Shown one piece after another: positions 1 through 64,000 of a stretch of DNA of 64,000 nucleotides (positions are counted from its first letter, which is position 1; each line of letters begins with the position of its first letter). The translations under genes were made by a program, and so were the position numbers. The stretch lies in assembly GCF_000724085.1 (NCBI RefSeq), contig NZ_CCDL010000001.1, positions 1,116,001-1,180,000 on the forward strand. The letters run 5' to 3'. Below the pieces are notes generated by a model. That model ran no database searches. It saw only the letters and a list, made by a program, of their open reading frames with translations, and was not told where the DNA came from. This DNA comes from Oceanobacillus manasiensis (GTDB lineage: Bacteria > Bacillota > Bacilli > Bacillales > Amphibacillaceae).

Positions 1-377
1 GGGAGTCGCGTGTGAGGCATGAGAAGTCGCGTGAGAGGCAAGCATAAGAAGTGACACGAGAGCCATAGGAAGTGACACGACAGCCATAGGAAGTGACACG
101 ACAGCCATAAGAAGTGACACGACAACCATAGGAAGTGACACGACAGCCATGAAAAGTGACACGACAACCATAGGAAGTGAAACTACCAGAAGTGGCGCAC
201 CACCTCCAAGAAGAGACGCGTCACCCTCAAGGAGAGACGCAACAATCCCCAAAAGAGACGCACCAGCCCCAAGAATTGACGCACCACCGTCAAGAAGAGA
301 CGCACACCGTCAAGAAGAGACGCACCAGCCCCAAGAATTGACGCACCACCCCAAGAAGAGACACTCCAGCCCCAAGC
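1..377. repeat. 21-bp tandem repeat array 1 (two unit types)
   Basis: Degenerate tandem units run from the window edge to about 377. Regular 21-bp units begin at 49, 70, 91, 112, 133 and 154 with core AAGTGACACGACAGCCATA (type A). From about 211 the array changes to units with core AAGAGACGCACCAGCCCC (type B), at 21-bp and occasionally 20- or 15-bp steps. Both types share the frame AAGWGAC....CAGC.CC. There are no unique spacers, so it is not a CRISPR array. The period is a multiple of three, so a spurious open frame runs through it. Related arrays lie at 3016, 33453 and 39073. Confidence 0.9.
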
Positions 378-491
378 CTATCTAACACATCACGCTCACC
401 ATTAAAATATATTCTGTATATTTTATGCCTCAGTTTAAATACTAAAAGGACTACTAGCATGAGTTAGCATGAAGTGGAAAGGAAGAATGAA

Positions 492-1985
492 ATGAAACGT
501 GTGACATCAGAGGTATCAGCCGTTTTTTGGATTACGTTGGCGATCACAATAGCCATGTCTATTTGGGGAACGGTGGCTCCAAAGTTATTTGAAAACTATT
601 CAGGTATATTGATGAACTTTATATCAGTTCATTTTGGTTGGTATTACTTACTTGTGGTATCCTTATTCCTTATATTTTGTATCTATTTAATTTTTAGTCG
701 CTATGGAAAAATAAGACTTGGAAAGCCAACAGATCGTCCTGAATTTGGTTATATTTCATGGTTTGCGATGTTATTTAGTGCTGGTATGGGAATTGGTCTC
801 GTGTTTTATGGTGTTGCCTCCCCATTATCGCATTATATAAAAACGCCACCCAAAGCAGAGCCTGGCACCGTCGAGGCATTGGAGGATGCTTTACGTATTA
901 CCTTCTTTCACTATGGCATCCATGCATGGGCGGTTTATGCAACCATTGCTTTAATTTTGGCTTATTTCACTTTTCGCCATGATAAACCAGCCTTGGTTAG
1001 CGCGACGTTAGAACCTCTTTTAGGTCAACGTATGAATGGAGGATGGGGCAAGGCTGTCGATGTTATCGCCGTTTTTGCAACCGTGATTGGGGTAGCTACT
1101 ACGCTTGGCTTTGGTGCTACGCAAATTAATGGTGGGCTTACCTACCTCTTTGGAGTGGAAAGTCATTTTTGGGTGCAACTCCTTATTATTGTTGTGGCAA
1201 CCGTTTTATTTATGATTTCTACCTATTCTGGTTTAGGAAAAGGGATTAAATATTTAAGTAACAGTAATATGATCTTGGCAGGAACCTTGTTAATCGCAAC
1301 CTTAATATTTGGACCAACCCTGTACATTCTCAACTCACTAACCAATTCAGTGGGCACATACATCATTAGCCTGCCAGTGGAGGGAGTTCGGATTGCTCCT
1401 AATAATGAGTCAGAAAGGCAATGGGTCATGGATTGGACTGTATTCTTCTGGTCCTGGTGGATCGCTTGGTCGCCATTTGTTGGGATCTTTATTGCCCGTA
1501 TCTCCAAAGGACGTACCATCCGAGAATTTCTATCAGGCGTCCTTCTTGTTCCGACCATTGTGTGTTTTTTATGGTTCACAACGTTCGGTATGTCCGGAAT
1601 AGACGTCCAAAACAGTGGCGTGGACTTGGCTAGCTTGCCTGATGAGCAAGTATTGTTTGGCATGTTTGATCAATTATCTTTAGGGTTCATTCTTTCCATA
1701 CTAGGGATTTTATTGATCTCCACGTTCTTTATTACATCTGCGGATTCTGCAACGTTTGTGTTAGGAATGCAAACAACGAACGGATCATTATCACCTTCCA
1801 CTGCGGTTAAATTCACTTGGGGAATCGCACAGTCCTTAATTGCTGCTGTTTTACTTTATACTGGTGGGCTACAAGCCTTACAAAATGTACTTATCTCGGC
1901 CGCATTTCCGTTTTCACTCATTATCATACTGATGTGTTTATCCTTTTTTAAAGTGTTGAAAAAGGATAAAGCAGGAGGTAGGTAG
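492..1985 (+). CDS. BCCT-family glycine betaine/choline-type transporter
   Basis: Predicted secondary transporter importing betaine, choline or carnitine-type osmolytes across the cell membrane. The 497-residue protein has about 12 hydrophobic segments and the BCCT hallmarks: a glycine-rich GMGIGLVFYGVASP segment near residue 100 and the Trp-rich WTVFFWSWWIAWSPFVG signature followed by ISKGRTIREF near 315-350. Length fits OpuD/BetP-like members, without a long regulatory C-terminal tail. An in-frame GTG exists at 474, but the ATG at 492 has AAAGGAAG six bases upstream and is preferred. Single gene between repeat array 1 and a terminator. Exact substrate cannot be read from sequence. Confidence 0.93.
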   Translation: MKRVTSEVSAVFWITLAITIAMSIWGTVAPKLFENYSGILMNFISVHFGWYYLLVVSLFLIFCIYLIFSRYGKIRLGKPTDRPEFGYISWFAMLFSAGMGIGLVFYGVASPLSHYIKTPPKAEPGTVEALEDALRITFFHYGIHAWAVYATIALILAYFTFRHDKPALVSATLEPLLGQRMNGGWGKAVDVIAVFATVIGVATTLGFGATQINGGLTYLFGVESHFWVQLLIIVVATVLFMISTYSGLGKGIKYLSNSNMILAGTLLIATLIFGPTLYILNSLTNSVGTYIISLPVEGVRIAPNNESERQWVMDWTVFFWSWWIAWSPFVGIFIARISKGRTIREFLSGVLLVPTIVCFLWFTTFGMSGIDVQNSGVDLASLPDEQVLFGMFDQLSLGFILSILGILLISTFFITSADSATFVLGMQTTNGSLSPSTAVKFTWGIAQSLIAAVLLYTGGLQALQNVLISAAFPFSLIIILMCLSFFKVLKKDKAGGR

Positions 1986-2030
1986 AAGCGGAGGAGCGCT
2001 ACCTTATGCGATAATTTTCTCCGAATAGTA

Positions 2031-2060
2031 AAAAGGCCCTCGTTGATCAGAGGGGCCTTG
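2031..2060. terminator. Bidirectional intrinsic terminator
   Basis: Stem AAGGCCC-TC / GA-GGGGCCTT around the loop gttgatca. On the minus strand it is followed by TTTTT, so it fits best as terminator of the aldose epimerase gene. It also lies just past the stop of the plus-strand transporter. Confidence 0.75.
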
Positions 2061-2064
2061 TACA

Positions 2065-2940
2065 TTAATTAAAAGTTATAGTATAGGAGCGATCAAAGGT
2101 TTCCCCAGCACGTAGCTTGTTTATTCCAGCTTTTTCTTTTAGTTCGCCAGTTGTGTCATGCATATCAGCAATCCCATACCAAGGTTCAATGCAAATGAAC
2201 GGAGCAATCTTGCCGGTTGCTTCATTGTATTTGCTCCAAATGCCAAGGAATGGAAATCCTTCACAACTCACATCGACTCCTTTTCCAGTTTTAGCTGACT
2301 TGAGACTAGCATGCTTGATATTACTGTAGATGAGCGCATCATTTTTAAAAAGATTATCCGAAAGAACAGGTGTGATTGGTGTCTTTACATTGCTGTCTTT
2401 CACATGTATAAGTGCATCTTTCAACTCGAATTGTGTCACCGTTTCATCTTCCGTTAATTCCAACTCATAATCTTCGAGTGACTCGTCTTCCAATAAAGGA
2501 ACCCGAAAAGCAGGATGCCCCCCAATGGAAAAATACATGCTCTCCTCATTCTCATTGATGATTTTCCAGCTGACGGAGAGGCTGTCCTCCATAAGTGTAT
2601 ACGAAATGATGGCCTGAAATTCATAAGGGTATTGCGCAGTAAACTGACCATTTGATGAAAAGGAAAAGCTTACATGGTCTGAGCGATGTTCATGAAGGTC
2701 AAAAGTCACATCACGCAGAAAGCCGTGCTGGTTCATGGCGTATTCCTTCCCGTCAATTTGATAGCGATCATTTTTTAACCGTCCCACAATAGGAAAAAGT
2801 ACAGGCGAAACGCGACCCCAATAGGCTGGATCACCCTCCCACATATATTGGATACCAACTTTCTTGCTCCAAACTTCTCGAAGCTCCGCACCCTCAGGGC
2901 TGACGCTCACTTTTAGATAATCATTTTCAATTATATGCAT
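2065..2940 (-). CDS. Aldose 1-epimerase family protein (LacX-like)
   Basis: Predicted mutarotase-fold enzyme interconverting alpha and beta anomers of a sugar. The 291-residue protein begins MHIIENDYLKVSVSPEGAEL and carries the galactose-mutarotase-like segments GRVSPVLFPIVGRL, NQHGFLRD and GGHPAFRVP, with conserved His in NQHGF and GGHPAF. Length and N-terminus resemble the LacX subgroup rather than GalM. The frame stays open 42 codons further upstream, through repeat array 2, but that part is repeat-derived. ATG at 2940 has a GAGGT site seven bases upstream and is chosen. Substrate unknown; single-gene unit ending at the terminator near 2031. Confidence 0.88.
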   Translation of the reverse strand: MHIIENDYLKVSVSPEGAELREVWSKKVGIQYMWEGDPAYWGRVSPVLFPIVGRLKNDRYQIDGKEYAMNQHGFLRDVTFDLHEHRSDHVSFSFSSNGQFTAQYPYEFQAIISYTLMEDSLSVSWKIINENEESMYFSIGGHPAFRVPLLEDESLEDYELELTEDETVTQFELKDALIHVKDSNVKTPITPVLSDNLFKNDALIYSNIKHASLKSAKTGKGVDVSCEGFPFLGIWSKYNEATGKIAPFICIEPWYGIADMHDTTGELKEKAGINKLRAGETFDRSYTITFN

Positions 2941-3015
2941 GATGTATACCTCATTTCTGCTGTTATTGATTACATTATAGCAGACACAGCCTTCGTTTGA
3001 GAGCGGGGGAGGTGG

Positions 3016-3099
3016 AAGTGACAAGAGAGCACAGTAAAGTGACAAGACAGCCCAGCAAAGTGACAAGAGAGCACCGGGAAGTGAATCGTCAGCCCAGCG
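3016..3099. repeat. 21-bp tandem repeat array 2 (type A)
   Basis: Four consecutive 21-bp units start at 3016, 3037, 3058 and 3079 with core AAGTGACAAGASAGC. They lie in the upstream region of the minus-strand aldose epimerase gene and read on the plus strand like the other arrays. Confidence 0.88.
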
Positions 3100-3136
3100 A
3101 GCATTTTAGATTGTTGAACAAACCACATTTAGTTAA

Positions 3137-3547
3137 CTAAAATAAAGGCGAATCAGAATCCCAAAAATTCTCCACATGCCGATCCTTTTTCATATCTTCT
3201 ACCGTGTTTTTGAAGGCCATCATTACGTCATGTAGCTGTCCTGCATATATTATTTCTAGAAAATGATTTGTATCGCTGGTCGCTTTACTTGTGCATGGGT
3301 AAACGTAAATGATGTAAGGATGCTTATAATAATATGTATCATGAGGTGCAATTTCAATAAACCAATGGGTAGCATAGGGGTACTCCACGGCATCTCCTTC
3401 CTCAACGAACCTTGATTTATCTGTTTTTCCCATAGGGATAAGCGCGTAATCTATGCATCGTCTTCCTCTTCGTTTGCGCTTTTGTCGATCAGCTCTCTTT
3501 AAGAAATTATACTTACTCGCCACTTTTTTCTGTACTCGCTTGTTCAT
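3137..3547 (-). CDS. Hypothetical protein, basic N-terminus
   Basis: A 136-residue protein I do not recognise. The N-terminal ~30 residues are very basic (KRADRQKRKRRGRR). The rest is a mixed, Tyr- and His-rich globular-looking segment (HWFIEIAPHDTYYYKHPYIIYVYP) with an acidic end. No signal peptide or membrane segment. It has a good ribosome site (AGAGGTGA five bases before ATG), which supports it as a real gene. It lies upstream of the aldose epimerase and downstream of the serine hydrolase on the same strand, but gaps make co-transcription uncertain. Confidence 0.6.
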   Translation of the reverse strand: MNKRVQKKVASKYNFLKRADRQKRKRRGRRCIDYALIPMGKTDKSRFVEEGDAVEYPYATHWFIEIAPHDTYYYKHPYIIYVYPCTSKATSDTNHFLEIIYAGQLHDVMMAFKNTVEDMKKDRHVENFWDSDSPLF

Positions 3548-3626
3548 CTTTCACCTCTTCTAAAAATAATGTGCCTTAATACAATATTTCTAACTATGTA
3601 TCCTATTATTTACAAAGGATAATAGT

Positions 3627-3642
3627 AAAAGAGACCTCTCTT
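3627..3642 (-). terminator. Short possible terminator
   Basis: On the minus strand AAGAGA-gg-TCTCTT is followed by TTTACT, just after the serine hydrolase stop. The six-pair stem is weak. Confidence 0.35.
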
Positions 3643-3646
3643 ATAT

Positions 3647-4678
3647 TTACAGAGATGTATATATTTCCCCAATAATGCCTTCCATTTGATGAACACCTAA
3701 TTCTGCATTTGTCATGATGACCGCGCCCTTCCCCATATTTGGAAAAAGTACCATCATACATTGAAAGCCTATTCCCCAACCGAGTGATGTTACTTCAAGT
3801 TCTTTTTCCGATCCTTCCAAAAATACACCAAGTCCACTCCAAGTTTTTCCTCCCTGTGGAGAGATTATTTCTTTTGCTCTCCTGGCAGAAATGCCGATTT
3901 TACTTTCTCCCTTAAGTGCATTCATTAATTCAATCGCCAACTTTGTTAAATCGATAGAAGTTGTCCATAGTCCTGAAGCGGCTGGGTAAGGATATATAGG
4001 ATATTTTCCTTCTACTAATTCGCCGTTTTTGTGATGTCCGGAAGAAAAAACTTCACTGTTCGTTGCTAATTGTTTCATGTCTAATGTACTGTTTCCCATT
4101 GTCAACGGTTTAAAAAGAAATTCGTCAACAACATTCTGAAAGGATTCTCCCGTTACATCCTCTACTAGTTTCTGGATGATACAGTAACCTGCGTCTGAAT
4201 AGTGGAATTCACTTTCAGGTTCGTACGTCACCTCGATAGATTCTTTGCAATAAGGAGTGTTCCCCGCTAATAGATCAAACATCGAAGGAGTTCCTATAGT
4301 TAAATCAAGTTCTGTAAAACTACCTTTAGGGTCGATAATCCCTGCTTGATGGCTAAGCAAGTTTCGTAATGTAACTTTTTTATTTTCAGTAAAAGCATTA
4401 GAAGGTACTTTCCACGATACAAGGCTTACGTTTACATCCTCATCTAAATCAAGGAGACCTTGTTCCGTTAATTTCGTCACAAGCATTGCTGTAAGGAATT
4501 TACTAATGGAACAGGCGCTAAAAATAGAGTCTGTTGTTACAATTTTATTATCTCTTGCATCCAGGACACCGTAATTTTCTGTGAAAATCATTTGATTATT
4601 TTCAATTAAGGTCAGACTTAAACCCGGCACGTTATAGTGCTTCATTCGTTTTGGAATGTCTATATCTTTTAAACTCAT
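3647..4678 (-). CDS. Serine hydrolase, beta-lactamase/DD-peptidase fold (class C/EstB type)
   Basis: Predicted penicillin-binding-protein-like hydrolase, probably an esterase or D-aminopeptidase rather than a resistance enzyme. The 343-residue protein has the SxxK motif SISK at residues 57-60 after SIFSAC, and the second motif as YSDAGY (YxN variant). LSHQAGI and the overall order fit family S12/Pfam beta-lactamase. There is no signal peptide, so the product is predicted cytoplasmic, which is unusual for a cell-wall enzyme. ATG at 4678 follows TAGGAGG with a five-base spacer. Substrate unknown. Confidence 0.85.
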   Translation of the reverse strand: MSLKDIDIPKRMKHYNVPGLSLTLIENNQMIFTENYGVLDARDNKIVTTDSIFSACSISKFLTAMLVTKLTEQGLLDLDEDVNVSLVSWKVPSNAFTENKKVTLRNLLSHQAGIIDPKGSFTELDLTIGTPSMFDLLAGNTPYCKESIEVTYEPESEFHYSDAGYCIIQKLVEDVTGESFQNVVDEFLFKPLTMGNSTLDMKQLATNSEVFSSGHHKNGELVEGKYPIYPYPAASGLWTTSIDLTKLAIELMNALKGESKIGISARRAKEIISPQGGKTWSGLGVFLEGSEKELEVTSLGWGIGFQCMMVLFPNMGKGAVIMTNAELGVHQMEGIIGEIYTSL

Positions 4679-5017
4679 ATAAGCCTCCTATATTTTTAAT
4701 ATTAAAATAATTATAACACGAATGTGCGTTCTGGTGCGAGGTAAAATATAATGTGGGGCAAGCGAAGCGAGGGGAGTGCAGAAAGAATGCGAAAAGTGAG
4801 CAGGCAAAAGGAAGGGAGCGAAAGAGAAACCACTAAGGTTCCTTAAGAGCAAGCGAAAACTTTCCATAAATTCGCCAATCCTTGTTTTACTATATTCTCC
4901 ATAAAAATATCTCACCTCCGTCGCTAGACCTACCACATCTCAATCTGAAGGACATTGAATGTGCATCCCATTTAATATAAACTCAATTTAGAATATTACT
5001 AAAAAGGGGTAAATAGT
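4679..5017. other. Gene-free stretch, purine-rich
   Basis: Between the divergent serine hydrolase and S41 peptidase genes. It holds a purine-rich low-complexity run (about 4740-4830, GCAAGCGAAGCGAGGGGAG and similar) that may be a decayed repeat. A minus-strand open frame across it has no family resemblance. No promoter stands out. Confidence 0.4.
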
Positions 5018-6292
5018 ATGCACACTAAAATTTTTCAAGAATTAGTTAAAATCATGCACCATGATTATGCAGGATACATAGATAAAAAAGGTTGGGATAA
5101 TCCTAATTTTTATGAGACTAAAATACAAGAATTGGAGAGTAGAGGGGAGCTAACAGCGGCTCTATTTTCAGAAATTGTTCAAGATTATTTACTGGATTTT
5201 AAAGACCCCCATTTATTTTTTAATATCATGGAAACCGACTCCCAAAAAGAATACGATAACGGGTTTAAAGTTAGACGATATGAAGATAAATTGTATGTCA
5301 CGTCACGTACAAATGAAGATCGTTTAAACCGAGGGGACGCCATCTTATCATTGGACGAAATTCCAGTTTTAACATTAGTTGATAAACATCAGCGTGAATT
5401 AATGGAGACGAAAGCAGAGAGAGAAGATTGGAGAAAAGTTATTTCACATTATAACGTTGCTGAAGTCATCAATACGAAAGGGGAAATTCGTACTATACAA
5501 CTAAAGAAATATGAAAAAGCAAGATATAATGCCCAACATACCATAGAGCGAATGGACACTAACATCTTACATATGACGCTATCAGATTTTTGGGATCATG
5601 CACCCATTGATAATCTACTGGAAAAGCATCGAGAGGATTTAGCTAATACGAAGAATCTTATCATTGATGTCCGGTTAAACTTAGGTGGCAGCGATCATTC
5701 TTTTAACAATCTACAAAAATATCTTTTTCCCAGCGGTGTAAATAAAATCGACTTAAGTTATTACAATATGAAAGTGAATTGCACAAATACAAATGCTGAT
5801 TTAATGATTCATAGTATTGAGGAAGAACTGGAAAAAATGGAGGACTCTGAATACCGAGAAGAATTAAAGCAGTGGAAAGAAGAGACCTGGGAGAAACATC
5901 GAGGAATGGGTTTTGTTAATTTAAATAAAGAAAACGCTATGGAAGAATATGAAATAACTGGTCTTGAGGTCCCTGAAAATGTGATTGTTTTAGCGGATAA
6001 TTATTGCGGAAGTGCAGGTGATATATTTGTTTACTTATGTAAGCAGTCACCAAAGGTAACGGTTCTTGGCAGACCAACAATGGGAGTGAATGATTATTCT
6101 AACTTAGCAGTAATGCAATGGGATGATCAGTTCGAATTGATGTATGCAACATCTCGATTAGATAGTTTGGATACGCGTGAAGCCGATGCTGAACAAGGGA
6201 TTAAGCCTGATGTTTACATCCCTTGGACACCAGAACATATCAATAAAGACTTAGATATAGAGGAAGCGATGAAGCTACTTCAAGAAAAGTAG
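5018..6292 (+). CDS. S41-family (C-terminal-processing-type) peptidase
   Basis: Predicted serine protease of the CtpA/tricorn-core fold. In the 424-residue protein, residues ~75-130 form a short PDZ-like segment (RRYEDKLYVTSR...RGDAILSLDEIPV). The S41 core follows with LIIDVRLNLGGSDHSF and VLADNYCGSAGDIF, the Ser of GSAGD being the expected nucleophile. QGIKPDVYIPWT near the end matches the usual family C-terminus. No signal peptide or membrane helix, so likely cytoplasmic, unlike secreted CtpA/CtpB. Single gene followed by a strong terminator; substrate unknown. Confidence 0.88.
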   Translation: MHTKIFQELVKIMHHDYAGYIDKKGWDNPNFYETKIQELESRGELTAALFSEIVQDYLLDFKDPHLFFNIMETDSQKEYDNGFKVRRYEDKLYVTSRTNEDRLNRGDAILSLDEIPVLTLVDKHQRELMETKAEREDWRKVISHYNVAEVINTKGEIRTIQLKKYEKARYNAQHTIERMDTNILHMTLSDFWDHAPIDNLLEKHREDLANTKNLIIDVRLNLGGSDHSFNNLQKYLFPSGVNKIDLSYYNMKVNCTNTNADLMIHSIEEELEKMEDSEYREELKQWKEETWEKHRGMGFVNLNKENAMEEYEITGLEVPENVIVLADNYCGSAGDIFVYLCKQSPKVTVLGRPTMGVNDYSNLAVMQWDDQFELMYATSRLDSLDTREADAEQGIKPDVYIPWTPEHINKDLDIEEAMKLLQEK

Positions 6293-6299
6293 GGTTTAA

Positions 6300-6334
6300 A
6301 GGAGCAACGTTGTTGGGGCTACGTTGCTCTTTTA
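6300..6334 (+). terminator. Intrinsic terminator after S41 peptidase
   Basis: GAGCAACGT...ACGTTGCTC, a nine-pair stem followed by TTTT. Confidence 0.85.
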
Positions 6335-6489
6335 AAGTGAAGTCTGGTCGTTTGTAAGCCCTAATGCATTTTTCATTTGGGGAGTAGATGATAAAGATGC
6401 CTTTGCATATATTCTATTATGAGGCACTAATATTATTGATCTACTAATCGCCCCGTCAGCACAGCATTTGAATCTGGTCACTTGCCGTT

Positions 6490-6858
6490 TTAAGAGGTAA
6501 CTCTTAGATAGTATCCATCTGGGTCAACTATTCTAAAATCTTCCAATCCCCAAGGCCTTTTTGTTAATTCAGCCTGAATCGGATAATCTTCTGAAACTAC
6601 TTTATTATAAATAGCTCTTACATCTTCCACTACTAAGACTATCTCAACTCCTAAACCAATTTGTTGACCATCAGAACCTTTAAGAGGGTGACTTTTAGGT
6701 AATTTTTTCATTTCAGCTAAGCCTAAAACTACATTACCTTTCCTAACAGGAATGTAACTACTATTAGTATCGTTAGGCAAGCTAAAACCTAGCACGTCAC
6801 TATAGAATTTCATTGACCTATCTAAATTTTCCACAAACAATTCTATTCTTAGTTTCAT
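6490..6858 (-). CDS. VOC-family (glyoxalase/bleomycin-resistance fold) protein
   Basis: The 122-residue protein has the typical start MKLRIELFVENLDRSMKFYS and the C-terminal FRIVDPDGYYLRV. A single chain contains two beta-alpha-beta-beta-beta units. Members bind a metal or a small molecule; possible roles are dioxygenase, isomerase or drug binding, and sequence does not decide. AAAGGAAG precedes the ATG. It lies just downstream of a GNAT gene on the same strand, with a 46-base gap, and may be co-transcribed. Confidence 0.85.
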   Translation of the reverse strand: MKLRIELFVENLDRSMKFYSDVLGFSLPNDTNSSYIPVRKGNVVLGLAEMKKLPKSHPLKGSDGQQIGLGVEIVLVVEDVRAIYNKVVSEDYPIQAELTKRPWGLEDFRIVDPDGYYLRVTS

Positions 6859-6904
6859 TTTTTCTTCCTTTCAAATAAGTCTCATTAATTGAATTAGATA
6901 TTTG

Positions 6905-7417
6905 TTATTTCTCCCATCTATAATAAACAAAAGATAATAATTGGCCATTCATTTTAAACTGTTCATCATCTGATGCTACATACTGAAACCCGCTTTTCTC
7001 CAGCACTTTTTGAGATGCTATGTTATTTGTTGTTGTCTTCGCTAAAATCTGCCTTATGCCTAGAAGGGGTGTATTCTCCAATAATAGATTCAATGCTCTG
7101 TTCGCAATACCTTTTCCAGTATGTGCTTTTCCCACTCTATAACCGATATGGCCAAGCCCCGTTGATTTATCGATATCTACTACGTTCATTCTTCCAAGAA
7201 TTAAGCCTTCTTTATCCTTAATCAAATAAAAGTAAGATAACCCTTGATCTTGTTCATCCATCAAGGATTTGTTTTTAAGTTTAAATATATCAAAGTTATA
7301 GTAATCATCCCCACGGTTTGGAACCATTTCCTCAAAATAAGCTCTGTTTTCAAGTTCAAATTCGAATAACGTCTTAAAATCTGCACCTTGTAATCTCTCA
7401 ATTATAATATCTGTCAT
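6905..7417 (-). CDS. GNAT N-acetyltransferase (RimJ/RimL type)
   Basis: Predicted acetyl-CoA-dependent N-acetyltransferase of 170 residues. The acetyl-CoA loop is RVGKAHTGKGIANRALNLLL (R/QxxGxG/A pattern). Strand beta-4, GLGHIGYRV, and the C-terminal NIASQKVLEKSGFQYV are typical. The frame opens at TTG 7429, but ATG 7417 (MTDIIIERL) lies a proper distance behind GGTGG and is chosen. Acceptor unknown. First of five GNAT genes in the accessory stretch to 27.6 kb. Confidence 0.85.
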   Translation of the reverse strand: MTDIIIERLQGADFKTLFEFELENRAYFEEMVPNRGDDYYNFDIFKLKNKSLMDEQDQGLSYFYLIKDKEGLILGRMNVVDIDKSTGLGHIGYRVGKAHTGKGIANRALNLLLENTPLLGIRQILAKTTTNNIASQKVLEKSGFQYVASDDEQFKMNGQLLSFVYYRWEK

Positions 7418-7486
7418 CACTACCACCAATTCAATAATTTAATATGCTGCGCCTTCTTTAAGGTGAGCACCCATTCCTACTCACCA

Positions 7487-8014
7487 TTATTCCTGTTGCT
7501 CTAACCATTCTTTTACTTTTATATCCATTTCTTTTTGTAAATCCTCAATTTTTCCACTATCTTGTTGAGCTAATTTCAAATATTTCTTAGGAAACATTTC
7601 TTTAAGAGATGACTGATACAAACTACCGTCTTGCGGTTCGGAGTAATCTATAATAGAATAATTTTCTTCTTTTTTATTTAATCGAATTACGGCAGGTAAT
7701 GAATGTCCTGCTTGGCTTTCTGTTCCAGTCGATTTATTAAAACCACCATAATAAGACCACATATAGACGCTTATTACACTATCTGTTTCATCCGTGCCGT
7801 ATACTTTGTGGACCTCAAATTGCTTCTCTGTATCATAATAGGAGGAAGCGTGTTTTTGAATAATATAATCAGAAATGACCTCATCCATTTTTTCGGTTAT
7901 ATGCTCATCCCCATCTTGTATGGTAGGCTCATTCTCACTACAACCAGTTAATAATAATGCTCCGAAAAATAATAAAAAAACACTTGATTTGAAGGTGTTC
8001 TTCAAATGTTCCAT
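7487..8014 (-). CDS. Hypothetical lipoprotein
   Basis: A 175-residue protein with a type II signal peptide: KSSVFLLFFGALLLTGC, lipobox LTGC, Cys25 as lipidation site. The mature part is acidic, without a recognised domain, and carries VYMWSYYGGFNKSTG and a Lys/Glu-rich C-terminal helix. Expected to be anchored on the outer face of the membrane. The GNAT gene upstream ends five bases before, so the two are probably one transcript. Function unknown. Confidence 0.72.
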   Translation of the reverse strand: MEHLKNTFKSSVFLLFFGALLLTGCSENEPTIQDGDEHITEKMDEVISDYIIQKHASSYYDTEKQFEVHKVYGTDETDSVISVYMWSYYGGFNKSTGTESQAGHSLPAVIRLNKKEENYSIIDYSEPQDGSLYQSSLKEMFPKKYLKLAQQDSGKIEDLQKEMDIKVKEWLEQQE

Positions 8015-8019
8015 TCCTC

Positions 8020-8553
8020 CTAATCTTCTTTTATTAACCCATATACATAATGGTCAACGTATCGATCATATAAAAATTCGGCACTCCTTAAACAACCTTC
8101 TTTTTGAAAGCCTAACCTTTCAGGAATAGCTTGGCTCTTATGATTTTCAGTTGCCGCACGGATTTCAATTCTCTTCAATTTTAGTTCATTAAAACAATAA
8201 TTTATAACAGCTTTACAAGCACTGGTCATTAACCCTTTACCTTCGAATTCTTCACCTAACCAATATCCTATTGATGTAGATTTGTTAGCCCAGTTTATCC
8301 CATGTAACCCAATAACTCCTGTTAGTTTCCCTCTATACCAAATACCAGCTTGAAAGCCATTATTATCGCCAAATTGCTTTAATGCACCTTCAATATGCTC
8401 TTCTGAATTGCTAACTTCTTTTGTGAAATCAACCCATGGCAACCATTGCCTAAGGTAACTCCTTGATTTATCAGTTAACATGAATATATCTTCAGCGTGT
8501 CTTGGTTCTAATAAACGTAATTCTGATTCATCATTTAGTTTAAAATAAAACAT
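8020..8553 (-). CDS. GNAT N-acetyltransferase (RimJ/RimL, YdaF-like)
   Basis: A 177-residue acetyltransferase. LRLLEPRHAEDIFML is the family N-terminus. IGYWLGEEFEGKGLMTSACK holds the acetyl-CoA loop, and RIEIRAATENHKSQAIPERLGF is the conserved C-terminal strand-helix. This pattern fits ribosomal-protein or small-molecule acetyltransferases of the YdaF/RimL type. An upstream ATG at 8640 lacks a ribosome site. ATG 8553 follows AAGGAGATACACG, so it is the start. Followed after five bases by the lipoprotein gene. Confidence 0.86.
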   Translation of the reverse strand: MFYFKLNDESELRLLEPRHAEDIFMLTDKSRSYLRQWLPWVDFTKEVSNSEEHIEGALKQFGDNNGFQAGIWYRGKLTGVIGLHGINWANKSTSIGYWLGEEFEGKGLMTSACKAVINYCFNELKLKRIEIRAATENHKSQAIPERLGFQKEGCLRSAEFLYDRYVDHYVYGLIKED

Positions 8554-8853
8554 CGTGTATCTCCTTATTCTTTTTAAAATTAACCTTGTTGAACAGTACT
8601 GCTTATAGTTGAATAACCCCCTTTTTTCCGCTGCTTGCATAAAGCCACGTCTAGTTCATTAACTGCCTCATAAATTCAATAACTTAGCTAAGTTTACCAT
8701 TAACTATTTTTATAAAGTCGACTATCTGGAAAAAATGTTAATCATAATTAGTAGGGGGGAGGGACGTATACCGTAGTTTTAAAGAATCTAAGGATGCTAG
8801 CTTTTCTTCAATAGAGAAAGCCTTCTCGATTAAGATTAAGCCACCCATTTGCA
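8554..8853. other. Gene-free stretch
   Basis: About 300 AT-rich bases between the GNAT and plsY genes, both on the minus strand. I see a G-rich patch near 8752 and an imperfect CTTTTCT...AGAGAAAG hairpin near 8800, and no gene. Confidence 0.35.
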
Positions 8854-9432
8854 CTAATTTTTAACTATTTTGCTCTCTGTTCCATATACAATTCTTTTTA
8901 TATTTTGTCGATGTAGAATGATGATGGATACGCTTATTAATAGAGAAAGTGAAATGATGACTTTATCCTCAAAGATAATGCTGTAGATGAATAATGCTAT
9001 ACTAGCCAACATTGAACTAAGTGATACATACTTTGAAAATAGCAAAGTTAATACAAACACAACAAAACCAACCAAAACGCCTGGAGGAGTCAAAAACAAG
9101 AAAACGCCAGTGGTTGTTGCCACAGCCTTTCCACCTTTAAAATTAGCAAAAACTGAAAATATGTGCCCTAGTATGGCTAATAATCCACAAATAATAGGAT
9201 TAACTGTAGAACTAAGTAGTAGGGGAAGAAAACATGCAAATGTACCTTTTAATATATCAGCAATTGCAACAATTAATCCTGCTTTCAAGCCTAATACTCT
9301 ATAAGCATTCGTTGCACCAAGATTTCCACTACCAAAATGACGAATATCTTTCCTATAAAACATTTTACCGATTATTAAAGCAAATGAAATTGAGCCTATT
9401 ACATAACTTAAAATCAGAGTTAAAATGTTCAA
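8854..9432 (-). CDS. plsY: PlsY acyl-phosphate:glycerol-3-phosphate acyltransferase
   Basis: Integral membrane enzyme that transfers an acyl group from acyl-phosphate to glycerol-3-phosphate, giving lysophosphatidate, the first step of phospholipid synthesis with PlsX and PlsC. The 192-residue protein has about five hydrophobic helices and the diagnostic motifs FGSGNLGATNAYRVLG (motif 1), ADILKGTFA, and the glycine-rich GHIFSVFANFKGGKAVATTTG (motifs 2/3, which runs past the loop). The start is the TTG at 9432, behind GAGGAG with a rather long spacer. Bacilli often carry more than one PlsY paralogue, so this need not be the essential copy. Confidence 0.93.
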   Translation of the reverse strand: MNILTLILSYVIGSISFALIIGKMFYRKDIRHFGSGNLGATNAYRVLGLKAGLIVAIADILKGTFACFLPLLLSSTVNPIICGLLAILGHIFSVFANFKGGKAVATTTGVFLFLTPPGVLVGFVVFVLTLLFSKYVSLSSMLASIALFIYSIIFEDKVIISLSLLISVSIIILHRQNIKRIVYGTESKIVKN

Positions 9433-9575
9433 AGTAGTATTATCTCCTCACTTACTTAGTTTGTTATTTAAAGTATTCTATTTTTTTATGTTTTTTCCTG
9501 CAATCCAATGCCCCGATAGATAAATAGGCGCAGCTTCCATTATTGAATTAGTTGATGTACATTTGAAGCCAACCG

Positions 9576-9806
9576 TTATCCAAAGTAATAATTAAACCAC
9601 CAAACAACAAGAATTATACTCACTGATCCCCAAGCTGTTGCACTTACTATCCACCAAATGACAGATTTAGCTTTTGTTGTATTTTCTTCGTCTTCCGGAT
9701 TTGCTTTTATAAAAGCGACCTTACTTTCCATCCCTTTTTTCATAGAAAAGAGAACAACAAATCCGGTAATTATAATAATAATAGTTATCAAGAGTAGTAA
9801 GTCCAC
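9576..9806 (-). CDS. Small two-helix membrane protein
   Basis: A 76-residue protein with an N-terminal helix (LLLLITIIIIITGFVVLF), a charged middle (MESKVAFIKANPEDEENTTK) and a C-terminal Trp-rich helix (WWIVSATAWGSVSIILVVWW). The GTG start has AAAGGAGG eight bases upstream, which makes it a credible gene. No family recognised. Confidence 0.6.
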   Translation of the reverse strand: MDLLLLITIIIIITGFVVLFSMKKGMESKVAFIKANPEDEENTTKAKSVIWWIVSATAWGSVSIILVVWWFNYYFG

Positions 9807-9901
9807 CTTTTATACCTCCTTTTTTTGAATTACTTTCTTTTCTATCATTATTTAATTATTTATATTTTGAATAATTTGTTTAACTAACAGTCCAACAAGA
9901 C

Positions 9902-10420
9902 TCACCTATATTCTAACAGTCTCTTCATTGTTCTGATCTGTCCACGGTGATTAATTTCGTCTTCCATAACGTGAAACCATAAATAATAATTATTGTGAGA
10001 AACGCCATTACCCCATTTATTCTCTTCAAATAGCCAACCATCTTTTATGCTTCTAAAATATGTTAGGGTGTTCTCTCTAACATGTGATAAATTATTTAAG
10101 TAACAGTCAATACCATGATTTCTAATAACTTTCCTTGCCTTATCTCCCAATTCCAAGGCTGTTCCCCATTTCTCATACTCATCCTTCGTTAAATCTCTTT
10201 TTTCAAATGAGGCAACTTGATGTACAAACTCAATGGATGCAATATGGGATAGAAGAGATCCTATTGAATTCGAACTATGATGTGGTAAATAATCTAATTC
10301 ACTTTGGGTTAAATTAGATATTTCACTCAATGTAACTTCCCTAGAATGTTCAAGCATACATACAAGTTCTCCGATTTTATCGGAAAAATTTTCATTTGAT
10401 TTTATACTATAAGTAATCAT
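9902..10420 (-). CDS. DinB-family protein
   Basis: A 172-residue four-helix-bundle protein of the DinB/YfiT superfamily, members of which are metal-dependent, often thiol-transferase-like or of unknown role. LSEISNLTQSELDYLPHHSSNSIGSLLSHIASIEFVH is the family N-terminal half (the segment runs over 20 residues, key residues His in PHHS and SHIA). WFHVMEDEINHRGQI supplies the C-terminal DExxHRGQ-type metal site. TTG 10423 and ATG 10420 are adjacent; GGAGG spacing favours the ATG. A 10-bp inverted repeat lies just upstream. Confidence 0.82.
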   Translation of the reverse strand: MITYSIKSNENFSDKIGELVCMLEHSREVTLSEISNLTQSELDYLPHHSSNSIGSLLSHIASIEFVHQVASFEKRDLTKDEYEKWGTALELGDKARKVIRNHGIDCYLNNLSHVRENTLTYFRSIKDGWLFEENKWGNGVSHNNYYLWFHVMEDEINHRGQIRTMKRLLEYR

Positions 10421-10430
10421 CAATCTACCT

Positions 10431-10468
10431 CCATTTTACTTTTAAATACAACAATACCAGTAAAATGG
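10431..10468. promoter_or_regulatory. Inverted repeat upstream of the dinB-like gene
   Basis: CCATTTTACT (10431-10440) and AGTAAAATGG (10459-10468) are exact reverse complements, separated by 18 bases, and sit immediately upstream of the ribosome site. Could be an operator or an mRNA hairpin; not a terminator, as there is no T run. Confidence 0.4.
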
Positions 10469-10524
10469 AAAAAATGAAGTCTGATAATTAAAGAAAATAT
10501 AAGGTACAATTTAATTGAATATAT

Positions 10525-10559
10525 GGAAAAAGCAACCTGATTTATCAGCGTTGCTTTTT
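10525..10559. terminator. Terminator, T-runs on both strands
   Basis: AAAAGCAAC...GTTGCTTTT with T-runs on both sides. By position it serves the minus-strand small membrane gene ending at 10610. Confidence 0.75.
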
Positions 10560-10609
10560 TGTATTAACCTGCCCTGTTTGTATAACAGTGTTAGTATACA
10601 ATTTTATTT

Positions 10610-10807
10610 TCATTTGTGTTTATATATTAAATAATATAATGGTCCACCAAAAATTAATCCCGCAGCAGCTATACCTAAGAAAACAGCAGAATATGATAGC
10701 AATTCAATGTCCTTGCCCAAAAGGTAATCGGTAATAATACGAAGGATGGTAATGATGGTTGGAAATGCTAGCGTCCAAAATAACATTATTTTTAACAACT
10801 TTGGCAC
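10610..10807 (-). CDS. Small two-helix membrane protein
   Basis: A 65-residue protein with two hydrophobic segments (IMLFWTLAFPTIITILRII and AVFLGIAAAGLIFGGPLYYL) around a short polar loop DYLLGKDIE. GTG start behind AGGAGGAGAAACC. No family recognised; probably a real short gene because of the strong ribosome site and its own terminator. Confidence 0.58.
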   Translation of the reverse strand: MPKLLKIMLFWTLAFPTIITILRIITDYLLGKDIELLSYSAVFLGIAAAGLIFGGPLYYLIYKHK

Positions 10808-10923
10808 GGTTTCTCCTCCTTTTTTACTATTGATTTTCTCTGTTAGTACAATACTTCTACATGAATTAATTGAATCCTTGTTTGCTTGTAGTATGATATA
10901 AAAGTAGAGAGGGGGAGCTAATT

Positions 10924-11307
10924 TTGAATAAAGAAGAATTAGGAAAACGAATGTCCGACATCCTTAGAGATGAGGATAAGGAATTAGCGCAATTGACTTT
11001 TTTAGATATTATGGATTATGTTAGGGCGTTTAGTTACAAAGATATTAGTTTAAACGCTTCCTATGATGGACTAAAATCGGGCACGGCATATTCTATATCT
11101 GAGGGCTTTTTTATGTTTAAAAACAGAAAGTTACAATTTAATCTTAATGAAAAAATTATCTATGTAAAACGAATAGATGAAGATGAAAGCGTAACGCCTA
11201 TTGATGAAATAATTATCTCAAATGGCATAGTTAATTGTAAACATGGTCCATTTAAAGTGAATGAAATTGACAGTTACTTAACCGAGTGTTTTAAAGACCT
11301 TTTGTAA
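10924..11307 (+). CDS. Hypothetical protein
   Basis: A 127-residue soluble protein without recognised domain: charged N-terminal helix (NKEELGKRMSDILRDEDKE), then a mostly beta region. TTG start behind GAGGGGGAG. Has its own terminator downstream, so it is a single-gene unit. Divergent from the small membrane gene at 10807. Confidence 0.6.
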   Translation: MNKEELGKRMSDILRDEDKELAQLTFLDIMDYVRAFSYKDISLNASYDGLKSGTAYSISEGFFMFKNRKLQFNLNEKIIYVKRIDEDESVTPIDEIIISNGIVNCKHGPFKVNEIDSYLTECFKDLL

Positions 11308-11316
11308 TTATCTCTA

Positions 11317-11345
11317 AAAAGCGCCCTATTCTGGGTGCTTTTTAT
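11317..11345 (+). terminator. Intrinsic terminator
   Basis: AAAGCGCCC tattct GGGTGCTTT followed by TT; ends the hypothetical gene at 11307. Confidence 0.8.
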
Positions 11346-11483
11346 GTAGAAGAAACTTAATGATTTCCTTTGCTAAAGTGTAATGGTAATGTAGTTGGTC
11401 TTCTAATACTTTATAATACTAGTATTCTATATGAATTAGAATGATTCCTTCTCTAACTATCTCACCCCGTTCACACAACTAGC

Positions 11484-11523
11484 TAAAAAAAGCGCTAATT
11501 AGTAAAAATACTAATTAACGCTC
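11484..11523 (-). terminator. Intrinsic terminator of tyrZ
   Basis: On the minus strand AGCGTTAATTAGT...ACTAATTAGCGCT (one unpaired base) is followed by TTTTTTT, 14 bases past the tyrZ stop. Confidence 0.85.
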
Positions 11524-11536
11524 GGAAAAATTACTC

Positions 11537-12667
11537 TTATTTAATGAAACGAATAAATCGCTTTTTACCAATCTGTAATACATCTTTATTCTTCAATACA
11601 CGGTCTAAGTCGTCTTCCTTTATTTTTTCTTTATTGAGCTGAACACCATGTTGCCTTATTAAGCGCGTAAATTCGCTTTTGCTTTTTACAAGTTCGAGTT
11701 GGATTAGCTGAGGAATGACAGCTCCGACTGTTTCAGCTCCATCTTCTATTAATAATTCCGGGATGTCATCCGGTATTTCTTTTTTACTAAAAGCCGTTTC
11801 AAAGTAGGAAGCCGCTCTTTTCGTTTCTTCTTCTCCCCAGTATAAGTTCGTAATAATCTCAGCCAATTGAAGTTTAATATCTCTAGGATTAGCTCCTTTT
11901 TTAAGAAGCTGTTGAATATTTTCTAATTCATCTGGGTGTTCATCTGTTGCTAACTCAAAGTATTTCATGATGAGGCTGTCGGGAACTTCCATAACCTTTT
12001 TAAACATTATTTCTGCTGGCTCATTTACGCCGATATAATTCCCTAGACTTTTACTCATTTTTTCTACGCCATCAAGACCTTCAAGCAATGGCATAAAAAT
12101 TGCAATTTGCTTTTCTAACTCCCAATGTCTTTGAAGTGTACGTCCCATTAGCACATTAAATGTTTGGTCTGTACCGCCTAATTCTATATCTGCCTGTATC
12201 TCTACAGAATCGTACGCTTGCATGAGTGGGTAGAAAAATTCGTGTATCCCGATCGGCACTTGATTTTTATATCTTTTTTGAAAATCATCACGTTCTAATA
12301 TTCTTGCAACAGATGTTGTTGCTGCCAATTTTATGACTTCCTCAAATGTTAAGTTGGATAACCACTCACTGTTATAGCGGACCGTTGTTTTTTCTGCATC
12401 TAACACTTTAAAGATTTGTTCAAAGTATGTTTTCGCATTTGCTTTCACCTGTTCATCACTTAAAGCAACTCGACCTTTTGCTTTTCCTGTTGGATCCCCA
12501 ATACGACCTGTGAAGTCACCAATGATAATGACAACCTTATGACCGAGATCTTGCATCTGCTTTATTTTTCTTAATACAACGGCATGGCCTAAGTGAATAT
12601 CAGGAGCAGAAGGATCAAGCCCTAACTTAATAGTAAGCGAAGTCTGTGATTCGTATGACTTTTTTAA
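11537..12667 (-). pseudogene. tyrZ: Tyrosyl-tRNA synthetase (TyrZ type), 3' part, split by IS
   Basis: Codons 29-404 of a class I tyrosyl-tRNA synthetase of the TyrZ/TyrS2 type. The part just inside the junction reads LGLDPSAPDIHLGHAVVL, which holds the HIGH-type motif HLGH. Next come IGDFTGRIGDPTGK, ELGGTDQTFNVLMGR and the KMSKS loop in GVEKMSKSLGN. The end is an S4-like RNA-binding domain (LVKSKSEFTRLIRQHGVQLN). The first 28 codons lie at 14484-14567, beyond a 1.8-kb IS200/IS605 element. The first internal ATG (12556) falls after HLGH, so translation from it would lack the ATP-binding signature and should be inactive. Joining 12667 to 14484 restores a continuous 404-codon frame. Confidence 0.92.
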
Positions 12668-12687
12668 CGTATTTACGAAAGAAGTCT

Positions 12688-12761
12688 CCCTTCTTCAAAC
12701 GTGTGAAGGGCATAGCCCAACGGTAAGGGGGAGATGAATTTCGTTTGGGCGATAGCCCAAA
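12688..12761. repeat. Left-end hairpins of the IS element
   Basis: CCCTTC...GAAGGG at 12688-12710 and TTTGGGC gata GCCCAAA at 12744-12761. These subterminal foldbacks are the kind that TnpA of IS200/IS605 elements recognises in single-stranded DNA. Confidence 0.65.
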
Positions 12762-12831
12762 TGCCTTTTCTTCTAGCTTTTGGCTTAACATGGTATAATC
12801 AGTCATATAAAGTATAAGGGCTGATATAACA

Positions 12832-13230
12832 ATGAAATTAGACAGCAATAATCATTCGGTATTCTTGATGTATTACCATCTTGTGTTAGTTGTGAAATAT
12901 CGAAGAAAAGTAATAGATGATACGATTTCAGACTATGCCAAAGATAAATTTGTGTCTTTGTGTGTAAAATATAATATTACATTGGTGGAATGGAACCACG
13001 ATATGGACCATGTTCATATTTTGTTCAAAGCACAACCCAATAGTGAAATATCGAAGTTTATCAATGCCTATAAAAGTGCCAGTTCAAGACTTATCAAGAA
13101 GGGCTTTCCTCATGTTCGTAAAAAGTTATGGAAAGAAATGTTTTGGTCAAGAAGTTTTTGTTTGTTAACGACTGGTGGTTCTCCTATTGAAGTGGTGAAA
13201 AAATACATTGAAAATCAAGGGGTAAAGTGA
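12832..13230 (+). CDS. tnpA: IS200/IS605 transposase TnpA (Y1 HUH)
   Basis: 132-residue single-domain transposase, the usual length. It cuts and joins single-stranded element ends with a 5'-phosphotyrosine intermediate. The HUH motif is His60-Val-His62 in DHVHILF; the catalytic tyrosine is Tyr125 in VVKKYIENQ. MYYHLVLVVKYRRKV is the standard N-terminal strand, and the protein appears complete. tnpB begins 11 bases after its stop, so they probably share a transcript. Confidence 0.95.
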   Translation: MKLDSNNHSVFLMYYHLVLVVKYRRKVIDDTISDYAKDKFVSLCVKYNITLVEWNHDMDHVHILFKAQPNSEISKFINAYKSASSRLIKKGFPHVRKKLWKEMFWSRSFCLLTTGGSPIEVVKKYIENQGVK

Positions 13231-13241
13231 GGTGATTTGAT

Positions 13242-14354
13242 ATGGCTAAACAACATAAAGCGTATAAGTTTCGTCTTTATCCAACAAAAGAACAGGAATT
13301 CGTTATACGAAAGACCTTTGGTTGTGTTCGCTTTGTTTATAATAAAATGTTAGCAGAACGAAAAGAAACGTATGAAACCTTAAAAGAGAATAAAGAAGAA
13401 TGGAAAAAAGTAAAACATCCTACTCCTGCTAAATACAAAAAAGAATACGAATGGCTAAAAGAAGTGGATTCTTTAGCGTTGGCAAACGCACAATTAAATT
13501 TAGATAAGGCATATAAAGCCTTTTTCAAAGGCAATGCTCGGTTTCCAAGATTCAAAAGTAAACGCCATAAACAAAGCTATACAACGAATGTCGTCAATGG
13601 AAATATTCAGTTGTTGGATGGTCATATCAAATTACCTAAATTGAAAAGCATCAAAATGAAACAACATAGAAAGATACCATCAGAATACAAAATAAAATCT
13701 TGTACCGTATCTATGACTGCATCAGGAAAATACTATATTTCTATTCTTACAGAATATGAGAAGGAGATAGAAAGCAAAGAAATTGAAAAAGTGGTGGGAT
13801 TAGATTTTGCGATGGATGGGTTGTTTGTTGATAGCGAGGGTGAGAAAGCCAATTACCCTAAATTTTATCGACTAATGCTTGAAAAATTAGCAAAAGAACA
13901 ACGTAAACTCTCCCGTAAAAAGAAAGGCTCTTCAAATTGGAATAAACAGCGTATTCGAGTAGCTAAGATCCAAGAGAAAGTAGCAAATCAACGGAAGAAC
14001 TTTCTTCACCATAAATCAAAGGCGTTAGTTTCTAAATATGATGCTGTCGTGATGGAAGATTTAGACATGAAAGGAATGGCACAAGCACTTAAATTTGGTA
14101 AAAGCGTAGCTGATAATGGATGGGGAATGTTCACTTCTTTCTTACAGTACAAACTCAAAGAACAAGGGAAACATCTTATTAAAATTGACAAATGGTTCCC
14201 ATCTACCAAAACGTGTTCAAGTTGCGGAAAGATCCAACCAATGCCTATGGAAGTGAGGATATACACTTGTTCGTGTGGACTAAATCTCGATAGAGATTAT
14301 AATGCAGCACGCAATATCAAAAAAGAAGGCATTCGCTTATTAGCAACTACCTAA
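13242..14354 (+). CDS. tnpB: TnpB RNA-guided nuclease of IS605 element
   Basis: 370-residue TnpB (OrfB), ancestor-type of Cas12, which uses an RNA from the element's right end to cut DNA next to a target-adjacent motif. N-terminal helix-turn-helix YKFRLYPTKEQEFVIRKTFG. The RuvC triad looks intact: Asp188 (VVGLDFA), Glu272 (VVMEDLDMKGMA), Asp352 (LDRDYNAA). A zinc finger has Cys325, Cys328, Cys343 and Cys345. GAGGTGA precedes the ATG. All catalytic residues are present, so it may be active. It would help keep the element by cutting sites from which it has left. Confidence 0.95.
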   Translation: MAKQHKAYKFRLYPTKEQEFVIRKTFGCVRFVYNKMLAERKETYETLKENKEEWKKVKHPTPAKYKKEYEWLKEVDSLALANAQLNLDKAYKAFFKGNARFPRFKSKRHKQSYTTNVVNGNIQLLDGHIKLPKLKSIKMKQHRKIPSEYKIKSCTVSMTASGKYYISILTEYEKEIESKEIEKVVGLDFAMDGLFVDSEGEKANYPKFYRLMLEKLAKEQRKLSRKKKGSSNWNKQRIRVAKIQEKVANQRKNFLHHKSKALVSKYDAVVMEDLDMKGMAQALKFGKSVADNGWGMFTSFLQYKLKEQGKHLIKIDKWFPSTKTCSSCGKIQPMPMEVRIYTCSCGLNLDRDYNAARNIKKEGIRLLATT

Positions 14355-14503
14355 TGAAAATACAAACTCTTGGAACAAGAGGGTTAGCTTGGCCCATTTC
14401 GTCAGCTATCAAAAGTGGCGATTACCCAAGAAGCCCCCACTTCAAGCAACCCATAAGGGTGGTAAGTGGTGGGAGTAGTTCACTTTAGCCAGTAATTCTT
14501 CTT
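14300..14503 (+). ncRNA. Predicted omega (reRNA) guide RNA with tyrZ-derived guide
   Basis: Placed by analogy with known TnpB systems: the RNA covers the tnpB 3' end and the right end, then reads into flanking DNA as guide. The right-end scaffold has a long hairpin, CCCCCACTT...AAGTGGTGGG, with an inner ACCC ataa GGGT (14434-14473). The guide would be TTTAGCCAGTAATTCTTCTT, i.e. tyrZ codons 22-28 in reverse complement. The 5' end is not visible from sequence. Confidence 0.5.
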
Positions 14504-14567
14504 CGTTTACTACTTCATGAACACCTTTCATGATGATTCTTAGTTGTTCTTCAGGTTTTACTAACAT
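14484..14567 (-). pseudogene. tyrZ: tyrZ 5' fragment (codons 1-28)
   Basis: ATG at 14567 with AAGGAGATG six bases upstream begins MLVKPEEQLRIIMKG and continues to ELLAK, where the IS element starts. Translation running on into the IS adds 13 foreign residues before a stop at 14442. Joined to the fragment ending at 12667, it gives ...EELLAK-LKKSYESQ..., in frame and of normal family length. Directly downstream of a tyrosine T-box. Confidence 0.9.
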
Positions 14568-14625
14568 ATTAACATCTCCTTGAAATATTATTTCTAACAT
14601 TGCAAGTTCTATAAGAACAAAGGAT

Positions 14626-14880
14626 AAAAAAAAACGCCCCTTTGGATTAACCAAAAGGACGATTATCTCGTGTTACCACCTTTAATTTATAAGCAATTTA
14701 CATTGCTTACCTCAGTAAGTACAGTCATGTGACGATACTTTAGCACATGATCACGGGTGCTACACCGGTGTAGCCTACTAAGGAAATCCCTTTCGGTACA
14801 CAGCTCCAAGACGTATTCATAATCGTTCAACGTGTACCTCTCATCAACCGGTAACTTTCTGTCCGTTTACATGATTACTA
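14626..14880 (-). promoter_or_regulatory. Tyrosine T-box leader of tyrZ
   Basis: Reading the minus strand: a stem I closed by GGTACAC...GTGTACC (about 14838 to 14795) with a GATGAGAG internal segment at its base side, and candidate specifier codon TAC at 14815-14813 inside GAATACGTC. The conserved T-box AAAGGTGGTAACACG lies at 14683-14669. It is followed by a terminator, CGTCCTTTTGG ttaat CCAAAGGGGCG with a nine-T run, ending near 14626. Uncharged tRNA-Tyr should pair with the T-box and prevent termination. TAC encodes Tyr, which agrees with the downstream gene. Confidence 0.92.
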
Positions 14881-15040
14881 CTTTTTCTTTTCATAGCCTT
14901 TGTTCTTATACTCCGAAATGTTTAAACAAATCTTTGTTATGCAGATATTAAGTGTTACTAATTATATCTGTTTCTTAAAATTAGTCAAGTCAATACAGGA
15001 AAATGTATTTAAAGGAAGGGGGAGTTACCAAATTAAGCCA

Positions 15041-15247
15041 CTAATCGTTCTTCTTTTTAAAGAAATGAGAACTAAGCAAGAGGATTATCCCTATAATGGT
15101 TGCTGGTAATGCAAAAGGATAGAGGGCTTCAGGAATATCTTCTGCCATCACGCCATCCTTACTAAAAAATAATAATCCAGAAATAAAAAATAGAAAACCT
15201 AACCAATAAAGTACCTTACCAAACGCAGTATGGTATTTCAATTTCAT
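15041..15247 (-). CDS. Small two-helix membrane protein
   Basis: 68 residues with two membrane helices (GKVLYWLGFLFFISGLLFF and LYPFALPATIIGIILLLSS) and a basic tail HFFKKKND. An earlier ATG at 15265 is in frame; ATG 15247 (MKLKYHT) fits the GGGG site better. No family recognised. Confidence 0.55.
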   Translation of the reverse strand: MKLKYHTAFGKVLYWLGFLFFISGLLFFSKDGVMAEDIPEALYPFALPATIIGIILLLSSHFFKKKND

Positions 15248-15404
15248 CTTTAATCCCCATTTCAACTAATTTATACAAGGAGTGCAAAAATGTATCTTTA
15301 TTTTAACATTAACTTCCAATTAATTCCTTTGTTATTATCGGAAAATGTAACTATCCGAAATATCTGGGAGTTAGATAAAGAATTGAAGGGACGTGTATTA
15401 ATGG

Positions 15405-15791
15405 TTATTTTTTCTTTTTCGGTTTTTCATCTAAAATCGATTTTAATTCCTCAATATCTTCCTCGGATAAAGAATCTTCTTCAATAAACTGGACAAGCAT
15501 TGATTTTACAGTACCGCCATATATACGTTTAATGAAGGATTCTGCTTCTGCGCGCTGGCAATCATCCTGGGAATAAAGAGGATAGAAAGTATACACCCGA
15601 TGCTCTTTATCGACATGGACAACGCCTTTTTGCACCAATCGGTCTAAAAGTGTGCGTACGGTCTTGGCTTTCCAATCTTTTTGCCCCTGCAAGGAGGTAA
15701 TCACGTCATTGGCTGTTTGCGGCCACTTTTGCCACAGTACATTCATTACTTCCCATTCTGCTTCAGAAATGCTGGGTACTTTTTCCGTCAT
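15405..15791 (-). CDS. blaI: BlaI/MecI-type transcriptional repressor
   Basis: 128-residue winged-helix repressor that binds TACAnnTGTA-type operators as a dimer and is cleaved when BlaR1 senses beta-lactam. ISEAEWEVMNVLWQKWPQTA is the family N-terminus, followed by the recognition region WKAKTVRTLLDRLVQKG and a C-terminal dimerisation helix bundle ending in DEKPKKKK. The frame opens at 15833, but ATG 15791 has GAGGTGAGACAC before it. It is transcribed with blaR1, whose stop lies 16 bases upstream. Confidence 0.95.
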   Translation of the reverse strand: MTEKVPSISEAEWEVMNVLWQKWPQTANDVITSLQGQKDWKAKTVRTLLDRLVQKGVVHVDKEHRVYTFYPLYSQDDCQRAEAESFIKRIYGGTVKSMLVQFIEEDSLSEEDIEELKSILDEKPKKKK

Positions 15792-15807
15792 GTGTCTCAC
15801 CTCGGTT

Positions 15808-17595
15808 TTATTCATCATAAATTTGCTTATCATTTAAAATAGCTAAGGTTATTTCTGTTGCTACACTTCCAGAGGCATTATCCTCATCTTGAAGATTGGT
15901 TGCAAAGAAATACGTGTTTGTTTCTGTTTCGACAAAACCAATAAACCAGCCGTTTATATCCTTGCCATTCACATTACCTGTTCCCGTCTTTCCATAGAGT
16001 GTAGCGCCGTTCTTTTCTTCCATTTGCAATCCATTTTTGACAGCCACAATGTGGGCTTCCTGAAAGTCAAAACTTTTGTTATAGAGTGACTGTAATAGCT
16101 CCACTTGTTCCACTGGTGAAATTTTCAAAGTAGATTCCAGCCAGTATTGTTCAAGTCCTCCAGAAACATCCTGGTTTCCATAATGGATTTGGTTTAGATT
16201 GGATTGAATGCTATCTAGACCCATTTTTTGATCCAACTGCTTGAAATACCAATTAACAGAACGATTTAAAGCAGTTTCTAAATTTTGGTCTTCATTCCAT
16301 TGATCATAAGGATGTTCGGTCCCATCCCATTCGATGGTATTCTGTTCCGGTGTTATGATGTTCTCCTCTAATCCGAATAATGCACTATAGATTTTATAGG
16401 TAGAATCAGGAGAAATTCTCAACGTGCTCTGATCTTTATCGTAGATATGATAAGCATCTTCCTGCATGTCATATAGAACAAAACTGCCATCGTAATTTTG
16501 AAAATAGGCACTGAGATCTTCTTCGTTTGTCTGTTCATGGTTAAAAGTTGTATAACGATTATTGTCATTTGCCATCACAGAAGCAAGCGGAATCTGTGTG
16601 ACTACAAATATTCCGACCAGCAAGAAAATACCAATGCTTTTGGCATGCAATAATTTAGAGTCTTCTTTAAAGGAGGCAATTTCTATAATCCGTTTCTTTA
16701 TTTGCTTTTTAGATCCATTTAATTGATTTGCCAGTTTATTGTACTTGTGACTGGGTGATTTATCGATAAAATGAATGATTGTCTTTCCATATTTCTTATA
16801 GCTTTGGTCATCCAAAGAGGTTAATACAGCGTAATCACATGCGATCTCACGGTCCTGGCGCATTTCTTTAAATGCAATCCAAACTAAAGGATTGAACCAG
16901 TAGATGATTTGAAAGAAAACCATCAAATAGTTGGTAGGGATATCCTTATATTTATAATGGTTTAATTCATGTAAGAAGATATGTTTGATGTTATCTTTAG
17001 ACAACCATTCTTCAAAATTTGCCGGTAATATAACAAAAGTTCTACGTAACCCGAATGTCAGAGGCGAACGTACTTCATCTGAAACGCCTAATAATATATT
17101 TTTCGAGATATTTAACTGTTGTTTAGATGTTTTGAAAAGGTCAAGGATGTCTTTATTTTCCACTTGAGAAATAGACCTTTTAATTCCTTTTAAATTCAAC
17201 CATGCATGTATAGAAAGCCCGGTGAACACGATAGCACCAGCAATCCATATTCCAGCGACAATCTCATTTAACAGCTCCGTATTTGTCTGGGTAACCGTTA
17301 CGGAAAAATCCTGCAACCAATTTGCGTTTGTCACCCCGTTTCCGGACGTTGTGTTATTTATGGAATCGGGACTACCTTCTATAGACTGACTGCCCGTAAA
17401 TGCATTGAATAGATTGCCTGCAGGAATGAAGCGGCTAGGTATAAATGGAATGGCTAAAGCAACAAGCAATAGATACCATAGATTATATTGCCATTTAGCA
17501 GATAAATGCTTTTGGAATAGCTTTTTAATAAGCAAAATAAACCCAACTGTAATGGAAGAAATGATGAAACCAGTAATAAGCGTGGTAATAAACAT
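15808..17595 (-). CDS. blaR1: BlaR1-family beta-lactam sensor/signal transducer
   Basis: 595-residue membrane sensor. N-terminal membrane helices surround a cytoplasmic M56 zinc-protease domain with HELNH at residues 209-213 (IFLHELNHYKYKD). After the last membrane helix (~310-330) comes an extracellular class D-like penicillin sensor with STYK near residue 395, SVN and KTGTG. A beta-lactam acylates the sensor Ser, and the protease domain then triggers removal of BlaI. All motifs look intact. Divergent from the beta-lactamase gene with shared operators between; blaI follows. Confidence 0.95.
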   Translation of the reverse strand: MFITTLITGFIISSITVGFILLIKKLFQKHLSAKWQYNLWYLLLVALAIPFIPSRFIPAGNLFNAFTGSQSIEGSPDSINNTTSGNGVTNANWLQDFSVTVTQTNTELLNEIVAGIWIAGAIVFTGLSIHAWLNLKGIKRSISQVENKDILDLFKTSKQQLNISKNILLGVSDEVRSPLTFGLRRTFVILPANFEEWLSKDNIKHIFLHELNHYKYKDIPTNYLMVFFQIIYWFNPLVWIAFKEMRQDREIACDYAVLTSLDDQSYKKYGKTIIHFIDKSPSHKYNKLANQLNGSKKQIKKRIIEIASFKEDSKLLHAKSIGIFLLVGIFVVTQIPLASVMANDNNRYTTFNHEQTNEEDLSAYFQNYDGSFVLYDMQEDAYHIYDKDQSTLRISPDSTYKIYSALFGLEENIITPEQNTIEWDGTEHPYDQWNEDQNLETALNRSVNWYFKQLDQKMGLDSIQSNLNQIHYGNQDVSGGLEQYWLESTLKISPVEQVELLQSLYNKSFDFQEAHIVAVKNGLQMEEKNGATLYGKTGTGNVNGKDINGWFIGFVETETNTYFFATNLQDEDNASGSVATEITLAILNDKQIYDE

Positions 17596-17650
17596 GCTTC
17601 GTCTCCATTCTTCATTGTGGTATAAACTTTTTACCGAAAGTTATTTTGAA

Positions 17651-17662
17651 TTACATTTGTAA
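17651..17662. promoter_or_regulatory. BlaI-type operator at blaR1-blaI promoter
   Basis: TTACATTTGTAA, an almost perfect dyad of the TACAnnTGTA class, 56 bases upstream of the blaR1 start. Confidence 0.7.
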
Positions 17663-17728
17663 TACATTAAATTCTAGCACTCTAAAGCGAAGCTATCAAT
17701 CTTCTGAGAATAAAGGTGAAAATAAGAA

Positions 17729-17757
17729 TTGACACATTCGGACTACAAATGTAGTAT
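17729..17757 (+). promoter_or_regulatory. Promoter of the beta-lactamase gene
   Basis: TTGACA at 17729-17734, 17-base spacer, TAGTAT at 17752-17757. The -10 overlaps a BlaI-type operator, so repressor binding would block polymerase. Confidence 0.7.
17742..17755. promoter_or_regulatory. BlaI-type operator 1 of the beta-lactamase gene
   Basis: ACTACAAATGTAGT, near-perfect dyad overlapping the -10 box. Confidence 0.8.
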
Positions 17758-17760
17758 TGT

Positions 17761-17774
17761 ATTACAATTGTAGT
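17761..17774. promoter_or_regulatory. BlaI-type operator 2 of the beta-lactamase gene
   Basis: ATTACAATTGTAGT, a second dyad centred 19 bases from the first, around the transcription start region. The pair gives a two-dimer arrangement. Confidence 0.8.
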
Positions 17775-17799
17775 CAAAGAGAATTTAGGAGGATTTTAG

Positions 17800-18726
17800 A
17801 TGATACATTTTCAAGATATTTTTAATAAGAGGTTATTATCCTTATTGTTATTTATTATGGTGATAGGGTTAGCAGGCTGCTCTAATGAGGTGGAGAACAG
17901 TGAGGAAAGTTCTGAAGTTCCAGAACAGGCACCTCAAAGCGAGGAAATTTTTAAAGAACTGGAGGCTGAATTTGATGCAAGGCTTGGGGTGTATGCTATT
18001 GATACAGAATCTGATCAGACAGTTACCTATCGTTCAAATGAAAGATTTGCCTATGCATCGACTTTTAAGGTCTTAGCAGCAGGAGCCATTTTACAAACAA
18101 AACCAAAGGAGGAATTGGAGAAGGTAATCACTTATTCTGAAGATGATTTAATAACATACTCTCCTGTGACGGAGAACCATGTAGATGATGGGATGGAACT
18201 AAAAGAAATCATGGAAGCTGCTATTCGCTACAGTGATAATACAGCAGGAAATCTTTTATTGGAAGAGCTGGGAGGACCAGAGGGACTGGAAGAAATTTTA
18301 AGAGAAATTGGTGATGAAACAATAGAAGTAGATCGAATAGAGCCAGATTTAAATGAAGCAGCACCGGGAGATACTCAAGATACGAGCACCCCACAAGCAC
18401 TTGCTGAAAGTCTGCAAAAATATGTACTAAGTGATTTGCTTCCTAAGGACAAGCGAGATTTGCTAACTGATTGGATAACAGGAAATGAAGCTGGAGATAC
18501 GTTGATTCGCGCTGGAGTTCCGGAAGACTGGAAAGTAGGAGATAAGAGCGGAGCAGGGGGTTACGGCACAAGAAATGATGTCGCTGTGATATGGCCTCCT
18601 AATCAGAAAGAGCCAATTGTTATTGCCATCCTCTCCAGTCGTGATACAACAGATGCAGATTTTGATGATACATTAATCGAAAAAGCTACTGAGCATGTTA
18701 TTGAACAGCTGCAGGGTGATCAATAA
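17800..18726 (+). CDS. Class A beta-lactamase, lipoprotein form
   Basis: 308-residue penicillinase that hydrolyses beta-lactams through an acyl-serine. The signal peptide ends in lipobox LAGC with Cys27, so the enzyme should be lipid-anchored, as in BlaP/PenP. A Glu-rich linker (28-55) follows. Active-site motifs: STFK 87-90, SDN 145-147, EPDLN 181-185 (omega-loop Glu) and KSG 249-251. All class A residues are present. Strong TAGGAGG site. Induced through blaR1/blaI by the operators upstream. Spectrum cannot be read from sequence. Confidence 0.96.
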   Translation: MIHFQDIFNKRLLSLLLFIMVIGLAGCSNEVENSEESSEVPEQAPQSEEIFKELEAEFDARLGVYAIDTESDQTVTYRSNERFAYASTFKVLAAGAILQTKPKEELEKVITYSEDDLITYSPVTENHVDDGMELKEIMEAAIRYSDNTAGNLLLEELGGPEGLEEILREIGDETIEVDRIEPDLNEAAPGDTQDTSTPQALAESLQKYVLSDLLPKDKRDLLTDWITGNEAGDTLIRAGVPEDWKVGDKSGAGGYGTRNDVAVIWPPNQKEPIVIAILSSRDTTDADFDDTLIEKATEHVIEQLQGDQ

Positions 18727-18739
18727 TAGGAAGGTGGAA

Positions 18740-18787
18740 ATGAAACGACAACTTCAAATGCTTACCTATCTGTATAATAAGGATTAA
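18740..18787 (+). CDS. Possible 15-residue mini-gene after the beta-lactamase
   Basis: ATG with an excellent site (AAGGTGG five bases upstream) opens a 15-codon frame, MKRQLQMLTYLYNKD, 13 bases after the beta-lactamase stop and before the operon terminator. It may be a true micro-peptide or the stub of a deleted second gene. Too short to judge by composition. Confidence 0.3.
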   Translation: MKRQLQMLTYLYNKD

Positions 18788-18800
18788 GTTTAGAAATTTA

Positions 18801-18827
18801 AAAGCTGCCTTGATGGCAGCTTTTTTC
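18801..18827 (+). terminator. Intrinsic terminator of the beta-lactamase unit
   Basis: AAAGCTGCC ttgat GGCAGCTTT followed by TTT. Confidence 0.88.
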
Positions 18828-18924
18828 ATTGAATTTGGAAGTAACAACTGTAATAAAATAATTAAAAGCACATATTTTAAACAAAGAGAAAACTATTCAA
18901 ATGGTTTTATTCGTGTATAAGGAT

Positions 18925-19236
18925 TTATTTCTTTTTAAAATAGAAGCCTTGTCCATGTTCTTGTGATATAAACCCTGATACATCCGATGAATTTTCTACC
19001 ATATGTTGTTCTTCAGCTGTTATCGTAATGTTCCGGCCCTTAGCTTCATATATTTCCTGTTCTGTGGCAGTTACAACACGATACTGATCGCCGTTATTGA
19101 AGTCTGTCAGCTCTAAAGCAGAACCATCCAGTTTCGGTAGTTCTTTGGCCTCCGCATTTTCCGATTCACTCAAGAACCCAATTGAAAATGCAAGCACCCC
19201 TGCAGTACCTAAAAGTAATACTGATTTTATTTTCAT
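18925..19236 (-). CDS. Small exported hypothetical protein
   Basis: 103 residues with a cleavable signal peptide (KIKSVLLLGTAGVLAFSIGF, likely cut after AEA near residue 30). The mature ~73 residues are acidic and polar without cysteines and end in FYFKKK. No family recognised. Good AGGAGG-like site upstream. Single gene. Confidence 0.65.
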   Translation of the reverse strand: MKIKSVLLLGTAGVLAFSIGFLSESENAEAKELPKLDGSALELTDFNNGDQYRVVTATEQEIYEAKGRNITITAEEQHMVENSSDVSGFISQEHGQGFYFKKK

Positions 19237-19319
19237 TGTAAACCTCCTATTTAACTATTAATTTAAGACCGTATCCAAGAACTGGGTATTACCATAATAT
19301 TCTAACATATAATTCTGAT

Positions 19320-19696
19320 AAAAAAGCGATCGTATGGTAATCGTGTTGTTTAACGCGTGCAATCCATTACTTAAAAAGGAAATCTTTATTTTTTATTGTT
19401 TTCTTTATCTTTCTTAATGGAAAACGTAGTCATTAAAACCATAAGAACAGGTAATAAACTCCATAAAAAGAATCCCCAATGGTGTGTAATTAAAGATAAT
19501 ACTAAGAAGAAGGCAAGTGCTACAATTTAAATATAAACAGAACGTCTTTGGTATTTAGTCACTTTAAATACCCCCTTTTTAAAGGATTAAAATATTCTGA
19601 TTTATTTTAATGTATTTCATTTCATTAACCTGCCGTATTTGTTAAAATAGAGCACAGTATAGACGATTTGCTTATTGTGTTAACGCATCCTATAGT
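19320..19696. repeat. ~370-bp duplication, copy 1
   Basis: Closely similar, in the same orientation, to 20612-20965. Shared landmarks are GTTGTTTAACGCRTGCAA near the left end, a small coding segment, TTCATTAACCTGC and TATAGACGATTTGCTTATTG near the right end. The HAD phosphatase gene lies between the copies. Confidence 0.85.
19386..19562 (-). pseudogene. Small membrane protein gene, copy 1 (nonsense mutation)
   Basis: A 59-codon frame from GTG 19562, with GGGGG site, reads MTKYQRRSVYI then a TAA at codon 12 (19527-19529). It continues IVALAFFLVLSLITHHWG and FFLWSLLPVLMVLM to KKDKENNKK and a stop. Two membrane helices and a charged tail. Copy 2 has TCA (Ser) where this copy has TAA, so the stop is a point mutation. 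Function unknown. Confidence 0.7.
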
Positions 19697-19737
19697 TGAT
19701 GCTGATCAAATTAATATGTAGAAACAGGAGGGATTTT

Positions 19738-20391
19738 TTGCTGAAGGCTATTATTTTTGACATGGATGGCGTCATAGTAGACTCGGAGATTCTTGATTAT
19801 AAATTTCAAAAAGAGTTTATATTAAAGGAGGGCGGTTCAACAAATGAAGAGGAGTTAAGTGAACTGATTGGGAAATCATACAACGACTTATATGGAAATA
19901 TGCTTAAACTGATTGGTAATAAGTGTTCAATGAAAGACCTAATAGACAAGTTTACTATATTTATAGAACAAAGATATGAGGAAATTAATTACATAAGTAT
20001 ATTTAGAGAAGATATATTAGGTATATTAAGCTATGCTAAATCAAAGAAGATTAAATTGGCAGTGGCGTCTTCTTCTCCAGAAAAGCATATTCATAGAATA
20101 TTAAAGGAATGCAATATTTTTACCTATTTTGATATTATTGTTAGTGGAGAGAATTTCCCTGAGAGCAAACCAAATCCTGAAATTTACCTTCATACGTTGA
20201 ATAAATTAAAAGTGTCTCCACAAGAGAGTATTGCTATTGAAGATTCTTATTCAGGAATACTAGCAGCAAAAGCAGCGAAGATTCCTGTTATTGCTTATGA
20301 AGAAAATAGGATGCCTGTAGATCAGTCTATGGCCGATTTTACTGGTCAAGATATGAAAAAAATATTACGACTAATACATGATTTGGGCTAG
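19738..20391 (+). CDS. HAD-superfamily hydrolase, beta-phosphoglucomutase-like
   Basis: 217-residue HAD phosphatase or phosphoglucomutase relative. Motif I is FDMDGVIVDSE (two Asp), motif II is in LAVASSSPEKH, motif III Lys is in SGENFPESKPNPEIYL, motif IV is IEDSYSGILAAKAA. The helical cap lies between motifs I and II. This pattern fits sugar-phosphate phosphatases as well as beta-PGM; substrate is open. The open frame starts earlier, but the TTG at 19738, six bases behind AGGAGGG, gives the standard N-terminus MLKAIIFDMDG. Confidence 0.87.
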   Translation: MLKAIIFDMDGVIVDSEILDYKFQKEFILKEGGSTNEEELSELIGKSYNDLYGNMLKLIGNKCSMKDLIDKFTIFIEQRYEEINYISIFREDILGILSYAKSKKIKLAVASSSPEKHIHRILKECNIFTYFDIIVSGENFPESKPNPEIYLHTLNKLKVSPQESIAIEDSYSGILAAKAAKIPVIAYEENRMPVDQSMADFTGQDMKKILRLIHDLG

Positions 20392-20611
20392 ACCAACAGG
20401 TAATTTCATTAAAATTAACAAAAGCTGCAAACTGAATTGAACAGTACGCCACCTTCACAGATTCCTCTCCAAACAAGGCTATCGCGTTAAACGACAATAA
20501 CAAAAGGAAAAATAAAAAGTTATATATATGAAATACCTTCTTACTCAATGAAGCTACTATTATAGATAAAGAAGCTTAATTCAGATAATGACATAATGTT
20601 CTAAGATATAA

Positions 20612-20965
20612 AGCGGAAAAAAACGATTGTGATAATAATCGCGTTGTTTAACGCATGCAAACCATCACTTAAAAAGAATTCTTTATTTTCTATTATTTTC
20701 CATATCTTTCTTAATGAAAAACGTAGCCATTAAAACCATAAAAACAGGTAATAAACTCCATAAAAAGTATCCCCAATGGTGTGTCATTAAAGATATACTA
20801 AGAAGAAGGCAAGTGCTACAATTGAAATATAAACAGAAAGTCTTTGGTATTTATTCACCTGGTCCCCCTGTTTTTTTTAACATATTACATTTCATTAACC
20901 TGCTGTATTTCTTAAAATAGTGCAAAGTATAGACGATTTGCTTATTGTGTTAAAGCATCTGATAG
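20612..20965. repeat. ~370-bp duplication, copy 2
   Basis: Partner of 19320-19696 on the other side of the HAD gene. The remaining bases 20392-20611 hold no gene that I can support. Confidence 0.85.
20683..20858 (-). pseudogene. Small membrane protein gene, copy 2 (frameshift)
   Basis: GTG 20858 reads MNKYQRLSVYISIVALAFF, then a one-base deletion relative to copy 1 (GTATATCT versus GTATTATCT) puts translation into a TAA. The later part in the shifted frame, THHWGYFLWSLLPVFMVLM, matches copy 1. The span is 176 bases against 177 in copy 1, consistent with one lost base. Confidence 0.7.
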
Positions 20966-20988
20966 CGACATAACAAAAGACTCTAAAG

Positions 20989-21279
20989 TTAGTGTTTGTT
21001 GTCTAGTTGTTTTTCAAGTTCTCTTTTAAGCCTCTTTTGCTGATTTTTATTATATTTTGGTTTTGACATTTTTTTAGTGTCAATACTTCCTATTACTTTG
21101 CGAACATCCGTATTATTAAGAATCAATTTACTATATTCTTCATCATCAAGGAAATCTTGAAACCACTTATTATGCTTTAAATACTCTAGATTCTTTTCTA
21201 CATCTTCCTCCGTTATATCCTTTAAGGAGAAAAAAATTATCGTGGATACTGAGCGTATTAAATCCAAAACTGCATCCAT
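20989..21279 (-). CDS. Hypothetical protein
   Basis: 96 residues, helical and highly charged. An N-terminal hydrophobic helix (AVLDLIRSVSTIIFFSL) is followed by EEDVEKNLEYLKHNKWFQDF and a basic C-terminal helix KNQQKRLKRELEKQ. No family recognised. GAGGTGG site before ATG supports the start. Confidence 0.6.
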   Translation of the reverse strand: MDAVLDLIRSVSTIIFFSLKDITEEDVEKNLEYLKHNKWFQDFLDDEEYSKLILNNTDVRKVIGSIDTKKMSKPKYNKNQQKRLKRELEKQLDNKH

Positions 21280-21396
21280 ATTCTAACCACCTCTTCTAAA
21301 TAACCTGCAAATGGATTAACTTTTCATATCTTTTTTATTTAACTATAGCCACATTACTTGAACATAGGAAGGCTCTTATTCAGCAAACGCCACCGT

Positions 21397-21858
21397 TCAA
21401 GAAGGATAGTATTCCATTGGCTCAGTGCAATGAACGTAACCATTTTTCTTGTAGTAATTAGTGGCTTCATCACTCGGCCACACAATTACAAATTCATATT
21501 TATTCTCTTTTATCCAATTATTTATTGTACTTAATACGTTACTTCCGAGTCCTCCATTTCGATATTCTGGAATCGTGTATACGTTGGTCATATATGCAAA
21601 TGGGTGAGTAACCCTACCAGGCCTTGGCACTTTATGTATTAATTCAATGTATATATGAGAAACAATTCTCTTGTTATCCTCAGCAACCCAAATAAACCAC
21701 TGATTGCTATTTAGTGCATTTTCTAAGAATGTCTGACACTCCTTTTCAAATTCTTCGTAGGACGCGTCTTTTTTGCTCTCATCAAATTCAATGGTATTAT
21801 CCCATCGCATTTCTATTAATTGAGTAATGTCTCTTGCTTCAGCAAGTCTAATATCCAC
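21397..21858 (-). CDS. GNAT N-acetyltransferase
   Basis: 153 residues. DIRLAEARDITQLIEMRW is a typical N-terminus. VYTIPEYRNGGLGSNVLSTI holds the acetyl-CoA loop (RNGGLG), and PSDEATNYYKKNGYV is the C-terminal helix. GTG start behind AGAGGTGA. Acceptor unknown; single gene. Confidence 0.85.
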   Translation of the reverse strand: MDIRLAEARDITQLIEMRWDNTIEFDESKKDASYEEFEKECQTFLENALNSNQWFIWVAEDNKRIVSHIYIELIHKVPRPGRVTHPFAYMTNVYTIPEYRNGGLGSNVLSTINNWIKENKYEFVIVWPSDEATNYYKKNGYVHCTEPMEYYPS

Positions 21859-21983
21859 TTATATTTTCACCTCTAATATTTTTGCTTGTTCAACTATACT
21901 GAGCATTTTGTTAAGAGTTCCCGCCAAGTTGACGATTTTCTTGTTTGTTAAAACACCCTGTACTTCAATATATATTTGGTGAG

Positions 21984-22268
21984 CTAACCTCTTAAAATGT
22001 CCTCAATGTAAAGCACTATATGTGGTAAGAAATATAATAAAACCATTAAACCTAAAGCTGTAACTAAAAACACCCATACTTTTTTAACCTTTAGTTGTAC
22101 AAAAATGGATATAATTACAATGACATTAAAAGTCGCAAACGCGGTAAAGATAACAGCGGGCATTCTACTTGGGTCAGGTGGAGCAATGCTAATATGTCCA
22201 CCTAAGCTAATAAGTGTTGCAAATATGAATATCAATCCGTGTACAAAAATCACAGCAAATTTAAACAT
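21984..22268 (-). CDS. Small membrane protein, three helices
   Basis: 94 residues with three hydrophobic segments: FAVIFVHGLIFIFATLISLG, PAVIFTAFATFNVIVIISIF and VWVFLVTALGLMVLLYFLP. The frame opens at 22313, but AAGGAG lies seven bases before ATG 22268 (MFKFAVIF), which I take as start. No family recognised. Confidence 0.62.
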   Translation of the reverse strand: MFKFAVIFVHGLIFIFATLISLGGHISIAPPDPSRMPAVIFTAFATFNVIVIISIFVQLKVKKVWVFLVTALGLMVLLYFLPHIVLYIEDILRG

Positions 22269-22418
22269 AGATTTTCTCCTTCTATATCCCATTGTGATAC
22301 CTTCAAGTAACATTTATTAAATTATATTAAAAGTTCACTGTTTAAGTTTTAGTATGAACGAGCTCACTTTGTAATGAAGCACCCTATAGTTTTAATAGAA
22401 CACAATCTAAACTCATAA

Positions 22419-22919
22419 TTAGAATTCAATATTCTGGTATGGTTTTATTGAATAAATTGATTGTTCAGCACCGAATCTAATAGTCTTGCGTTCTAATTGC
22501 ATACCCAATTTTTCCAAGAGTCTACAAGAGCCTTTATTTGCAGTTTGTGTTTCAGCAAGTAACTTCTTCTGATTTAAATTATTAAAAGCGAATTGAATAA
22601 TTGGAAGAACTGACTCTGTTGCATAACCTTTCCCCCACCAAACTGGTAAAAATTGATAAGAAACCTCAAGAAAAGCACCTTCATGATGAGGATCCAGAGA
22701 TACTAAACCAATAAAATTGTCTGTTTGTTTCTCTCTAATGACCCAATAAAAAGCACTATCAGACGGATTTAGCATGCTTTGTAATTGCCCTATAATCGAT
22801 TCTTCATCCCGTATACCTCCAAGGTATTTTCTTACATCCTGATTCACAAATAGTTTTTGTACATCGGCAAAATCTGTTTCTTTAAAGCTATTTATATAAC
22901 ATCTCTCCGTTTTAAACAA
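22419..22919 (-). CDS. GNAT N-acetyltransferase (RimJ/RimL type)
   Basis: 166 residues with TERCYINSFKETDFADVQKL, acetyl-CoA loop QFLPVWWGKGYATESVLP, and AETQTANKGSCRLLEKLGMQ. An open frame extends to 22976 and would overlap the upstream DUF3953 gene. The TTG at 22919, behind GGAAAGGG, avoids the overlap and gives the normal N-terminus. Downstream partner of the DUF3953 gene, probably one transcript. Confidence 0.82.
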   Translation of the reverse strand: MFKTERCYINSFKETDFADVQKLFVNQDVRKYLGGIRDEESIIGQLQSMLNPSDSAFYWVIREKQTDNFIGLVSLDPHHEGAFLEVSYQFLPVWWGKGYATESVLPIIQFAFNNLNQKKLLAETQTANKGSCRLLEKLGMQLERKTIRFGAEQSIYSIKPYQNIEF

Positions 22920-22944
22920 AAAAATCCATCCCTTTCCTGACCAG

Positions 22945-23178
22945 TTATCTCCATAAAAATGTTTGAATTGATACAAATAATAAAAAGAAGAAAGTAAAAA
23001 TACTTATCCAACCATAATTCTTTCTCCCTTTTCTAAATTCAATCAGTCCTATTACCAACATCAATAATCCCAAAGATAAAATCATAAATGGTTGGAACTC
23101 AAAATTTCCTGTAATTAATCCATAAGCAGCTAGTAATATCGTTATTACACTTAAAATGTTTCTAAGTATTTTTAACAT
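22945..23178 (-). CDS. DUF3953-like small membrane protein
   Basis: 77 residues with three short hydrophobic segments and the family-like motif IGLIEFRKGRKNYGWISIFT. ATG 23178 follows GGGAGGTAACAAT. Function unknown; the name rests on recall of the RKGRKNYGW pattern. Confidence 0.68.
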   Translation of the reverse strand: MLKILRNILSVITILLAAYGLITGNFEFQPFMILSLGLLMLVIGLIEFRKGRKNYGWISIFTFFFLLFVSIQTFLWR

Positions 23179-23489
23179 ATTGTTACCTCCCAATAGAACG
23201 TAGCTTCATTTTAACATTAAATTACATTTTATTCATTCGAATTTTTAGAAAATAAGCGAGATTGGTATTAGGAGTGATATGAAAAGTTGAAGGGACGTAA
23301 CGAAGTTTTTTACGGAAAAGTATTGCCGAGTGAGGGGAGGTTGTTTCGGCGGGCTGAAATAGTACTAAGTAGACTCCGGGTCAATATATCTTTTCTCCCA
23401 CTCAAGCTTTAGAACTAGGCATATAGGTTTAATTATAAAAAGTTTGGGAAGATTCATTTATGGAACTAATAAACATAGGAGGAATGAAC
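23179..23489. other. Gene-free divergent intergenic region
   Basis: Between the minus-strand DUF3953 gene and the plus-strand SDR gene. It holds a GC-richer patch (23310-23390) unlike its surroundings, with no open frame or repeat that I can support. Confidence 0.35.
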
Positions 23490-24224
23490 ATGGCTAATGT
23501 AACGTATCAAAAAGATATACTAAAGGATAAAGTAGCTGTCGTAACTGGGGGTACATCAAATGGAGGACTAGGTACTGCAACAGCCTTTCATTTAGCCGAA
23601 CTAGGTGCGAAGGTTTATACACTAGGATTGAAAGCAGATGAAACAACTATTCCGAATGTCTTGGATGTAGAAGCAATTGAAATGGATGTTACAGATGAAG
23701 AGAAAATCGAGAAATTCTTCTCTGATCTTACCCAATTAGATATTTTATTTAATGGTGCTGGTGTGAATATGCCAGATCAGTACAAATATGATACGTATAA
23801 AAAAGTGATGGACATCAATGCCAATTCTGCTTTCCATATCAGTAATTTAGCGCGCCCGCTTTTAGCAAAATCGGACATTGCCAGCATTATAAATGTCTCA
23901 TCCATGTACGCTATTTTCGGTTCTGATATGGCACCAGCATATAGTGCAAGTAAAGGTGCGATCGGTCAAATCACGAAATCCCTCGCAATCGAATATGCAG
24001 ATGAAGGCATTCGAGTAAATGCAGTTGCACCAGGTTGGATCGACACGCCACTAATGGACAGTTTGCCAGAGGGACAAGCAGAGACGATTATCGAACGTAC
24101 ACCAATGAAGCGACTTGGAAAACCGGAGGAAGTTGGCCAGGCAGTGGCATTCTTCTGCACACCGGCAGCCTCCTTTGTAACAGGCGCTATCCTACCGATC
24201 GATGGAGCATATTCATTATTTTAA
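23490..24224 (+). CDS. SDR-family oxidoreductase
   Basis: 244-residue classical short-chain dehydrogenase/reductase using NAD(P). Nucleotide motif VVTGGTSNGGLGTA, FNGAG in place of the usual NNAG, Ser in INVSSMYAIFG, and YSASKGAIGQITKSLA with the Tyr-Lys pair. VAPGWIDTPL and FVTGAILPIDGAYS are the usual C-terminal blocks. ATG 23490 follows TAGGAGG. Substrate unknown. A second SDR gene follows 187 bases later, after a terminator. Confidence 0.9.
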   Translation: MANVTYQKDILKDKVAVVTGGTSNGGLGTATAFHLAELGAKVYTLGLKADETTIPNVLDVEAIEMDVTDEEKIEKFFSDLTQLDILFNGAGVNMPDQYKYDTYKKVMDINANSAFHISNLARPLLAKSDIASIINVSSMYAIFGSDMAPAYSASKGAIGQITKSLAIEYADEGIRVNAVAPGWIDTPLMDSLPEGQAETIIERTPMKRLGKPEEVGQAVAFFCTPAASFVTGAILPIDGAYSLF

Positions 24225-24238
24225 ATGTAGATAAACAA

Positions 24239-24268
24239 GACAAGGGTTGCCATTGCAGCCCTTGTTTT
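24239..24268 (+). terminator. Intrinsic terminator (copy 1 of a repeated hairpin)
   Basis: ACAAGGG...CCCTTGT with inner TTGCCATTGCA and a T-run. The same hairpin sequence recurs at 25245. Confidence 0.82.
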
Positions 24269-24410
24269 TAAAAAATCTATATAACTTGTTTTATATAAAT
24301 ACTGCTGGTTACTATACGTTTCTTAGTAAATTGAATCCGTTTACAAGTATTTGGTGATTAGTTACAATTAGTAATGTAAGTACAAATAATAACAGAGGAG
24401 GAGATATGTA

Positions 24411-25154
24411 ATGGGTAAATTAGACGGAAAAGTTGCTATCGTAACAGGTGGATCACGTGGACAGGGCGCTTCACACGTTCGTAAGTTTGTTGATGAAGGA
24501 GCTAAAGTCGTTTTTACAGATATTTTGGAGAACGAAGGTAAAGAGCTCGAAAGTGAACTAGGCGAAAATGTGAAATTTATTAAACATGACGTTTCTAATG
24601 CAGAAGAATGGGAAAATGTAGTCAACAAAACGGAAAGAACATTCGGTAATGTAAATATCTTAGTAAATAATGCTGCCTTTGGTAAAAGAAGTCGAATTGA
24701 AGATTGCTCTGAAGAAGAGTATCGAAAAGTCATAGACGTTAACCAAGTTGGAACATTCTTAGGTATGAAAGCAGTCGTTTCATCCATGAAGCAGGTGGAA
24801 AAAGGATCCATTGTCAATATCTCCTCTGTTGAAGCATTTCAAGTATCCGGAGATGCACCGATAGCTTATATTGCATCTAAGTATGCTGTTAGGGGAATGA
24901 CAAAGAGTGCAGCATTGGATTTCGCTGAGTATGGGATTCGAGTAAACTCCGTTCATCCGGGAGCTGTTAAAACCGCAATGTTAGAAAATGCAGACCCAGA
25001 AGAGTACAGAAAATTAGAAGAGTCCATTCCATTAGGAAAACCTGCTGACACAGAAGAAATTTCTAATATGGTAGCATTTTTAGCATCCGATGAATCCAGT
25101 TATTCAACAGGTTCTGAATTTCTTATTGATGGTGGCGTATCAGCTTCTCTATAA
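24411..25154 (+). CDS. SDR-family oxidoreductase (glucose/hydroxysteroid dehydrogenase type)
   Basis: 247 residues. IVTGGSRGQGASHVRKF is the NAD(P) site, then NILVNNAAFG, VNISSVEAFQVSG, the catalytic pair in YIASKYAVRGMTKSAA, VHPGAVKTAM and the C-terminus GSEFLIDGGVSA. The family includes 3-alpha/20-beta-hydroxysteroid and glucose dehydrogenases; the true substrate cannot be assigned. Good GAGGAGG site. Own terminator downstream. Confidence 0.9.
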   Translation: MGKLDGKVAIVTGGSRGQGASHVRKFVDEGAKVVFTDILENEGKELESELGENVKFIKHDVSNAEEWENVVNKTERTFGNVNILVNNAAFGKRSRIEDCSEEEYRKVIDVNQVGTFLGMKAVVSSMKQVEKGSIVNISSVEAFQVSGDAPIAYIASKYAVRGMTKSAALDFAEYGIRVNSVHPGAVKTAMLENADPEEYRKLEESIPLGKPADTEEISNMVAFLASDESSYSTGSEFLIDGGVSASL

Positions 25155-25174
25155 AAATATAGTTTTAAACGAAA

Positions 25175-25208
25175 AATTCGCCTTGTCTTCAAAAAGGCGG
25201 ATTTTTTG
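25175..25208 (+). terminator. Intrinsic terminator
   Basis: AATTCGCCTT...AAGGCGGATT followed by TTTTT, after the second SDR gene. Confidence 0.82.
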
Positions 25209-25244
25209 TATAATAGAACCTTTACGGAGAAATATCAGCAGAAA

Positions 25245-25273
25245 AACAAGGGTTGCCATTGCAGCCCTTGTTT
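25245..25273 (-). terminator. Terminator (copy 2 of a repeated hairpin)
   Basis: Same ACAAGGGTTGCCATTGCAGC core as at 24240. On the minus strand it is followed by TTTTTC and ends the GRAM-domain operon. Confidence 0.75.
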
Positions 25274-25277
25274 CTAA

Positions 25278-25583
25278 CTAGTTTCCTAGTAGCTTCTCAA
25301 TCTCATTCTTCCAATCTTCTCTTTTGTTCACCACAAATTTATATTCATTTCTATCCTTATCAACGACTGTTAACCCGTTTTTCATAAGGGAAAGCCCGAA
25401 AATTTTATTGGTGTATAATTCTACGTGGTCAATATCAACAAGATTCAATTCAACTTGGTCACTTTGGATATTGATCTTATGTGGCTTATGTATTAACTGG
25501 TGAGAAGTTAAGTATAGTTTGCCCCCAACGGCTTCCTTACCTTTCCATAGGTTCGCCATCCCCTGTTTTATAATATTTTCCAT
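25278..25583 (-). CDS. GRAM-domain-like protein
   Basis: 101 residues that look like a single bacterial GRAM/PH-like domain: ANLWKGKEAVGGKLYLTSHQ, LIHKPHKINIQ, a DIDHVELYTNKIFG turn, LTVVDKDRNEYKFVV and a C-terminal helix KREDWKNEIEKLL. Probably a lipid- or protein-binding module at the membrane; role unknown. Start codon abuts the stop of the preceding membrane gene, so translation is likely coupled. Confidence 0.8.
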   Translation of the reverse strand: MENIIKQGMANLWKGKEAVGGKLYLTSHQLIHKPHKINIQSDQVELNLVDIDHVELYTNKIFGLSLMKNGLTVVDKDRNEYKFVVNKREDWKNEIEKLLGN

Positions 25584-25775
25584 TTAAACATCCTTCCTGT
25601 AAATAAATGATGATAAAATTATAGATATTCCAATAAGCATAAAAGCAATGGATAGAGGAAAATCTATTAATGTTAATCCTTCAGAAAGCTCTTGGATAAA
25701 AAAGTAAATCCCTAATAATAAAAGAATGGTTCCTAGCACAAAATTAATTTTCCCGACAAGAGATATTTTTTTCAT
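25584..25775 (-). CDS. Small two-helix membrane protein
   Basis: 63 residues: KINFVLGTILLLLGIYFFI and LSIAFMLIGISIILSSFIY around a short loop, ending in KDV. Middle gene of a three-gene unit (25976 to 25278); gap to the upstream gene is three bases. No family recognised. Confidence 0.65.
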   Translation of the reverse strand: MKKISLVGKINFVLGTILLLLGIYFFIQELSEGLTLIDFPLSIAFMLIGISIILSSFIYRKDV

Positions 25776-25778
25776 ATA

Positions 25779-25976
25779 TCACACCTCTGCAAAAATAAAG
25801 ATCAATAAACTTATTGCGAAAAAGAGGTATGCTATCTGAATGGTTATATACATGGTAAATTCATAGGCTGAAAGCTTCCTTTGTTTTTTTGTTTTTGCCA
25901 ATTGCCGTAAATAAAAGGAAGAACTTATGATAAGTATTACTACGGAGATCGTACGTAAGATTTCTGCATAAATCAT
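25779..25976 (-). CDS. Small two-helix membrane protein
   Basis: 65 residues: TISVVILIISSSFYLRQL, a basic KTKKQRKLS loop and IQIAYLFFAISLLIFIF. First gene of the GRAM-domain unit. No family recognised; tight packing with the next two genes supports it. Confidence 0.62.
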   Translation of the reverse strand: MIYAEILRTISVVILIISSSFYLRQLAKTKKQRKLSAYEFTMYITIQIAYLFFAISLLIFIFAEV

Positions 25977-26115
25977 TAAGACAATTCACTCCCCCTTATT
26001 CTTATTGCTCTTTCAATACTTGCCAGGGTTTTTAGGTTAATTTCATTGGTATTCTCTATACAATTTATTAAATCCAATATAAAACTAGCGTGAGCACCGT
26101 AATACAAACTCTCCG

Positions 26116-26137
26116 CTCAAGTGAAACCACAGCACCC
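26116..26137. repeat. Solitary 21-bp repeat unit (type A)
   Basis: AAGTGAAACCACAGCACCC at 26119-26137 is identical to the last type A unit of array 3 at 33579. Same strand as the arrays. Confidence 0.65.
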
Positions 26138-26169
26138 ATTGAATCTCAATATCCCTAGAGTTTCTATAA

Positions 26170-26511
26170 CTATATTAAAAAGTAAATTGCCACTGCAATA
26201 AGCACTGGTGTTACAATACTTTTCATTTTATTTTTCCTCCACATATCAACCGTAATTGTAAGGCCTGCTATAACCATTAAGGAAATTCCAATTAACTTAA
26301 TGATAGTTAGTGTCAGTAGATTTCCAAGAGAAGCGAAGAAACAACCAATTACAAGGGAGCCGATAGTGAAAATAAAATGTGGCGATTTAAAATCCTTCTT
26401 GGCAGAGTTCCTATCAGCTGTATCCATTTTTAAATAAGCTTGAACAATCATGAAAGTTGGTATTCCCCACGTAATAAGGAAGGTAACCAATGAATCAGTA
26501 TCTATATTCAA
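26170..26511 (-). CDS. Membrane protein, about four helices
   Basis: 113 residues: LVTFLITWGIPTFMIVQAYL, a charged loop KMDTADRNSAKKDFK, then FIFTIGSLVIGCFFASLG, IIKLIGISLMVIAGLTI and SIVTPVLIAVAIYFLI. TTG start behind GAGGAGG. No family recognised. Confidence 0.68.
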   Translation of the reverse strand: MNIDTDSLVTFLITWGIPTFMIVQAYLKMDTADRNSAKKDFKSPHFIFTIGSLVIGCFFASLGNLLTLTIIKLIGISLMVIAGLTITVDMWRKNKMKSIVTPVLIAVAIYFLI

Positions 26512-26683
26512 ATTTAGTCCTCCTCATCTAGTACAAAAAACCAATTAAAATCACCTTTAAGGTAGGATGGGTGTTTTGGAGGCTTATTAAAATAAATTCA
26601 AAAAAAATAATTGAAAATGAAGTCTGCAATAATATAACCATTATTCATTTCTTCTACGTAGGTTGAAGTTGTTGTGATATTAC

Positions 26684-27568
26684 CTACTTCTTTCCTACAT
26701 CCTTAGTAAATGAAATCAAGTCATGCTGATGCTGGAAACCAACTTTTTTATATAAATTAATGGCATTTTGATTTGTGGAGTTAACACACAGTGTAATGGA
26801 ATCCATGCTCTCAAATGTAAATAACCATTTTAAGGATCCCGCTAATAATTGTCTTCCAATTCCTTTTCCTCTCACGATTGGAGCAACAGCAAAAAATTTA
26901 ATACTTGCTTCACCAAACTCTGGCTCTGCTTCTACATAAATATAGCCAGAGAGTTCTTCATTTTTGGTTATGACGAAAACTTTCCTATTTTCGTTCAACC
27001 GTTTCATTATTTGCTCACCATCATAATAAGCATTAGGAAATGCTTCATTATGAAGCTGTTTCATTGTATGGTGATGTTTTGGAGTTAATTCCTCCAGACG
27101 GTTTCCCTCCAACTTATTACTATTACTACGTGAGAAAACCAATATTGTTTCATCACTATATTTATTAAAGGAGAGGTCTCTTGCTAGTTGGCACACTCTA
27201 GTATTTTTCAAATTTGGGAACATCTCCAGGGAATCTATCTCCTTTGGTAGCAATGAAATAGCTTTTTCCCACATAGAAAAAACAATATCCCACTTATCTT
27301 TATTGATAAATGGACCCCATATTTCCGCGCTTTTATCCTCCAGGTCAGCATCAAATCCCAATACACCTACAAGCTGATTATTCTCATATGCACCAACAAA
27401 GCTATCGAAATACGGTACATCTGTGATTTCCTCTTGCATGTATTTTGCAACCTCTTTTTGATCCGTTCCACAATACCCAATATGTGATTCCTCACGATTA
27501 TTTAGTTTGGAAATGAAGGTGGAAACTTCTTCAATATCGGCTTTATTAATCCCTCTAATTTTGCACAT
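26684..27568 (-). CDS. GNAT acetyltransferase, tandem-domain type
   Basis: 294 residues. The C-terminal domain has FFAVAPIVRGKGIGRQLLAG (acetyl-CoA loop) and NSTNQNAINLYKKVGFQHQ. The N-terminal half (FVGAYENNQLVGVLGFD, SAEIWGPFI) looks like a second, loop-degenerate GNAT fold. The frame opens at 27619, but ATG 27568 lies behind GGGGAT and starts MCKIRGINKADIEEV. Substrate unknown. Divergent from the PTS regulator. Confidence 0.82.
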   Translation of the reverse strand: MCKIRGINKADIEEVSTFISKLNNREESHIGYCGTDQKEVAKYMQEEITDVPYFDSFVGAYENNQLVGVLGFDADLEDKSAEIWGPFINKDKWDIVFSMWEKAISLLPKEIDSLEMFPNLKNTRVCQLARDLSFNKYSDETILVFSRSNSNKLEGNRLEELTPKHHHTMKQLHNEAFPNAYYDGEQIMKRLNENRKVFVITKNEELSGYIYVEAEPEFGEASIKFFAVAPIVRGKGIGRQLLAGSLKWLFTFESMDSITLCVNSTNQNAINLYKKVGFQHQHDLISFTKDVGKK

Positions 27569-27791
27569 AGTGATATCCCCATTTCTCACTTTAAGATAGC
27601 TATTATCTATTTTCGACATTATTGGTTTAAATCCTGCAATACTGTATGGTTCTGTGAAAAGTAACTGTCGAGTATATAGAACTAATTAATTAGATAATTT
27701 GTGCTATGATAGATTATCGAATATTGTCGAAGAATCACGTTTTATAGTACTTTTTTTCCTTAGCTTAGGAAATGAAATGTATGTCTGAACA

Positions 27792-27810
27792 ATGCAAGCG
27801 CTATTATAAT
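27792..27810 (+). promoter_or_regulatory. Possible cre site overlapping a -10 box
   Basis: ATGCAAGCGCTATTA (27792-27806) matches the CcpA cre consensus WTGNAANCGNWNNCW at all but one position. TATAAT (27805-27810) overlaps its end. Catabolite repression of the PTS regulator is an inference; no good -35 box is visible. Confidence 0.5.
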
Positions 27811-27846
27811 AGAAAAGTATAAGCAACAAAAGAAGAGGTGTTTGAT

Positions 27847-29766
27847 ATGAATAAAAGATTGCAAGAGCTGTTAAGGCAATTGATAGGAAGAAAAGAAGTC
27901 ATTACCAGTGCACAGCTAGCAGTGCTATTACAAGTAACCTCTCGAACGATTAGAAGTGATATTAAATTATTAGACGAAATACTCCAGAAGTCAGGTGGCT
28001 ATATAAAATCACTCCGTGGTCATGGATACCAATTAGAAATTATAGATGATCAAAAATTTAAATCGTTACTTGAATCTGTCATGTTAAAAGATGTTACCGT
28101 TCCTGTTGAGCCTGAGGAACGCGTACGATATCTAGTAAAGCGCTGCTTATTACAGAATGACTATATAACGATGGAAGCTTTAGCTGACGAGTTGTTTATA
28201 AGTAGATCAACATTACAAAATGATATAAAACAAATGAAACATATTATTGAAAAATATCAGCTTCAGTTGATAACAAAACCTAAATATGGTTTAAAAATAG
28301 AGGGCGAAGAGCAACAAATTAGGTATGCTATATCTGAAGAGGTTTTTAAAAGAGATTCAACGTCCCTGTTAAATTTAACTAGTGAGGCTTCCTGGTTACT
28401 GCCAACAGAAATAATGGAAACAATCAAGTCAACCATTTTACTAAATTTAAGAAAGTTCAATCTAAGTTTATCAGATATGGCCTTAAGTAACTTAGTGATC
28501 CATATAGCGATTGCAAGTAAACGAATTAAAAACAATTATTATGTTTCATCCATAAAAAACGAGGAGAAAGACATAACCAACTCAAAGGAATATCAAGTAG
28601 CAAGTTCTATTATAAAAGGGATTGAGGAAAGCTTGCTTATTACGTTTCCTAAAGTTGAAATTTACTATGTAACTATGCATTTATTAGGAACTAAACTATT
28701 TCTGCCAAATGATACAAATACCACATTAGATCGCTTCAATAAAGAGATTATTGAAACAGTTAAGGAAGTAATTCACAAAGTAAGCAATGAAATGCAATTA
28801 GATATTGAAAAGGATGAGGAGCTTTTTTATAGTATCGCGATTCATCTGAAACCAGCAATCTACCGTTACCAAAATGGGATGAATGTGAGAAATCCTATTC
28901 TTAATGCGATAAAAGAAAACCACCCTATTGCCTTTGAAGCCGGTATTATCGCGGGTAAAATAATCGAAAAGCGCCATCAAATTGAAATAGATGAAAATGA
29001 AGTTGGCTATATTGCCATGCATATTGGTGCTGCGATCGAACGGAATAAGTTAAAAGTTTGGCCAACCCGTTGCTTGATTGTGTGTACAACAGGGATGGGA
29101 AGCTCCAAATTGTTATTTTACAAATTAAGAGCAAAAATGGGAGAGCATCTAACAATTGTAGGGACGACAGAACTACACAATTTAGATAGTTATTCAGAAC
29201 AAAACATTGACCTAATTATAAGTACCGTTCCTTTGCCTGACAATATTACAATTCCTCATGTGGTAGTAAGTACAATATTGGATAGCAAGGATTTGGCAAA
29301 TATAAGTAATCATTTAGAAGAAAGTGGAGAAGACATTGTAGCCAAATATTTAGAGCCTTCGCGTATTTTCCTAGGCCAAGAGCTTACTAATCCTGAAGAG
29401 GTCATCACATTTCTTGGTAACAAACTAATGGAAAAGAAAATCGTTAAAGATACCTTTGTATCTTCTGTGATGAGTAGGGAGGAAGCTGCTTCTACTAGTT
29501 ATGGAAATTTGGTAGCTATTCCTCATCCAATGAATCCACAGTCAGATCAAACGTTTTGGTCGGTTTGTATTTTAAAAGAACCGATAGAATGGGGCCAGAA
29601 TAAAGTGCAGGTTGTATTCTTACTTCATGTTGCACAAAACAACCAAGAAGAGTTAGGTCCCATGTATCAAAAAATCATTCAACTAGTCGACAATAAAGAT
29701 ATTATTCAACAATTAGTTGCAAGCAAGTCACCAACAGACGTTATAACGATCTTAAGAAAAGTGTAA
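27847..29766 (+). CDS. PRD-containing transcriptional activator (LicR/BglG-like)
   Basis: 639 residues. Two N-terminal helix-turn-helix domains (ITSAQLAVLLQVTSRTIRSD and YITMEALADELFISRSTLQN). Two PTS-regulation domains carry the phosphorylatable His pairs (LVIHIAIAS, YVTMHLLGT; IAIHLKPAIYR, YIAMHIGAAIER). A IIB-like domain has Cys in RCLIVCTTGMGSS and a IIA-like domain has His in VAIPHPM. Such activators switch on a PTS operon when the substrate drains phosphate from the PTS. GTG 27838 is in frame, but AGAAGAGG spacing favours ATG 27847. Its likely target is the adjacent operon. Confidence 0.93.
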   Translation: MNKRLQELLRQLIGRKEVITSAQLAVLLQVTSRTIRSDIKLLDEILQKSGGYIKSLRGHGYQLEIIDDQKFKSLLESVMLKDVTVPVEPEERVRYLVKRCLLQNDYITMEALADELFISRSTLQNDIKQMKHIIEKYQLQLITKPKYGLKIEGEEQQIRYAISEEVFKRDSTSLLNLTSEASWLLPTEIMETIKSTILLNLRKFNLSLSDMALSNLVIHIAIASKRIKNNYYVSSIKNEEKDITNSKEYQVASSIIKGIEESLLITFPKVEIYYVTMHLLGTKLFLPNDTNTTLDRFNKEIIETVKEVIHKVSNEMQLDIEKDEELFYSIAIHLKPAIYRYQNGMNVRNPILNAIKENHPIAFEAGIIAGKIIEKRHQIEIDENEVGYIAMHIGAAIERNKLKVWPTRCLIVCTTGMGSSKLLFYKLRAKMGEHLTIVGTTELHNLDSYSEQNIDLIISTVPLPDNITIPHVVVSTILDSKDLANISNHLEESGEDIVAKYLEPSRIFLGQELTNPEEVITFLGNKLMEKKIVKDTFVSSVMSREEAASTSYGNLVAIPHPMNPQSDQTFWSVCILKEPIEWGQNKVQVVFLLHVAQNNQEELGPMYQKIIQLVDNKDIIQQLVASKSPTDVITILRKV

Positions 29767-29959
29767 AGGGCCGCCTTTGCGCTTTTTCTATTTTAAGAAC
29801 TTCATTACAGCCTTTTTAACACCCTGATTAAAACCTTTCCTAAGGAAACGCTTACCAACTTCCTTTGTAACGGAAAAACATCCTCTTTAATTGGATGAGA
29901 TGGGGGCTTAAAATAAAGAAGAACAAACGTTAACGGTTCACATAAGGAGGTCAAACATA

Positions 29960-30268
29960 TTGGATTATCAACAGATTATCATGGAAATCATCGTAAACGG
30001 TGGTAATGCAAGAAGTAATGCGTTATTAGGTATTAAAGAAGCAAAGAACGGCGAAATTACCAAAGCGAAAGAGCTAATAGAACTTGCAGAGCAAGATCTT
30101 AGCAAGGCACACCGTGTTCAAACTGATTTAATTCAGGCTGAAACTAGAGGTGAAAAGTCAGAAATAACGTTACTGATGGTACATGCTCAAGATCATCTTA
30201 TGAATGCCATGACAGTGAAGGAACTAGCAACAGAGCTTATTGATGTATATCAAAAAATGAATAATTAA
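29960..30268 (+). CDS. celC: PTS lactose/cellobiose-family IIA component
   Basis: 102-residue cytoplasmic phosphocarrier, full length, all-helical. Active His75 is in LLMVHAQDHLMNAM, with Gln/Asp partners. NGGNARSNALLGI is the family N-terminal block. It takes phosphate from HPr and passes it to IIB. TTG start behind AAGGAGG. First gene of IIA-IIB-IIC-GH1. Confidence 0.94.
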   Translation: MDYQQIIMEIIVNGGNARSNALLGIKEAKNGEITKAKELIELAEQDLSKAHRVQTDLIQAETRGEKSEITLLMVHAQDHLMNAMTVKELATELIDVYQKMNN

Positions 30269-30287
30269 AAATTAGGAGGAATTCATT

Positions 30288-30593
30288 ATGAAAAATATTT
30301 TACTAGTTTGTGCAGCAGGAATGTCTACAAGTATGCTTGTTAACAAAATGGAAGAAGCAGCTAAAGGTTCAGAAGAGGAAATTAAAATTAACGCAACATC
30401 AGGTGGAGATTTAGAAAAATATGTGCAAGATGCTGATGTGCTCTTGCTAGGTCCACAGGTTTCCTATTTGAAAGGTGATTACCAGAAAAAATATGACTCC
30501 ATTCCTGTAGAAGTCATTAATAGCCTAGATTATGGAACGATGAATGGACAAAAGGTTCTAGATTGGGCATTGGATTTAATTGAATCTAAATAG
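30288..30593 (+). CDS. celA: PTS lactose/cellobiose-family IIB component
   Basis: 101 residues. Phospho-Cys8 sits in the P-loop LLVCAAGMSTSMLVNKM; VLLLGPQVSYLKGDYQKK is the second conserved block. Transfers phosphate from IIA to the incoming disaccharide at IIC. AGGAGG before ATG; 19 bases after IIA. Confidence 0.95.
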   Translation: MKNILLVCAAGMSTSMLVNKMEEAAKGSEEEIKINATSGGDLEKYVQDADVLLLGPQVSYLKGDYQKKYDSIPVEVINSLDYGTMNGQKVLDWALDLIESK

Positions 30594-30642
30594 CTCGTTC
30601 TAACTATGTAATGATAATCTATTGATGAATGGAGTGTTAAAT

Positions 30643-31917
30643 ATGAGTTCACGTAGTGAAGCTTTTCAGGCTAAATTGCAGCGTGTTTCAGGAAAGATAG
30701 GAGAGAATAGATACTTAAAATCAGTATCTGAAGGATTGCTCCTTGCACTACCCGTTATAATTATCGGGGCTCTTTCCACATTAATTGCAAATATTAATAT
30801 CACGGCATACCAAGACTTTATAACGGAAACCGGGTTAAAAGGAGTCTTAAACCTGCCAGCACAGGTTACGATTTCGTTAATAGCACTATATGCAGTGTTT
30901 TGTATAGCTTATAAATTAACTACCTTCTATAAACAAGATGGCGTAGTAGCAGGGATTATTGCTTTAATATCTTTCTTTGTCCTTACACCTTTCTTAGTGG
31001 TAGATGACGCCACAACGATACCTGTTGAGTTTCTCGGTGCCCAAGGGCTCTTTGTAGCCATTATAGTCGGACTGTTGTCTGCTAGATTGTATGTATTTAT
31101 TGTAGAGAGTGGTTGGGCGATTAAAATGCCCCCTGGGGTTCCTCCAACTGTAGAAAAAACCTTTGCTGGACTAGTTCCAGGAATTCTCATTGTAATCCTT
31201 TTTACGATTATAAGTGGGTTATTTAAATTAACCAGTTTTGAAAGCGCACACGAATTTGTCTATTCATTTGTCCAAGCCCCATTACAAAATATTGGTGGCG
31301 GATTTTGGTCCATGATCGTCCTTATTCTTGTGGTTCATACGTTATGGCTATTCGGTATTCATGGTACCTTAGCAATCTTGCCTATTCTTTATGGAGTTTG
31401 GATCCCGCTTGGTCTTGAAAATTTAGATGCTATAGCTGCTGGTAACGCACCAGAGAACATAGTTAACACTGGATTCTTAGCTATTGCCATCATTATTGGT
31501 GGAGCAGGTGCTACCCTATCGCTTTCAATTTTATTAACATTTTTTGCGAAGAGTAAACGGTATAAAACATTAGGTAAGCTCGCTATTGTACCTGGGATCT
31601 TTAATATTAATGAACCTATGATTTTCGGATTACCAATTGTTTTGAATCCATATTTAGCAATACCTTTCATACTGGCTCCATTAGTTAATGGTATTATTTC
31701 ATACACGCTAATGAACCTAGGAGTATTCCCACTAGTAAACGGACTTCATATGCCAGTAGGTACACCAGTATTTGTGAACTCCATTCTAGCGGGATCTGTA
31801 ATGCTCATTTTATTACAGGCTATTCTAATCGTTATTAACATATTTATTTACTGGCCGTTCTTCAAAATTATAGATAAAAAGGCTTTAGACGAAGAAACGA
31901 CAACTGCTGATGCATAG
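30643..31917 (+). CDS. celB: PTS cellobiose-family IIC permease
   Basis: 424-residue membrane transporter of the lactose/cellobiose IIC family, about ten hydrophobic segments. Conserved parts are SVSEGLLLALPVIIIGAL near the N-terminus, LWLFGIHGTLAI, and PGIFNINEPMIFGLPIVLNP, which carries the NEP substrate-site motif. ATG 30643 has TGGAG eight bases upstream; an earlier in-frame ATG at 30622 has none. Imports beta-glucosides such as cellobiose as 6-phosphates; exact sugar is inferred from the GH1 partner. Confidence 0.93.
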   Translation: MSSRSEAFQAKLQRVSGKIGENRYLKSVSEGLLLALPVIIIGALSTLIANINITAYQDFITETGLKGVLNLPAQVTISLIALYAVFCIAYKLTTFYKQDGVVAGIIALISFFVLTPFLVVDDATTIPVEFLGAQGLFVAIIVGLLSARLYVFIVESGWAIKMPPGVPPTVEKTFAGLVPGILIVILFTIISGLFKLTSFESAHEFVYSFVQAPLQNIGGGFWSMIVLILVVHTLWLFGIHGTLAILPILYGVWIPLGLENLDAIAAGNAPENIVNTGFLAIAIIIGGAGATLSLSILLTFFAKSKRYKTLGKLAIVPGIFNINEPMIFGLPIVLNPYLAIPFILAPLVNGIISYTLMNLGVFPLVNGLHMPVGTPVFVNSILAGSVMLILLQAILIVINIFIYWPFFKIIDKKALDEETTTADA

Positions 31918-31946
31918 ATGCCAGATAATAAGTTGCAAAAAAGTAG

Positions 31947-33389
<1,443 letters not shown>

Positions 33390-33394
33390 TAAAT

Positions 33395-33431
33395 CAGAGG
33401 CTCTCTCTTAACTGGGAGCCTTGTTTTTTTG
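33395..33431 (+). terminator. Intrinsic terminator of the PTS operon
   Basis: GGCTCTC tcttaact GGGAGCC followed by TTGTTTTTTT. Confidence 0.85.
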
Positions 33432-33452
33432 AAGTAAATCGAGAGGACAGTG

Positions 33453-33620
33453 AAGTGACAAGACAGCATCTCGAAGTGACAAGGCAGTGCTGCAAAGTGA
33501 CAAGACAGCCCTCCGAAGTGACAAGACAGCACCCCAAAGTGACAAGACAGCCCTCCGAAGTGACAAGACAGCACCTCAAAGTGAAACCACAGCACCTCAA
33601 AAAGAGGCGCACTACCAAAT
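33453..33620. repeat. 21-bp tandem repeat array 3 (type A, ending in type B)
   Basis: Seven 21-bp units start at 33453, 33474, 33495, 33516, 33537, 33558 and 33579 with core AAGTGACAAGACAGCMCYCC. One type B-like unit (AAAGAGGCGCACTACC) follows. Lies between the converging 3' ends of the GH1 and epimerase genes. Confidence 0.92.
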
Positions 33621-33635
33621 GTGATGCGCCACTCA

Positions 33636-34829
33636 TCAAGCGCCGGCCAGCACGCGCAATGTCTCATAGTAATTCGCGATTGGATGGTAGTCGGCTTTTG
33701 CCTTTTCGCTTTTAATCGCGCTTTGCCGCAGATTATCGCGGAATAGGGTGTTAAACCAGCCACCACCATGCTTCTGGTCAATAAAGCTCTCCGAACAATA
33801 ATCCAGCATGGCTTCATAGCGTTGCCAGTAGGCGGGTTTGCCTAATTTCACCGCAAGTAGGGCGGAGGCTCCGAATGTTTCGGCTTGGACCCAGTAATAT
33901 TTATCGGTATCCATCATGACTTTGTCTGCGGAAATGGAATAAATGATGCCACCATATTCGGTATCCGCACCCTTTTGATAGCCTTCTTGGTATAAGTGAA
34001 TTGCTCTGTCTAACATCCATGGCTCACTTATATGCCGATCAAGCATCATCAGCAGCTTGCTCCACTCAATGGAATGGCCTGGTATAAAGCCATTTGGGCG
34101 GAATTCCTGCTTGCTTTCTTCTGTTTCTACGAAGGTCCAGTCTGGCTGCCAATCAGGAGTAAAATGCTCCCAAATGAGTCCCTTTGTTTGAGCCGCCAAA
34201 CGACCAGTTACAGCGTCCGCAATCTCATAAGCTCGCTCTAAATACACCTTTTCAGAGGTTGCTTCATATGCGGCAATCATTGCTTCACACATATGCATAT
34301 TGGCATTTTGCCCGCGGTACGCTGACATTTCAGACCAGTCAGCAGTCAGTTCATCCGCATACAAATGATGCTTTGCTTCCCAGAAATGTTCCTCAAGCAC
34401 CTGATAAACAGATTCTATCACTTCGCGCGCCCACTCAATTCCAGCCGAGTATGCCTTTGAAGCTGCAAGCAATACAAACGCATGACCATAGGCATACTTC
34501 TTATCCTCGGTGACTTTCTGGCCATCCAATGTCCAAAAATAACCACCATTCTCCTTATCCTGGTGATGCTCCTGCAAGAAACGCAAGCCATGTTCGGCAG
34601 CTTCTATACAAAAATCACCACGGCCAAGAATAGCGCCAATGCTGAAGTTATAAATGAAGCGTGAGGTCCCGACTAAGTGTTTCGTCGTGTCGGAACTAAG
34701 CTCACCATTGTCATAGAAACTATGATAATACCCGCCATTTTCGTAATCCATGCAGGTCGGATAATAAAAAGCTAACGTATCATCTATTTGCTGATACAAC
34801 CAGTTTTCCGAGTATCTTTCCGGTCCCAT
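33636..34829 (-). CDS. AGE-family (N-acylglucosamine 2-epimerase/cellobiose 2-epimerase type) protein
   Basis: 397-residue (alpha/alpha)6-barrel isomerase. Characteristic pieces: ENGGYYHSFYDNG, KHLVGTSRFIYNFS, YAYGHAFVLLAAS, YRGQNANMHMCEAM, GHSIEWSKLL and KADYHPIANYYE, containing the conserved catalytic His residues. Such enzymes interconvert mannose/fructose, cellobiose/glucosyl-mannose or N-acyl sugars; the nearby beta-glucoside operon makes a beta-glucoside or mannose role plausible. TTG at 34844 is in frame, but GGGAGATG spacing favours ATG 34829. Confidence 0.9.
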   Translation of the reverse strand: MGPERYSENWLYQQIDDTLAFYYPTCMDYENGGYYHSFYDNGELSSDTTKHLVGTSRFIYNFSIGAILGRGDFCIEAAEHGLRFLQEHHQDKENGGYFWTLDGQKVTEDKKYAYGHAFVLLAASKAYSAGIEWAREVIESVYQVLEEHFWEAKHHLYADELTADWSEMSAYRGQNANMHMCEAMIAAYEATSEKVYLERAYEIADAVTGRLAAQTKGLIWEHFTPDWQPDWTFVETEESKQEFRPNGFIPGHSIEWSKLLMMLDRHISEPWMLDRAIHLYQEGYQKGADTEYGGIIYSISADKVMMDTDKYYWVQAETFGASALLAVKLGKPAYWQRYEAMLDYCSESFIDQKHGGGWFNTLFRDNLRQSAIKSEKAKADYHPIANYYETLRVLAGA

Positions 34830-34886
34830 AAAATCATCTCCCAATTGAAATGTAAGTTAAGGAACTATTCCCGGCAAAATCCAACT

Positions 34887-35333
34887 TTAAAACGATTGCT
34901 CTTTCTTCTTGTTCATTAATTTTACAAATGGTAATAGGATGACAAGTAGAAAGACAGGGAAGAACAAAGGCTGAAGTAAATTGCCAATCGGCAGGGATGT
35001 CACCAGCAATAAAATGAAGCTCAAAACAATAATCCCAGCAAAGAGAACACTATTCATAATGATAAATAATTTGATAACTTCCTTTTTTTTAAAAGCACGT
35101 AAATACATCACAATCATTACGATAACGAACAAAACAATAAAGATTAACTCAACATTCGATGTCCACATGCCAATTTGTGCGATAGATTGTGCTTCTTCTC
35201 CGGTAATGGAGCCACTCCCTCTTGTAGTGACACGATAATTATCCAGCGCAACATAGCCGAGATAGGAAACGAGCATCAACGTTATGTATATAAGATAAAA
35301 GATTCTTTCTCCCTTAGATTGTAATAGTTTCAT
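34887..35333 (-). CDS. Membrane protein, about four helices
   Basis: 148 residues: IFYLIYITLMLVSYLGYVAL, an outer loop with TTRGSGSITGEEAQ, VELIFIVLFVIVMIVMYLRA, FIIMNSVLFAGIIVLSFILL and a last hydrophobic stretch ending in KKKEQSF. The in-frame ATG at 35348 contains the ribosome site of ATG 35333, so the latter is chosen. No family recognised. Confidence 0.7.
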   Translation of the reverse strand: MKLLQSKGERIFYLIYITLMLVSYLGYVALDNYRVTTRGSGSITGEEAQSIAQIGMWTSNVELIFIVLFVIVMIVMYLRAFKKKEVIKLFIIMNSVLFAGIIVLSFILLLVTSLPIGNLLQPLFFPVFLLVILLPFVKLMNKKKEQSF

Positions 35334-35478
35334 GAGGCACCTCCTCATCCCATTCTAACAGTTTTTATTAATCAAATCTTTACAAAAAAATATTATTAAA
35401 AAATAGATTGCCAGAACACCTGTTCAAGGCTATAATCATTTCAGGAAGATTAGCAAAATTAGGAAATGAGGAGAAGAA

Positions 35479-36858
35479 ATGAAAAAATGGGCATTGGCTT
35501 TATTGGCTTTTGTACTATTCGTTGTCGCTGTTATGCCAGGCTATGCAAGTGCAGGGCAGAACGCTGGATTTGAAAAGGATTTAAGCAAATACTTGGAAAG
35601 GGTCAGCAAAGAGAGAGGTTTTACAGTGACACAAACAGACATCGAGTATTCCCTCACATTATATGAAGATACATTGGACAACTTTGAAACAGTGGAAGAC
35701 TTAGAAGGTTGGTTAGGAGAGGTCATTCGAAAAGATGGCCGGAACTTACGTAGTGTATATGAAAGTTATGAATTTACTAAAGCAGACTTAGAAGCTCTAT
35801 TAGCTGAAAATGGGGAAACACTGGAAGACTATGTATTTATAGATGACCTCTACCAAGCGATCGACTTTTATGTAGAAGAAAAGGTTGTACGCGACCCAGA
35901 TTTTGATAAAAATCTAGAGATTCGTTTAAAAGAAGTTAGCAAAATAAGAGGTTTCACGGTTACCCGTGAGGATATTGTGGCATCACTAGCCCGATATGAA
36001 GAATCACTGGATAATTTTAAAACGATAGATCGTCTTTTCGACTTCCTAGGCGAAATTATTAAAGAAGATTTGAGCAATCTTGATTACTTTGCCGACTTCT
36101 ATGACGTGAGTAAATCTGAGCTGCTCGATCTTTTGAATGAAAACGGGCTTGATATCAATGATTATATTTTTATTGATGATCTTGATCAGGATATAAGTGG
36201 TTATTTTGAGGACATGTACCTCATCGATGAATTAAGCGTATTAATGGAAGAGTATGGGTTGACCATGGAAGAAATTGAACGCTTGGAAGCACATTTCCTT
36301 TCTATTTTTGAAACGATGGATGACGAAATGCTAGAGCGCATTTTTAATTTGGCTGAGCGCATGATGGCATTTGAAGACTTTGACACAGCAACAGAATTAA
36401 CACCAAAAGAGGCAGCCGAATTACTGTCCATTTACAAAGAATTCATTTCCATTTTCCAGTTGAAAGTAGAATTTAGCTTAATTAAAGATGGCACAGAAAA
36501 GCCATTATCCTTAACTGCCTTGTTCAATATGACAGAGCTTGTGAACGCAGACTTGAAAATCTCACTTTATAATCTAGAAGACATATTTCTGGCTGACTTG
36601 ATAATTACTGGGGAAATGGTAGAATCCAAGACCATACATGATACAGGAAAAGCTTTATCAAGTGGTACCGACAAACCGGAGTCTAAGCCAGTCAAAAATG
36701 CGGTCTCTACAGACGAAACAACGCCAACGACTGTAAAAGGCGGAAAGCTGCCGAAAACAGCTTCCAATTATGGCATGAACAGTCTTGCAGGATTATTTAT
36801 TATCGGGGCAGGCTTTGTGCTCTATCGTAGAACAAGGACAACCAACCTTGAAAAGTAA
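35479..36858 (+). CDS. Processed acidic surface protein with LPxTA sorting signal
   Basis: 459-residue secreted protein. Signal peptide (KKWALALLAFVLFVVAVMPG) with cleavage near ASA (residue 26). Two ~100-residue acidic repeats follow, each starting ERVSKERGFTVT or KEVSKIRGFTVT and ending in VFIDDL or IFIDDL, then a helical acidic region. The C-terminus has LPKTA at 424-428, a hydrophobic helix and RRTRTTNLEK. The pattern matches the acidic LPxTA proteins anchored or processed by class D sortases in Bacilli. The sortase gene overlaps its 3' end. Confidence 0.9.
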   Translation: MKKWALALLAFVLFVVAVMPGYASAGQNAGFEKDLSKYLERVSKERGFTVTQTDIEYSLTLYEDTLDNFETVEDLEGWLGEVIRKDGRNLRSVYESYEFTKADLEALLAENGETLEDYVFIDDLYQAIDFYVEEKVVRDPDFDKNLEIRLKEVSKIRGFTVTREDIVASLARYEESLDNFKTIDRLFDFLGEIIKEDLSNLDYFADFYDVSKSELLDLLNENGLDINDYIFIDDLDQDISGYFEDMYLIDELSVLMEEYGLTMEEIERLEAHFLSIFETMDDEMLERIFNLAERMMAFEDFDTATELTPKEAAELLSIYKEFISIFQLKVEFSLIKDGTEKPLSLTALFNMTELVNADLKISLYNLEDIFLADLIITGEMVESKTIHDTGKALSSGTDKPESKPVKNAVSTDETTPTTVKGGKLPKTASNYGMNSLAGLFIIGAGFVLYRRTRTTNLEK

Positions 36859-37456
36859 AAAGCGATTGTTTCTGTTAGTCAGCGCCCTCCTGCTTATGGC
36901 AGGGGGGATCTGGTTAACCACAACCAGTGGATGGACCTTTTTAACAGGATATAGTCTTGGTGGGGGAGGGGAGAATGAAGTGTCCGCTGAACCTGTGGAA
37001 GTCGAAATTGCTCAAGAGAAAAAAGTAGCAGACTCCGACGTGCTTTATCCAACTCGCCCAGAAATTGGCGACGAAATCGGAGCACTTTCCATCCCTAAAC
37101 TAAAGGCCGTTTTGCCGATTTTCCACGGGACAGATGAAGATGAACTAGCCAAGGGTGTCGGCCATTTTGCAGATAGTGTCCTACCAGGAGAAAAAGACAA
37201 TTCCGTTCTATCTGGCCATCGCGATACGGTATTTCGCAAGCTAGGGGAAGTTGGTGTTGGGGATGAACTTGTTGTTACAACAGAAGCAGGGGAGTTCACG
37301 TACAAGGTACGCAAGGTGCGGATTGTCGACGCAGATGACCGAACCGTTATCGTACCAAAACCACGTGCCACACTAACTGTCAGCACATGCTATCCATTCG
37401 ACTTTATTGGCTCAGCACCTGAGCGTTATATTTTAGAAGCATATTTGGTTAGGTGA
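36848..37456 (+). CDS. Class D sortase
   Basis: 202-residue membrane-anchored transpeptidase. N-terminal helix KKRLFLLVSALLLMAGGIWL, then the sortase barrel with His124 (VLSGHRDTVF), Cys181 (LTVSTCYPFDF) and Arg193 (SAPERYILEAY), the complete catalytic triad. It should cut the LPKTA motif of the protein encoded just upstream. The TTG start at 36848 lies within the last codons of that gene (11-base overlap), behind AAGGA, so translation is probably coupled. A terminator follows. Confidence 0.93.
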   Translation: MKSKKRLFLLVSALLLMAGGIWLTTTSGWTFLTGYSLGGGGENEVSAEPVEVEIAQEKKVADSDVLYPTRPEIGDEIGALSIPKLKAVLPIFHGTDEDELAKGVGHFADSVLPGEKDNSVLSGHRDTVFRKLGEVGVGDELVVTTEAGEFTYKVRKVRIVDADDRTVIVPKPRATLTVSTCYPFDFIGSAPERYILEAYLVR

Positions 37457-37457
37457 G

Positions 37458-37482
37458 AACCTGGACTCTGTCCGGGTTTTTT
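37458..37482 (+). terminator. Intrinsic terminator of surface protein/sortase unit
   Basis: ACCTGGAC tct GTCCGGGT followed by TTTTT. Confidence 0.83.
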
Positions 37483-37491
37483 AATTGGAGA

Positions 37492-37905
37492 TTATTGGGG
37501 ATCAGCATTGCGCTTCATACGATATATCTCCGTCCGATTTGCCCACACATCATCTCGTAGCATCGTCAGTTGGGCGGCTTGATTGTAAGCTTCTTCTTTT
37601 AATTCCCCAAATTCCTTAGCGTTTGATAATTTTAAACCACCCATTTCTGCCTTCAATGTCTCCTGCCCCGCCAAAAGACCACGAAGCATTTGACTGTGAT
37701 CATCCAGTTTGGTGTCATGGGTGTCTAACTTGGTTTCCATATTATCTAATCGATTTTCAATCTTGTCCAACCGAATTTCGGCATTGCCTAGTCGATTGTC
37801 CATCTTGTCCAACCGATTTTCGACATTGTCTAGTCGGTTGTCTATCTTGTCCAATCGATCCCCAATCTGTCCAAGCATCCCAATGATTTGATCTTCTTTT
37901 TGCAT
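37492..37905 (-). CDS. Heptad-repeat coiled-coil protein
   Basis: 137 residues. From about residue 8 to 80 it is a run of seven-residue repeats of the pattern RLDNVEN/RLDKMDN/RLDKIEN, with Leu and Ile/Val/Met at a and d positions: a long parallel coiled coil. The rest is a helical tail ending KRNADPQ. The gene therefore has a 21-bp DNA period of its own. ATG 37905 is set by AAGGAGGTG. Similar proteins accompany phages or act as scaffolds; no function can be given. Confidence 0.72.
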   Translation of the reverse strand: MQKEDQIIGMLGQIGDRLDKIDNRLDNVENRLDKMDNRLGNAEIRLDKIENRLDNMETKLDTHDTKLDDHSQMLRGLLAGQETLKAEMGGLKLSNAKEFGELKEEAYNQAAQLTMLRDDVWANRTEIYRMKRNADPQ

Positions 37906-38122
37906 GTTCATCACCTCCTTGTTTTCAGCTTTATTATAACACACCAGGTAATTAACAAAAGATGATAATACTCGATTTTCCTTGAGCGTGTAGGTCCCAA
38001 ATTTCCTTTTCTCTTAAGTGAAAAATTTGAAATAGAGGTCCTTTCTATAATGAAAATTAATTTTTATAGATTTCTCACACTATCAAATAGAAGGTATGAT
38101 AGCAGGTAAAAAGGAGAACGAA

Positions 38123-39061
38123 ATGATTATAAAAAAAAGAAACAAAACAGAGCTCGATCAATATGAGGCACTACTATCAAGGATTAGGCCAGACCATCCA
38201 AAATTTAGAGAAATGGAGGGTGATTTCGCACGGCGCAATAAGGGTTATATTGGCGAAAGGCAGGTGGACTATTATTTGGATGAACTCGCAGCCGAAATGA
38301 CCATCTTACAAGATCTCAACCTATCCGTTGATGGGAAGAATATGCAGATTGATAATCTCCTAATCTCTCCACATGCAGCATATATAGTAGAAGTGAAAAA
38401 TTACAGTGGCACCATACTTTTTGATACTTTCCTCCAACAATTCACCCGCGATGATGGTTCACAAGAAACAGGCTTCCGTCACCCCATCCAACAAGCAGAG
38501 CTGCAGAAACAACGCCTCCAAGCCTGGCTGCAAGAAAAGAATCTCCCACTTATTCCAATCTATTGCTTTATTGCGATCAGCAATCCGAGCACTATTATTA
38601 AAGTAGAAGGAGAAAAGGAGCACATCGCCAAAGTTGTCGCGCACGCTGCATATATACCAGGGAAGATTATGCATCAGGACAATGCGGTTGCTAAAAATAC
38701 GCCCATTCAGCATCAAAAGCTAGGGGCCAAAATTCTGGGCGCATGTAAACAAACATACCATCTTCCCATGACGCGATACGGGATACAAGCCAAAGATATA
38801 CTCCCAGGTGTTCACTGCCCAGCATGTAAATATCTTGGCATGCAACGAATCTATGGGACGTGGCTGTGCCCTAAGTGCAAAGTGAAAAGTAAAGCCGCGC
38901 ATAAGAGGGCATTGCTGGATTACTTCTATTTAATTAAACCCAGCATTAGCAATCGGGAGTGTAGAAAATTTCTTGGAATCTCTTCAAAGAATATAACTAC
39001 AAAACTCCTACAAAACTATTTAATATATGATAAGAAAAAAAGAAGATGGAGGAAACACTAA
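38123..39061 (+). CDS. NERD-domain protein with C-terminal zinc ribbon
   Basis: 312 residues. The NERD nuclease-related domain spans about 40-160: GYIGERQVDYYL, then the restriction-endonuclease-like core with Asp in QIDNLLIS and Glu-x-Lys in YIVEVKNYSG. A zinc ribbon near 235-265 has CPACK and CPKCK. The end is a basic winged-helix-like region. Possibly a DNA-processing or mobility-linked protein; function unproven. ATG 38123 follows AAGGAG. Confidence 0.88.
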   Translation: MIIKKRNKTELDQYEALLSRIRPDHPKFREMEGDFARRNKGYIGERQVDYYLDELAAEMTILQDLNLSVDGKNMQIDNLLISPHAAYIVEVKNYSGTILFDTFLQQFTRDDGSQETGFRHPIQQAELQKQRLQAWLQEKNLPLIPIYCFIAISNPSTIIKVEGEKEHIAKVVAHAAYIPGKIMHQDNAVAKNTPIQHQKLGAKILGACKQTYHLPMTRYGIQAKDILPGVHCPACKYLGMQRIYGTWLCPKCKVKSKAAHKRALLDYFYLIKPSISNRECRKFLGISSKNITTKLLQNYLIYDKKKRRWRKH

Positions 39062-39072
39062 ATGTAAAAATC

Positions 39073-39589
39073 AAGAGACGCACTAATCCCAAGAAGAGAC
39101 GCAGCAATCCCAAGAAGAGGCGCAGCAGTCCCAAGAAGAGGCGCAGCAACCCCAAGAAGAGACGCAGTAACCTCAAGAAGAGACGCAGCAATCCCAAGAA
39201 GAGGCGCAGCAACCCCAAGAAGAGGCGCACCAGTCCCAAGAAGAGACGCAGCAATCCCAAGAAGAGACGCAGCAACCCCAAGAAGAGGCGCACTAGCCCA
39301 AAGAAGAGACGCAGCAATCTTAGGAAGAGGCGCACCAACCCCAAGAAGAGACGCAGCAATCCCAAGAAGAGACGCACCAGCCCAAGAAGAGACGCACCAG
39401 CCCAAGAAGAGACGCACCAGCCCAAGAAGAGGCGCACCAACCCAAAGAAGAGGCGCACCAATCCCAAGAAGAGGCGCACCAGCCCCAAGAAGAGACGCAG
39501 CAATCGCAAGAAGAGACGCACCAAACCCAAGAAGAGACGCAGCAATCCCAAGAAGAGACGCACCAAACCCAAGAAGAGACGCAGCTAAA
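39073..39589. repeat. 21-bp tandem repeat array 4 (type B, about 24 units)
   Basis: Core AAGAAGAGACGCAGCAATCCC repeated about 24 times from 39073, mostly at 21 bp with a few 20-bp steps near 39375-39420. Variants alternate GAGACGC/GAGGCGC and CAGCAA/CACCAR. Because the period is seven codons, long frames are open on both strands (Lys/Arg-rich on plus, Leu/Phe-rich on minus). None has a credible start, so I treat them as by-products. It sits between the converging NERD and NlpC/P60 genes. Confidence 0.93.
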
Positions 39590-39602
39590 AAATACCACAA
39601 CC

Positions 39603-39690
39603 CCCAAAAAGAACTCCAGCCACGCTGGAGTTCCCATTAACCAAACCCAACCCCTCATTTAATAAAACCGTCTACCAAATGCCTCCAACC
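39603..39690 (-). repeat. Duplicated NlpC/P60 3' end and terminator (copy)
   Basis: Hairpin GAACTCCAGC cac GCTGGAGTTC (39611-39633) and neighbouring CCATTAACCAAA and TAATAAAACCGT match the tail and terminator of the NlpC/P60 gene at 39773-39815. Read on the minus strand, the copy ends in a frame ...FGRRFY-stop, like the gene's own ...FKRFY-stop. This suggests a remnant of a duplicated gene end. Confidence 0.55.
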
Positions 39691-39765
39691 CAAAAAAACA
39701 TGTTTAAACAAAAACAAAATGAGGAACCGTAATAATATAAACTCACCACAACCCAAAAAAAAGAA

Positions 39766-39797
39766 CTCCAGCCCCGCTGGAGTTCCCCATTAACCAA
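39766..39797 (-). terminator. Intrinsic terminator of the NlpC/P60 gene
   Basis: On the minus strand GAACTCCAGC ggg GCTGGAGTTC is followed by eight Ts. Confidence 0.85.
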
Positions 39798-39805
39798 AAT
39801 CAATA

Positions 39806-40894
39806 TTAATAAAACCGTTTAAATCCATCAAATTTGCTCTTCCAGTAGGAGTTGTTTAAGCTTGTTTTCGTAACGCCAGTGGATGAGCCTGCATGGATGA
39901 ATTCATTGTTTCCGACATAGATTCCCATGTGGGAGATGCCAGCGCGGTAGGTGCCTGAGAAGAATACTAGGTCGCCTACTTGTGGTTTGCTTACATAGAA
40001 TGAGCGATTATAGTAGCCATCTGTTGATAGGCGGCTAATATTACTCATGCCTGCTTTTTTGTATGCGTAGTAAATGAATCCGCTGCAGTCAAAGCCGCTT
40101 GGAGTGGAGCCACCCCATACATATGGTACACCGAATTGGCTTTTCGCTGTGGATACTAGTTTACTAACATTGTAGCTCACATTAGCAGTTGGCTTTTCAC
40201 TAGCTGAGCTGTTGCTTGAGCTAGAAGAGCTGCTTGATCCGATGTTAAGCTTCTGACCAATTAGGATTAAGTCTGATTTTAAGTTGTTCCATTTTTTCAA
40301 GTTCGCTACAGTTGTACCATTTTGTGATGCGATACGTGATAGAGAATCACCTGATTTAACTGTATAAACCGTAGCTGATCCTGTTGACGGAGATTTGCTT
40401 CCGCCAGAACTTGAACTGCTTCCACTTGAACTAGAGCCACTAGAACTTGAGCTGGATCCTCCATTTTTGCTAACAACGAATTTGTTGCCTGGGAAGATGA
40501 GCGTGGAAGTCAAGCCATTCCAGTCCATTAAATTCTTTAGTGAAATGTTGTGTTTCGAGGCAATGCCACTTAATGTGTCGCCACTTTTCACAGTGTATGT
40601 AGAGTTAGATGATGTAGATGTATTAGTAGTAGAATTAGAACTAGAACTAGAATTAGATGTATTGGATGATTTCTTAGATGTTTCCAGAACCTGGTTCGGG
40701 AAGATAATGTCACCTGATAGTTTGTTGATTGATTTCAACTCGGAAACACTCGTGTTGTATTTCTGTGCGATGGTCCAAAGTGAGTCGCCGCCTTTTACTT
40801 TATATGACGCTGCCTCTGCTTCTTCTGCACCGACAATGGCTGTTGCTATAGCTGCACCAGCAGTAATCGACATGATCATTTTCTTATTGGCCAA
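39806..40894 (-). CDS. Secreted triple-LysM NlpC/P60 DL-endopeptidase
   Basis: 362-residue cell-wall hydrolase of the LytE/LytF/CwlS type, cutting gamma-D-Glu-meso-DAP bonds. Signal peptide to about residue 29 (AEAA). Three peptidoglycan-binding LysM domains at ~30-72, ~99-142 and ~177-219 are separated by Ser-rich linkers. The NlpC/P60 domain is at ~243-362 with Cys270 (GFDCSGFIYYAY), His322 (ISHMGIYVG) and His334 (EFIHAG). TTG start behind AGGGGGA. Likely acts in cell separation. Divergent from the polysaccharide locus. Confidence 0.95.
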   Translation of the reverse strand: MANKKMIMSITAGAAIATAIVGAEEAEAASYKVKGGDSLWTIAQKYNTSVSELKSINKLSGDIIFPNQVLETSKKSSNTSNSSSSSNSTTNTSTSSNSTYTVKSGDTLSGIASKHNISLKNLMDWNGLTSTLIFPGNKFVVSKNGGSSSSSSGSSSSGSSSSSGGSKSPSTGSATVYTVKSGDSLSRIASQNGTTVANLKKWNNLKSDLILIGQKLNIGSSSSSSSSNSSASEKPTANVSYNVSKLVSTAKSQFGVPYVWGGSTPSGFDCSGFIYYAYKKAGMSNISRLSTDGYYNRSFYVSKPQVGDLVFFSGTYRAGISHMGIYVGNNEFIHAGSSTGVTKTSLNNSYWKSKFDGFKRFY

Positions 40895-41235
40895 AGTCGT
40901 ATCCCCCTGTATAATTTGTGTTTTCTTTCCATAATCTACTAGAAAGTAATTTTATTATATATCCTTCGACAAAAGATTCATAGACAACTAGAAACATTGT
41001 AATGTAACTGTAATATAAATAAACACAAACTCCTATTATAGGTATTTAGTCACGACCTAATTCCCCCCTCTCCACACCAATCTTGCTGTAACCTGCACTA
41101 CCTCCTCCCTTCTAAAATTGTTAAAAATTATAAAAAAAAGATTTTAAACACTAGCATTTATGATATAATTTCATATTGTAATGTCGAAATACGGTAGAAA
41201 AAAACTTAGATTAAGAGGAAGATGGGGGTACCAGC
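40895..41235. promoter_or_regulatory. Divergent intergenic region with polysaccharide-locus promoter
   Basis: 341 bases between the endopeptidase and the first polysaccharide gene. A clear TATAAT is at 41164-41169, preceded by an AT-rich run with a poor -35 (TTTTAA near 41142). The untranslated leader of about 60 bases has no T-box or other class I recognise. Confidence 0.5.
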
Positions 41236-42000
41236 ATGGAAGAGACTATTTCCCTGAAGGAGATATTCGGGGTCATCAAGAAACGCTTGCTATTGATACT
41301 TGCCTTTGTTTTTGGGGCAGCGTTGATCGCAGCAGTAGTGAGTTATTTTGTCCTGACACCGACATATGAATCAAGTTCACAATTCATTGTTAACCAGGGG
41401 CAGCAGGATCCGGAAGTTCAATACAATGTCAATGATATACGAGCCAATGTTGAAATTATAAATACATACAATGTTATTATTAAAAGTCCAGCTATTTTAG
41501 ATGAAGTAGTAGAAGAATTAAACCTTCCTTACGGCTCCACAACATTAGGAAACAAGCTTCAAGTTTCCAATGCGGAAAATTCACAGGTGGTGTCCGTGAC
41601 AGCAACGGATGAGAGCCCGGAACTGGCGGTAGATATTGCCAATACGACTGTTTCTACCTTTCAAGAGAATCTTCCGGAATTTATGAATGTTGATAATGTA
41701 AAAGTTTTGTCAGAAGCTGAGTTAAGCGAAAATCCTTCTCCAGTTGCGCCAAATCCAGTACTCAATATTGCAATTGCGATCGTGCTGGGTGGTATGGTAG
41801 GTGTAGGATTATCCTTCTTACTAGAATACTTGGATAACACAGTGACGACAGAAGAAGACCTTGAGAAGAAACATGGTCTAGCCGTTTTAGGTGTGATCGC
41901 ACATATCGATACAGATGACCTGCATGGAGATCAGTTCTCCTTCCAGGCAAAATCACAAAAAAGGGGTGGCTTTGATGGCGCGCAGAAAAAAACAAGCTAG
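41236..42000 (+). CDS. Polysaccharide co-polymerase / BY-kinase activator (Wzz/YveK-CapA type)
   Basis: 254 residues. Two membrane helices (LLLILAFVFGAALIAAVVSY at ~18-40 and VLNIAIAIVLGGMVGVGLSF near 175-195) flank an extracellular helical domain with TPTYESSSQFIVNQ. Such proteins set chain length and activate the partner tyrosine kinase through their C-terminal tail. The 3' end overlaps the kinase start by 26 bases. GGGGG ribosome site eight bases before ATG. First gene of the locus. Confidence 0.92.
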   Translation: MEETISLKEIFGVIKKRLLLILAFVFGAALIAAVVSYFVLTPTYESSSQFIVNQGQQDPEVQYNVNDIRANVEIINTYNVIIKSPAILDEVVEELNLPYGSTTLGNKLQVSNAENSQVVSVTATDESPELAVDIANTTVSTFQENLPEFMNVDNVKVLSEAELSENPSPVAPNPVLNIAIAIVLGGMVGVGLSFLLEYLDNTVTTEEDLEKKHGLAVLGVIAHIDTDDLHGDQFSFQAKSQKRGGFDGAQKKTS

Positions 42001-42676
42001 ACAAACGAACAAAATGCGGCACCTGATTGCCAAGCTCAACCCGAAGTCCCCTATTTCCGAGCAGTATCGTACCATTCGTACCAACCTGCAGTTCGCATCA
42101 GTAGATGAAGCACTACGTTCTATCTTAGTTACTTCATCAGGCCCGGGAGAAGGGAAGTCAATGACTACGGCTAACTTAGCGGTGGTATATGCACAGCAAG
42201 GGAAAAAAGTCTTGCTTATCGATGCTGATTTAAGAAAGCCGACGGTACATTATACCTTCCGTCTCGATAACCTTCGGGGATTAAGCAACATTCTAGTTGG
42301 AGAAAACACGATAGAAGAAGCGGTTAATCGTTCAGATGTTGATAATTTAGATGTTATTTCATGTGGTCCAATTCCGCCGAATCCATCAGAATTGCTAGCA
42401 TCTAGAAAAATGGAACAATTTCTTATCGATGCAAGACAGTCTTATGATATGGTGATTTTTGATACGCCTCCAGTCCTTGCCGTAACAGATGCGCAAATTT
42501 TAGCCAATATTGTGGATGGTGCACTATTAGTGGTGCGCAGTAAGCATACTGAAGACGAAGCGGTTGAAAAAGCAAAAGAAGCACTCGAGCCAGCAAGAGC
42601 GAAATTGCTTGGTGCTGTGCTTAATGATCGTGAGAAGAAGGCATCAAACTATCATTATTACTATGGTACAAATTAA
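41975..42676 (+). CDS. CpsD/CapB-family bacterial tyrosine kinase
   Basis: 233-residue cytoplasmic BY-kinase. Walker A is SGPGEGKSMTTANLA, Walker A' is VLLIDADLRKP, Walker B is MVIFDTPPV. The C-terminal tyrosine cluster YHYYYGTN is the autophosphorylation tail. ATG 41975 follows AAGGGGTGG; the open frame begins earlier. Acts with the upstream co-polymerase, and the PHP phosphatase downstream should remove its phosphates. A terminator after the gene could separate the kinase pair from the rest. Confidence 0.94.
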   Translation: MARRKKQARQTNKMRHLIAKLNPKSPISEQYRTIRTNLQFASVDEALRSILVTSSGPGEGKSMTTANLAVVYAQQGKKVLLIDADLRKPTVHYTFRLDNLRGLSNILVGENTIEEAVNRSDVDNLDVISCGPIPPNPSELLASRKMEQFLIDARQSYDMVIFDTPPVLAVTDAQILANIVDGALLVVRSKHTEDEAVEKAKEALEPARAKLLGAVLNDREKKASNYHYYYGTN

Positions 42677-42681
42677 TAGAG

Positions 42682-42718
42682 GGAACTCCCTGCAATCAAA
42701 AGAGCAGGGAGTTTTTTC
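42682..42718 (+). terminator. Intrinsic terminator after the kinase
   Basis: AACTCCCTGC...GCAGGGAGTT, ten pairs, followed by TTTTT. Confidence 0.88.
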
Positions 42719-42831
42719 TTTGTAACAGCAAATCTGTAATAACAAATCATAGCTAGACCATTTATATTTTGGTACAATCGGAATGGGTCAATAGTCCTAA
42801 AAATAGTTAATGATTTTTTACATTCATTAAT

Positions 42832-42861
42832 TTGGTAGAGACTTACAAAATCTGCTATAAT
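42832..42861 (+). promoter_or_regulatory. Promoter of the tyrosine phosphatase gene
   Basis: TTGGTA, 18-base spacer, TATAAT; 69 bases upstream of the start codon. Confidence 0.6.
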
Positions 42862-42929
42862 ATACAGTAATATTTGAATAATTCAAACGAATAAAAACAC
42901 CAAAGAAATAGTAAAGGGAAGTGAATGGA

Positions 42930-43694
42930 ATGATCGATATTCATAGTCATATATTACCAGGTGTTGATGACGGTGCACAGACAGAGTCAGACAGCATAGA
43001 AATGGCAAAGGCTGCTGTAGAGCAGGGGATTCATACGATCATAGCTACCCCACATCATAGAAATGGAAAATACGATAATGAACGCGACACTGTTATGCGA
43101 AATGTGGAGATACTAAGTGAACTATTAGTTAGAAAAGATATCCCGTTAACCGTACTTCCGGGGCAGGAGGTACGTATTAATGGTGATATGATGGAAGAAC
43201 TCGAAAACCAGATCATCCTTCCGCTAAATGAGACAAAATACATGTTTGTGGAGTTTCCATCAAGTAGTGTGCCACGCTATGCAGCGCAAATGCTATATGA
43301 TATACAACTGGCTGGCTATACACCGATTATCGTGCATCCAGAACGAAACGCTGAACTAATCCAGGATCCGAATAAACTGTACGAGTTTGTCCGCAAGGGG
43401 GCGCTAACGCAAGTTACCGCAGCGAGTGTAATCGGTAAATTCGGGAAAAATATTCAAAAGTTCTCCCATCAGCTAATTGAATCTAACTTAACCCATTTTG
43501 TTGCGACAGATGCACATAATACCACAACACGTGGCTTTTGCTTACAGGAAGCAATGCAGGAAATTAAACAGGAATACGGTAGTGAATACTTTTATATGTT
43601 TATGGAAAACAGCCAATTATTAATAGATAACAGTAATGTAAATAAAATGGAACCTTTTAAGGTTAAGAAGAAAAAGTTTTTAGGCTTGTTTTAA
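42930..43694 (+). CDS. PHP-family protein-tyrosine phosphatase (CpsB/CapC/YwqE)
   Basis: 254-residue metal-dependent phosphatase that dephosphorylates BY-kinases. MIDIHSHILPGVDDGAQ at the start, IATPHHRNGKYDN, PGQEVRI, VEFPSS, IVHPERN and the C-terminal VATDAHN supply the metal-binding His/Asp/Glu set. GTG 42921 is too close to AAAGGGA, so ATG 42930 is chosen. Has its own promoter and terminator, so its level can be set separately from the kinase. Confidence 0.94.
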   Translation: MIDIHSHILPGVDDGAQTESDSIEMAKAAVEQGIHTIIATPHHRNGKYDNERDTVMRNVEILSELLVRKDIPLTVLPGQEVRINGDMMEELENQIILPLNETKYMFVEFPSSSVPRYAAQMLYDIQLAGYTPIIVHPERNAELIQDPNKLYEFVRKGALTQVTAASVIGKFGKNIQKFSHQLIESNLTHFVATDAHNTTTRGFCLQEAMQEIKQEYGSEYFYMFMENSQLLIDNSNVNKMEPFKVKKKKFLGLF

Positions 43695-43705
43695 CAGACA
43701 AGGGG

Positions 43706-43735
43706 TGGGAGTACAGGTAGCGTACTCTCTTTTTA
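43706..43735 (+). terminator. Intrinsic terminator after the phosphatase
   Basis: GAGTAC aggtagc GTACTC followed by TCTTTTT. Confidence 0.7.
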
Positions 43736-43837
43736 AACAAGCATGCAATCGGGGAAGGGGTTCCTCTTAGCATGACTTGAAAGCATCGTGCACAATAGAA
43801 GCAATAGATAACTAATGTAGTAAAAGGGGCAGTAATC

Positions 43838-44503
43838 ATGATTAACGTTATGCTTGTGGAGGATCAACGCTTATTTAGCGAAGGGGTAGAGGCATTAATC
43901 TCCAATACTGATGACATTCAGGTCGTGGGGATTGCTACAAATGGCGAGGAAGCAATTGCTACATTTAAGAAATACTTACCGGACGTCGTCCTAATGGATA
44001 TACATATGCCAGAGTTGGATGGAATAAAAGCAATGATCAAAATTAAAGAAAAGAACCCCGAAGTAAAGGTGATTCTGCTTACGACATATGCTGACGAGGA
44101 GCTCATTTTAGCTGGAATAAATGCAGGTGCAGACGGGTTCCTATTAAAAAGTCTCCGCTCAACTAGTTTGATCCGTAGTATTCGAGATGTCTATGAGAAT
44201 GAAATCGTCTTATCTGGTTCTGCTGCTCGTATCCTGGCAGAAAAAATCCGTGAACAATCCTACACGAAAAAACAAATCCTTGACTGTAAACTTCAAAATC
44301 GCAATATCACCTTATCAAAAAGAGAACTGGATATCACCTATTTGCTTATGGATTATCATACTAATAAACAAATTGCCGAAAAACTCTTCCTTAGCGAAGG
44401 AACCATTAAAAATTATATTAGTGAACTCTATCATAAGTTTGAAATCCCAAACCGTAAGAAGCTTATCAACTACTTGCAGAATGTTATTAACAGGAAAAAT
44501 TAG
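43838..44503 (+). CDS. NarL/LuxR-family response regulator
   Basis: 221 residues. The receiver domain (1-120) has acidic residues ED at 8-9, phospho-Asp54 in VLMDIHMPELDG, Thr in LLTTYADEE and Lys in FLLKSLRS. The C-terminal LuxR HTH (~155-215) has LSKRELDITYLL and KQIAEKLFLSEGTIKNYIS. No histidine kinase is encoded nearby, so its partner lies elsewhere. Position suggests control of the polysaccharide genes. Confidence 0.92.
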   Translation: MINVMLVEDQRLFSEGVEALISNTDDIQVVGIATNGEEAIATFKKYLPDVVLMDIHMPELDGIKAMIKIKEKNPEVKVILLTTYADEELILAGINAGADGFLLKSLRSTSLIRSIRDVYENEIVLSGSAARILAEKIREQSYTKKQILDCKLQNRNITLSKRELDITYLLMDYHTNKQIAEKLFLSEGTIKNYISELYHKFEIPNRKKLINYLQNVINRKN

Positions 44504-44521
44504 GTATATATTAGGCTAACT

Positions 44522-44544
44522 GTGACTTTTATTTCCAAAAGTCA
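44522..44544. promoter_or_regulatory. Inverted repeat, hairpin without T-run
   Basis: GTGACTTTT atttc-c AAAAGTCAC between the response regulator and the next regulator gene. May be a weak terminator or an operator. Confidence 0.4.
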
Positions 44545-44588
44545 CTATTATTATGACCAGGCCTTTAGTATTATAACTAGAGTAGCTT

Positions 44589-44609
44589 ATTTTCCTAGAT
44601 TAGGAAAAT
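44589..44609. promoter_or_regulatory. Candidate operator palindrome
   Basis: ATTTTCCTA gat TAGGAAAAT, nine-base arms, 55 bases before the start of the LuxR-like gene. A natural candidate site for the adjacent NarL/LuxR-type regulator; inference only. Confidence 0.4.
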
Positions 44610-44663
44610 GTTTACGGGAAAGTTTTTACATACGAAATGTCAGCTGAGAATGAAGGTACAGAT

Positions 44664-45314
44664 ATGTTCTATGTGGGGTTTTATCAACCAAGAGATAGTG
44701 TGAGAGAGACTGCAACACAAATGGAAGAGAAACATGATATACCAGTTATGGTTGGATCAATCGAAATGCTGGCTACATGCTGTGAACTCGTATTTTTGGA
44801 CCTAGAAAATCTTTCACCGACCGAAGGTGTCAGCAGCACAGAGGAATTACATAAGCAAAACGTGAAGGTGATTGGACTCGTCTCTGGTGAGGAAGAACCA
44901 CTTTATTTGCTGAGTCTAGTTAAAGCCGGACTTATGAGTATAATGGAAGAGCATTCGCTCCAAGCGATAGTTGAAGGAGTGAATAATGCACAAAAGAACC
45001 ATAGTATTTTGCCCATAACCTTGTTACAATTACTGAGGAATAAAATTGTCGAAATGAGTCAAGTAGAAGAAGAAGCGTTCGCACATAGGTTACTTGCATG
45101 TGGTGTTAATTTAACGCCAAAGCAAATTAAAATTGCCTTTTTAATGACGAAAGGGTTAAAGAATCGTGATATCGCGTACCTGCTTGACACAAAAGAAAGA
45201 ACGGTAAAAGTACATATCAGTCATATTTATACAAAAACGGGAATAAAACGCCGAGTAAATCTTATTCATTACTTTAAGGAATTAAAACATAAAAAGAAAG
45301 GGGCATGCTTATGA
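44664..45314 (+). CDS. LuxR-type regulator with degenerate receiver
   Basis: 216 residues. The N-terminal half has the layout of a receiver (VFLDLENLSP, VIGLVSGEEE, SLVKAGLMSIME) but lacks the acidic pair at its start, so phosphorylation is doubtful. The C-terminal LuxR HTH is clear: LTPKQIKIAFLMTKGLKNRD and KERTVKVHISHIYTKTG. ATG 44664 has AAGGT upstream; an earlier ATG (44637) lacks a site. Its stop overlaps the next start as ATGA, tying it to the dehydratase gene. Confidence 0.83.
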   Translation: MFYVGFYQPRDSVRETATQMEEKHDIPVMVGSIEMLATCCELVFLDLENLSPTEGVSSTEELHKQNVKVIGLVSGEEEPLYLLSLVKAGLMSIMEEHSLQAIVEGVNNAQKNHSILPITLLQLLRNKIVEMSQVEEEAFAHRLLACGVNLTPKQIKIAFLMTKGLKNRDIAYLLDTKERTVKVHISHIYTKTGIKRRVNLIHYFKELKHKKKGACL

Positions 45315-47140
45315 ATTATCGGACACGCTTATTGCTGCTGATTTTATTAGATTCGATCATTGTCAGTACTGCAATATTTATCGCATCTTGGGTTGTTTAT
45401 CCATTTACATCCGTTATCAATTTTAATGCCATTATAATTAGCGCCATCGCACTTTTATTATTTCATCATTTATTTGCATTTATTTATAAGCTATATAACA
45501 AAGTATGGTCCTATGCCAGTGTTGGCGAACTCGTAACAATTGTACAAGCAGTCACGTTCTCGGTTTTAGCAGCAGGGGTTGTCATGTACTTATTCAATGA
45601 CTTCGCACTCTACCGAAGAGCACTTATTGTGACATGGATGCTTCATATTATATTAATTGGTGGTTCACGCTTTGTATGGCGTATTTACCGAGATAGATAC
45701 ATAAAACAAGCAACGAATCAAAAGCGTACATTAATTGTCGGTGCTGGTTCGGCGGGTGCGATGATTGCTCGCCAACTTAGAAATGAACAGCAGAACACCG
45801 AACTATGGCCAGTGGCCTTTGTGGATGATGATGCACATAAACAAAAGATGCAACTATTCAATTTACCCGTTGCTGGTGGAGTGCAAGATATTCCAACTGT
45901 AGTGGAGGAGCTCGATATCGAGCATATCGTTATTGCAATCCCATCTCTACAAAATGGAGAACTGGAAAAGATTGTTGCTTCAGCTAATAAGACAAAAGCG
46001 AAGGTACAAATGATCCCGAAAATTGAGGATCTGATGACTGGAAAAGTATCTGTCAGTCATCTGAAAAATGTAGAGGTCGAGGATTTACTTGGTCGGGAGC
46101 CGGTAAAACTTGATATTAACGCAATCTCAGAATATGTAACAGGTAGCACGGTAATGGTAACAGGTGCTGGTGGCTCGATTGGTTCGGAGATCTGTCGCCA
46201 GATTATGAAGTTTGCACCAAAGAAAATCGTCCTTGTCGGACACGGAGAATTCAGCATTTATACAATTGATATGGAATTAAGAAAGCAATACGGTGACAAA
46301 GACATTGAGATCCTGCCCGTTATTGCAGATGTCCAGGACAGGGAACGCATTTTCGAGGTTGTAAATACACATAACCCAGCGATCATCTACCATGCTGCAG
46401 CACATAAGCATGTGCCACTTATGGAATACAACCCGCACGAAGCGGTGAAAAACAATATTATTGGAACGAAAAATGTATCCGAAGCAGCCGACACATTCGG
46501 TATTAATACGTTCGTACTTGTCTCAACAGATAAAGCCGTTAACCCAACAAACGTTATGGGGGCAACAAAGCGTGTTGCAGAGATGGTTATTCAGGATCTA
46601 GCAAGTAGAAGTAAAACAAAATTCGTTGCCGTCCGTTTTGGTAATGTACTAGGAAGTCGAGGCAGTGTTATTCCTTTATTTAAGAAGCAAATTGAGCAGG
46701 GTGGCCCAGTTACGGTAACTGACCCAGAAATGACGCGTTACTTTATGACAATACCAGAAGCTTCAAGATTAGTGGTTCAAGCAGGAACGCTTGCTAAGGG
46801 TGGCGAAATCTTCGTCCTTGATATGGGTGAACCTGTTAAGATAGTAGATTTGGCCCGTAACCTTATTAAACTATCAGGCTATAGTGAAGAAGAGATTCCA
46901 ATTCAATTTTCTGGTATAAGACCAGGGGAGAAAATGTATGAGGAACTACTTGGGGAAGATGAAGTTCACCCAGGGGAAGTATATGAAAAGATTTATGTTG
47001 GGAGAACGGCAGTTGTTGATAAACAGCTGTTCCTTGATTTGATTGATAGGTTTGAAGGTTACGATAAAAAGGAGCTTAAGGACAAGCTTATGACCATAGT
47101 CTTTATGGAGAAAACTTATTTAAGTGTAAAAGGGAGTTAA
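45311..47140 (+). CDS. Membrane UDP-N-acetylglucosamine 4,6-dehydratase (EpsC/CapD/PglF type)
   Basis: 609 residues. Four N-terminal membrane helices, a first Rossmann-like domain (TLIVGAGSAGAMIARQL) and a catalytic SDR domain with MVTGAGGSIGSEICRQI, YHAAAHKHVPLME, LVSTDKAVNPTNVMGATKR and FGNVLGSRGSVIPLF. Makes UDP-4-keto-6-deoxy-GlcNAc, first step to bacillosamine-type sugars; the aminotransferase and acetyltransferase for later steps lie at 49-52 kb. Start ATG 45311 overlaps the previous stop (ATGA) and suits AAAGGGGC. Confidence 0.94.
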   Translation: MNYRTRLLLLILLDSIIVSTAIFIASWVVYPFTSVINFNAIIISAIALLLFHHLFAFIYKLYNKVWSYASVGELVTIVQAVTFSVLAAGVVMYLFNDFALYRRALIVTWMLHIILIGGSRFVWRIYRDRYIKQATNQKRTLIVGAGSAGAMIARQLRNEQQNTELWPVAFVDDDAHKQKMQLFNLPVAGGVQDIPTVVEELDIEHIVIAIPSLQNGELEKIVASANKTKAKVQMIPKIEDLMTGKVSVSHLKNVEVEDLLGREPVKLDINAISEYVTGSTVMVTGAGGSIGSEICRQIMKFAPKKIVLVGHGEFSIYTIDMELRKQYGDKDIEILPVIADVQDRERIFEVVNTHNPAIIYHAAAHKHVPLMEYNPHEAVKNNIIGTKNVSEAADTFGINTFVLVSTDKAVNPTNVMGATKRVAEMVIQDLASRSKTKFVAVRFGNVLGSRGSVIPLFKKQIEQGGPVTVTDPEMTRYFMTIPEASRLVVQAGTLAKGGEIFVLDMGEPVKIVDLARNLIKLSGYSEEEIPIQFSGIRPGEKMYEELLGEDEVHPGEVYEKIYVGRTAVVDKQLFLDLIDRFEGYDKKELKDKLMTIVFMEKTYLSVKGS

Positions 47141-47205
47141 GCCGTTAGGTGAATTCATATCAATAAAACTATTAGTCATTTTTTATTTGGATGGGGGAAA
47201 GGGTA

Positions 47206-48087
47206 ATGAAAACAGTAAAAAAGGCAATTATACCAGCAGCGGGGTTAGGGACAAGGTTCTTACCTGCTACAAAAGCAATGCCAAAAGAAATGCTTCCGAT
47301 TGTGGACAAGCCAACGATTCAGTACATTGTCGAAGAAGCCATTGAATCTGGAATTGAAGATATTATCATTGTGACGGGTAAAGGAAAGCGTGCAATCGAA
47401 GATCATTTTGACCATAACTTTGAATTAGAAGATAACTTAGTGAAAAAAGAGAAGTTTGAGCTTTTGGAAAAAGTTAATCATGCATCTAATGTTGATATTC
47501 ATTACATCCGTCAGAAAGATCCAAAGGGCTTAGGGCATGCGGTATGGTGTGCACGTAAGTTTATTGGTAATGAACCATTTGCAGTGTTATTAGGGGATGA
47601 CATTGTTCGTGCTGAAACCCCTGGGCTCAGACAGCTAATTCAACAATACGAAGAAACACAACAATCTATTGTAGGCGTACAGCAGGTGCCAGACAGTGAA
47701 ACACATCGGTATGGAATAGTAGATCCTAGCACCATAGAAGGTCGTCGTTATCAGGTTAATAACTTTGTTGAAAAACCGAAACAAGGTACTGCACCTTCTA
47801 ATCTTGCTATTATGGGTCGCTATATATTTACACCAGAGATCTTTGATTTCTTGGACAAGCAACAAATTGGTGCAGGTGGCGAAATCCAGTTAACTGACGC
47901 GATACAAATGCTAAACGAGTTGCAAAATGTTTATGCTTATGACTTTGAAGGCATGCGTTATGATGTTGGGGAGAAGCTAGGTTTTGTGAAGACCAATATA
48001 GAGATGGCTTTACAGAATGAAGAAATTAAAGATGAGTTGTTGCAGTATTTGATAGAAAAGGTTAGTGTCAATAGGGTCGGGCTTTAA
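47206..48087 (+). CDS. galU: UTP-glucose-1-phosphate uridylyltransferase
   Basis: 293 residues, standard GalU/GtaB length. [20 protein letters not shown] is the nucleotide signature, with [40 protein letters not shown] and NFVEKPK. Produces UDP-glucose, which Ugd downstream (61.8 kb) turns into UDP-glucuronate. ATG 47206 starts [13 protein letters not shown]; an earlier in-frame start adds five residues. A short hairpin at its stop may end transcription. Confidence 0.95.
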
Positions 48088-48105
48088 GTAAGTAGCCCCC
48101 CTTTT
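48079..48105 (+). terminator. Possible terminator at the galU stop
   Basis: GGGCT ttaagtaagt AGCCC, then CCCTTTTT; only five strong pairs, overlapping the stop codon. Confidence 0.5.
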
Positions 48106-48300
48106 TATGCTTTAATTAATAATTGTGACATTTATTTTAAGAATTGGTTGGCTTACCAAAGTCTTTTCACATTAAGGTGATGTCTCCTTACCTTTATCAA
48201 TGGGGGCACTCGGCTGTGCTGTGGGTTAAAGAACCTTAGACACTTGTTGTCAGTAGTGTGGCGTGAGGTGGGTTAGATGCCCTGAATTTTAATTAATTTA

Positions 48301-48358
48301 TTTAACACCTAGAGGAATTGAGCTATAGAGTTCCTATCATGTGAGGTGTGTTAAATTG
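48301..48358 (+). promoter_or_regulatory. Hairpin sequestering the ribosome site of the prepilin-like gene
   Basis: TTTAACACCT (48301-48310) pairs with AGGTGTGTTAAA (48344-48355) with a two-base bulge, and inner AGGAA pairs with TTCCT. The right arm contains the AGGTG ribosome site and ends one base before the TTG start codon. Translation should need opening of this stem (temperature, RNA-binding protein, antisense RNA). Bases 48106-48300 upstream hold no gene and no RNA class that I recognise. Confidence 0.55.
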
Positions 48359-48724
48359 ATTAAGTTAATAAGTGAAATGAAGATGTATAAAGGCTTTACT
48401 TTAATTGAAATTCTTGCTCTGCTAACGATATTCTGTATTATTCTATTAATTGTTTTTCCTGTTATCTCATCAATTATTGAAAAAGGTGAAGCGAAGGTAT
48501 GTGCTTCCAACAGATTTGGGTTACAAAGATCTTATGAGTTGTATTTAGATTTGGAAAGTGTATTTGATTCTGAAGTGAAATTTAGTGAGTTTACTTTTAG
48601 AAAGTTGGATAGTGTAATTTGTCCACAGTTTGGTGAGATATCTTATGCGAATGGAGATGTTAATTATAGTAAGCATCTAGATGATTCTAATCAAGGATTA
48701 AAAGAGGGGGTGCCTTTCTTGTGA
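48356..48724 (+). CDS. Prepilin-like (type IV pilin N-terminal motif) protein
   Basis: 122 residues with a class III signal: short basic leader, then KGFTLIEILALLTIFCIILL, with cleavage expected after Gly and the conserved Glu at +5. The C-terminal part is small, has two Cys (VCASN, SVICPQ) and no known pilin domain. TTG start set by GAGGTG. It stands alone: no prepilin peptidase, ATPase or other pilin gene is near, so assembly would depend on the com or other machinery elsewhere. Lies inside the polysaccharide locus. Confidence 0.72.
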   Translation: MIKLISEMKMYKGFTLIEILALLTIFCIILLIVFPVISSIIEKGEAKVCASNRFGLQRSYELYLDLESVFDSEVKFSEFTFRKLDSVICPQFGEISYANGDVNYSKHLDDSNQGLKEGVPFL

Positions 48725-48769
48725 AAACGGTGATTAAAATGGGGAGGGATTGGAAACAGAGATTTAGTG

Positions 48770-48900
48770 TTGGAATCTTTACGGTATAGGTTTGTTGCGT
48801 TGTTAGTGAGAATTATAGATTGATTGGGTGGTTATGAAATGAATATCTATTTCGTATATGGCTGATAGATTGAATAGAAATTACCAGTGTGAGTATTGGA
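48770..48900. repeat. Degenerate direct repeat, copy A
   Basis: Shared with copy B: TTAGTGAGAATTATAGATTG (B: TTAGTGAGATTTATAGATTG), then GAATATCTATTTCGTAT and GATAGATTGAATAGAAATTA. Preceded in both by GNTGGNATCNTTNCGGNATA. Confidence 0.6.
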
Positions 48901-49220
48901 ATTCGATAAAAAACACAATATGAAATATTAAAAATGTGTTTTTAATGATGGGATATACTATATGTTGATTTTTCAACTTTATCTCATTTTGGTTATTATA
49001 TAGGAAGTCAAAATGGTCTATAAATAACCACAATATTGTGTTGAAAACAGTTGATAATCGCAAAAATGTTTATCTATATAACATAATATTATTTTGTTAG
49101 TATATGAAAATATATGTCTAAAATCGGGTGTTTTGAAGTTGATTCAACGGGCTTTTTAGAGACCTAAAATATGGAAAATATTGAATGGAGTTAAGGAACT
49201 GAGTATCGCAGTTAGATTGA

Positions 49221-49395
49221 ACGCTGGGATCCTTGCGGGATAAGGGTTTAAGGCGTTTTTAGTGAGATTTATAGATTGATTGAATGGTATATATAATAGG
49301 AAGAAACTCGGTTTTGAGTGGTTTTTTAGGGAATATCTAATTCGTATTTACTTGGTAGATTGAATAGATATTACGAGGTGGCTATTAGTAGTAGA
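49221..49395. repeat. Degenerate direct repeat, copy B
   Basis: Partner of copy A, longer by an insertion of about 40 bases near 49290-49330. Ends about 100 bases before the aminotransferase gene. Confidence 0.6.
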
Positions 49396-49495
49396 TAACA
49401 ATTTTTAGTGGTTTAGTAGTTGGTTGGAGGTGGGTCTTCTAATTAAGTCCTAATCTACTAAAATATTAACTTAACAAGGGAAGGAAGTCTGGAAA

Positions 49496-50626
49496 ATGGA
49501 ATCGACAAAAGTGAAAGAAAGAATATTCCTCTCTTCACCACATATGAGTGATGAAGGTTATGAAATGCAATATGTTAAGGAAGCTTTTGATACAAACTGG
49601 ATCGCGCCCCTTGGTGAAAATGTAAATGGCTTTGAAAGAGAGCTAGCTGAGAAAGTCGGTTCAAAATCTGCTGCAGCACTGTCTTCAGGTACAGCTGCTA
49701 TCCATCTAGCTCTTAAAGCAGCAGGAGTCGGGGAAGGGGATATTGTATTCTGTCCAACACTTACTTTCTCTGCAACTGCAAATCCAATCATCTATCAAAA
49801 TGCTATTCCTATATTTATCGATAGTGATTATGAAACTTGGAATATGAGTCCGAAAGCATTGGAAGAAGCTTTTGAAAAATATCCAGAAGTGAAAGCAGTT
49901 ATCGTTGTTCATTTATATGGTTTATCCGCTGATATGGACAAGATAATGGATATATGTAAGAAACATAGTGTAGCGGTTATAGAGGATGCTGCTGAGTCAT
50001 TGGGCACTTACTATAAAGGTAAGCATACTGGGACTTTTGGGGATTATGGCATCTTCTCTTTTAATGGAAATAAGATTATCACTACTTCTGGTGGTGGGAT
50101 GCTTGTTTCTAATAATGTAGAACGAGTTGCAAAGGCAAGATTTTGGGCCACTCAATCCCGAGATCAAGCGAGACATTATCAACACAGTGAATTAGGATTT
50201 AATTATAGGATGAGTAATGTTGTGGCTGGGATTGGTAGAGGACAGCTTAAGGTGTTGGATCAAAGAGTTGCCAAGAAAAGCTACATTTTTGAGTTTTATA
50301 AAAGAGAGCTTGGTGGGCTTGAAGGCCTTGAATTCATGCCTAGCAATGAATGGGATGAACCAAATTATTGGTTAAGCTCGATAACATTGTCTGGTAAAGT
50401 AAGGCCTATTGATATATTTGAAGCATTGGAAGCTGAAAATATCGAGTCGAGACCCGTATGGAAACCAATGCATATGCAACCTTTCTTTGAGAAGTATGAT
50501 TTTGTTGGAACGGATGTATCGGAGAAATTGTTTGGAAATGGTGTTTGTTTGCCGTCTGATACGAAGATGACAGATGAAGACTTAGAAAGAGTGGTTAAGA
50601 CTATTAAAGGGTTGTGGTTAGAATAA
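49496..50626 (+). CDS. DegT/DnrJ/EryC1-family sugar aminotransferase (PglE/EpsN type)
   Basis: 376-residue PLP enzyme, predicted to aminate the 4-keto sugar made by the membrane dehydratase. SSGTAAIHLALKAAGVGEGD is the N-terminal signature, VIEDAAESLG holds the PLP-contacting Asp, and the Schiff-base Lys is Lys193 in FSFNGNKIITTSGGG. RPVWKPMHMQPFF is the family C-terminal block. AAGGAAG upstream of ATG. Its TAA overlaps the next ATG by one base. Confidence 0.94.
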   Translation: MESTKVKERIFLSSPHMSDEGYEMQYVKEAFDTNWIAPLGENVNGFERELAEKVGSKSAAALSSGTAAIHLALKAAGVGEGDIVFCPTLTFSATANPIIYQNAIPIFIDSDYETWNMSPKALEEAFEKYPEVKAVIVVHLYGLSADMDKIMDICKKHSVAVIEDAAESLGTYYKGKHTGTFGDYGIFSFNGNKIITTSGGGMLVSNNVERVAKARFWATQSRDQARHYQHSELGFNYRMSNVVAGIGRGQLKVLDQRVAKKSYIFEFYKRELGGLEGLEFMPSNEWDEPNYWLSSITLSGKVRPIDIFEALEAENIESRPVWKPMHMQPFFEKYDFVGTDVSEKLFGNGVCLPSDTKMTDEDLERVVKTIKGLWLE

Positions 50627-51270
50627 TGAAGAATTTCAATGGTGGTATTTATAGGAGATTTGTAAAAAGACCGATGGATTTTATGCTATCATTAATCGCC
50701 ATTATTGTTCTTAGTCCGGTACTTCTAGTAGTTGCAATTCTTGTGAGAACGAAATTAGGTAGCCCTGTTCTTTTCAAGCAAAAGAGACCAGGGCTTAATG
50801 AAGAGATTTTTATGATGTATAAGTTTAGGACTATGACTGATGAAAAAGATGATAAAGGGGTGTTATTACCTGATAGTGTTAGGTTGACGAAGTTTGGTAG
50901 GTTGCTACGTTCTACATCTCTTGATGAACTACCGGAACTTCTTAATATTTTGAGGGGTGATATGTCCATTATTGGCCCTAGGCCATTACTGGTGCAGTAT
51001 TTACCGTTGTATAACAATCATCAAAAACGACGTCATGAAGTCAGGCCAGGGCTATCTGGTTTGGCGCAGGTTAGTGGTAGAAATGCGATTAGTTGGGAAG
51101 ATAAATTTAATCTCGATGTTGAGTATGTGCACAATGTAAGTTTCATTGAGGATTGGAAGATAATAGTTTTGACCATAAAAAAGGTTTTCGTTAGAGAGGG
51201 TATTAATTCAGAAACTGCTGCAACAATTGAGCCTTTTAAGGGAACCAAAAAGGAAAAAATGGAAATATGA
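50626..51270 (+). CDS. Initiating sugar-phosphate transferase (PglC/EpsL type)
   Basis: 214-residue monotopic phosphoglycosyl transferase that puts the first sugar-1-phosphate on undecaprenyl phosphate. One re-entrant N-terminal helix (MDFMLSLIAIIVLSPVLLVV), then GSPVLFKQKRPGLN, MYKFRTM, LLRSTSLDELPELLNILRGD with the catalytic Asp-Glu pair, and SIIGPRPLLVQYL. Short, core-only form like PglC. Coupled to the aminotransferase (TAATG) and to the acetyltransferase (four-base overlap). Confidence 0.95.
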   Translation: MKNFNGGIYRRFVKRPMDFMLSLIAIIVLSPVLLVVAILVRTKLGSPVLFKQKRPGLNEEIFMMYKFRTMTDEKDDKGVLLPDSVRLTKFGRLLRSTSLDELPELLNILRGDMSIIGPRPLLVQYLPLYNNHQKRRHEVRPGLSGLAQVSGRNAISWEDKFNLDVEYVHNVSFIEDWKIIVLTIKKVFVREGINSETAATIEPFKGTKKEKMEI

Positions 51271-51890
51271 AAAACAAACTTTTAATAATTGGTGCTAGCG
51301 GCCACGGAAAAGTTGTTGCGGACATTGCGATAAAAATGAATAAATGGCAGAGTATTGCTTTTTTAGATGACGACAAGAGCATCAAATCATCAATGGGTTT
51401 AGAAGTCATTGGGACTTCAAATGATGTTTTTACACATATAGATGAGTATGAAATATTTGTAGGTATTGGTAATAATAATACGAGACAAAGGATCTACGAA
51501 ATGCTTGAAACATTTGGTACCAGTATTCCTAATTTAATTCACCCTAAAGCAGTAATCGGAAATCAAGTGGATATAGGTACAGGGACAGTTGTAATGGCAG
51601 GAGTAGTTATTAACTGCTGTACTAAAATAGGTAGAGGTTGCATTATCAACACTGGTTCTACAATAGATCATGATAATTGTATTGAGGATTTTGTTCATAT
51701 TTCACCTGGAGTTCATCTAGCGGGTACTGTGAAAGTGGGACAAGGATCCTGGTTAGGAATTGGTAGTGTAGTAAGTAATAATGTGAGTATTACAAGTGGT
51801 TGTATAGTTGGTGCAGGATCGGTTGTAATTAAAGATATTGATGAACCTGGAACATATACTGGTGTTCCAGTGAGGAGAGTTAAAGCATGA
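51267..51890 (+). CDS. Sugar N/O-acetyltransferase (PglD/EpsM type)
   Basis: 207 residues. N-terminal sugar-nucleotide domain (LIIGASGHGKVVADIAIKM), then a left-handed beta helix of hexapeptide repeats (IGNQVDIGTGTVVMAG ... VGQGSWLGIGSVVSNNV). The catalytic His is in STIDHDNCIEDFVHIS. With the dehydratase and aminotransferase it would give a UDP-diacetamido-trideoxyhexose such as UDP-diNAc-bacillosamine. Overlaps both neighbours by four bases. Confidence 0.93.
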   Translation: MKNKLLIIGASGHGKVVADIAIKMNKWQSIAFLDDDKSIKSSMGLEVIGTSNDVFTHIDEYEIFVGIGNNNTRQRIYEMLETFGTSIPNLIHPKAVIGNQVDIGTGTVVMAGVVINCCTKIGRGCIINTGSTIDHDNCIEDFVHISPGVHLAGTVKVGQGSWLGIGSVVSNNVSITSGCIVGAGSVVIKDIDEPGTYTGVPVRRVKA

Positions 51891-52972
51891 AAGTTCTAGT
51901 GTTAGCAAACTTTGGTATGGGTTTATATAATTTTAGAAAAGAGTTATTAGAAGAATTGATTAAGCAGAATAATGATGTTTACATTTCTTTACCTAAGGAT
52001 GAATATGTACCAAAGTTAAAAAGTTTAGGATGCAAATTCGTAGATATCCATTTAGATAGACGTGGGACAAATCCACTAACAGAATTTAAGCTATTACTTA
52101 ATTATATAAAATTAATAAAAAGCATTGGGCCAGATGTTGTTTTAACATATACGATTAAACCTAATGTTTATGGTGGCTTGGCTTGTAGATTATCTAATGT
52201 TCCTTATATAGCAAATATTACAGGCTTAGGGACTGCTGTTGAAAATAGAGGGGTATTACAAAAAGTCACTTTATTCCTATATAAAATATCATTAAAAAAA
52301 GCGAAATGTGTGTTCTTTCAAAATAGAGATAATAAAGAGTTTCTTACTGAACAGAAAATAATTAAAGGCAATTATAAAATATTACCGGGTTCTGGTGTAA
52401 ATCTTGAACATTATTCTTTATTGGATTATCCACCAGACGATAATATAAATTTCTTATTTATTTCACGAGTAATGAAAGAAAAGGGGATTGATCAATATTT
52501 AGATGCTGCCACTTATATAAAGAAGAAATATCCAAATACAGCCTTTCATATAGTAGGTTTTTGTGAGGAGACATATGAAGATAAACTTAAAGAAATGCAA
52601 AATAAAGGTATTATAATATACCATGGCAAACAAAATGATGTTAGGGAATTCCATAAAATATCGCATTGTACAGTTCATCCCACCTATTATCCCGAAGGTA
52701 TGTCCAATGTATTGCTTGAAAGCGCAGCTTGCGGGAGGCCAATTATTACTACTAATCGGAGTGGTTGTAGAGAAATAGTTGATGAAGCTATAAATGGATT
52801 TGTTGTTCAACAGAAAAATAGTAAAGATTTGATAGCTAAAATTGAAAAGTTCATATCTTTAAGTTATGAAAAAAAGAAAAGATTGGGATTAAGTGGTAGA
52901 AACAAAGTGGAGACAGAATTTAATCGACAAATTATTGTTGAAGCGTATAAAGAACAAATAATAAATATCTAA
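51887..52972 (+). CDS. GT4-family glycosyltransferase (PglA-like)
   Basis: 361-residue cytoplasmic GT-B enzyme. N-terminal LVLANFGMGLYNFRKELL and DVVLTYTIKPNVYGGLAC, and C-terminal FLFISRVMKEKGIDQYLDAA, HPTYYPEGMSNVLLESAACG (E-x7-E donor motif). This pattern is typical of transferases acting second, directly after a bacillosamine-type sugar. Start ATG overlaps the acetyltransferase stop (ATGA). The acceptor inference rests on position. Confidence 0.92.
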   Translation: MKVLVLANFGMGLYNFRKELLEELIKQNNDVYISLPKDEYVPKLKSLGCKFVDIHLDRRGTNPLTEFKLLLNYIKLIKSIGPDVVLTYTIKPNVYGGLACRLSNVPYIANITGLGTAVENRGVLQKVTLFLYKISLKKAKCVFFQNRDNKEFLTEQKIIKGNYKILPGSGVNLEHYSLLDYPPDDNINFLFISRVMKEKGIDQYLDAATYIKKKYPNTAFHIVGFCEETYEDKLKEMQNKGIIIYHGKQNDVREFHKISHCTVHPTYYPEGMSNVLLESAACGRPIITTNRSGCREIVDEAINGFVVQQKNSKDLIAKIEKFISLSYEKKKRLGLSGRNKVETEFNRQIIVEAYKEQIINI

Positions 52973-52992
52973 GAAGGTAATGGTATTGAATA

Positions 52993-54144
52993 ATGAAAAA
53001 AATCATGTTCTTGGAGTCAAGGTATGACTCCTTCTATGGCGCGCAAAAAAGTATGCTAAAACTTATACAAGGTCTTGATAGCAATAAATTCAGTTACAAA
53101 GTAGTGACAACTGGGGACGGTAAATTAATGAAAGGGTTAGAAGAAAATAATGTTCCAGTTGATGTGTTGAAATTAGGGGAAAAAGCTAATGTTTTTGGAG
53201 GAAAGGTTTTAGACTACTCTATTTTTGAAAAAATTGTAGTCATTCTTCAAATCATTATATATAACATAAAGTTGATACACTATATTAAGAAAAACAATAT
53301 TGATATTGTATATGTAAATGATTTAAGGGCCTTTTTATATTCTGTGATAGCAACAAAATTGTTACGGAAAAAAAATGTATGGTATATCAGGGCTGATATT
53401 ACTAATTCTTTTCTTACAAACCTGGGTCTTAGATTTTCAAATAAGATTATAACAATTGCTCATGGGGTATTAGAACATATTCCTCAGGAGAAAATTGAAA
53501 AATTTAATTATAAAATAACAAATATTTATACGGGTTTTGACTTTGATCAATATAAAATTTATGAGAAAAAAGAATCAAAAATAAACTTTGGAATATCAAC
53601 GAACAAGCATGTTATTGGTTACTTAGGCTCAATAAATGAAAGAAAAGGGCTGGACGTTCTTATTGATAGTTATATTGAAGTTTCTAAAATCTATAATGAC
53701 TTACACCTTCTATTAATAGGGGATGTGAGTACCGGCTATGAAGAATATTGGGAACAGCAATCGAAAAAATTGGAAAGCGAAGATGTAGCATTTTCACATC
53801 AACCTTTTAGAAAAAATGTGAGTCAAGCATTTAGCGCAATGGATACATTTGTTTTACCATCGAATTCAGAAGGGTTGCCTAGAGTAGTGATAGAAGCTAT
53901 GGGGCATAAACTTCCTGTAATAGCAACGGATGTTGGTGGTACAAAAGAGGTGATACCAAGTGATGAGTTTGGCATTATAATTAGAAAAGGAAATACAAAC
54001 GAGCTCATACACAGTATCAAGCTATTAAAAGAGGATAAGGTTTATAGATCTAAACTGAGCCAGAAAGGACAGGAATTTTGTAAAACAAATTTCTCTAACA
54101 ATAGATTTGTCAGAGAAATTAACGATTATTTTGGGAGAATTTAA
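52993..54144 (+). CDS. GT4-family glycosyltransferase
   Basis: 383 residues, GT-B fold. IMFLESRYDSFYGAQKSMLK at the N-terminus, VIGYLGSINERKGLDVLIDS and VLPSNSEGLPRVVIEAMGHK in the donor-binding half. DNA is visibly more AT-rich than in the first part of the locus, as is common for exchanged capsule genes. Donor and acceptor unknown. Begins 20 bases after the preceding gene. Confidence 0.9.
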   Translation: MKKIMFLESRYDSFYGAQKSMLKLIQGLDSNKFSYKVVTTGDGKLMKGLEENNVPVDVLKLGEKANVFGGKVLDYSIFEKIVVILQIIIYNIKLIHYIKKNNIDIVYVNDLRAFLYSVIATKLLRKKNVWYIRADITNSFLTNLGLRFSNKIITIAHGVLEHIPQEKIEKFNYKITNIYTGFDFDQYKIYEKKESKINFGISTNKHVIGYLGSINERKGLDVLIDSYIEVSKIYNDLHLLLIGDVSTGYEEYWEQQSKKLESEDVAFSHQPFRKNVSQAFSAMDTFVLPSNSEGLPRVVIEAMGHKLPVIATDVGGTKEVIPSDEFGIIIRKGNTNELIHSIKLLKEDKVYRSKLSQKGQEFCKTNFSNNRFVREINDYFGRI

Positions 54145-54217
54145 AAAAGAACTATTAGTAAGAACTCTATTAGCATTAAGTTGTGATGATTATAAAATAA
54201 AGGATTTGGTAGTTTAT

Positions 54218-55399
54218 ATGAAAAATATATTAGTATGTGGTGTAGGAAATTCAAAAAATTTAGGGGATCGTTTAATTGCAGAGACTGTTAATCTAATTAT
54301 AAAAAAGATTAACAATCAATACCGGATTACAAATTTTGATTTTACTATGGGAAGCATTGATGATTTACCTAAAAAGCCTAACATTAAATTAAACTCGGAA
54401 AGTCTAATTAAAAAATTTACACCTAATACATTAAGAAGATTTAAAGTATATTCAAATTATAAAAAAAACACAGGGTTAAAGATTGAACTAAAGAAGAGAG
54501 TAATGGAATCAGACATTGTGGTTATTGGTGGGGGACAATTATTAATCGATAATTGTCTTAATTTCCCTCTAGGGATAAAAAATGTAATAGATGAGGCTAA
54601 ACGGTATAATAAACCTGTGATCTTTACTTTTGTAGGAGGAAGAGCACCTTGGGGAGAAAGGGCTAAAAGCCTTTTTTTAGAAGCGCTAGAATATTCAAGT
54701 TATATCTCTGTCCGAGATAGCGATACTAAAGCATTTTTAGTCTCTCTTGATCCCGGACTCAATAAAAAAGTAATAATTACGTCCGACCCCGCTTTGTTTT
54801 TAAATGAAATGTGTTCTATTAAAAGTAATAATAATTCAAAAACGCAAATTGGACTAGGAGTTATGGATCCTAATGAATTTAAAAAAAGTAATGATTCATT
54901 TGTTAGCAGAAAAGAGTGTGCTAGGTGGTGGACATCTTTAGCTGAAAAACTAGTATCCTATGGTTACGAAGTTAATATATTTACCAATGGAGCTCCCACA
55001 GATAATGGTTTTGTTGAATATTTTTTAAAGACACAGTTGGAAAAAACAAAAGGGGTATCTATTAGAAAGTACCCAAGCAATTATGAAGAACTAATAGATG
55101 TCATATACCAGCAAGATTTAGTTGTTGCACAAAGATTACATGCATGTCTACCTTCTATTTCATTTATGAAACATACATTTGGAATTAAGTGGGATATAAA
55201 GGTACAAAGCATTTTTAAAGAGTTAGAACTTGAAGACTATTTGATTAACTTTAAAGAGAACACAGATGAGATTGCAATAGCAATTCATAATAAACTTCAA
55301 AAGAGTGGTAACTTAGATATAAAAGTTTCAAAAAATATCCAGGACAAAAAAAGGGAGATGTTAAACTTTGTCAAAGCAGGTCTTGGAGAGGAAAATTAA
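54218..55399 (+). CDS. Polysaccharide pyruvyl transferase family protein
   Basis: 393 residues of the CsaB/WcaK/AmsJ family, which add a pyruvate ketal from phosphoenolpyruvate to a sugar. ILVCGVGNSKNLGDRLIAET is the typical start, VVIGGGQLLID the glycine-rich loop, SVRDSDTKAFL, and DLVVAQRLHACLPSISF with the conserved Arg-His. The frame is open from 54107 and overlaps the previous gene; ATG 54218 gives the normal N-terminus, though its ribosome site is weak. A pyruvyl group would add negative charge to the polymer. Confidence 0.9.
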   Translation: MKNILVCGVGNSKNLGDRLIAETVNLIIKKINNQYRITNFDFTMGSIDDLPKKPNIKLNSESLIKKFTPNTLRRFKVYSNYKKNTGLKIELKKRVMESDIVVIGGGQLLIDNCLNFPLGIKNVIDEAKRYNKPVIFTFVGGRAPWGERAKSLFLEALEYSSYISVRDSDTKAFLVSLDPGLNKKVIITSDPALFLNEMCSIKSNNNSKTQIGLGVMDPNEFKKSNDSFVSRKECARWWTSLAEKLVSYGYEVNIFTNGAPTDNGFVEYFLKTQLEKTKGVSIRKYPSNYEELIDVIYQQDLVVAQRLHACLPSISFMKHTFGIKWDIKVQSIFKELELEDYLINFKENTDEIAIAIHNKLQKSGNLDIKVSKNIQDKKREMLNFVKAGLGEEN

Positions 55400-56513
55400 G
55401 GTTCTACATGTAGTAGGGAGTATGACAGCCGGTGGATTAGAAACATTAATAATGAATTTATACAGGAACATGGATAGAAGTAAGGTACAGTTTGATTTTG
55501 CTGTTCAAACAAATGAAAAATGTTTTTATGATGATGAAATTATTCAAAAAGGCGGAAAAATAATACCACACCCCAAACCAAGTGATAATCTAATAAAGTA
55601 TAAAATGGCCCTTAAGGAAACTATTAAAAAGTACGGTCCATATGATGTTATACACAGCCATGTTCTTTTCTTTAGTGGAGTAGTAATTGATATTGCAAAT
55701 AAAGAAAATATACCTATTAGAATTGCACATAGTCATACTTCCAATAATAGCAAGTATAACTCACTTTTGAGGAAAATGTATAAAAGGATAATGAGAAAAA
55801 AAATAATTAACAATGCTACTCACCTGATTGGGTGCTCCAGTGAAGCTTGTGAATTTTTGTTTGGAAATAATTCACTAGAAGCAGGGATTACGCGACACTT
55901 TCCTAATGCAATAGACCCAAAAAGGTTTAAAACATTAAAAAAAGATAGTAATTATCTTACTAATGAACTTAAATTACCAGATGATTCGCTGATAATTGGA
56001 CATATTGGTCGTTTTACAAAGGCAAAAAACCATGTTCTTCTAATAGAAGTATTTACCGAGTACTTAAAGCGAAATGCAAATGCTCACCTAATATTAGTAG
56101 GAGATGGTGAGGAAAGAAAATGTATTGAACAATTAGTCTATGAGAATATGATAGAAGAAAATGTACATTTTTTGGGTTTAAGAGAGGATATTGAAAAGAT
56201 CCTGTCAGCAATAGATTTATTTCTTTTTCCATCATTATATGAAGGGTTGGGTATTGCTTTAATAGAAGCACAAGCAGCAGGGGTGCCTTGTCTCATATCC
56301 GATACAATTCCAGTTGAAGCCGATCTAAACATTGGTCTAGCCCAGAGACGTAACCTTTCTGATAAGAATGATGAGTGGGTGCAAGCAATAGATGAGGTTA
56401 AAAAAATAGAAAGTCCAAGCTGGGATAATAGAGAATCTGCTTTAAAAGATACAGGATATGATATTAATATTAGTTCGAAAAAGTTGTTGAAAATATATAG
56501 TGGTGAAGAATAA
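55368..56513 (+). CDS. GT4-family glycosyltransferase
   Basis: 381 residues, GT-B fold. VLHVVGSMTAGGLETLIMNL is the common start of EpsF-like GT4 enzymes; IGHIGRFTKAKNHVLLIEVF and FLFPSLYEGLGIALIEAQAA (E-x7-E) form the donor side. TTG start 55368 behind AAGGGAG, inside the last codons of the pyruvyl transferase gene, implies coupled translation. Third glycosyltransferase of the locus. Confidence 0.92.
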   Translation: MSKQVLERKIKVLHVVGSMTAGGLETLIMNLYRNMDRSKVQFDFAVQTNEKCFYDDEIIQKGGKIIPHPKPSDNLIKYKMALKETIKKYGPYDVIHSHVLFFSGVVIDIANKENIPIRIAHSHTSNNSKYNSLLRKMYKRIMRKKIINNATHLIGCSSEACEFLFGNNSLEAGITRHFPNAIDPKRFKTLKKDSNYLTNELKLPDDSLIIGHIGRFTKAKNHVLLIEVFTEYLKRNANAHLILVGDGEERKCIEQLVYENMIEENVHFLGLREDIEKILSAIDLFLFPSLYEGLGIALIEAQAAGVPCLISDTIPVEADLNIGLAQRRNLSDKNDEWVQAIDEVKKIESPSWDNRESALKDTGYDINISSKKLLKIYSGEE

Positions 56514-57341
56514 ATGGAGTTAATTATTGTAAAATAGGAACATTGTGGTCATTGTTAGGGTAACTTGCTAATGAAGTATTCGGTTTTCTGGTACTTAAAA
56601 CTAGATTTTTGATCTGACTAATACGGCCTTTTACAAACTATTCACCACTGAATGTATTAACAGTGCCAATCTGTCACTTAGATTTTTCTTCTTTTTGAAT
56701 AAGTTCATATGTTTCATTACCCGTCAATTAACATACGTCTGTCAAAAAGATTAGTCTATTACGAGGTTCCAATGTTTTGTTATTTCAATGAGTTTTTATC
56801 TCTATATAAAACAGGCATTTAAAGGTAGCAATTGCGTAATCTACAGTCTTGTTCTTGTAACTTTCTGAATAGGATAAGCGAAACACTCAATTAATACAAA
56901 TAATTAAAAGTGGCCTTTTTAATAGCTTGTCTATGCGTTTAGGGTTACTTTTGGTTACAAAGGATTTTAATTATAATATTTTTTGCGCAGATTTCACACT
57001 AACTATATTTTTGTTTCGTTATAGCTTGAATTCAGTTTATCAATATATTTATTTTAATGGATGGTATAATTAATATCTCTCAATGGGAATCATATAACAC
57101 TTGTACTCCCAATAATATTTTTTTGAGAAAAACTGGGGATTTTTCCATCTTCTAGTTTTGACATAATCACTTGGTTAGATAGGCAAACTTTACATCTTAG
57201 AGTCTTATTAAACAAACGATTAATAAAAAACGGAGAGCAATCGTTTGTTTAATAATGCTAATACGGAAGTTTGCTATTAAACCGATAAAAATTACTAAAA
57301 AAGTTGAATGACAGCAGAAGTCAACTCAGGAGTGTTTGTTT
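56514..57341. other. 828-bp gene-free stretch in the polysaccharide locus
   Basis: AT-rich with stops in all frames. The only clear structure is a nested inverted repeat at 57183-57274. Possibly a scar of gene loss or an old insertion; I recognise no protein remnant here. Confidence 0.45.
57183..57274. repeat. Nested inverted repeat
   Basis: Inner arms TTATTAAACAAACGATT (57205-57221) and AATCGTTTGTTTAATAA (57239-57255) are perfect over 17 bases with a 17-base loop. Outer arms GCAAACTT (57183-57190) and AAGTTTGC (57267-57274) are also exact. It ends 67 bases before the polymerase gene and lacks a T-run, so it is not a simple terminator. Confidence 0.7.
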
Positions 57342-58565
57342 GTGGAATATATTTATAAAATAGAAAAAAATTATAGGCATTTAAAAACGGCAGCTTTTAT
57401 TTTCTTTTTTGCTTATTCTATACTTTTTGTTTTACTTGGTAGGGTTCTGTTTGGGGTTGATGAAACGATTGCTATACTTATACTTACAGTAGCACTCTTA
57501 CCCTTTATTTTGATGTTAAACGAAATGAAGGGTAGGAATATAAACATTATTGCTCTTATTATTCCTGGAGTAATTATGATATTAGGTAAAATAATGTATG
57601 CTATTATTTTAGACCCTTTGGCCACTTTAGATGCTACAAGATATTACGTCCAAGTTGCTCAATATCAACATAATTTTGACCAGTTTCTAGATTTCTTTTG
57701 GGCTAGTTTTACAACAGATTACTTAATGATGTCTTCGTATCCATCATTTGGTATTGTTTATTTACCTATGTATATTTTATTTAATACTGATAGCCCATTA
57801 TTAATCGTATTATTTAATTCCACCAACTTGATATTAATCTCTTATTTTTCATATTTGATTACAAAAAGACACTTTTGGCAAGAGGTAAATAACACTTTAT
57901 TTTCTAGATTAATTATAGCAGGGCTGTTGATTAGTCCTACTCTTATGTATTGGAGTTCCACTTTTTCAAAAGACATATTTAGTGTATTGTTAGCGATAAT
58001 TTCATTGTATTTTCTATTAGACAAACGATACATTTTGTTTTTTTTGTTTCTCGTTTATTCAACCATGTTAAGGCCATATTCAATTGTTATTATTGCAATT
58101 TACTATGTGTTTTACAGAGGTTCAAAAAAATTAATGTGGATGGGGGTATTAGGCTCTACCGCAGTTGTAGCATATTATGTTGGGGTGAAAGGAGTTGTTA
58201 ATATATTTAACACTCTGGCATACCTGATTGCATCACCGAATCCTTTTAGTTTAGTAAATTGGGATAGATTCTTTTTGCTTGAAGTGGAGATTTTGATTCT
58301 TTTGGGCGGATTAGCCTTATCGTTTTATGTGTTTATTAATGATAAGCAAAGTCGTAAATTTTATCTATTAGCACTAGGTGGGCTTTATATATATTCTTGT
58401 GTGATGACTCTGCTGGGATTCGGGGTAATTGATGGAAGAGAGCAGTCATATAGTTTGGGAAGCGTAGGGGACGACATGTCAAGAAAAAAACTACCTATAA
58501 TAGTTTTGTATTATACTGTTATTAGCTATACGATTGTTAGGTTAAGTAAAAAGTATCATTGGTAG
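57342..58565 (+). CDS. Wzy-like polysaccharide polymerase
   Basis: 407-residue polytopic membrane protein with about 10-11 helices and a large loop around DPLATLDATRYYVQVAQYQH. SPTLMYWSSTFSKDIFSV and YSTMLRPYSIVIIAIYYVFY (Arg in the LRP turn) resemble capsule and O-antigen polymerases. The family is very divergent, so the call rests mainly on topology, locus and the presence of Wzx. GTG 57342 is spaced properly from CAGGAG; TTG 57336 is too close. Confidence 0.75.
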   Translation: MEYIYKIEKNYRHLKTAAFIFFFAYSILFVLLGRVLFGVDETIAILILTVALLPFILMLNEMKGRNINIIALIIPGVIMILGKIMYAIILDPLATLDATRYYVQVAQYQHNFDQFLDFFWASFTTDYLMMSSYPSFGIVYLPMYILFNTDSPLLIVLFNSTNLILISYFSYLITKRHFWQEVNNTLFSRLIIAGLLISPTLMYWSSTFSKDIFSVLLAIISLYFLLDKRYILFFLFLVYSTMLRPYSIVIIAIYYVFYRGSKKLMWMGVLGSTAVVAYYVGVKGVVNIFNTLAYLIASPNPFSLVNWDRFFLLEVEILILLGGLALSFYVFINDKQSRKFYLLALGGLYIYSCVMTLLGFGVIDGREQSYSLGSVGDDMSRKKLPIIVLYYTVISYTIVRLSKKYHW

Positions 58566-58642
58566 TTTCACACATTTAGATGATCTCTGTTTATTATTTC
58601 CGACTCAACGATTATGAAAGATATAACTTGGAATGAAAACTT

Positions 58643-58886
58643 TTAGATGCTGAAATATCTTATCCAAAAGAAACGAAAACTGAGATTAGAAAAAAACGTA
58701 AATTGGATATTTTGATAAGGTTAGCTGAAAAGCTTTCTGCTGGATTTCTGCACACGAGAATTGAATTTTATAGTACTAAGGAGAGTTATCTTTGGTGAGG
58801 TCACTTTCTTTCATCAAAATGGAATGAGAAAGTTTAATCCTCCTGAATTTTAAGAGAGAGTTGGTAACTATTTGAACTACCTATAA
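58643..58886 (+). pseudogene. Decayed TupA-like ATP-grasp gene (C-terminal remnant)
   Basis: Frame 1 (58643-58798) reads LDAEISYPKETKTE, then ILIRLAEKLSAGFLHTRIEF and YSTKESYLW-stop. A +1 shift continues VIFGEVTFFHQNGMRKFNPP and EF-stop (58851), and ERVGNYLNYL-stop to 58886. Joined, this is the C-terminal pattern of TupA-like ATP-grasp proteins of teichuronic/capsule loci (IAEKLS..F.FVRVDFY, FGELTF, G..KFNP.E). At least one frameshift and one in-frame stop. Upstream parts (58600-58640) are too decayed to follow. Confidence 0.72.
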
Positions 58887-59142
58887 AATCCTATGATTAA
58901 GATTAGAGCTCTTTTTAATTTAGGGATTGTAACCTGCCTTAATAGTAAGTGGAAATGATATAAGTCAGACTCAAAATTTTTGTCTAAAATCTGTTCCTTC
59001 AGTTACATGTAATGTTGATACCCTTAAGCAATAAGAATTGAGACGGTGGCATTCAATAGTTATTTTTATGTAGAACTTGGTTGGGCTTAAATTATTAAAT
59101 TATATAGATGATTTAAATCGGAATAAGTGGAGTGATTGATAA

Positions 59143-60345
59143 ATGGTTATTATTGAGGAACCATATATAAAAAGAAATGGGGAATATTCCCGTTTATGTG
59201 CTGATGTTTTTATAGATAATAAAAAGTATGAAATGTTTTATGAGGTAGAAAATGAATATGAAAAGTATCTTTGCACTGAAAGAATAGATGCTTTTTTAAT
59301 TGGATTACTACCGTATGCTTTAAAACATAATCTTGATATTTATTCCAAGTACGAGGTTTCTGAAAAATTATATTATCAAATTAAGACTATATTAATACCA
59401 GTATTATCAAGATATATTTCCAATTATAATACTGTAAACGTTGAGGCTAAAGTTAGTTACAAAAAATTGCCAAATAAAGGTGCTGTAGGTACAGGTTTTT
59501 CTGCGGGGGTAGATTCATTTCATACACTTTACAATAATACCAATTTAGAAATAAGTAGTTATAATATTACCCACTTAACCTTTTTTAATGTTGGTTCACA
59601 TGGGTCAAAAGGAGGAAGCGAAGCAAGAAGTCTATACAGGAATAGAATGAAAAAGGCGAAAATTTTTGCTGAAGAACAAGAGTTTAAATTTGTTTCTGTT
59701 GACTCTAACCTCAGTGAAATATTAAGGCTAGAATTCGTTCAAACTCACACTTTCAGGTCATTATCTGCTGTCTTGGCATTACAAAAATTGTTTGGTGTAT
59801 ATTATTATTCTTCTGGTTTTCCCATAGATCAATTTTCAATAAAGGAAGATTCAACAGCTTATTATGATTTATTAAATGTTTATTCGCTATCAAATAATAA
59901 TGTTTCTTTTTATTCAACTGGTTTAATTGAATCTCGCTTAGAGAAAGTAAAACAAATTTCGGAGTATAAGAAATCATATAAATATTTAAATGTTTGTGCG
60001 AAGGGGGATTATAATTGTGGTAAGTGTGAAAAGTGCAAAAGAACAATTTTAGAATTTTATTCTATAAATAAACTACAATTATATAGTGATGTTTTTGATG
60101 TAGATTTATTTAATAAGAAAATAGAAAAATATTTAGGTTTTATGATAGCTAATAAAAAGAACGAAAATTATAAAGAAATTTATATAGAATTAAAAGAAAG
60201 ACATATTGAAGTACCGCTAAAAGCATACTTTTATGGAATGAGATATTTTGCTTTAAAAAAATTAAAGCTGTTACTAAGGAATAAAAAATTCAGCAGATAT
60301 GTATATGATAAATACCTTAGAAAGCAATTTAAAACGGACGCCTGA
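59143..60345 (+). CDS. QueC-like PP-loop ATPase family protein of unknown role
   Basis: 400 residues. FSAGVDSF at 119-126, after GAVGTG, is an SGGxDS-type PP-loop, the ATP-pyrophosphatase site of QueC, asparagine synthetase and related adenylating enzymes. A Cys cluster near 285-298 (C-x6-C-x2-C-x2-C in CAKGDYNCGKCEKCKR) matches the zinc site of QueC 7-cyano-7-deazaguanine synthases. A ~110-residue N-terminal domain and a basic helical C-terminus are additions to the QueC core. No other queuosine gene is near. The locus context suggests ATP-dependent modification (for example amidation) of a sugar or nucleotide-sugar; this is inference. Confidence 0.72.
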   Translation: MVIIEEPYIKRNGEYSRLCADVFIDNKKYEMFYEVENEYEKYLCTERIDAFLIGLLPYALKHNLDIYSKYEVSEKLYYQIKTILIPVLSRYISNYNTVNVEAKVSYKKLPNKGAVGTGFSAGVDSFHTLYNNTNLEISSYNITHLTFFNVGSHGSKGGSEARSLYRNRMKKAKIFAEEQEFKFVSVDSNLSEILRLEFVQTHTFRSLSAVLALQKLFGVYYYSSGFPIDQFSIKEDSTAYYDLLNVYSLSNNNVSFYSTGLIESRLEKVKQISEYKKSYKYLNVCAKGDYNCGKCEKCKRTILEFYSINKLQLYSDVFDVDLFNKKIEKYLGFMIANKKNENYKEIYIELKERHIEVPLKAYFYGMRYFALKKLKLLLRNKKFSRYVYDKYLRKQFKTDA

Positions 60346-60350
60346 ATACT

Positions 60351-61700
60351 ATGATTAGAAAAATACTTAAAAGGGTAAATATTTCAAAAAACAAAAAGAA
60401 TGTTGCAAAGATTTCAACGGGAACGATGTTAGGTCAACTAATTTCTTTAATAACACTACCAGTTCTTACACGGATATACGGTGCTGAAATATTTGGTATA
60501 TGGGCTTTAATACATTCACTTTCACTTATTATTAATTCATTTTCTGACTTTGGCTTATCCTATTCTTTAATGGTAGAAAAAGATAATAAAATACCAAAAG
60601 GTTATAAAATCATCTCAACTATATCCCTGTTTATAAGTCTATTGTCAAGTCTAATTCTAACTTTATTTTATGTATTTATGAACGAAGATATAATGGTTAG
60701 TTATAGTATTTTCTTTGTATTGATATTTTTAACTTCTTTCCTATCACAGCAAGTTCAAATATGTTATACATGGCTAAATAGAAAAGAAGAGTATGATGTT
60801 TTAATGAAAAATCCTATACTTAATCAAAGCATTTATAGTGTAGTTGGTATAATGTTAGGTTTTTTAGGATTTGTTCAATATGGTTTTTTTATTGCACATA
60901 TTCTAGGTTCGTTTGTAACCTTAATAAATATGAAAAGTAAATTACCGAAGGGCTTAGTAACATTTGATTTTAAGGAGATATATCTATATATTAGAGAAAA
61001 TCGAAAATTCGCACTTTATCAAACACCGACCAATTTCAGTAATAATTTAAAAAGTCAGACACCCACATTACTCATTAATTCTTTATGGGGATCCGAAGTA
61101 TTAGGTTACTACTCAATAACTATAAGAATATTAAAAATCCCAGTAACTTTACTAGGACAGGCTATAGGTAGGGTGTTTTTCCAAGTTGTTACAAAAATGA
61201 AGCGCCAAGGGGAAGAAATTGGTGAATATGTTTTAAACAATATATTTAAGGCTATGAAGGTTTCTGTTCTTCCTATAATACTATTGGTAGCATTTGGTGA
61301 TATAGTAACTGTTCTTTTTTTAGGGGAAGAATGGGTTGTTGCAGGTCATTTTGTAATGATTTTAGCCTTTCAATACTTTTTTATGTTTCTTCAAAGTTCG
61401 GTACAAGGATTAGCAATAACAATAGAAAAACAAAAATATGCAATGATAGCAAATTTATTACAAGTGATTGGAATAATAGTTTCACTCATTGTTGGAAAAT
61501 ACTTATTTGATAGTATATATTTAGCTTTAATACTAATGGTAATACTGTTTACTATTATTCATATATCATATTTTTGTGTACTTTTTAAAGTAATGAAAGT
61601 GAATCGATTAAGCTATGTGATAAAAGTAGTAATTAATTCGTTGATAATTATTCTTACCTCATTTATTTTAAGAAATATATTTAATTATATATTTAATTAG
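60351..61700 (+). CDS. Wzx-type polysaccharide flippase
   Basis: 449-residue membrane protein with about 12-14 helices of the MOP/PST exporter superfamily. ISTGTMLGQLISLITLPVLT and RIYGAEIFGIWALIHSLS are the classic first-helix region. Moves lipid-linked repeat units across the membrane for the polymerase. Starts five bases after the PP-loop gene, so the two are one transcript. Confidence 0.92.
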   Translation: MIRKILKRVNISKNKKNVAKISTGTMLGQLISLITLPVLTRIYGAEIFGIWALIHSLSLIINSFSDFGLSYSLMVEKDNKIPKGYKIISTISLFISLLSSLILTLFYVFMNEDIMVSYSIFFVLIFLTSFLSQQVQICYTWLNRKEEYDVLMKNPILNQSIYSVVGIMLGFLGFVQYGFFIAHILGSFVTLINMKSKLPKGLVTFDFKEIYLYIRENRKFALYQTPTNFSNNLKSQTPTLLINSLWGSEVLGYYSITIRILKIPVTLLGQAIGRVFFQVVTKMKRQGEEIGEYVLNNIFKAMKVSVLPIILLVAFGDIVTVLFLGEEWVVAGHFVMILAFQYFFMFLQSSVQGLAITIEKQKYAMIANLLQVIGIIVSLIVGKYLFDSIYLALILMVILFTIIHISYFCVLFKVMKVNRLSYVIKVVINSLIIILTSFILRNIFNYIFN

Positions 61701-61810
61701 ACATATTTTAATTTGAGACTTTAAGAAAAAGGATTGTGTTAGTAATTATGGGAACAGCATCTATTTAAGAGTATTTATCTGTTTGAGAAAATAATGAAAG
61801 GATTGTTTAT

Positions 61811-63184
61811 ATGCACAAAATAGCAGTAGCAGGAACAGGTTACGTAGGCCTTGTAGCCGGAGCGTGTTTTTCAGAGGTTGGCCACAACGTAACTTGTGTC
61901 GATATTGATGAAAATAAAGTAAAGACAATGAAACAAGGTATTTCTCCAATTTATGAAGAGGGATTGGAAGAATTGATGCAGAAGAATTATGCTGCTGGAA
62001 GAATTGATTACACGACAGATTATCAAACTGCTTATAAGGATGCAGACGCCATTTTTATTGGAGTAGGAACTCCGGAGCAAGCTGATGGATCTGCTAATCT
62101 ATCATATATTGCAACAGTTGCAAGACAAATCGCAGAATCAGTTGAAAAGGATTGTCTAGTTGTCGTAAAATCCACTGTACCAGTTGGGACAAATGATAAG
62201 GTGGAGCAATTCATCAATGACTTCCTAGTTAATGATGTACGAGTAGAAGTTGCATCTAACCCAGAGTTTTTAGCACAAGGATCTGCTGTGAAGGATACCT
62301 TACAAGCTGAACGTATTATTATTGGGACGGAAAGTAAGTGGGCGGAAGATGTGTTATTGGGTCTATACGAGCCATTTAACCTGCCAATCGTATCTGTTAA
62401 TAGAAGATCAGCAGAGATGATCAAATATGCCTCCAATGATTTTCTAGCTTTAAAAATATCTTACATGAACGATATCGCCAATCTTTGTGAGTTAATTGGT
62501 GCGGATGTTCAGGATGTAGCAAGAGGGATGAGCTTCGATGATCGGATTGGAAGTAAATTCTTGAATGCAGGCATTGGCTATGGTGGATCATGCTTCCCGA
62601 AAGACACCAAAGCACTTGAGAACATTGCGAAACAAAATGGCTACGAACTAAAAACAGTTAAAGCTGCAATTGATGTAAACAAAGAACAAAAGACACTACT
62701 ATACAAGAAAGCAAGCAAACGTCTTATTACATTTAATGGTCTGAAGGTTGCCGTGCTTGGACTAACGTTTAAGCCAGGAACGGATGATTTAAGAGAAGCA
62801 CCATCCTTAGAAAATGTTCCTCTTCTATTAGAACAGGGCGCTGATATTTATGCGTATGATCCTGTTGGTGCTGAGAATTTTGCTAAAGTTCATCCAGAAG
62901 GGCCTAAAGCAAAAGGAAGCATTACATATGTTTCAAATGCCGAACAAGCATTGAAAGATGCACATGTATGTTTTGTATTCACCGAATGGGGAGAAGTTAA
63001 AGCTGTAACTCCAGAGCAGTATGGCGAATTAATGCGTACCCCTCTAGTCTTTGATGGAAGAAATATCTATGATTTACAAGAGATGGCTATTGCAGGTGTT
63101 GAGTATCATTCTGTAGGTCGAAATACAGTAACGAAAGAAGATATAAAGGAGACGAAAAACCATGCCGTACCAAACGCTAGATAA
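61811..63184 (+). CDS. ugd: UDP-glucose 6-dehydrogenase
   Basis: 457 residues. IAVAGTGYVGLVAGACFSEV is the NAD site; the catalytic Cys is in GIGYGGSCFPKDTKAL; SNPEFLAQGSAVKD and GLTFKPGTDDLREAPS are family blocks. Oxidises UDP-glucose (from GalU, 47.2 kb) to UDP-glucuronate with two NAD. AAAGGA site before ATG. Its 3' end overlaps the epimerase start by 23 bases. Base composition is again closer to the early part of the locus than to the AT-rich middle. Confidence 0.96.
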   Translation: MHKIAVAGTGYVGLVAGACFSEVGHNVTCVDIDENKVKTMKQGISPIYEEGLEELMQKNYAAGRIDYTTDYQTAYKDADAIFIGVGTPEQADGSANLSYIATVARQIAESVEKDCLVVVKSTVPVGTNDKVEQFINDFLVNDVRVEVASNPEFLAQGSAVKDTLQAERIIIGTESKWAEDVLLGLYEPFNLPIVSVNRRSAEMIKYASNDFLALKISYMNDIANLCELIGADVQDVARGMSFDDRIGSKFLNAGIGYGGSCFPKDTKALENIAKQNGYELKTVKAAIDVNKEQKTLLYKKASKRLITFNGLKVAVLGLTFKPGTDDLREAPSLENVPLLLEQGADIYAYDPVGAENFAKVHPEGPKAKGSITYVSNAEQALKDAHVCFVFTEWGEVKAVTPEQYGELMRTPLVFDGRNIYDLQEMAIAGVEYHSVGRNTVTKEDIKETKNHAVPNAR

Positions 63185-64000
63185 TCAAAAGACATATCTT
63201 GTTTCTGGCGCAGCAGGTTTTATTGGATTCTTTTTATCTAAGAAACTTTTAGACCAAGGCTGCAAGGTAATCGGGATTGATAATGTAAATGACTATTATG
63301 ATGTGAAATTAAAGCACACACGTCTTGATCTGTTACGGCCATACGAGCAGTTCACCTTTATTGAAGGGGATATTGCTGATAAGGAAAGCATTATGAATCT
63401 ATTTGCGACTCATAATCCTGATATTGTAGTCAATCTGGCTGCACAGGCTGGGGTGCGTTATTCTATCGAAAACCCAGACGTCTATATGCAAAGCAATGTG
63501 ATTGGTTTTTATAACATACTAGAGGCATGTAGACAACACCCAGTTGATCATCTTGTCTATGCTTCATCTAGCTCTGTGTATGGAGCCAACAAGAAGGTAC
63601 CTTTTGAGGAAACAGATTTTGTAGACAACCCAGTATCATTGTATGCATCTACAAAGAAATCGAATGAGCTTATGGCACATACATATAGCCATCTTTATAA
63701 TATCCCAGCAACAGGGCTGCGCTTCTTTACTGTTTACGGCCCAATGGGTAGACCGGATATGGCGTACTTTGGCTTTGCGGATAAATACTTTAATGGTGAG
63801 GCAATCAAGATCTTCAATAACGGTGATTTTGAGAACGATCTATATCGAGACTTCACTTACATTGATGATATCGTTGAAGGTATTGAAAGATTGCTCAGCA
63901 ACGCGCCAGAAGGCGATGTACAGCATAAAGTATTCAATATCGGAAACAACAGTCCAGAAAAGCTCATGACTTTTATTACCACGTTAGAGAAATGCTTAGG
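63162..64000 (+). CDS. NAD-dependent epimerase, UDP-glucuronate 4-epimerase type (partial)
   Basis: Starts at ATG 63162 behind AAAGGAG and stays open to the window end (279 codons seen). Extended SDR: YLVSGAAGFIGFFLSKKLL (NAD site), NLAAQAGVRYSIENP, SSSSVYGAN, YASTKKSNELMAHTYSHLY (Tyr-Lys pair) and RFFTVYGPMGRPDMAYFGFA, a pattern typical of UDP-GlcA 4-epimerases. With Ugd it would supply UDP-galacturonate. The C-terminal end lies outside the window. Confidence 0.92.
   Translation, partial: MPYQTLDNQKTYLVSGAAGFIGFFLSKKLLDQGCKVIGIDNVNDYYDVKLKHTRLDLLRPYEQFTFIEGDIADKESIMNLFATHNPDIVVNLAAQAGVRYSIENPDVYMQSNVIGFYNILEACRQHPVDHLVYASSSSVYGANKKVPFEETDFVDNPVSLYASTKKSNELMAHTYSHLYNIPATGLRFFTVYGPMGRPDMAYFGFADKYFNGEAIKIFNNGDFENDLYRDFTYIDDIVEGIERLLSNAPEGDVQHKVFNIGNNSPEKLMTFITTLEKCL

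Follow-up and report, generated by a model that had tools for sequence, protein, structure and literature searches.

Besides acting on tRNA bases, QueC-fold enzymes are now known to modify proteins in anti-phage defence. As set out in the accessible part of PMC13279940, members of the QueC family use ATP to activate a carboxylate that is then attacked by nitrogen, supplied as ammonia in QueC and as a protein N-terminus in Cap9, and an N-terminal glycine serves as acceptor in CBASS and probably also in Qat. Mutation in each of the motifs YxQxHxxE, VPxRN and YPDC inactivated E. coli QueC, whose canonical cysteine motif is C-x8-C-x2-C-x2-C (accessible part of PMC13329287). The QueC-superfamily survey in that paper started from PF06508 and, in its accessible text, describes clusters of QueC, QatC, LarE, a PfkB-linked group, WbpG, GMP synthase, Cap9 and three archaeal groups. 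Within polysaccharide loci, PP-loop enzymes are represented by the WbpG/PseA N-acetyl sugar amidotransferases, and sugar carboxylates in glycan pathways are amidated by the uronamide synthases WbpS and WbqG, which the accessible part of PMC7468200 places among relatives of AsnB (asparagine synthetase).

The window analysed here, a 64,000-nucleotide stretch of the Oceanobacillus manasiensis genome, contains what looks like a Wzx/Wzy-type polysaccharide locus that includes a gene for a PP-loop enzyme (Table 1). Further upstream lie genes for an AAA_31 ATPase (CpsD-like by position), a CpsB/CapC protein, two LuxR-type regulators, a Polysacc_synt_2 protein and a nucleotidyl transferase. Between a glycosyltransferase gene and that of the likely polymerase, about 820 bp (56514-57335) hold no ORF of at least 120 aa and gave no match in the 15 best rows of a tblastn search with all locus proteins; this interval is possibly another lost gene.

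Table 1 Features of the window and of the PP-loop protein encoded in it
Feature	Coordinates	Strand	Remarks
DegT aminotransferase, bacterial sugar transferase, PglD-type hexapeptide protein	49496..51890	+	
Two GT1 glycosyltransferases	51887..54144	+	
Polysaccharide pyruvyl transferase PF04230	54107..55399	+	E 4.3e-26; partner recurring with the family
GT1 glycosyltransferase	55368..56513	+	
Membrane protein, likely Wzy polymerase	57336..58565	+	7 hydrophobic segments, no Pfam match; assigned by position and hydropathy only
TupA-like ATP-grasp remnant (C-terminal part)	58580..58877	+	Frames broken; tblastn E 1.5e-9; directly upstream of the PP-loop enzyme gene
QueC-fold PP-loop enzyme gene	59143..60345	+	ATG start, 400 aa, TGA stop, intact ORF
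N-terminal domain, RNase H-like arrangement	59143..59478	+	Residues 1-112; weak structural matches, best Z 5.0
PP-loop SAGVDS	59500..59517	+	Residues 120-125 of the 400-aa protein
Four-cysteine cluster C285, C292, C295, C298	59995..60036	+	Presumed zinc site
Wzx-type flippase	60351..61700	+	PF13440 E 1.2e-24
UDP-glucose/GDP-mannose dehydrogenase family protein	61811..63184	+	PF03721 E 4.4e-63

A first-pass annotation made from the letters alone had described a gene five bases ahead of a flippase gene, encoding an SGGxDS-type loop (FSAGVDSF) and a C-x6-C-x2-C-x2-C cluster. The distance from the stop codon to the flippase ATG at 60351 is indeed five bases, and both motifs are present and near-invariant in an alignment of 76 family members that share 27-44% identity with the window protein. 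FSAGVDSF occupies residues 119-126, and the cysteines run C285-x6-C292-x2-C295-x2-C298, followed by K-R-T. All 76 aligned members contain S-x-G-x-D-S, eleven columns are invariant (S120, G122, D124, S125, G151, R265, C292, C295, K297, C298 and F318), C285 is conserved in 75 of the 76, and no cysteine column beyond the cluster's four reaches 75% conservation. Such near-invariance of the PP-loop and cysteine positions across 76 members indicates that the motifs in the window are not chance occurrences. Among relatives in which the cysteine pattern was found, the first spacing varies from x4 to x12; the x6 of the window protein is a variant of the x8 given for QueC in the accessible part of PMC13329287. 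By analogy with QueC and QatC, as described in the accessible parts of PMC13279940 and PMC13329287, the cluster is presumed to bind zinc.

QueC resembles the window protein in its PP-loop, its four C-terminal cysteines and its core fold, but the two differ where QueC recognises its substrate. The motifs YxQxHxxE, VPxRN and YPDC, as defined in the accessible part of PMC13329287, are absent from the window sequence, and the alignments show FNVGSHG and THTxR blocks in their place. The conserved blocks F-x-N-V-G-S-H-G (147-154) and Y-Y-Y-[AS]-S (220-224) have no QueC counterpart. PF06508 was not listed for the window protein at E up to 10 and matched 0/76 members at E 0.01. When the family profile was compared with one built from 15 QueC sequences, the probability was only 20%, over 61 columns surrounding the PP-loop.

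The AlphaFold2 model built with the 76-member alignment (pLDDT 95.1, pTM 0.92) contains a Rossmann-like core with a PP-loop, as in PP-loop ATP pyrophosphatases; strands and helices at about residues 1-112 come before this core, and consecutive helices follow it. The additional domains at both ends that the first-pass annotation proposed are thus real in the model, and its call of a QueC-like PP-loop fold is borne out by a QueC-type core that, among solved structures, matches QatC and Cap9 best. A PDB search with Foldseek alone gave nothing significant (best E 0.039); the QatC and Cap9 matches come from a second look with VIA-align, a rescoring of Foldseek's own candidates. Ranks 1 and 2 in this rescoring are QatC (9y01_B: Z 13.5, rmsd 5.0, 299 residues, spanning model residues 1-363) and rank 3 is Cap9 (9nto_B: Z 11.3, rmsd 3.2, 170 residues, model residues 113-306), while other PP-loop enzymes (argininosuccinate synthase, LarE, TilS and others) score Z 8.9 or less, and no row named QueC is among the matches listed, which carries no weight for or against. 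These rankings suggest that the modelled core is a PP-loop domain nearest to the defence members of the QueC family. Folded alone, the N-terminal domain (pLDDT 96.4) gave RNase H/integrase-like matches, all weak, with Z 5.0 or less, which do not show homology to the N-terminal extension of QatC; QatC itself was not among the rows listed, which again counts neither way.

QatC, from the qatABCD anti-phage system, is thus similar in several respects: a QueC core with N- and C-terminal extensions, a similar length, an SGGxDS loop and four cysteines (accessible part of PMC13279940). However, identity in the structural alignment is 11%, the window protein stands in a glycan neighbourhood and matches no QatC model, and the zinc pattern of QatC is C(x)19CGxCxxRR as opposed to C-x6-C-x2-C-x2-C-K-R-T. 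Cap9 of type IV CBASS shares the core fold but, according to the accessible part of PMC13329287, is about 185 aa long, lacks extensions and carries a CDG-binding YxDC motif, which is absent from the window protein. WbpG/PseA proteins are set apart by description, with a cysteine pattern (CxxC(x)6CxC; accessible part of PMC13329287) unlike that of the window protein, for which no NCBIfam model of this group gave a match; WbpS and WbqG, as AsnB relatives, belong to another family. The family DUF6395 (PF19932) gives a weak sequence match in 9/76 members (best E 6.9e-5); in the window protein the match covers residues 273-329 at 16 bits, below the 25-bit cut-off, and among 398 Bacillota genomes one matched, also below the cut-off. 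Sequence searches of the PDB returned chance-level matches only, PHROGs gave a weak QueC-like match (E 0.066), and the NCBIfam, PADLOC, phage and single-protein genome-contig searches gave nothing useful.

Among 200 related genomes the family occurs in nine, including the window's own (G000; 3.8 Mb, 99.94% complete) and that of a congener (G001). A one-genome-per-species scan with the alignment of these nine sequences as query gave 172 relatives, of which the best 80, representing 79 loci, were retained and make up 80 focal loci together with the window. By their record titles, these best 80 include Bacillota, Bacteroidota, Verrucomicrobia, Lentisphaerae, Planctomycetes and Proteobacteria, as well as Leptolyngbya, Gastranaerophilales, Armatimonadia, Gemmatimonadetes, WOR-3 and the archaeon Methanolobus. 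The 76-member alignment omits L020 and L054, for no particular reason, and deliberately leaves out two broken copies, one from a Clostridia MAG with a frame break (L056) and one from an Acinetobacter MAG with an in-frame stop within the cysteine cluster (L083:222-1403). Second or third copies within one genome were seen for L047 and L049 and in G344 (L058), G363 (L093), G360 (L087) and G353 (L077, L084), several of them in tandem. Two Paracoccus yeei plasmids (L209, L210) carry a 32% identical relative within a longer 'hypothetical protein'; these relatives sit among catabolic genes, outside polysaccharide loci, and are an exception.

The family is apparently undescribed: its fold and class of chemistry are already known, and the family itself and its PF04230 partner are new. 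It is absent from the clusters described in the accessible part of the QueC-superfamily survey (PMC13329287), and the starting model of that survey, PF06508, fails to recognise it. Judged by the titles and abstract openings of the best matches listed, the literature on QueC and capsules, on QueC-like and QatC proteins, on PP-loop ATPases and polysaccharides, and on QueC and pyruvyl transferases describes the family nowhere, and searches on DUF6395, PP-loop with pyruvyl transferase and amidated pyruvate gave no paper, with thin coverage of subscription journals.

In order to place the family in its genomic setting, the focal loci were compared with 72 flippase-centred control loci from Bacillota without the gene, called with the same code, and with 48 control flippase sites; all controls are from Bacillota and exclude the window's genome and its congener. 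The controls include 15 loci, mainly SpoVB/MurJ-like matches of about 515 aa or longer, several with an adjoining PF04230 gene. Genes were called by longest ORF, which leaves some genes hidden in GC-rich loci (for example L069), and the focal loci are not mutually independent. The polysaccharide setting expected from the window recurs among the homologues: in the fetched flanks, at least one of eleven profiled glycan-type families is present in 71/80 loci and at least two in 64/80, with none in 9/80.

Polysaccharide pyruvyl transferase (PF04230) stands out among the neighbours. Using our own PF04230-type profile on the fetched flanks, one method for both sets, it is found in 39/80 focal vs 9/72 control loci (p 1.5e-6). 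The same profile gives 21/32 vs 9/72 within Bacillota only (p 1e-7), 15/20 vs 8/48 for Bacillota loci with at least two glycosyltransferases (p 8e-6; across the full sets this requirement drops 34/80 focal and 24/72 control loci) and 10/12 vs 7/48 for matched Bacillales (p 1.3e-5). Because this profile was seeded from focal loci, the curated Pfam model was also compared, and because flanks of about 10 kb miss parts of long loci, the curated model was searched in 47 carrier genomes, which cover 40 of the 41 loci whose flanks had no PF04230 and in which the focal gene was placed on the same contigs. Combining both models for the focal side, PF04230 lies within 10 kb or is fused in 44/80 focal loci vs 8/48 control sites (p 2e-5), and within 35 kb or fused in 59/80 vs 9/48 (p 2e-9). 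With the family collapsed at 60% identity, 46/64 clusters have PF04230 within 35 kb. No PF04230 was found within 35 kb on the contig in 21/80 loci, some but not all of them on short contigs. L087 was not counted, as its own copy has no PF04230 on its contig; in the same genome, G360, two further family copies lie about 300 bp from PF04230.

In 19/80 focal loci PF04230 directly neighbours the family gene or is fused to it. Of these, 15 have it as the adjacent called gene (on opposite strands in L034 and L091), three more show adjacency by coordinates (99 bp in both L069 and L084, 378 bp in L082), and in L061 (WOR-3) the family enzyme and PF04230 form one 707-aa protein (PF04230 E 5e-10). Since 6/48 control flippase sites likewise have PF04230 no more than 500 bp away, the enrichment is one of presence in the locus and not of contact. 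When neighbours were clustered in an unbiased way, with 57 control loci for comparison, the short PF04230 type proved the most widely distributed of the enriched partners, spanning 7 taxon groups in 11 loci and occurring in 0/57 controls. At the genome level PF04230 is common (70/100 relatives), and in a mirror-tree analysis the distance correlation with PF04230 (0.43) was no higher than that with flippases (0.56) or glycosyltransferases (0.45 and 0.51).

We tentatively propose that these proteins are a QueC-fold family of polysaccharide-modifying enzymes, separate from QueC, QatC, Cap9 and WbpG, that activate a glycan carboxylate with ATP, likeliest that of a pyruvyl substituent, and convert it to an amide. 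The link to pyruvylation is supported by position, and the chemistry is drawn by analogy: an ATP loop and cysteine cluster that are kept, base-binding motifs that are replaced, and loci shared with pyruvyl transferases suggest a glycan carboxylate as substrate, most simply pyruvyl. ATP would be held by the SGGxDS loop and the carboxylate adenylated with release of PPi, after which ammonia or an amino compound, acting as the nitrogen nucleophile, would displace AMP to form the amide, with the putative Cys4 zinc site in a structural role. The likeliest acceptor would be the carboxyl of a pyruvyl ketal put on from PEP by the polysaccharide pyruvyl transferase. Modification would presumably take place on the lipid-linked repeat unit, before flipping, and would yield an amide or amine conjugate that has lost a negative charge. 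No report of an amidated pyruvyl sugar was found, and the accessible part of the pyruvylation review PMC6801904 contains none.

An unlikely alternative is that the carboxylate amidated belongs to another sugar, a uronic or nonulosonic acid, that the nitrogen comes from ammonia or an amino acid, and that the link to the pyruvyl transferase is indirect. In its favour, NeuB is present in 15/80 loci and, among loci with at least two glycosyltransferases, in 14/46 focal vs 3/48 control loci (p 0.003, with a control that is not taxon-matched); however, 14 of the 15 NeuB loci are from Bacteroidota, a group without a matched control, and 12/15 also have PF04230 within 35 kb. UDP-sugar dehydrogenases are not enriched, with 10/80 focal (8/32 in Bacillota) vs 33/72 control loci. 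A uronic acid substrate had come into consideration through the window's dehydrogenase gene, together with two opine-type dehydrogenases elsewhere, but gained no support from the control survey. The first-pass annotation had named the carboxyl group of a uronic acid or pyruvyl sugar as the possible target; gene position favours the pyruvyl sugar and lends no support to the uronic acid.

The two opine-type genes lie directly upstream of the family gene, one of octopine-dehydrogenase type (L020:4833-5915) and one of alanine-dehydrogenase type (L028:8996-9949), both in loci with a UDP-sugar dehydrogenase in the flank; these enzymes may make an opine-type amine. TupA-like ATP-grasps stand on both flanks in L047, and a TupA remnant remains in the window. 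All of these neighbours could fit amidation of another carboxylate, and together they hint at an amine, although they are single cases and not enriched (TupA, 2/80 focal vs 3/72 control loci). Among further neighbours, FrhB is raised in Bacillota (9/32 vs 4/72, p 0.003) and CapA marginally so (4/32 vs 1/72, p 0.03), both uncorrected for the number of families. A CapA-type poly-gamma-glutamate gene adjoins the family gene in L022, L023 and L024 (position -1) and in L092 (position +1), from Bacilli MAGs and Nitrosomonas (called by Pfam in L022 and L092 and by clustering in L023 and L024), and FrhB-type genes occur near the family gene in these loci.

We regard as quite improbable a reaction of reverse polarity, in which a small carboxylic acid, once adenylated by the enzyme, would be joined to an amino sugar. 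Such N-acylation would have a precedent in Cap9, the third structural match, which joins CDG to an amine and so makes an amide (accessible part of PMC13279940), and the window encodes a DegT aminotransferase; yet DegT-type aminotransferases occur in 9/80 focal vs 20/72 control loci, and the recurrence of PF04230 would be left unexplained. Transfer of sulfur to give a thiocarboxylate, as in LarE or ThiI-type PP-loop enzymes, is very improbable: LarE, ThiI and MnmA do appear lower down among the structural matches (Z about 7 to 9), but no cysteine outside the cluster is conserved at 75% or above, and the cluster itself has a pattern matching QueC.

A role as canonical QueC was rejected on the missing PF06508 match, the absent substrate motifs and the gene content of the nine carrier genomes. 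In six of them (G000, G001, G039, G064, G084 and G107) neither a full-length QueC nor QueD (PF01242) was found, nor a QueE above the cut-off of TIGR03365, the B. subtilis-type model and the only one used for QueE. Only partial QueC matches to longer reading frames, of about 26 bits or less and some just above the 22-bit cut-off, were found in these six, compared with about 277 bits for a real QueC. In the other three (G075, G083 and G157), QueC, QueD and QueE are all present, side by side elsewhere in the genome. From this gene content, the window genome and its congener seem unable to make queuosine precursors de novo. Because the family persists in hosts that apparently lack 7-carboxy-7-deazaguanine synthesis, it probably acts on a different substrate. 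A use in defence is likewise unlikely, because PADLOC listed no QatC or Cap9 for any of the 76 members and glycine is at position 2 in only 5/146 flanking genes, with starts called mechanically. Although QatC and Cap9 are the best structural matches, the reading as canonical QueC or as a deazaguanylating protein modifier of a Cap9/QatC-like defence system is thus disfavoured to the point of being scarcely credible, the neighbourhoods too being mostly glycan genes.

A separate branch of QueC-fold enzymes tied to glycan assembly and pyruvylation would widen the picture of what this fold does. It is possible, if doubtful, that this is the first enzyme family to turn the carboxyl of a pyruvylated sugar into an amide or an amino-acid conjugate, through recruitment of the QueC fold to surface glycans across many phyla. 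Pyruvyl groups contribute negative charge, so their conversion to amides would change the cell surface. If true, the proposed activity would represent a new means of neutralising or decorating acidic surface polymers, for which the pair of family gene and PF04230 gives a direct handle for biochemistry.
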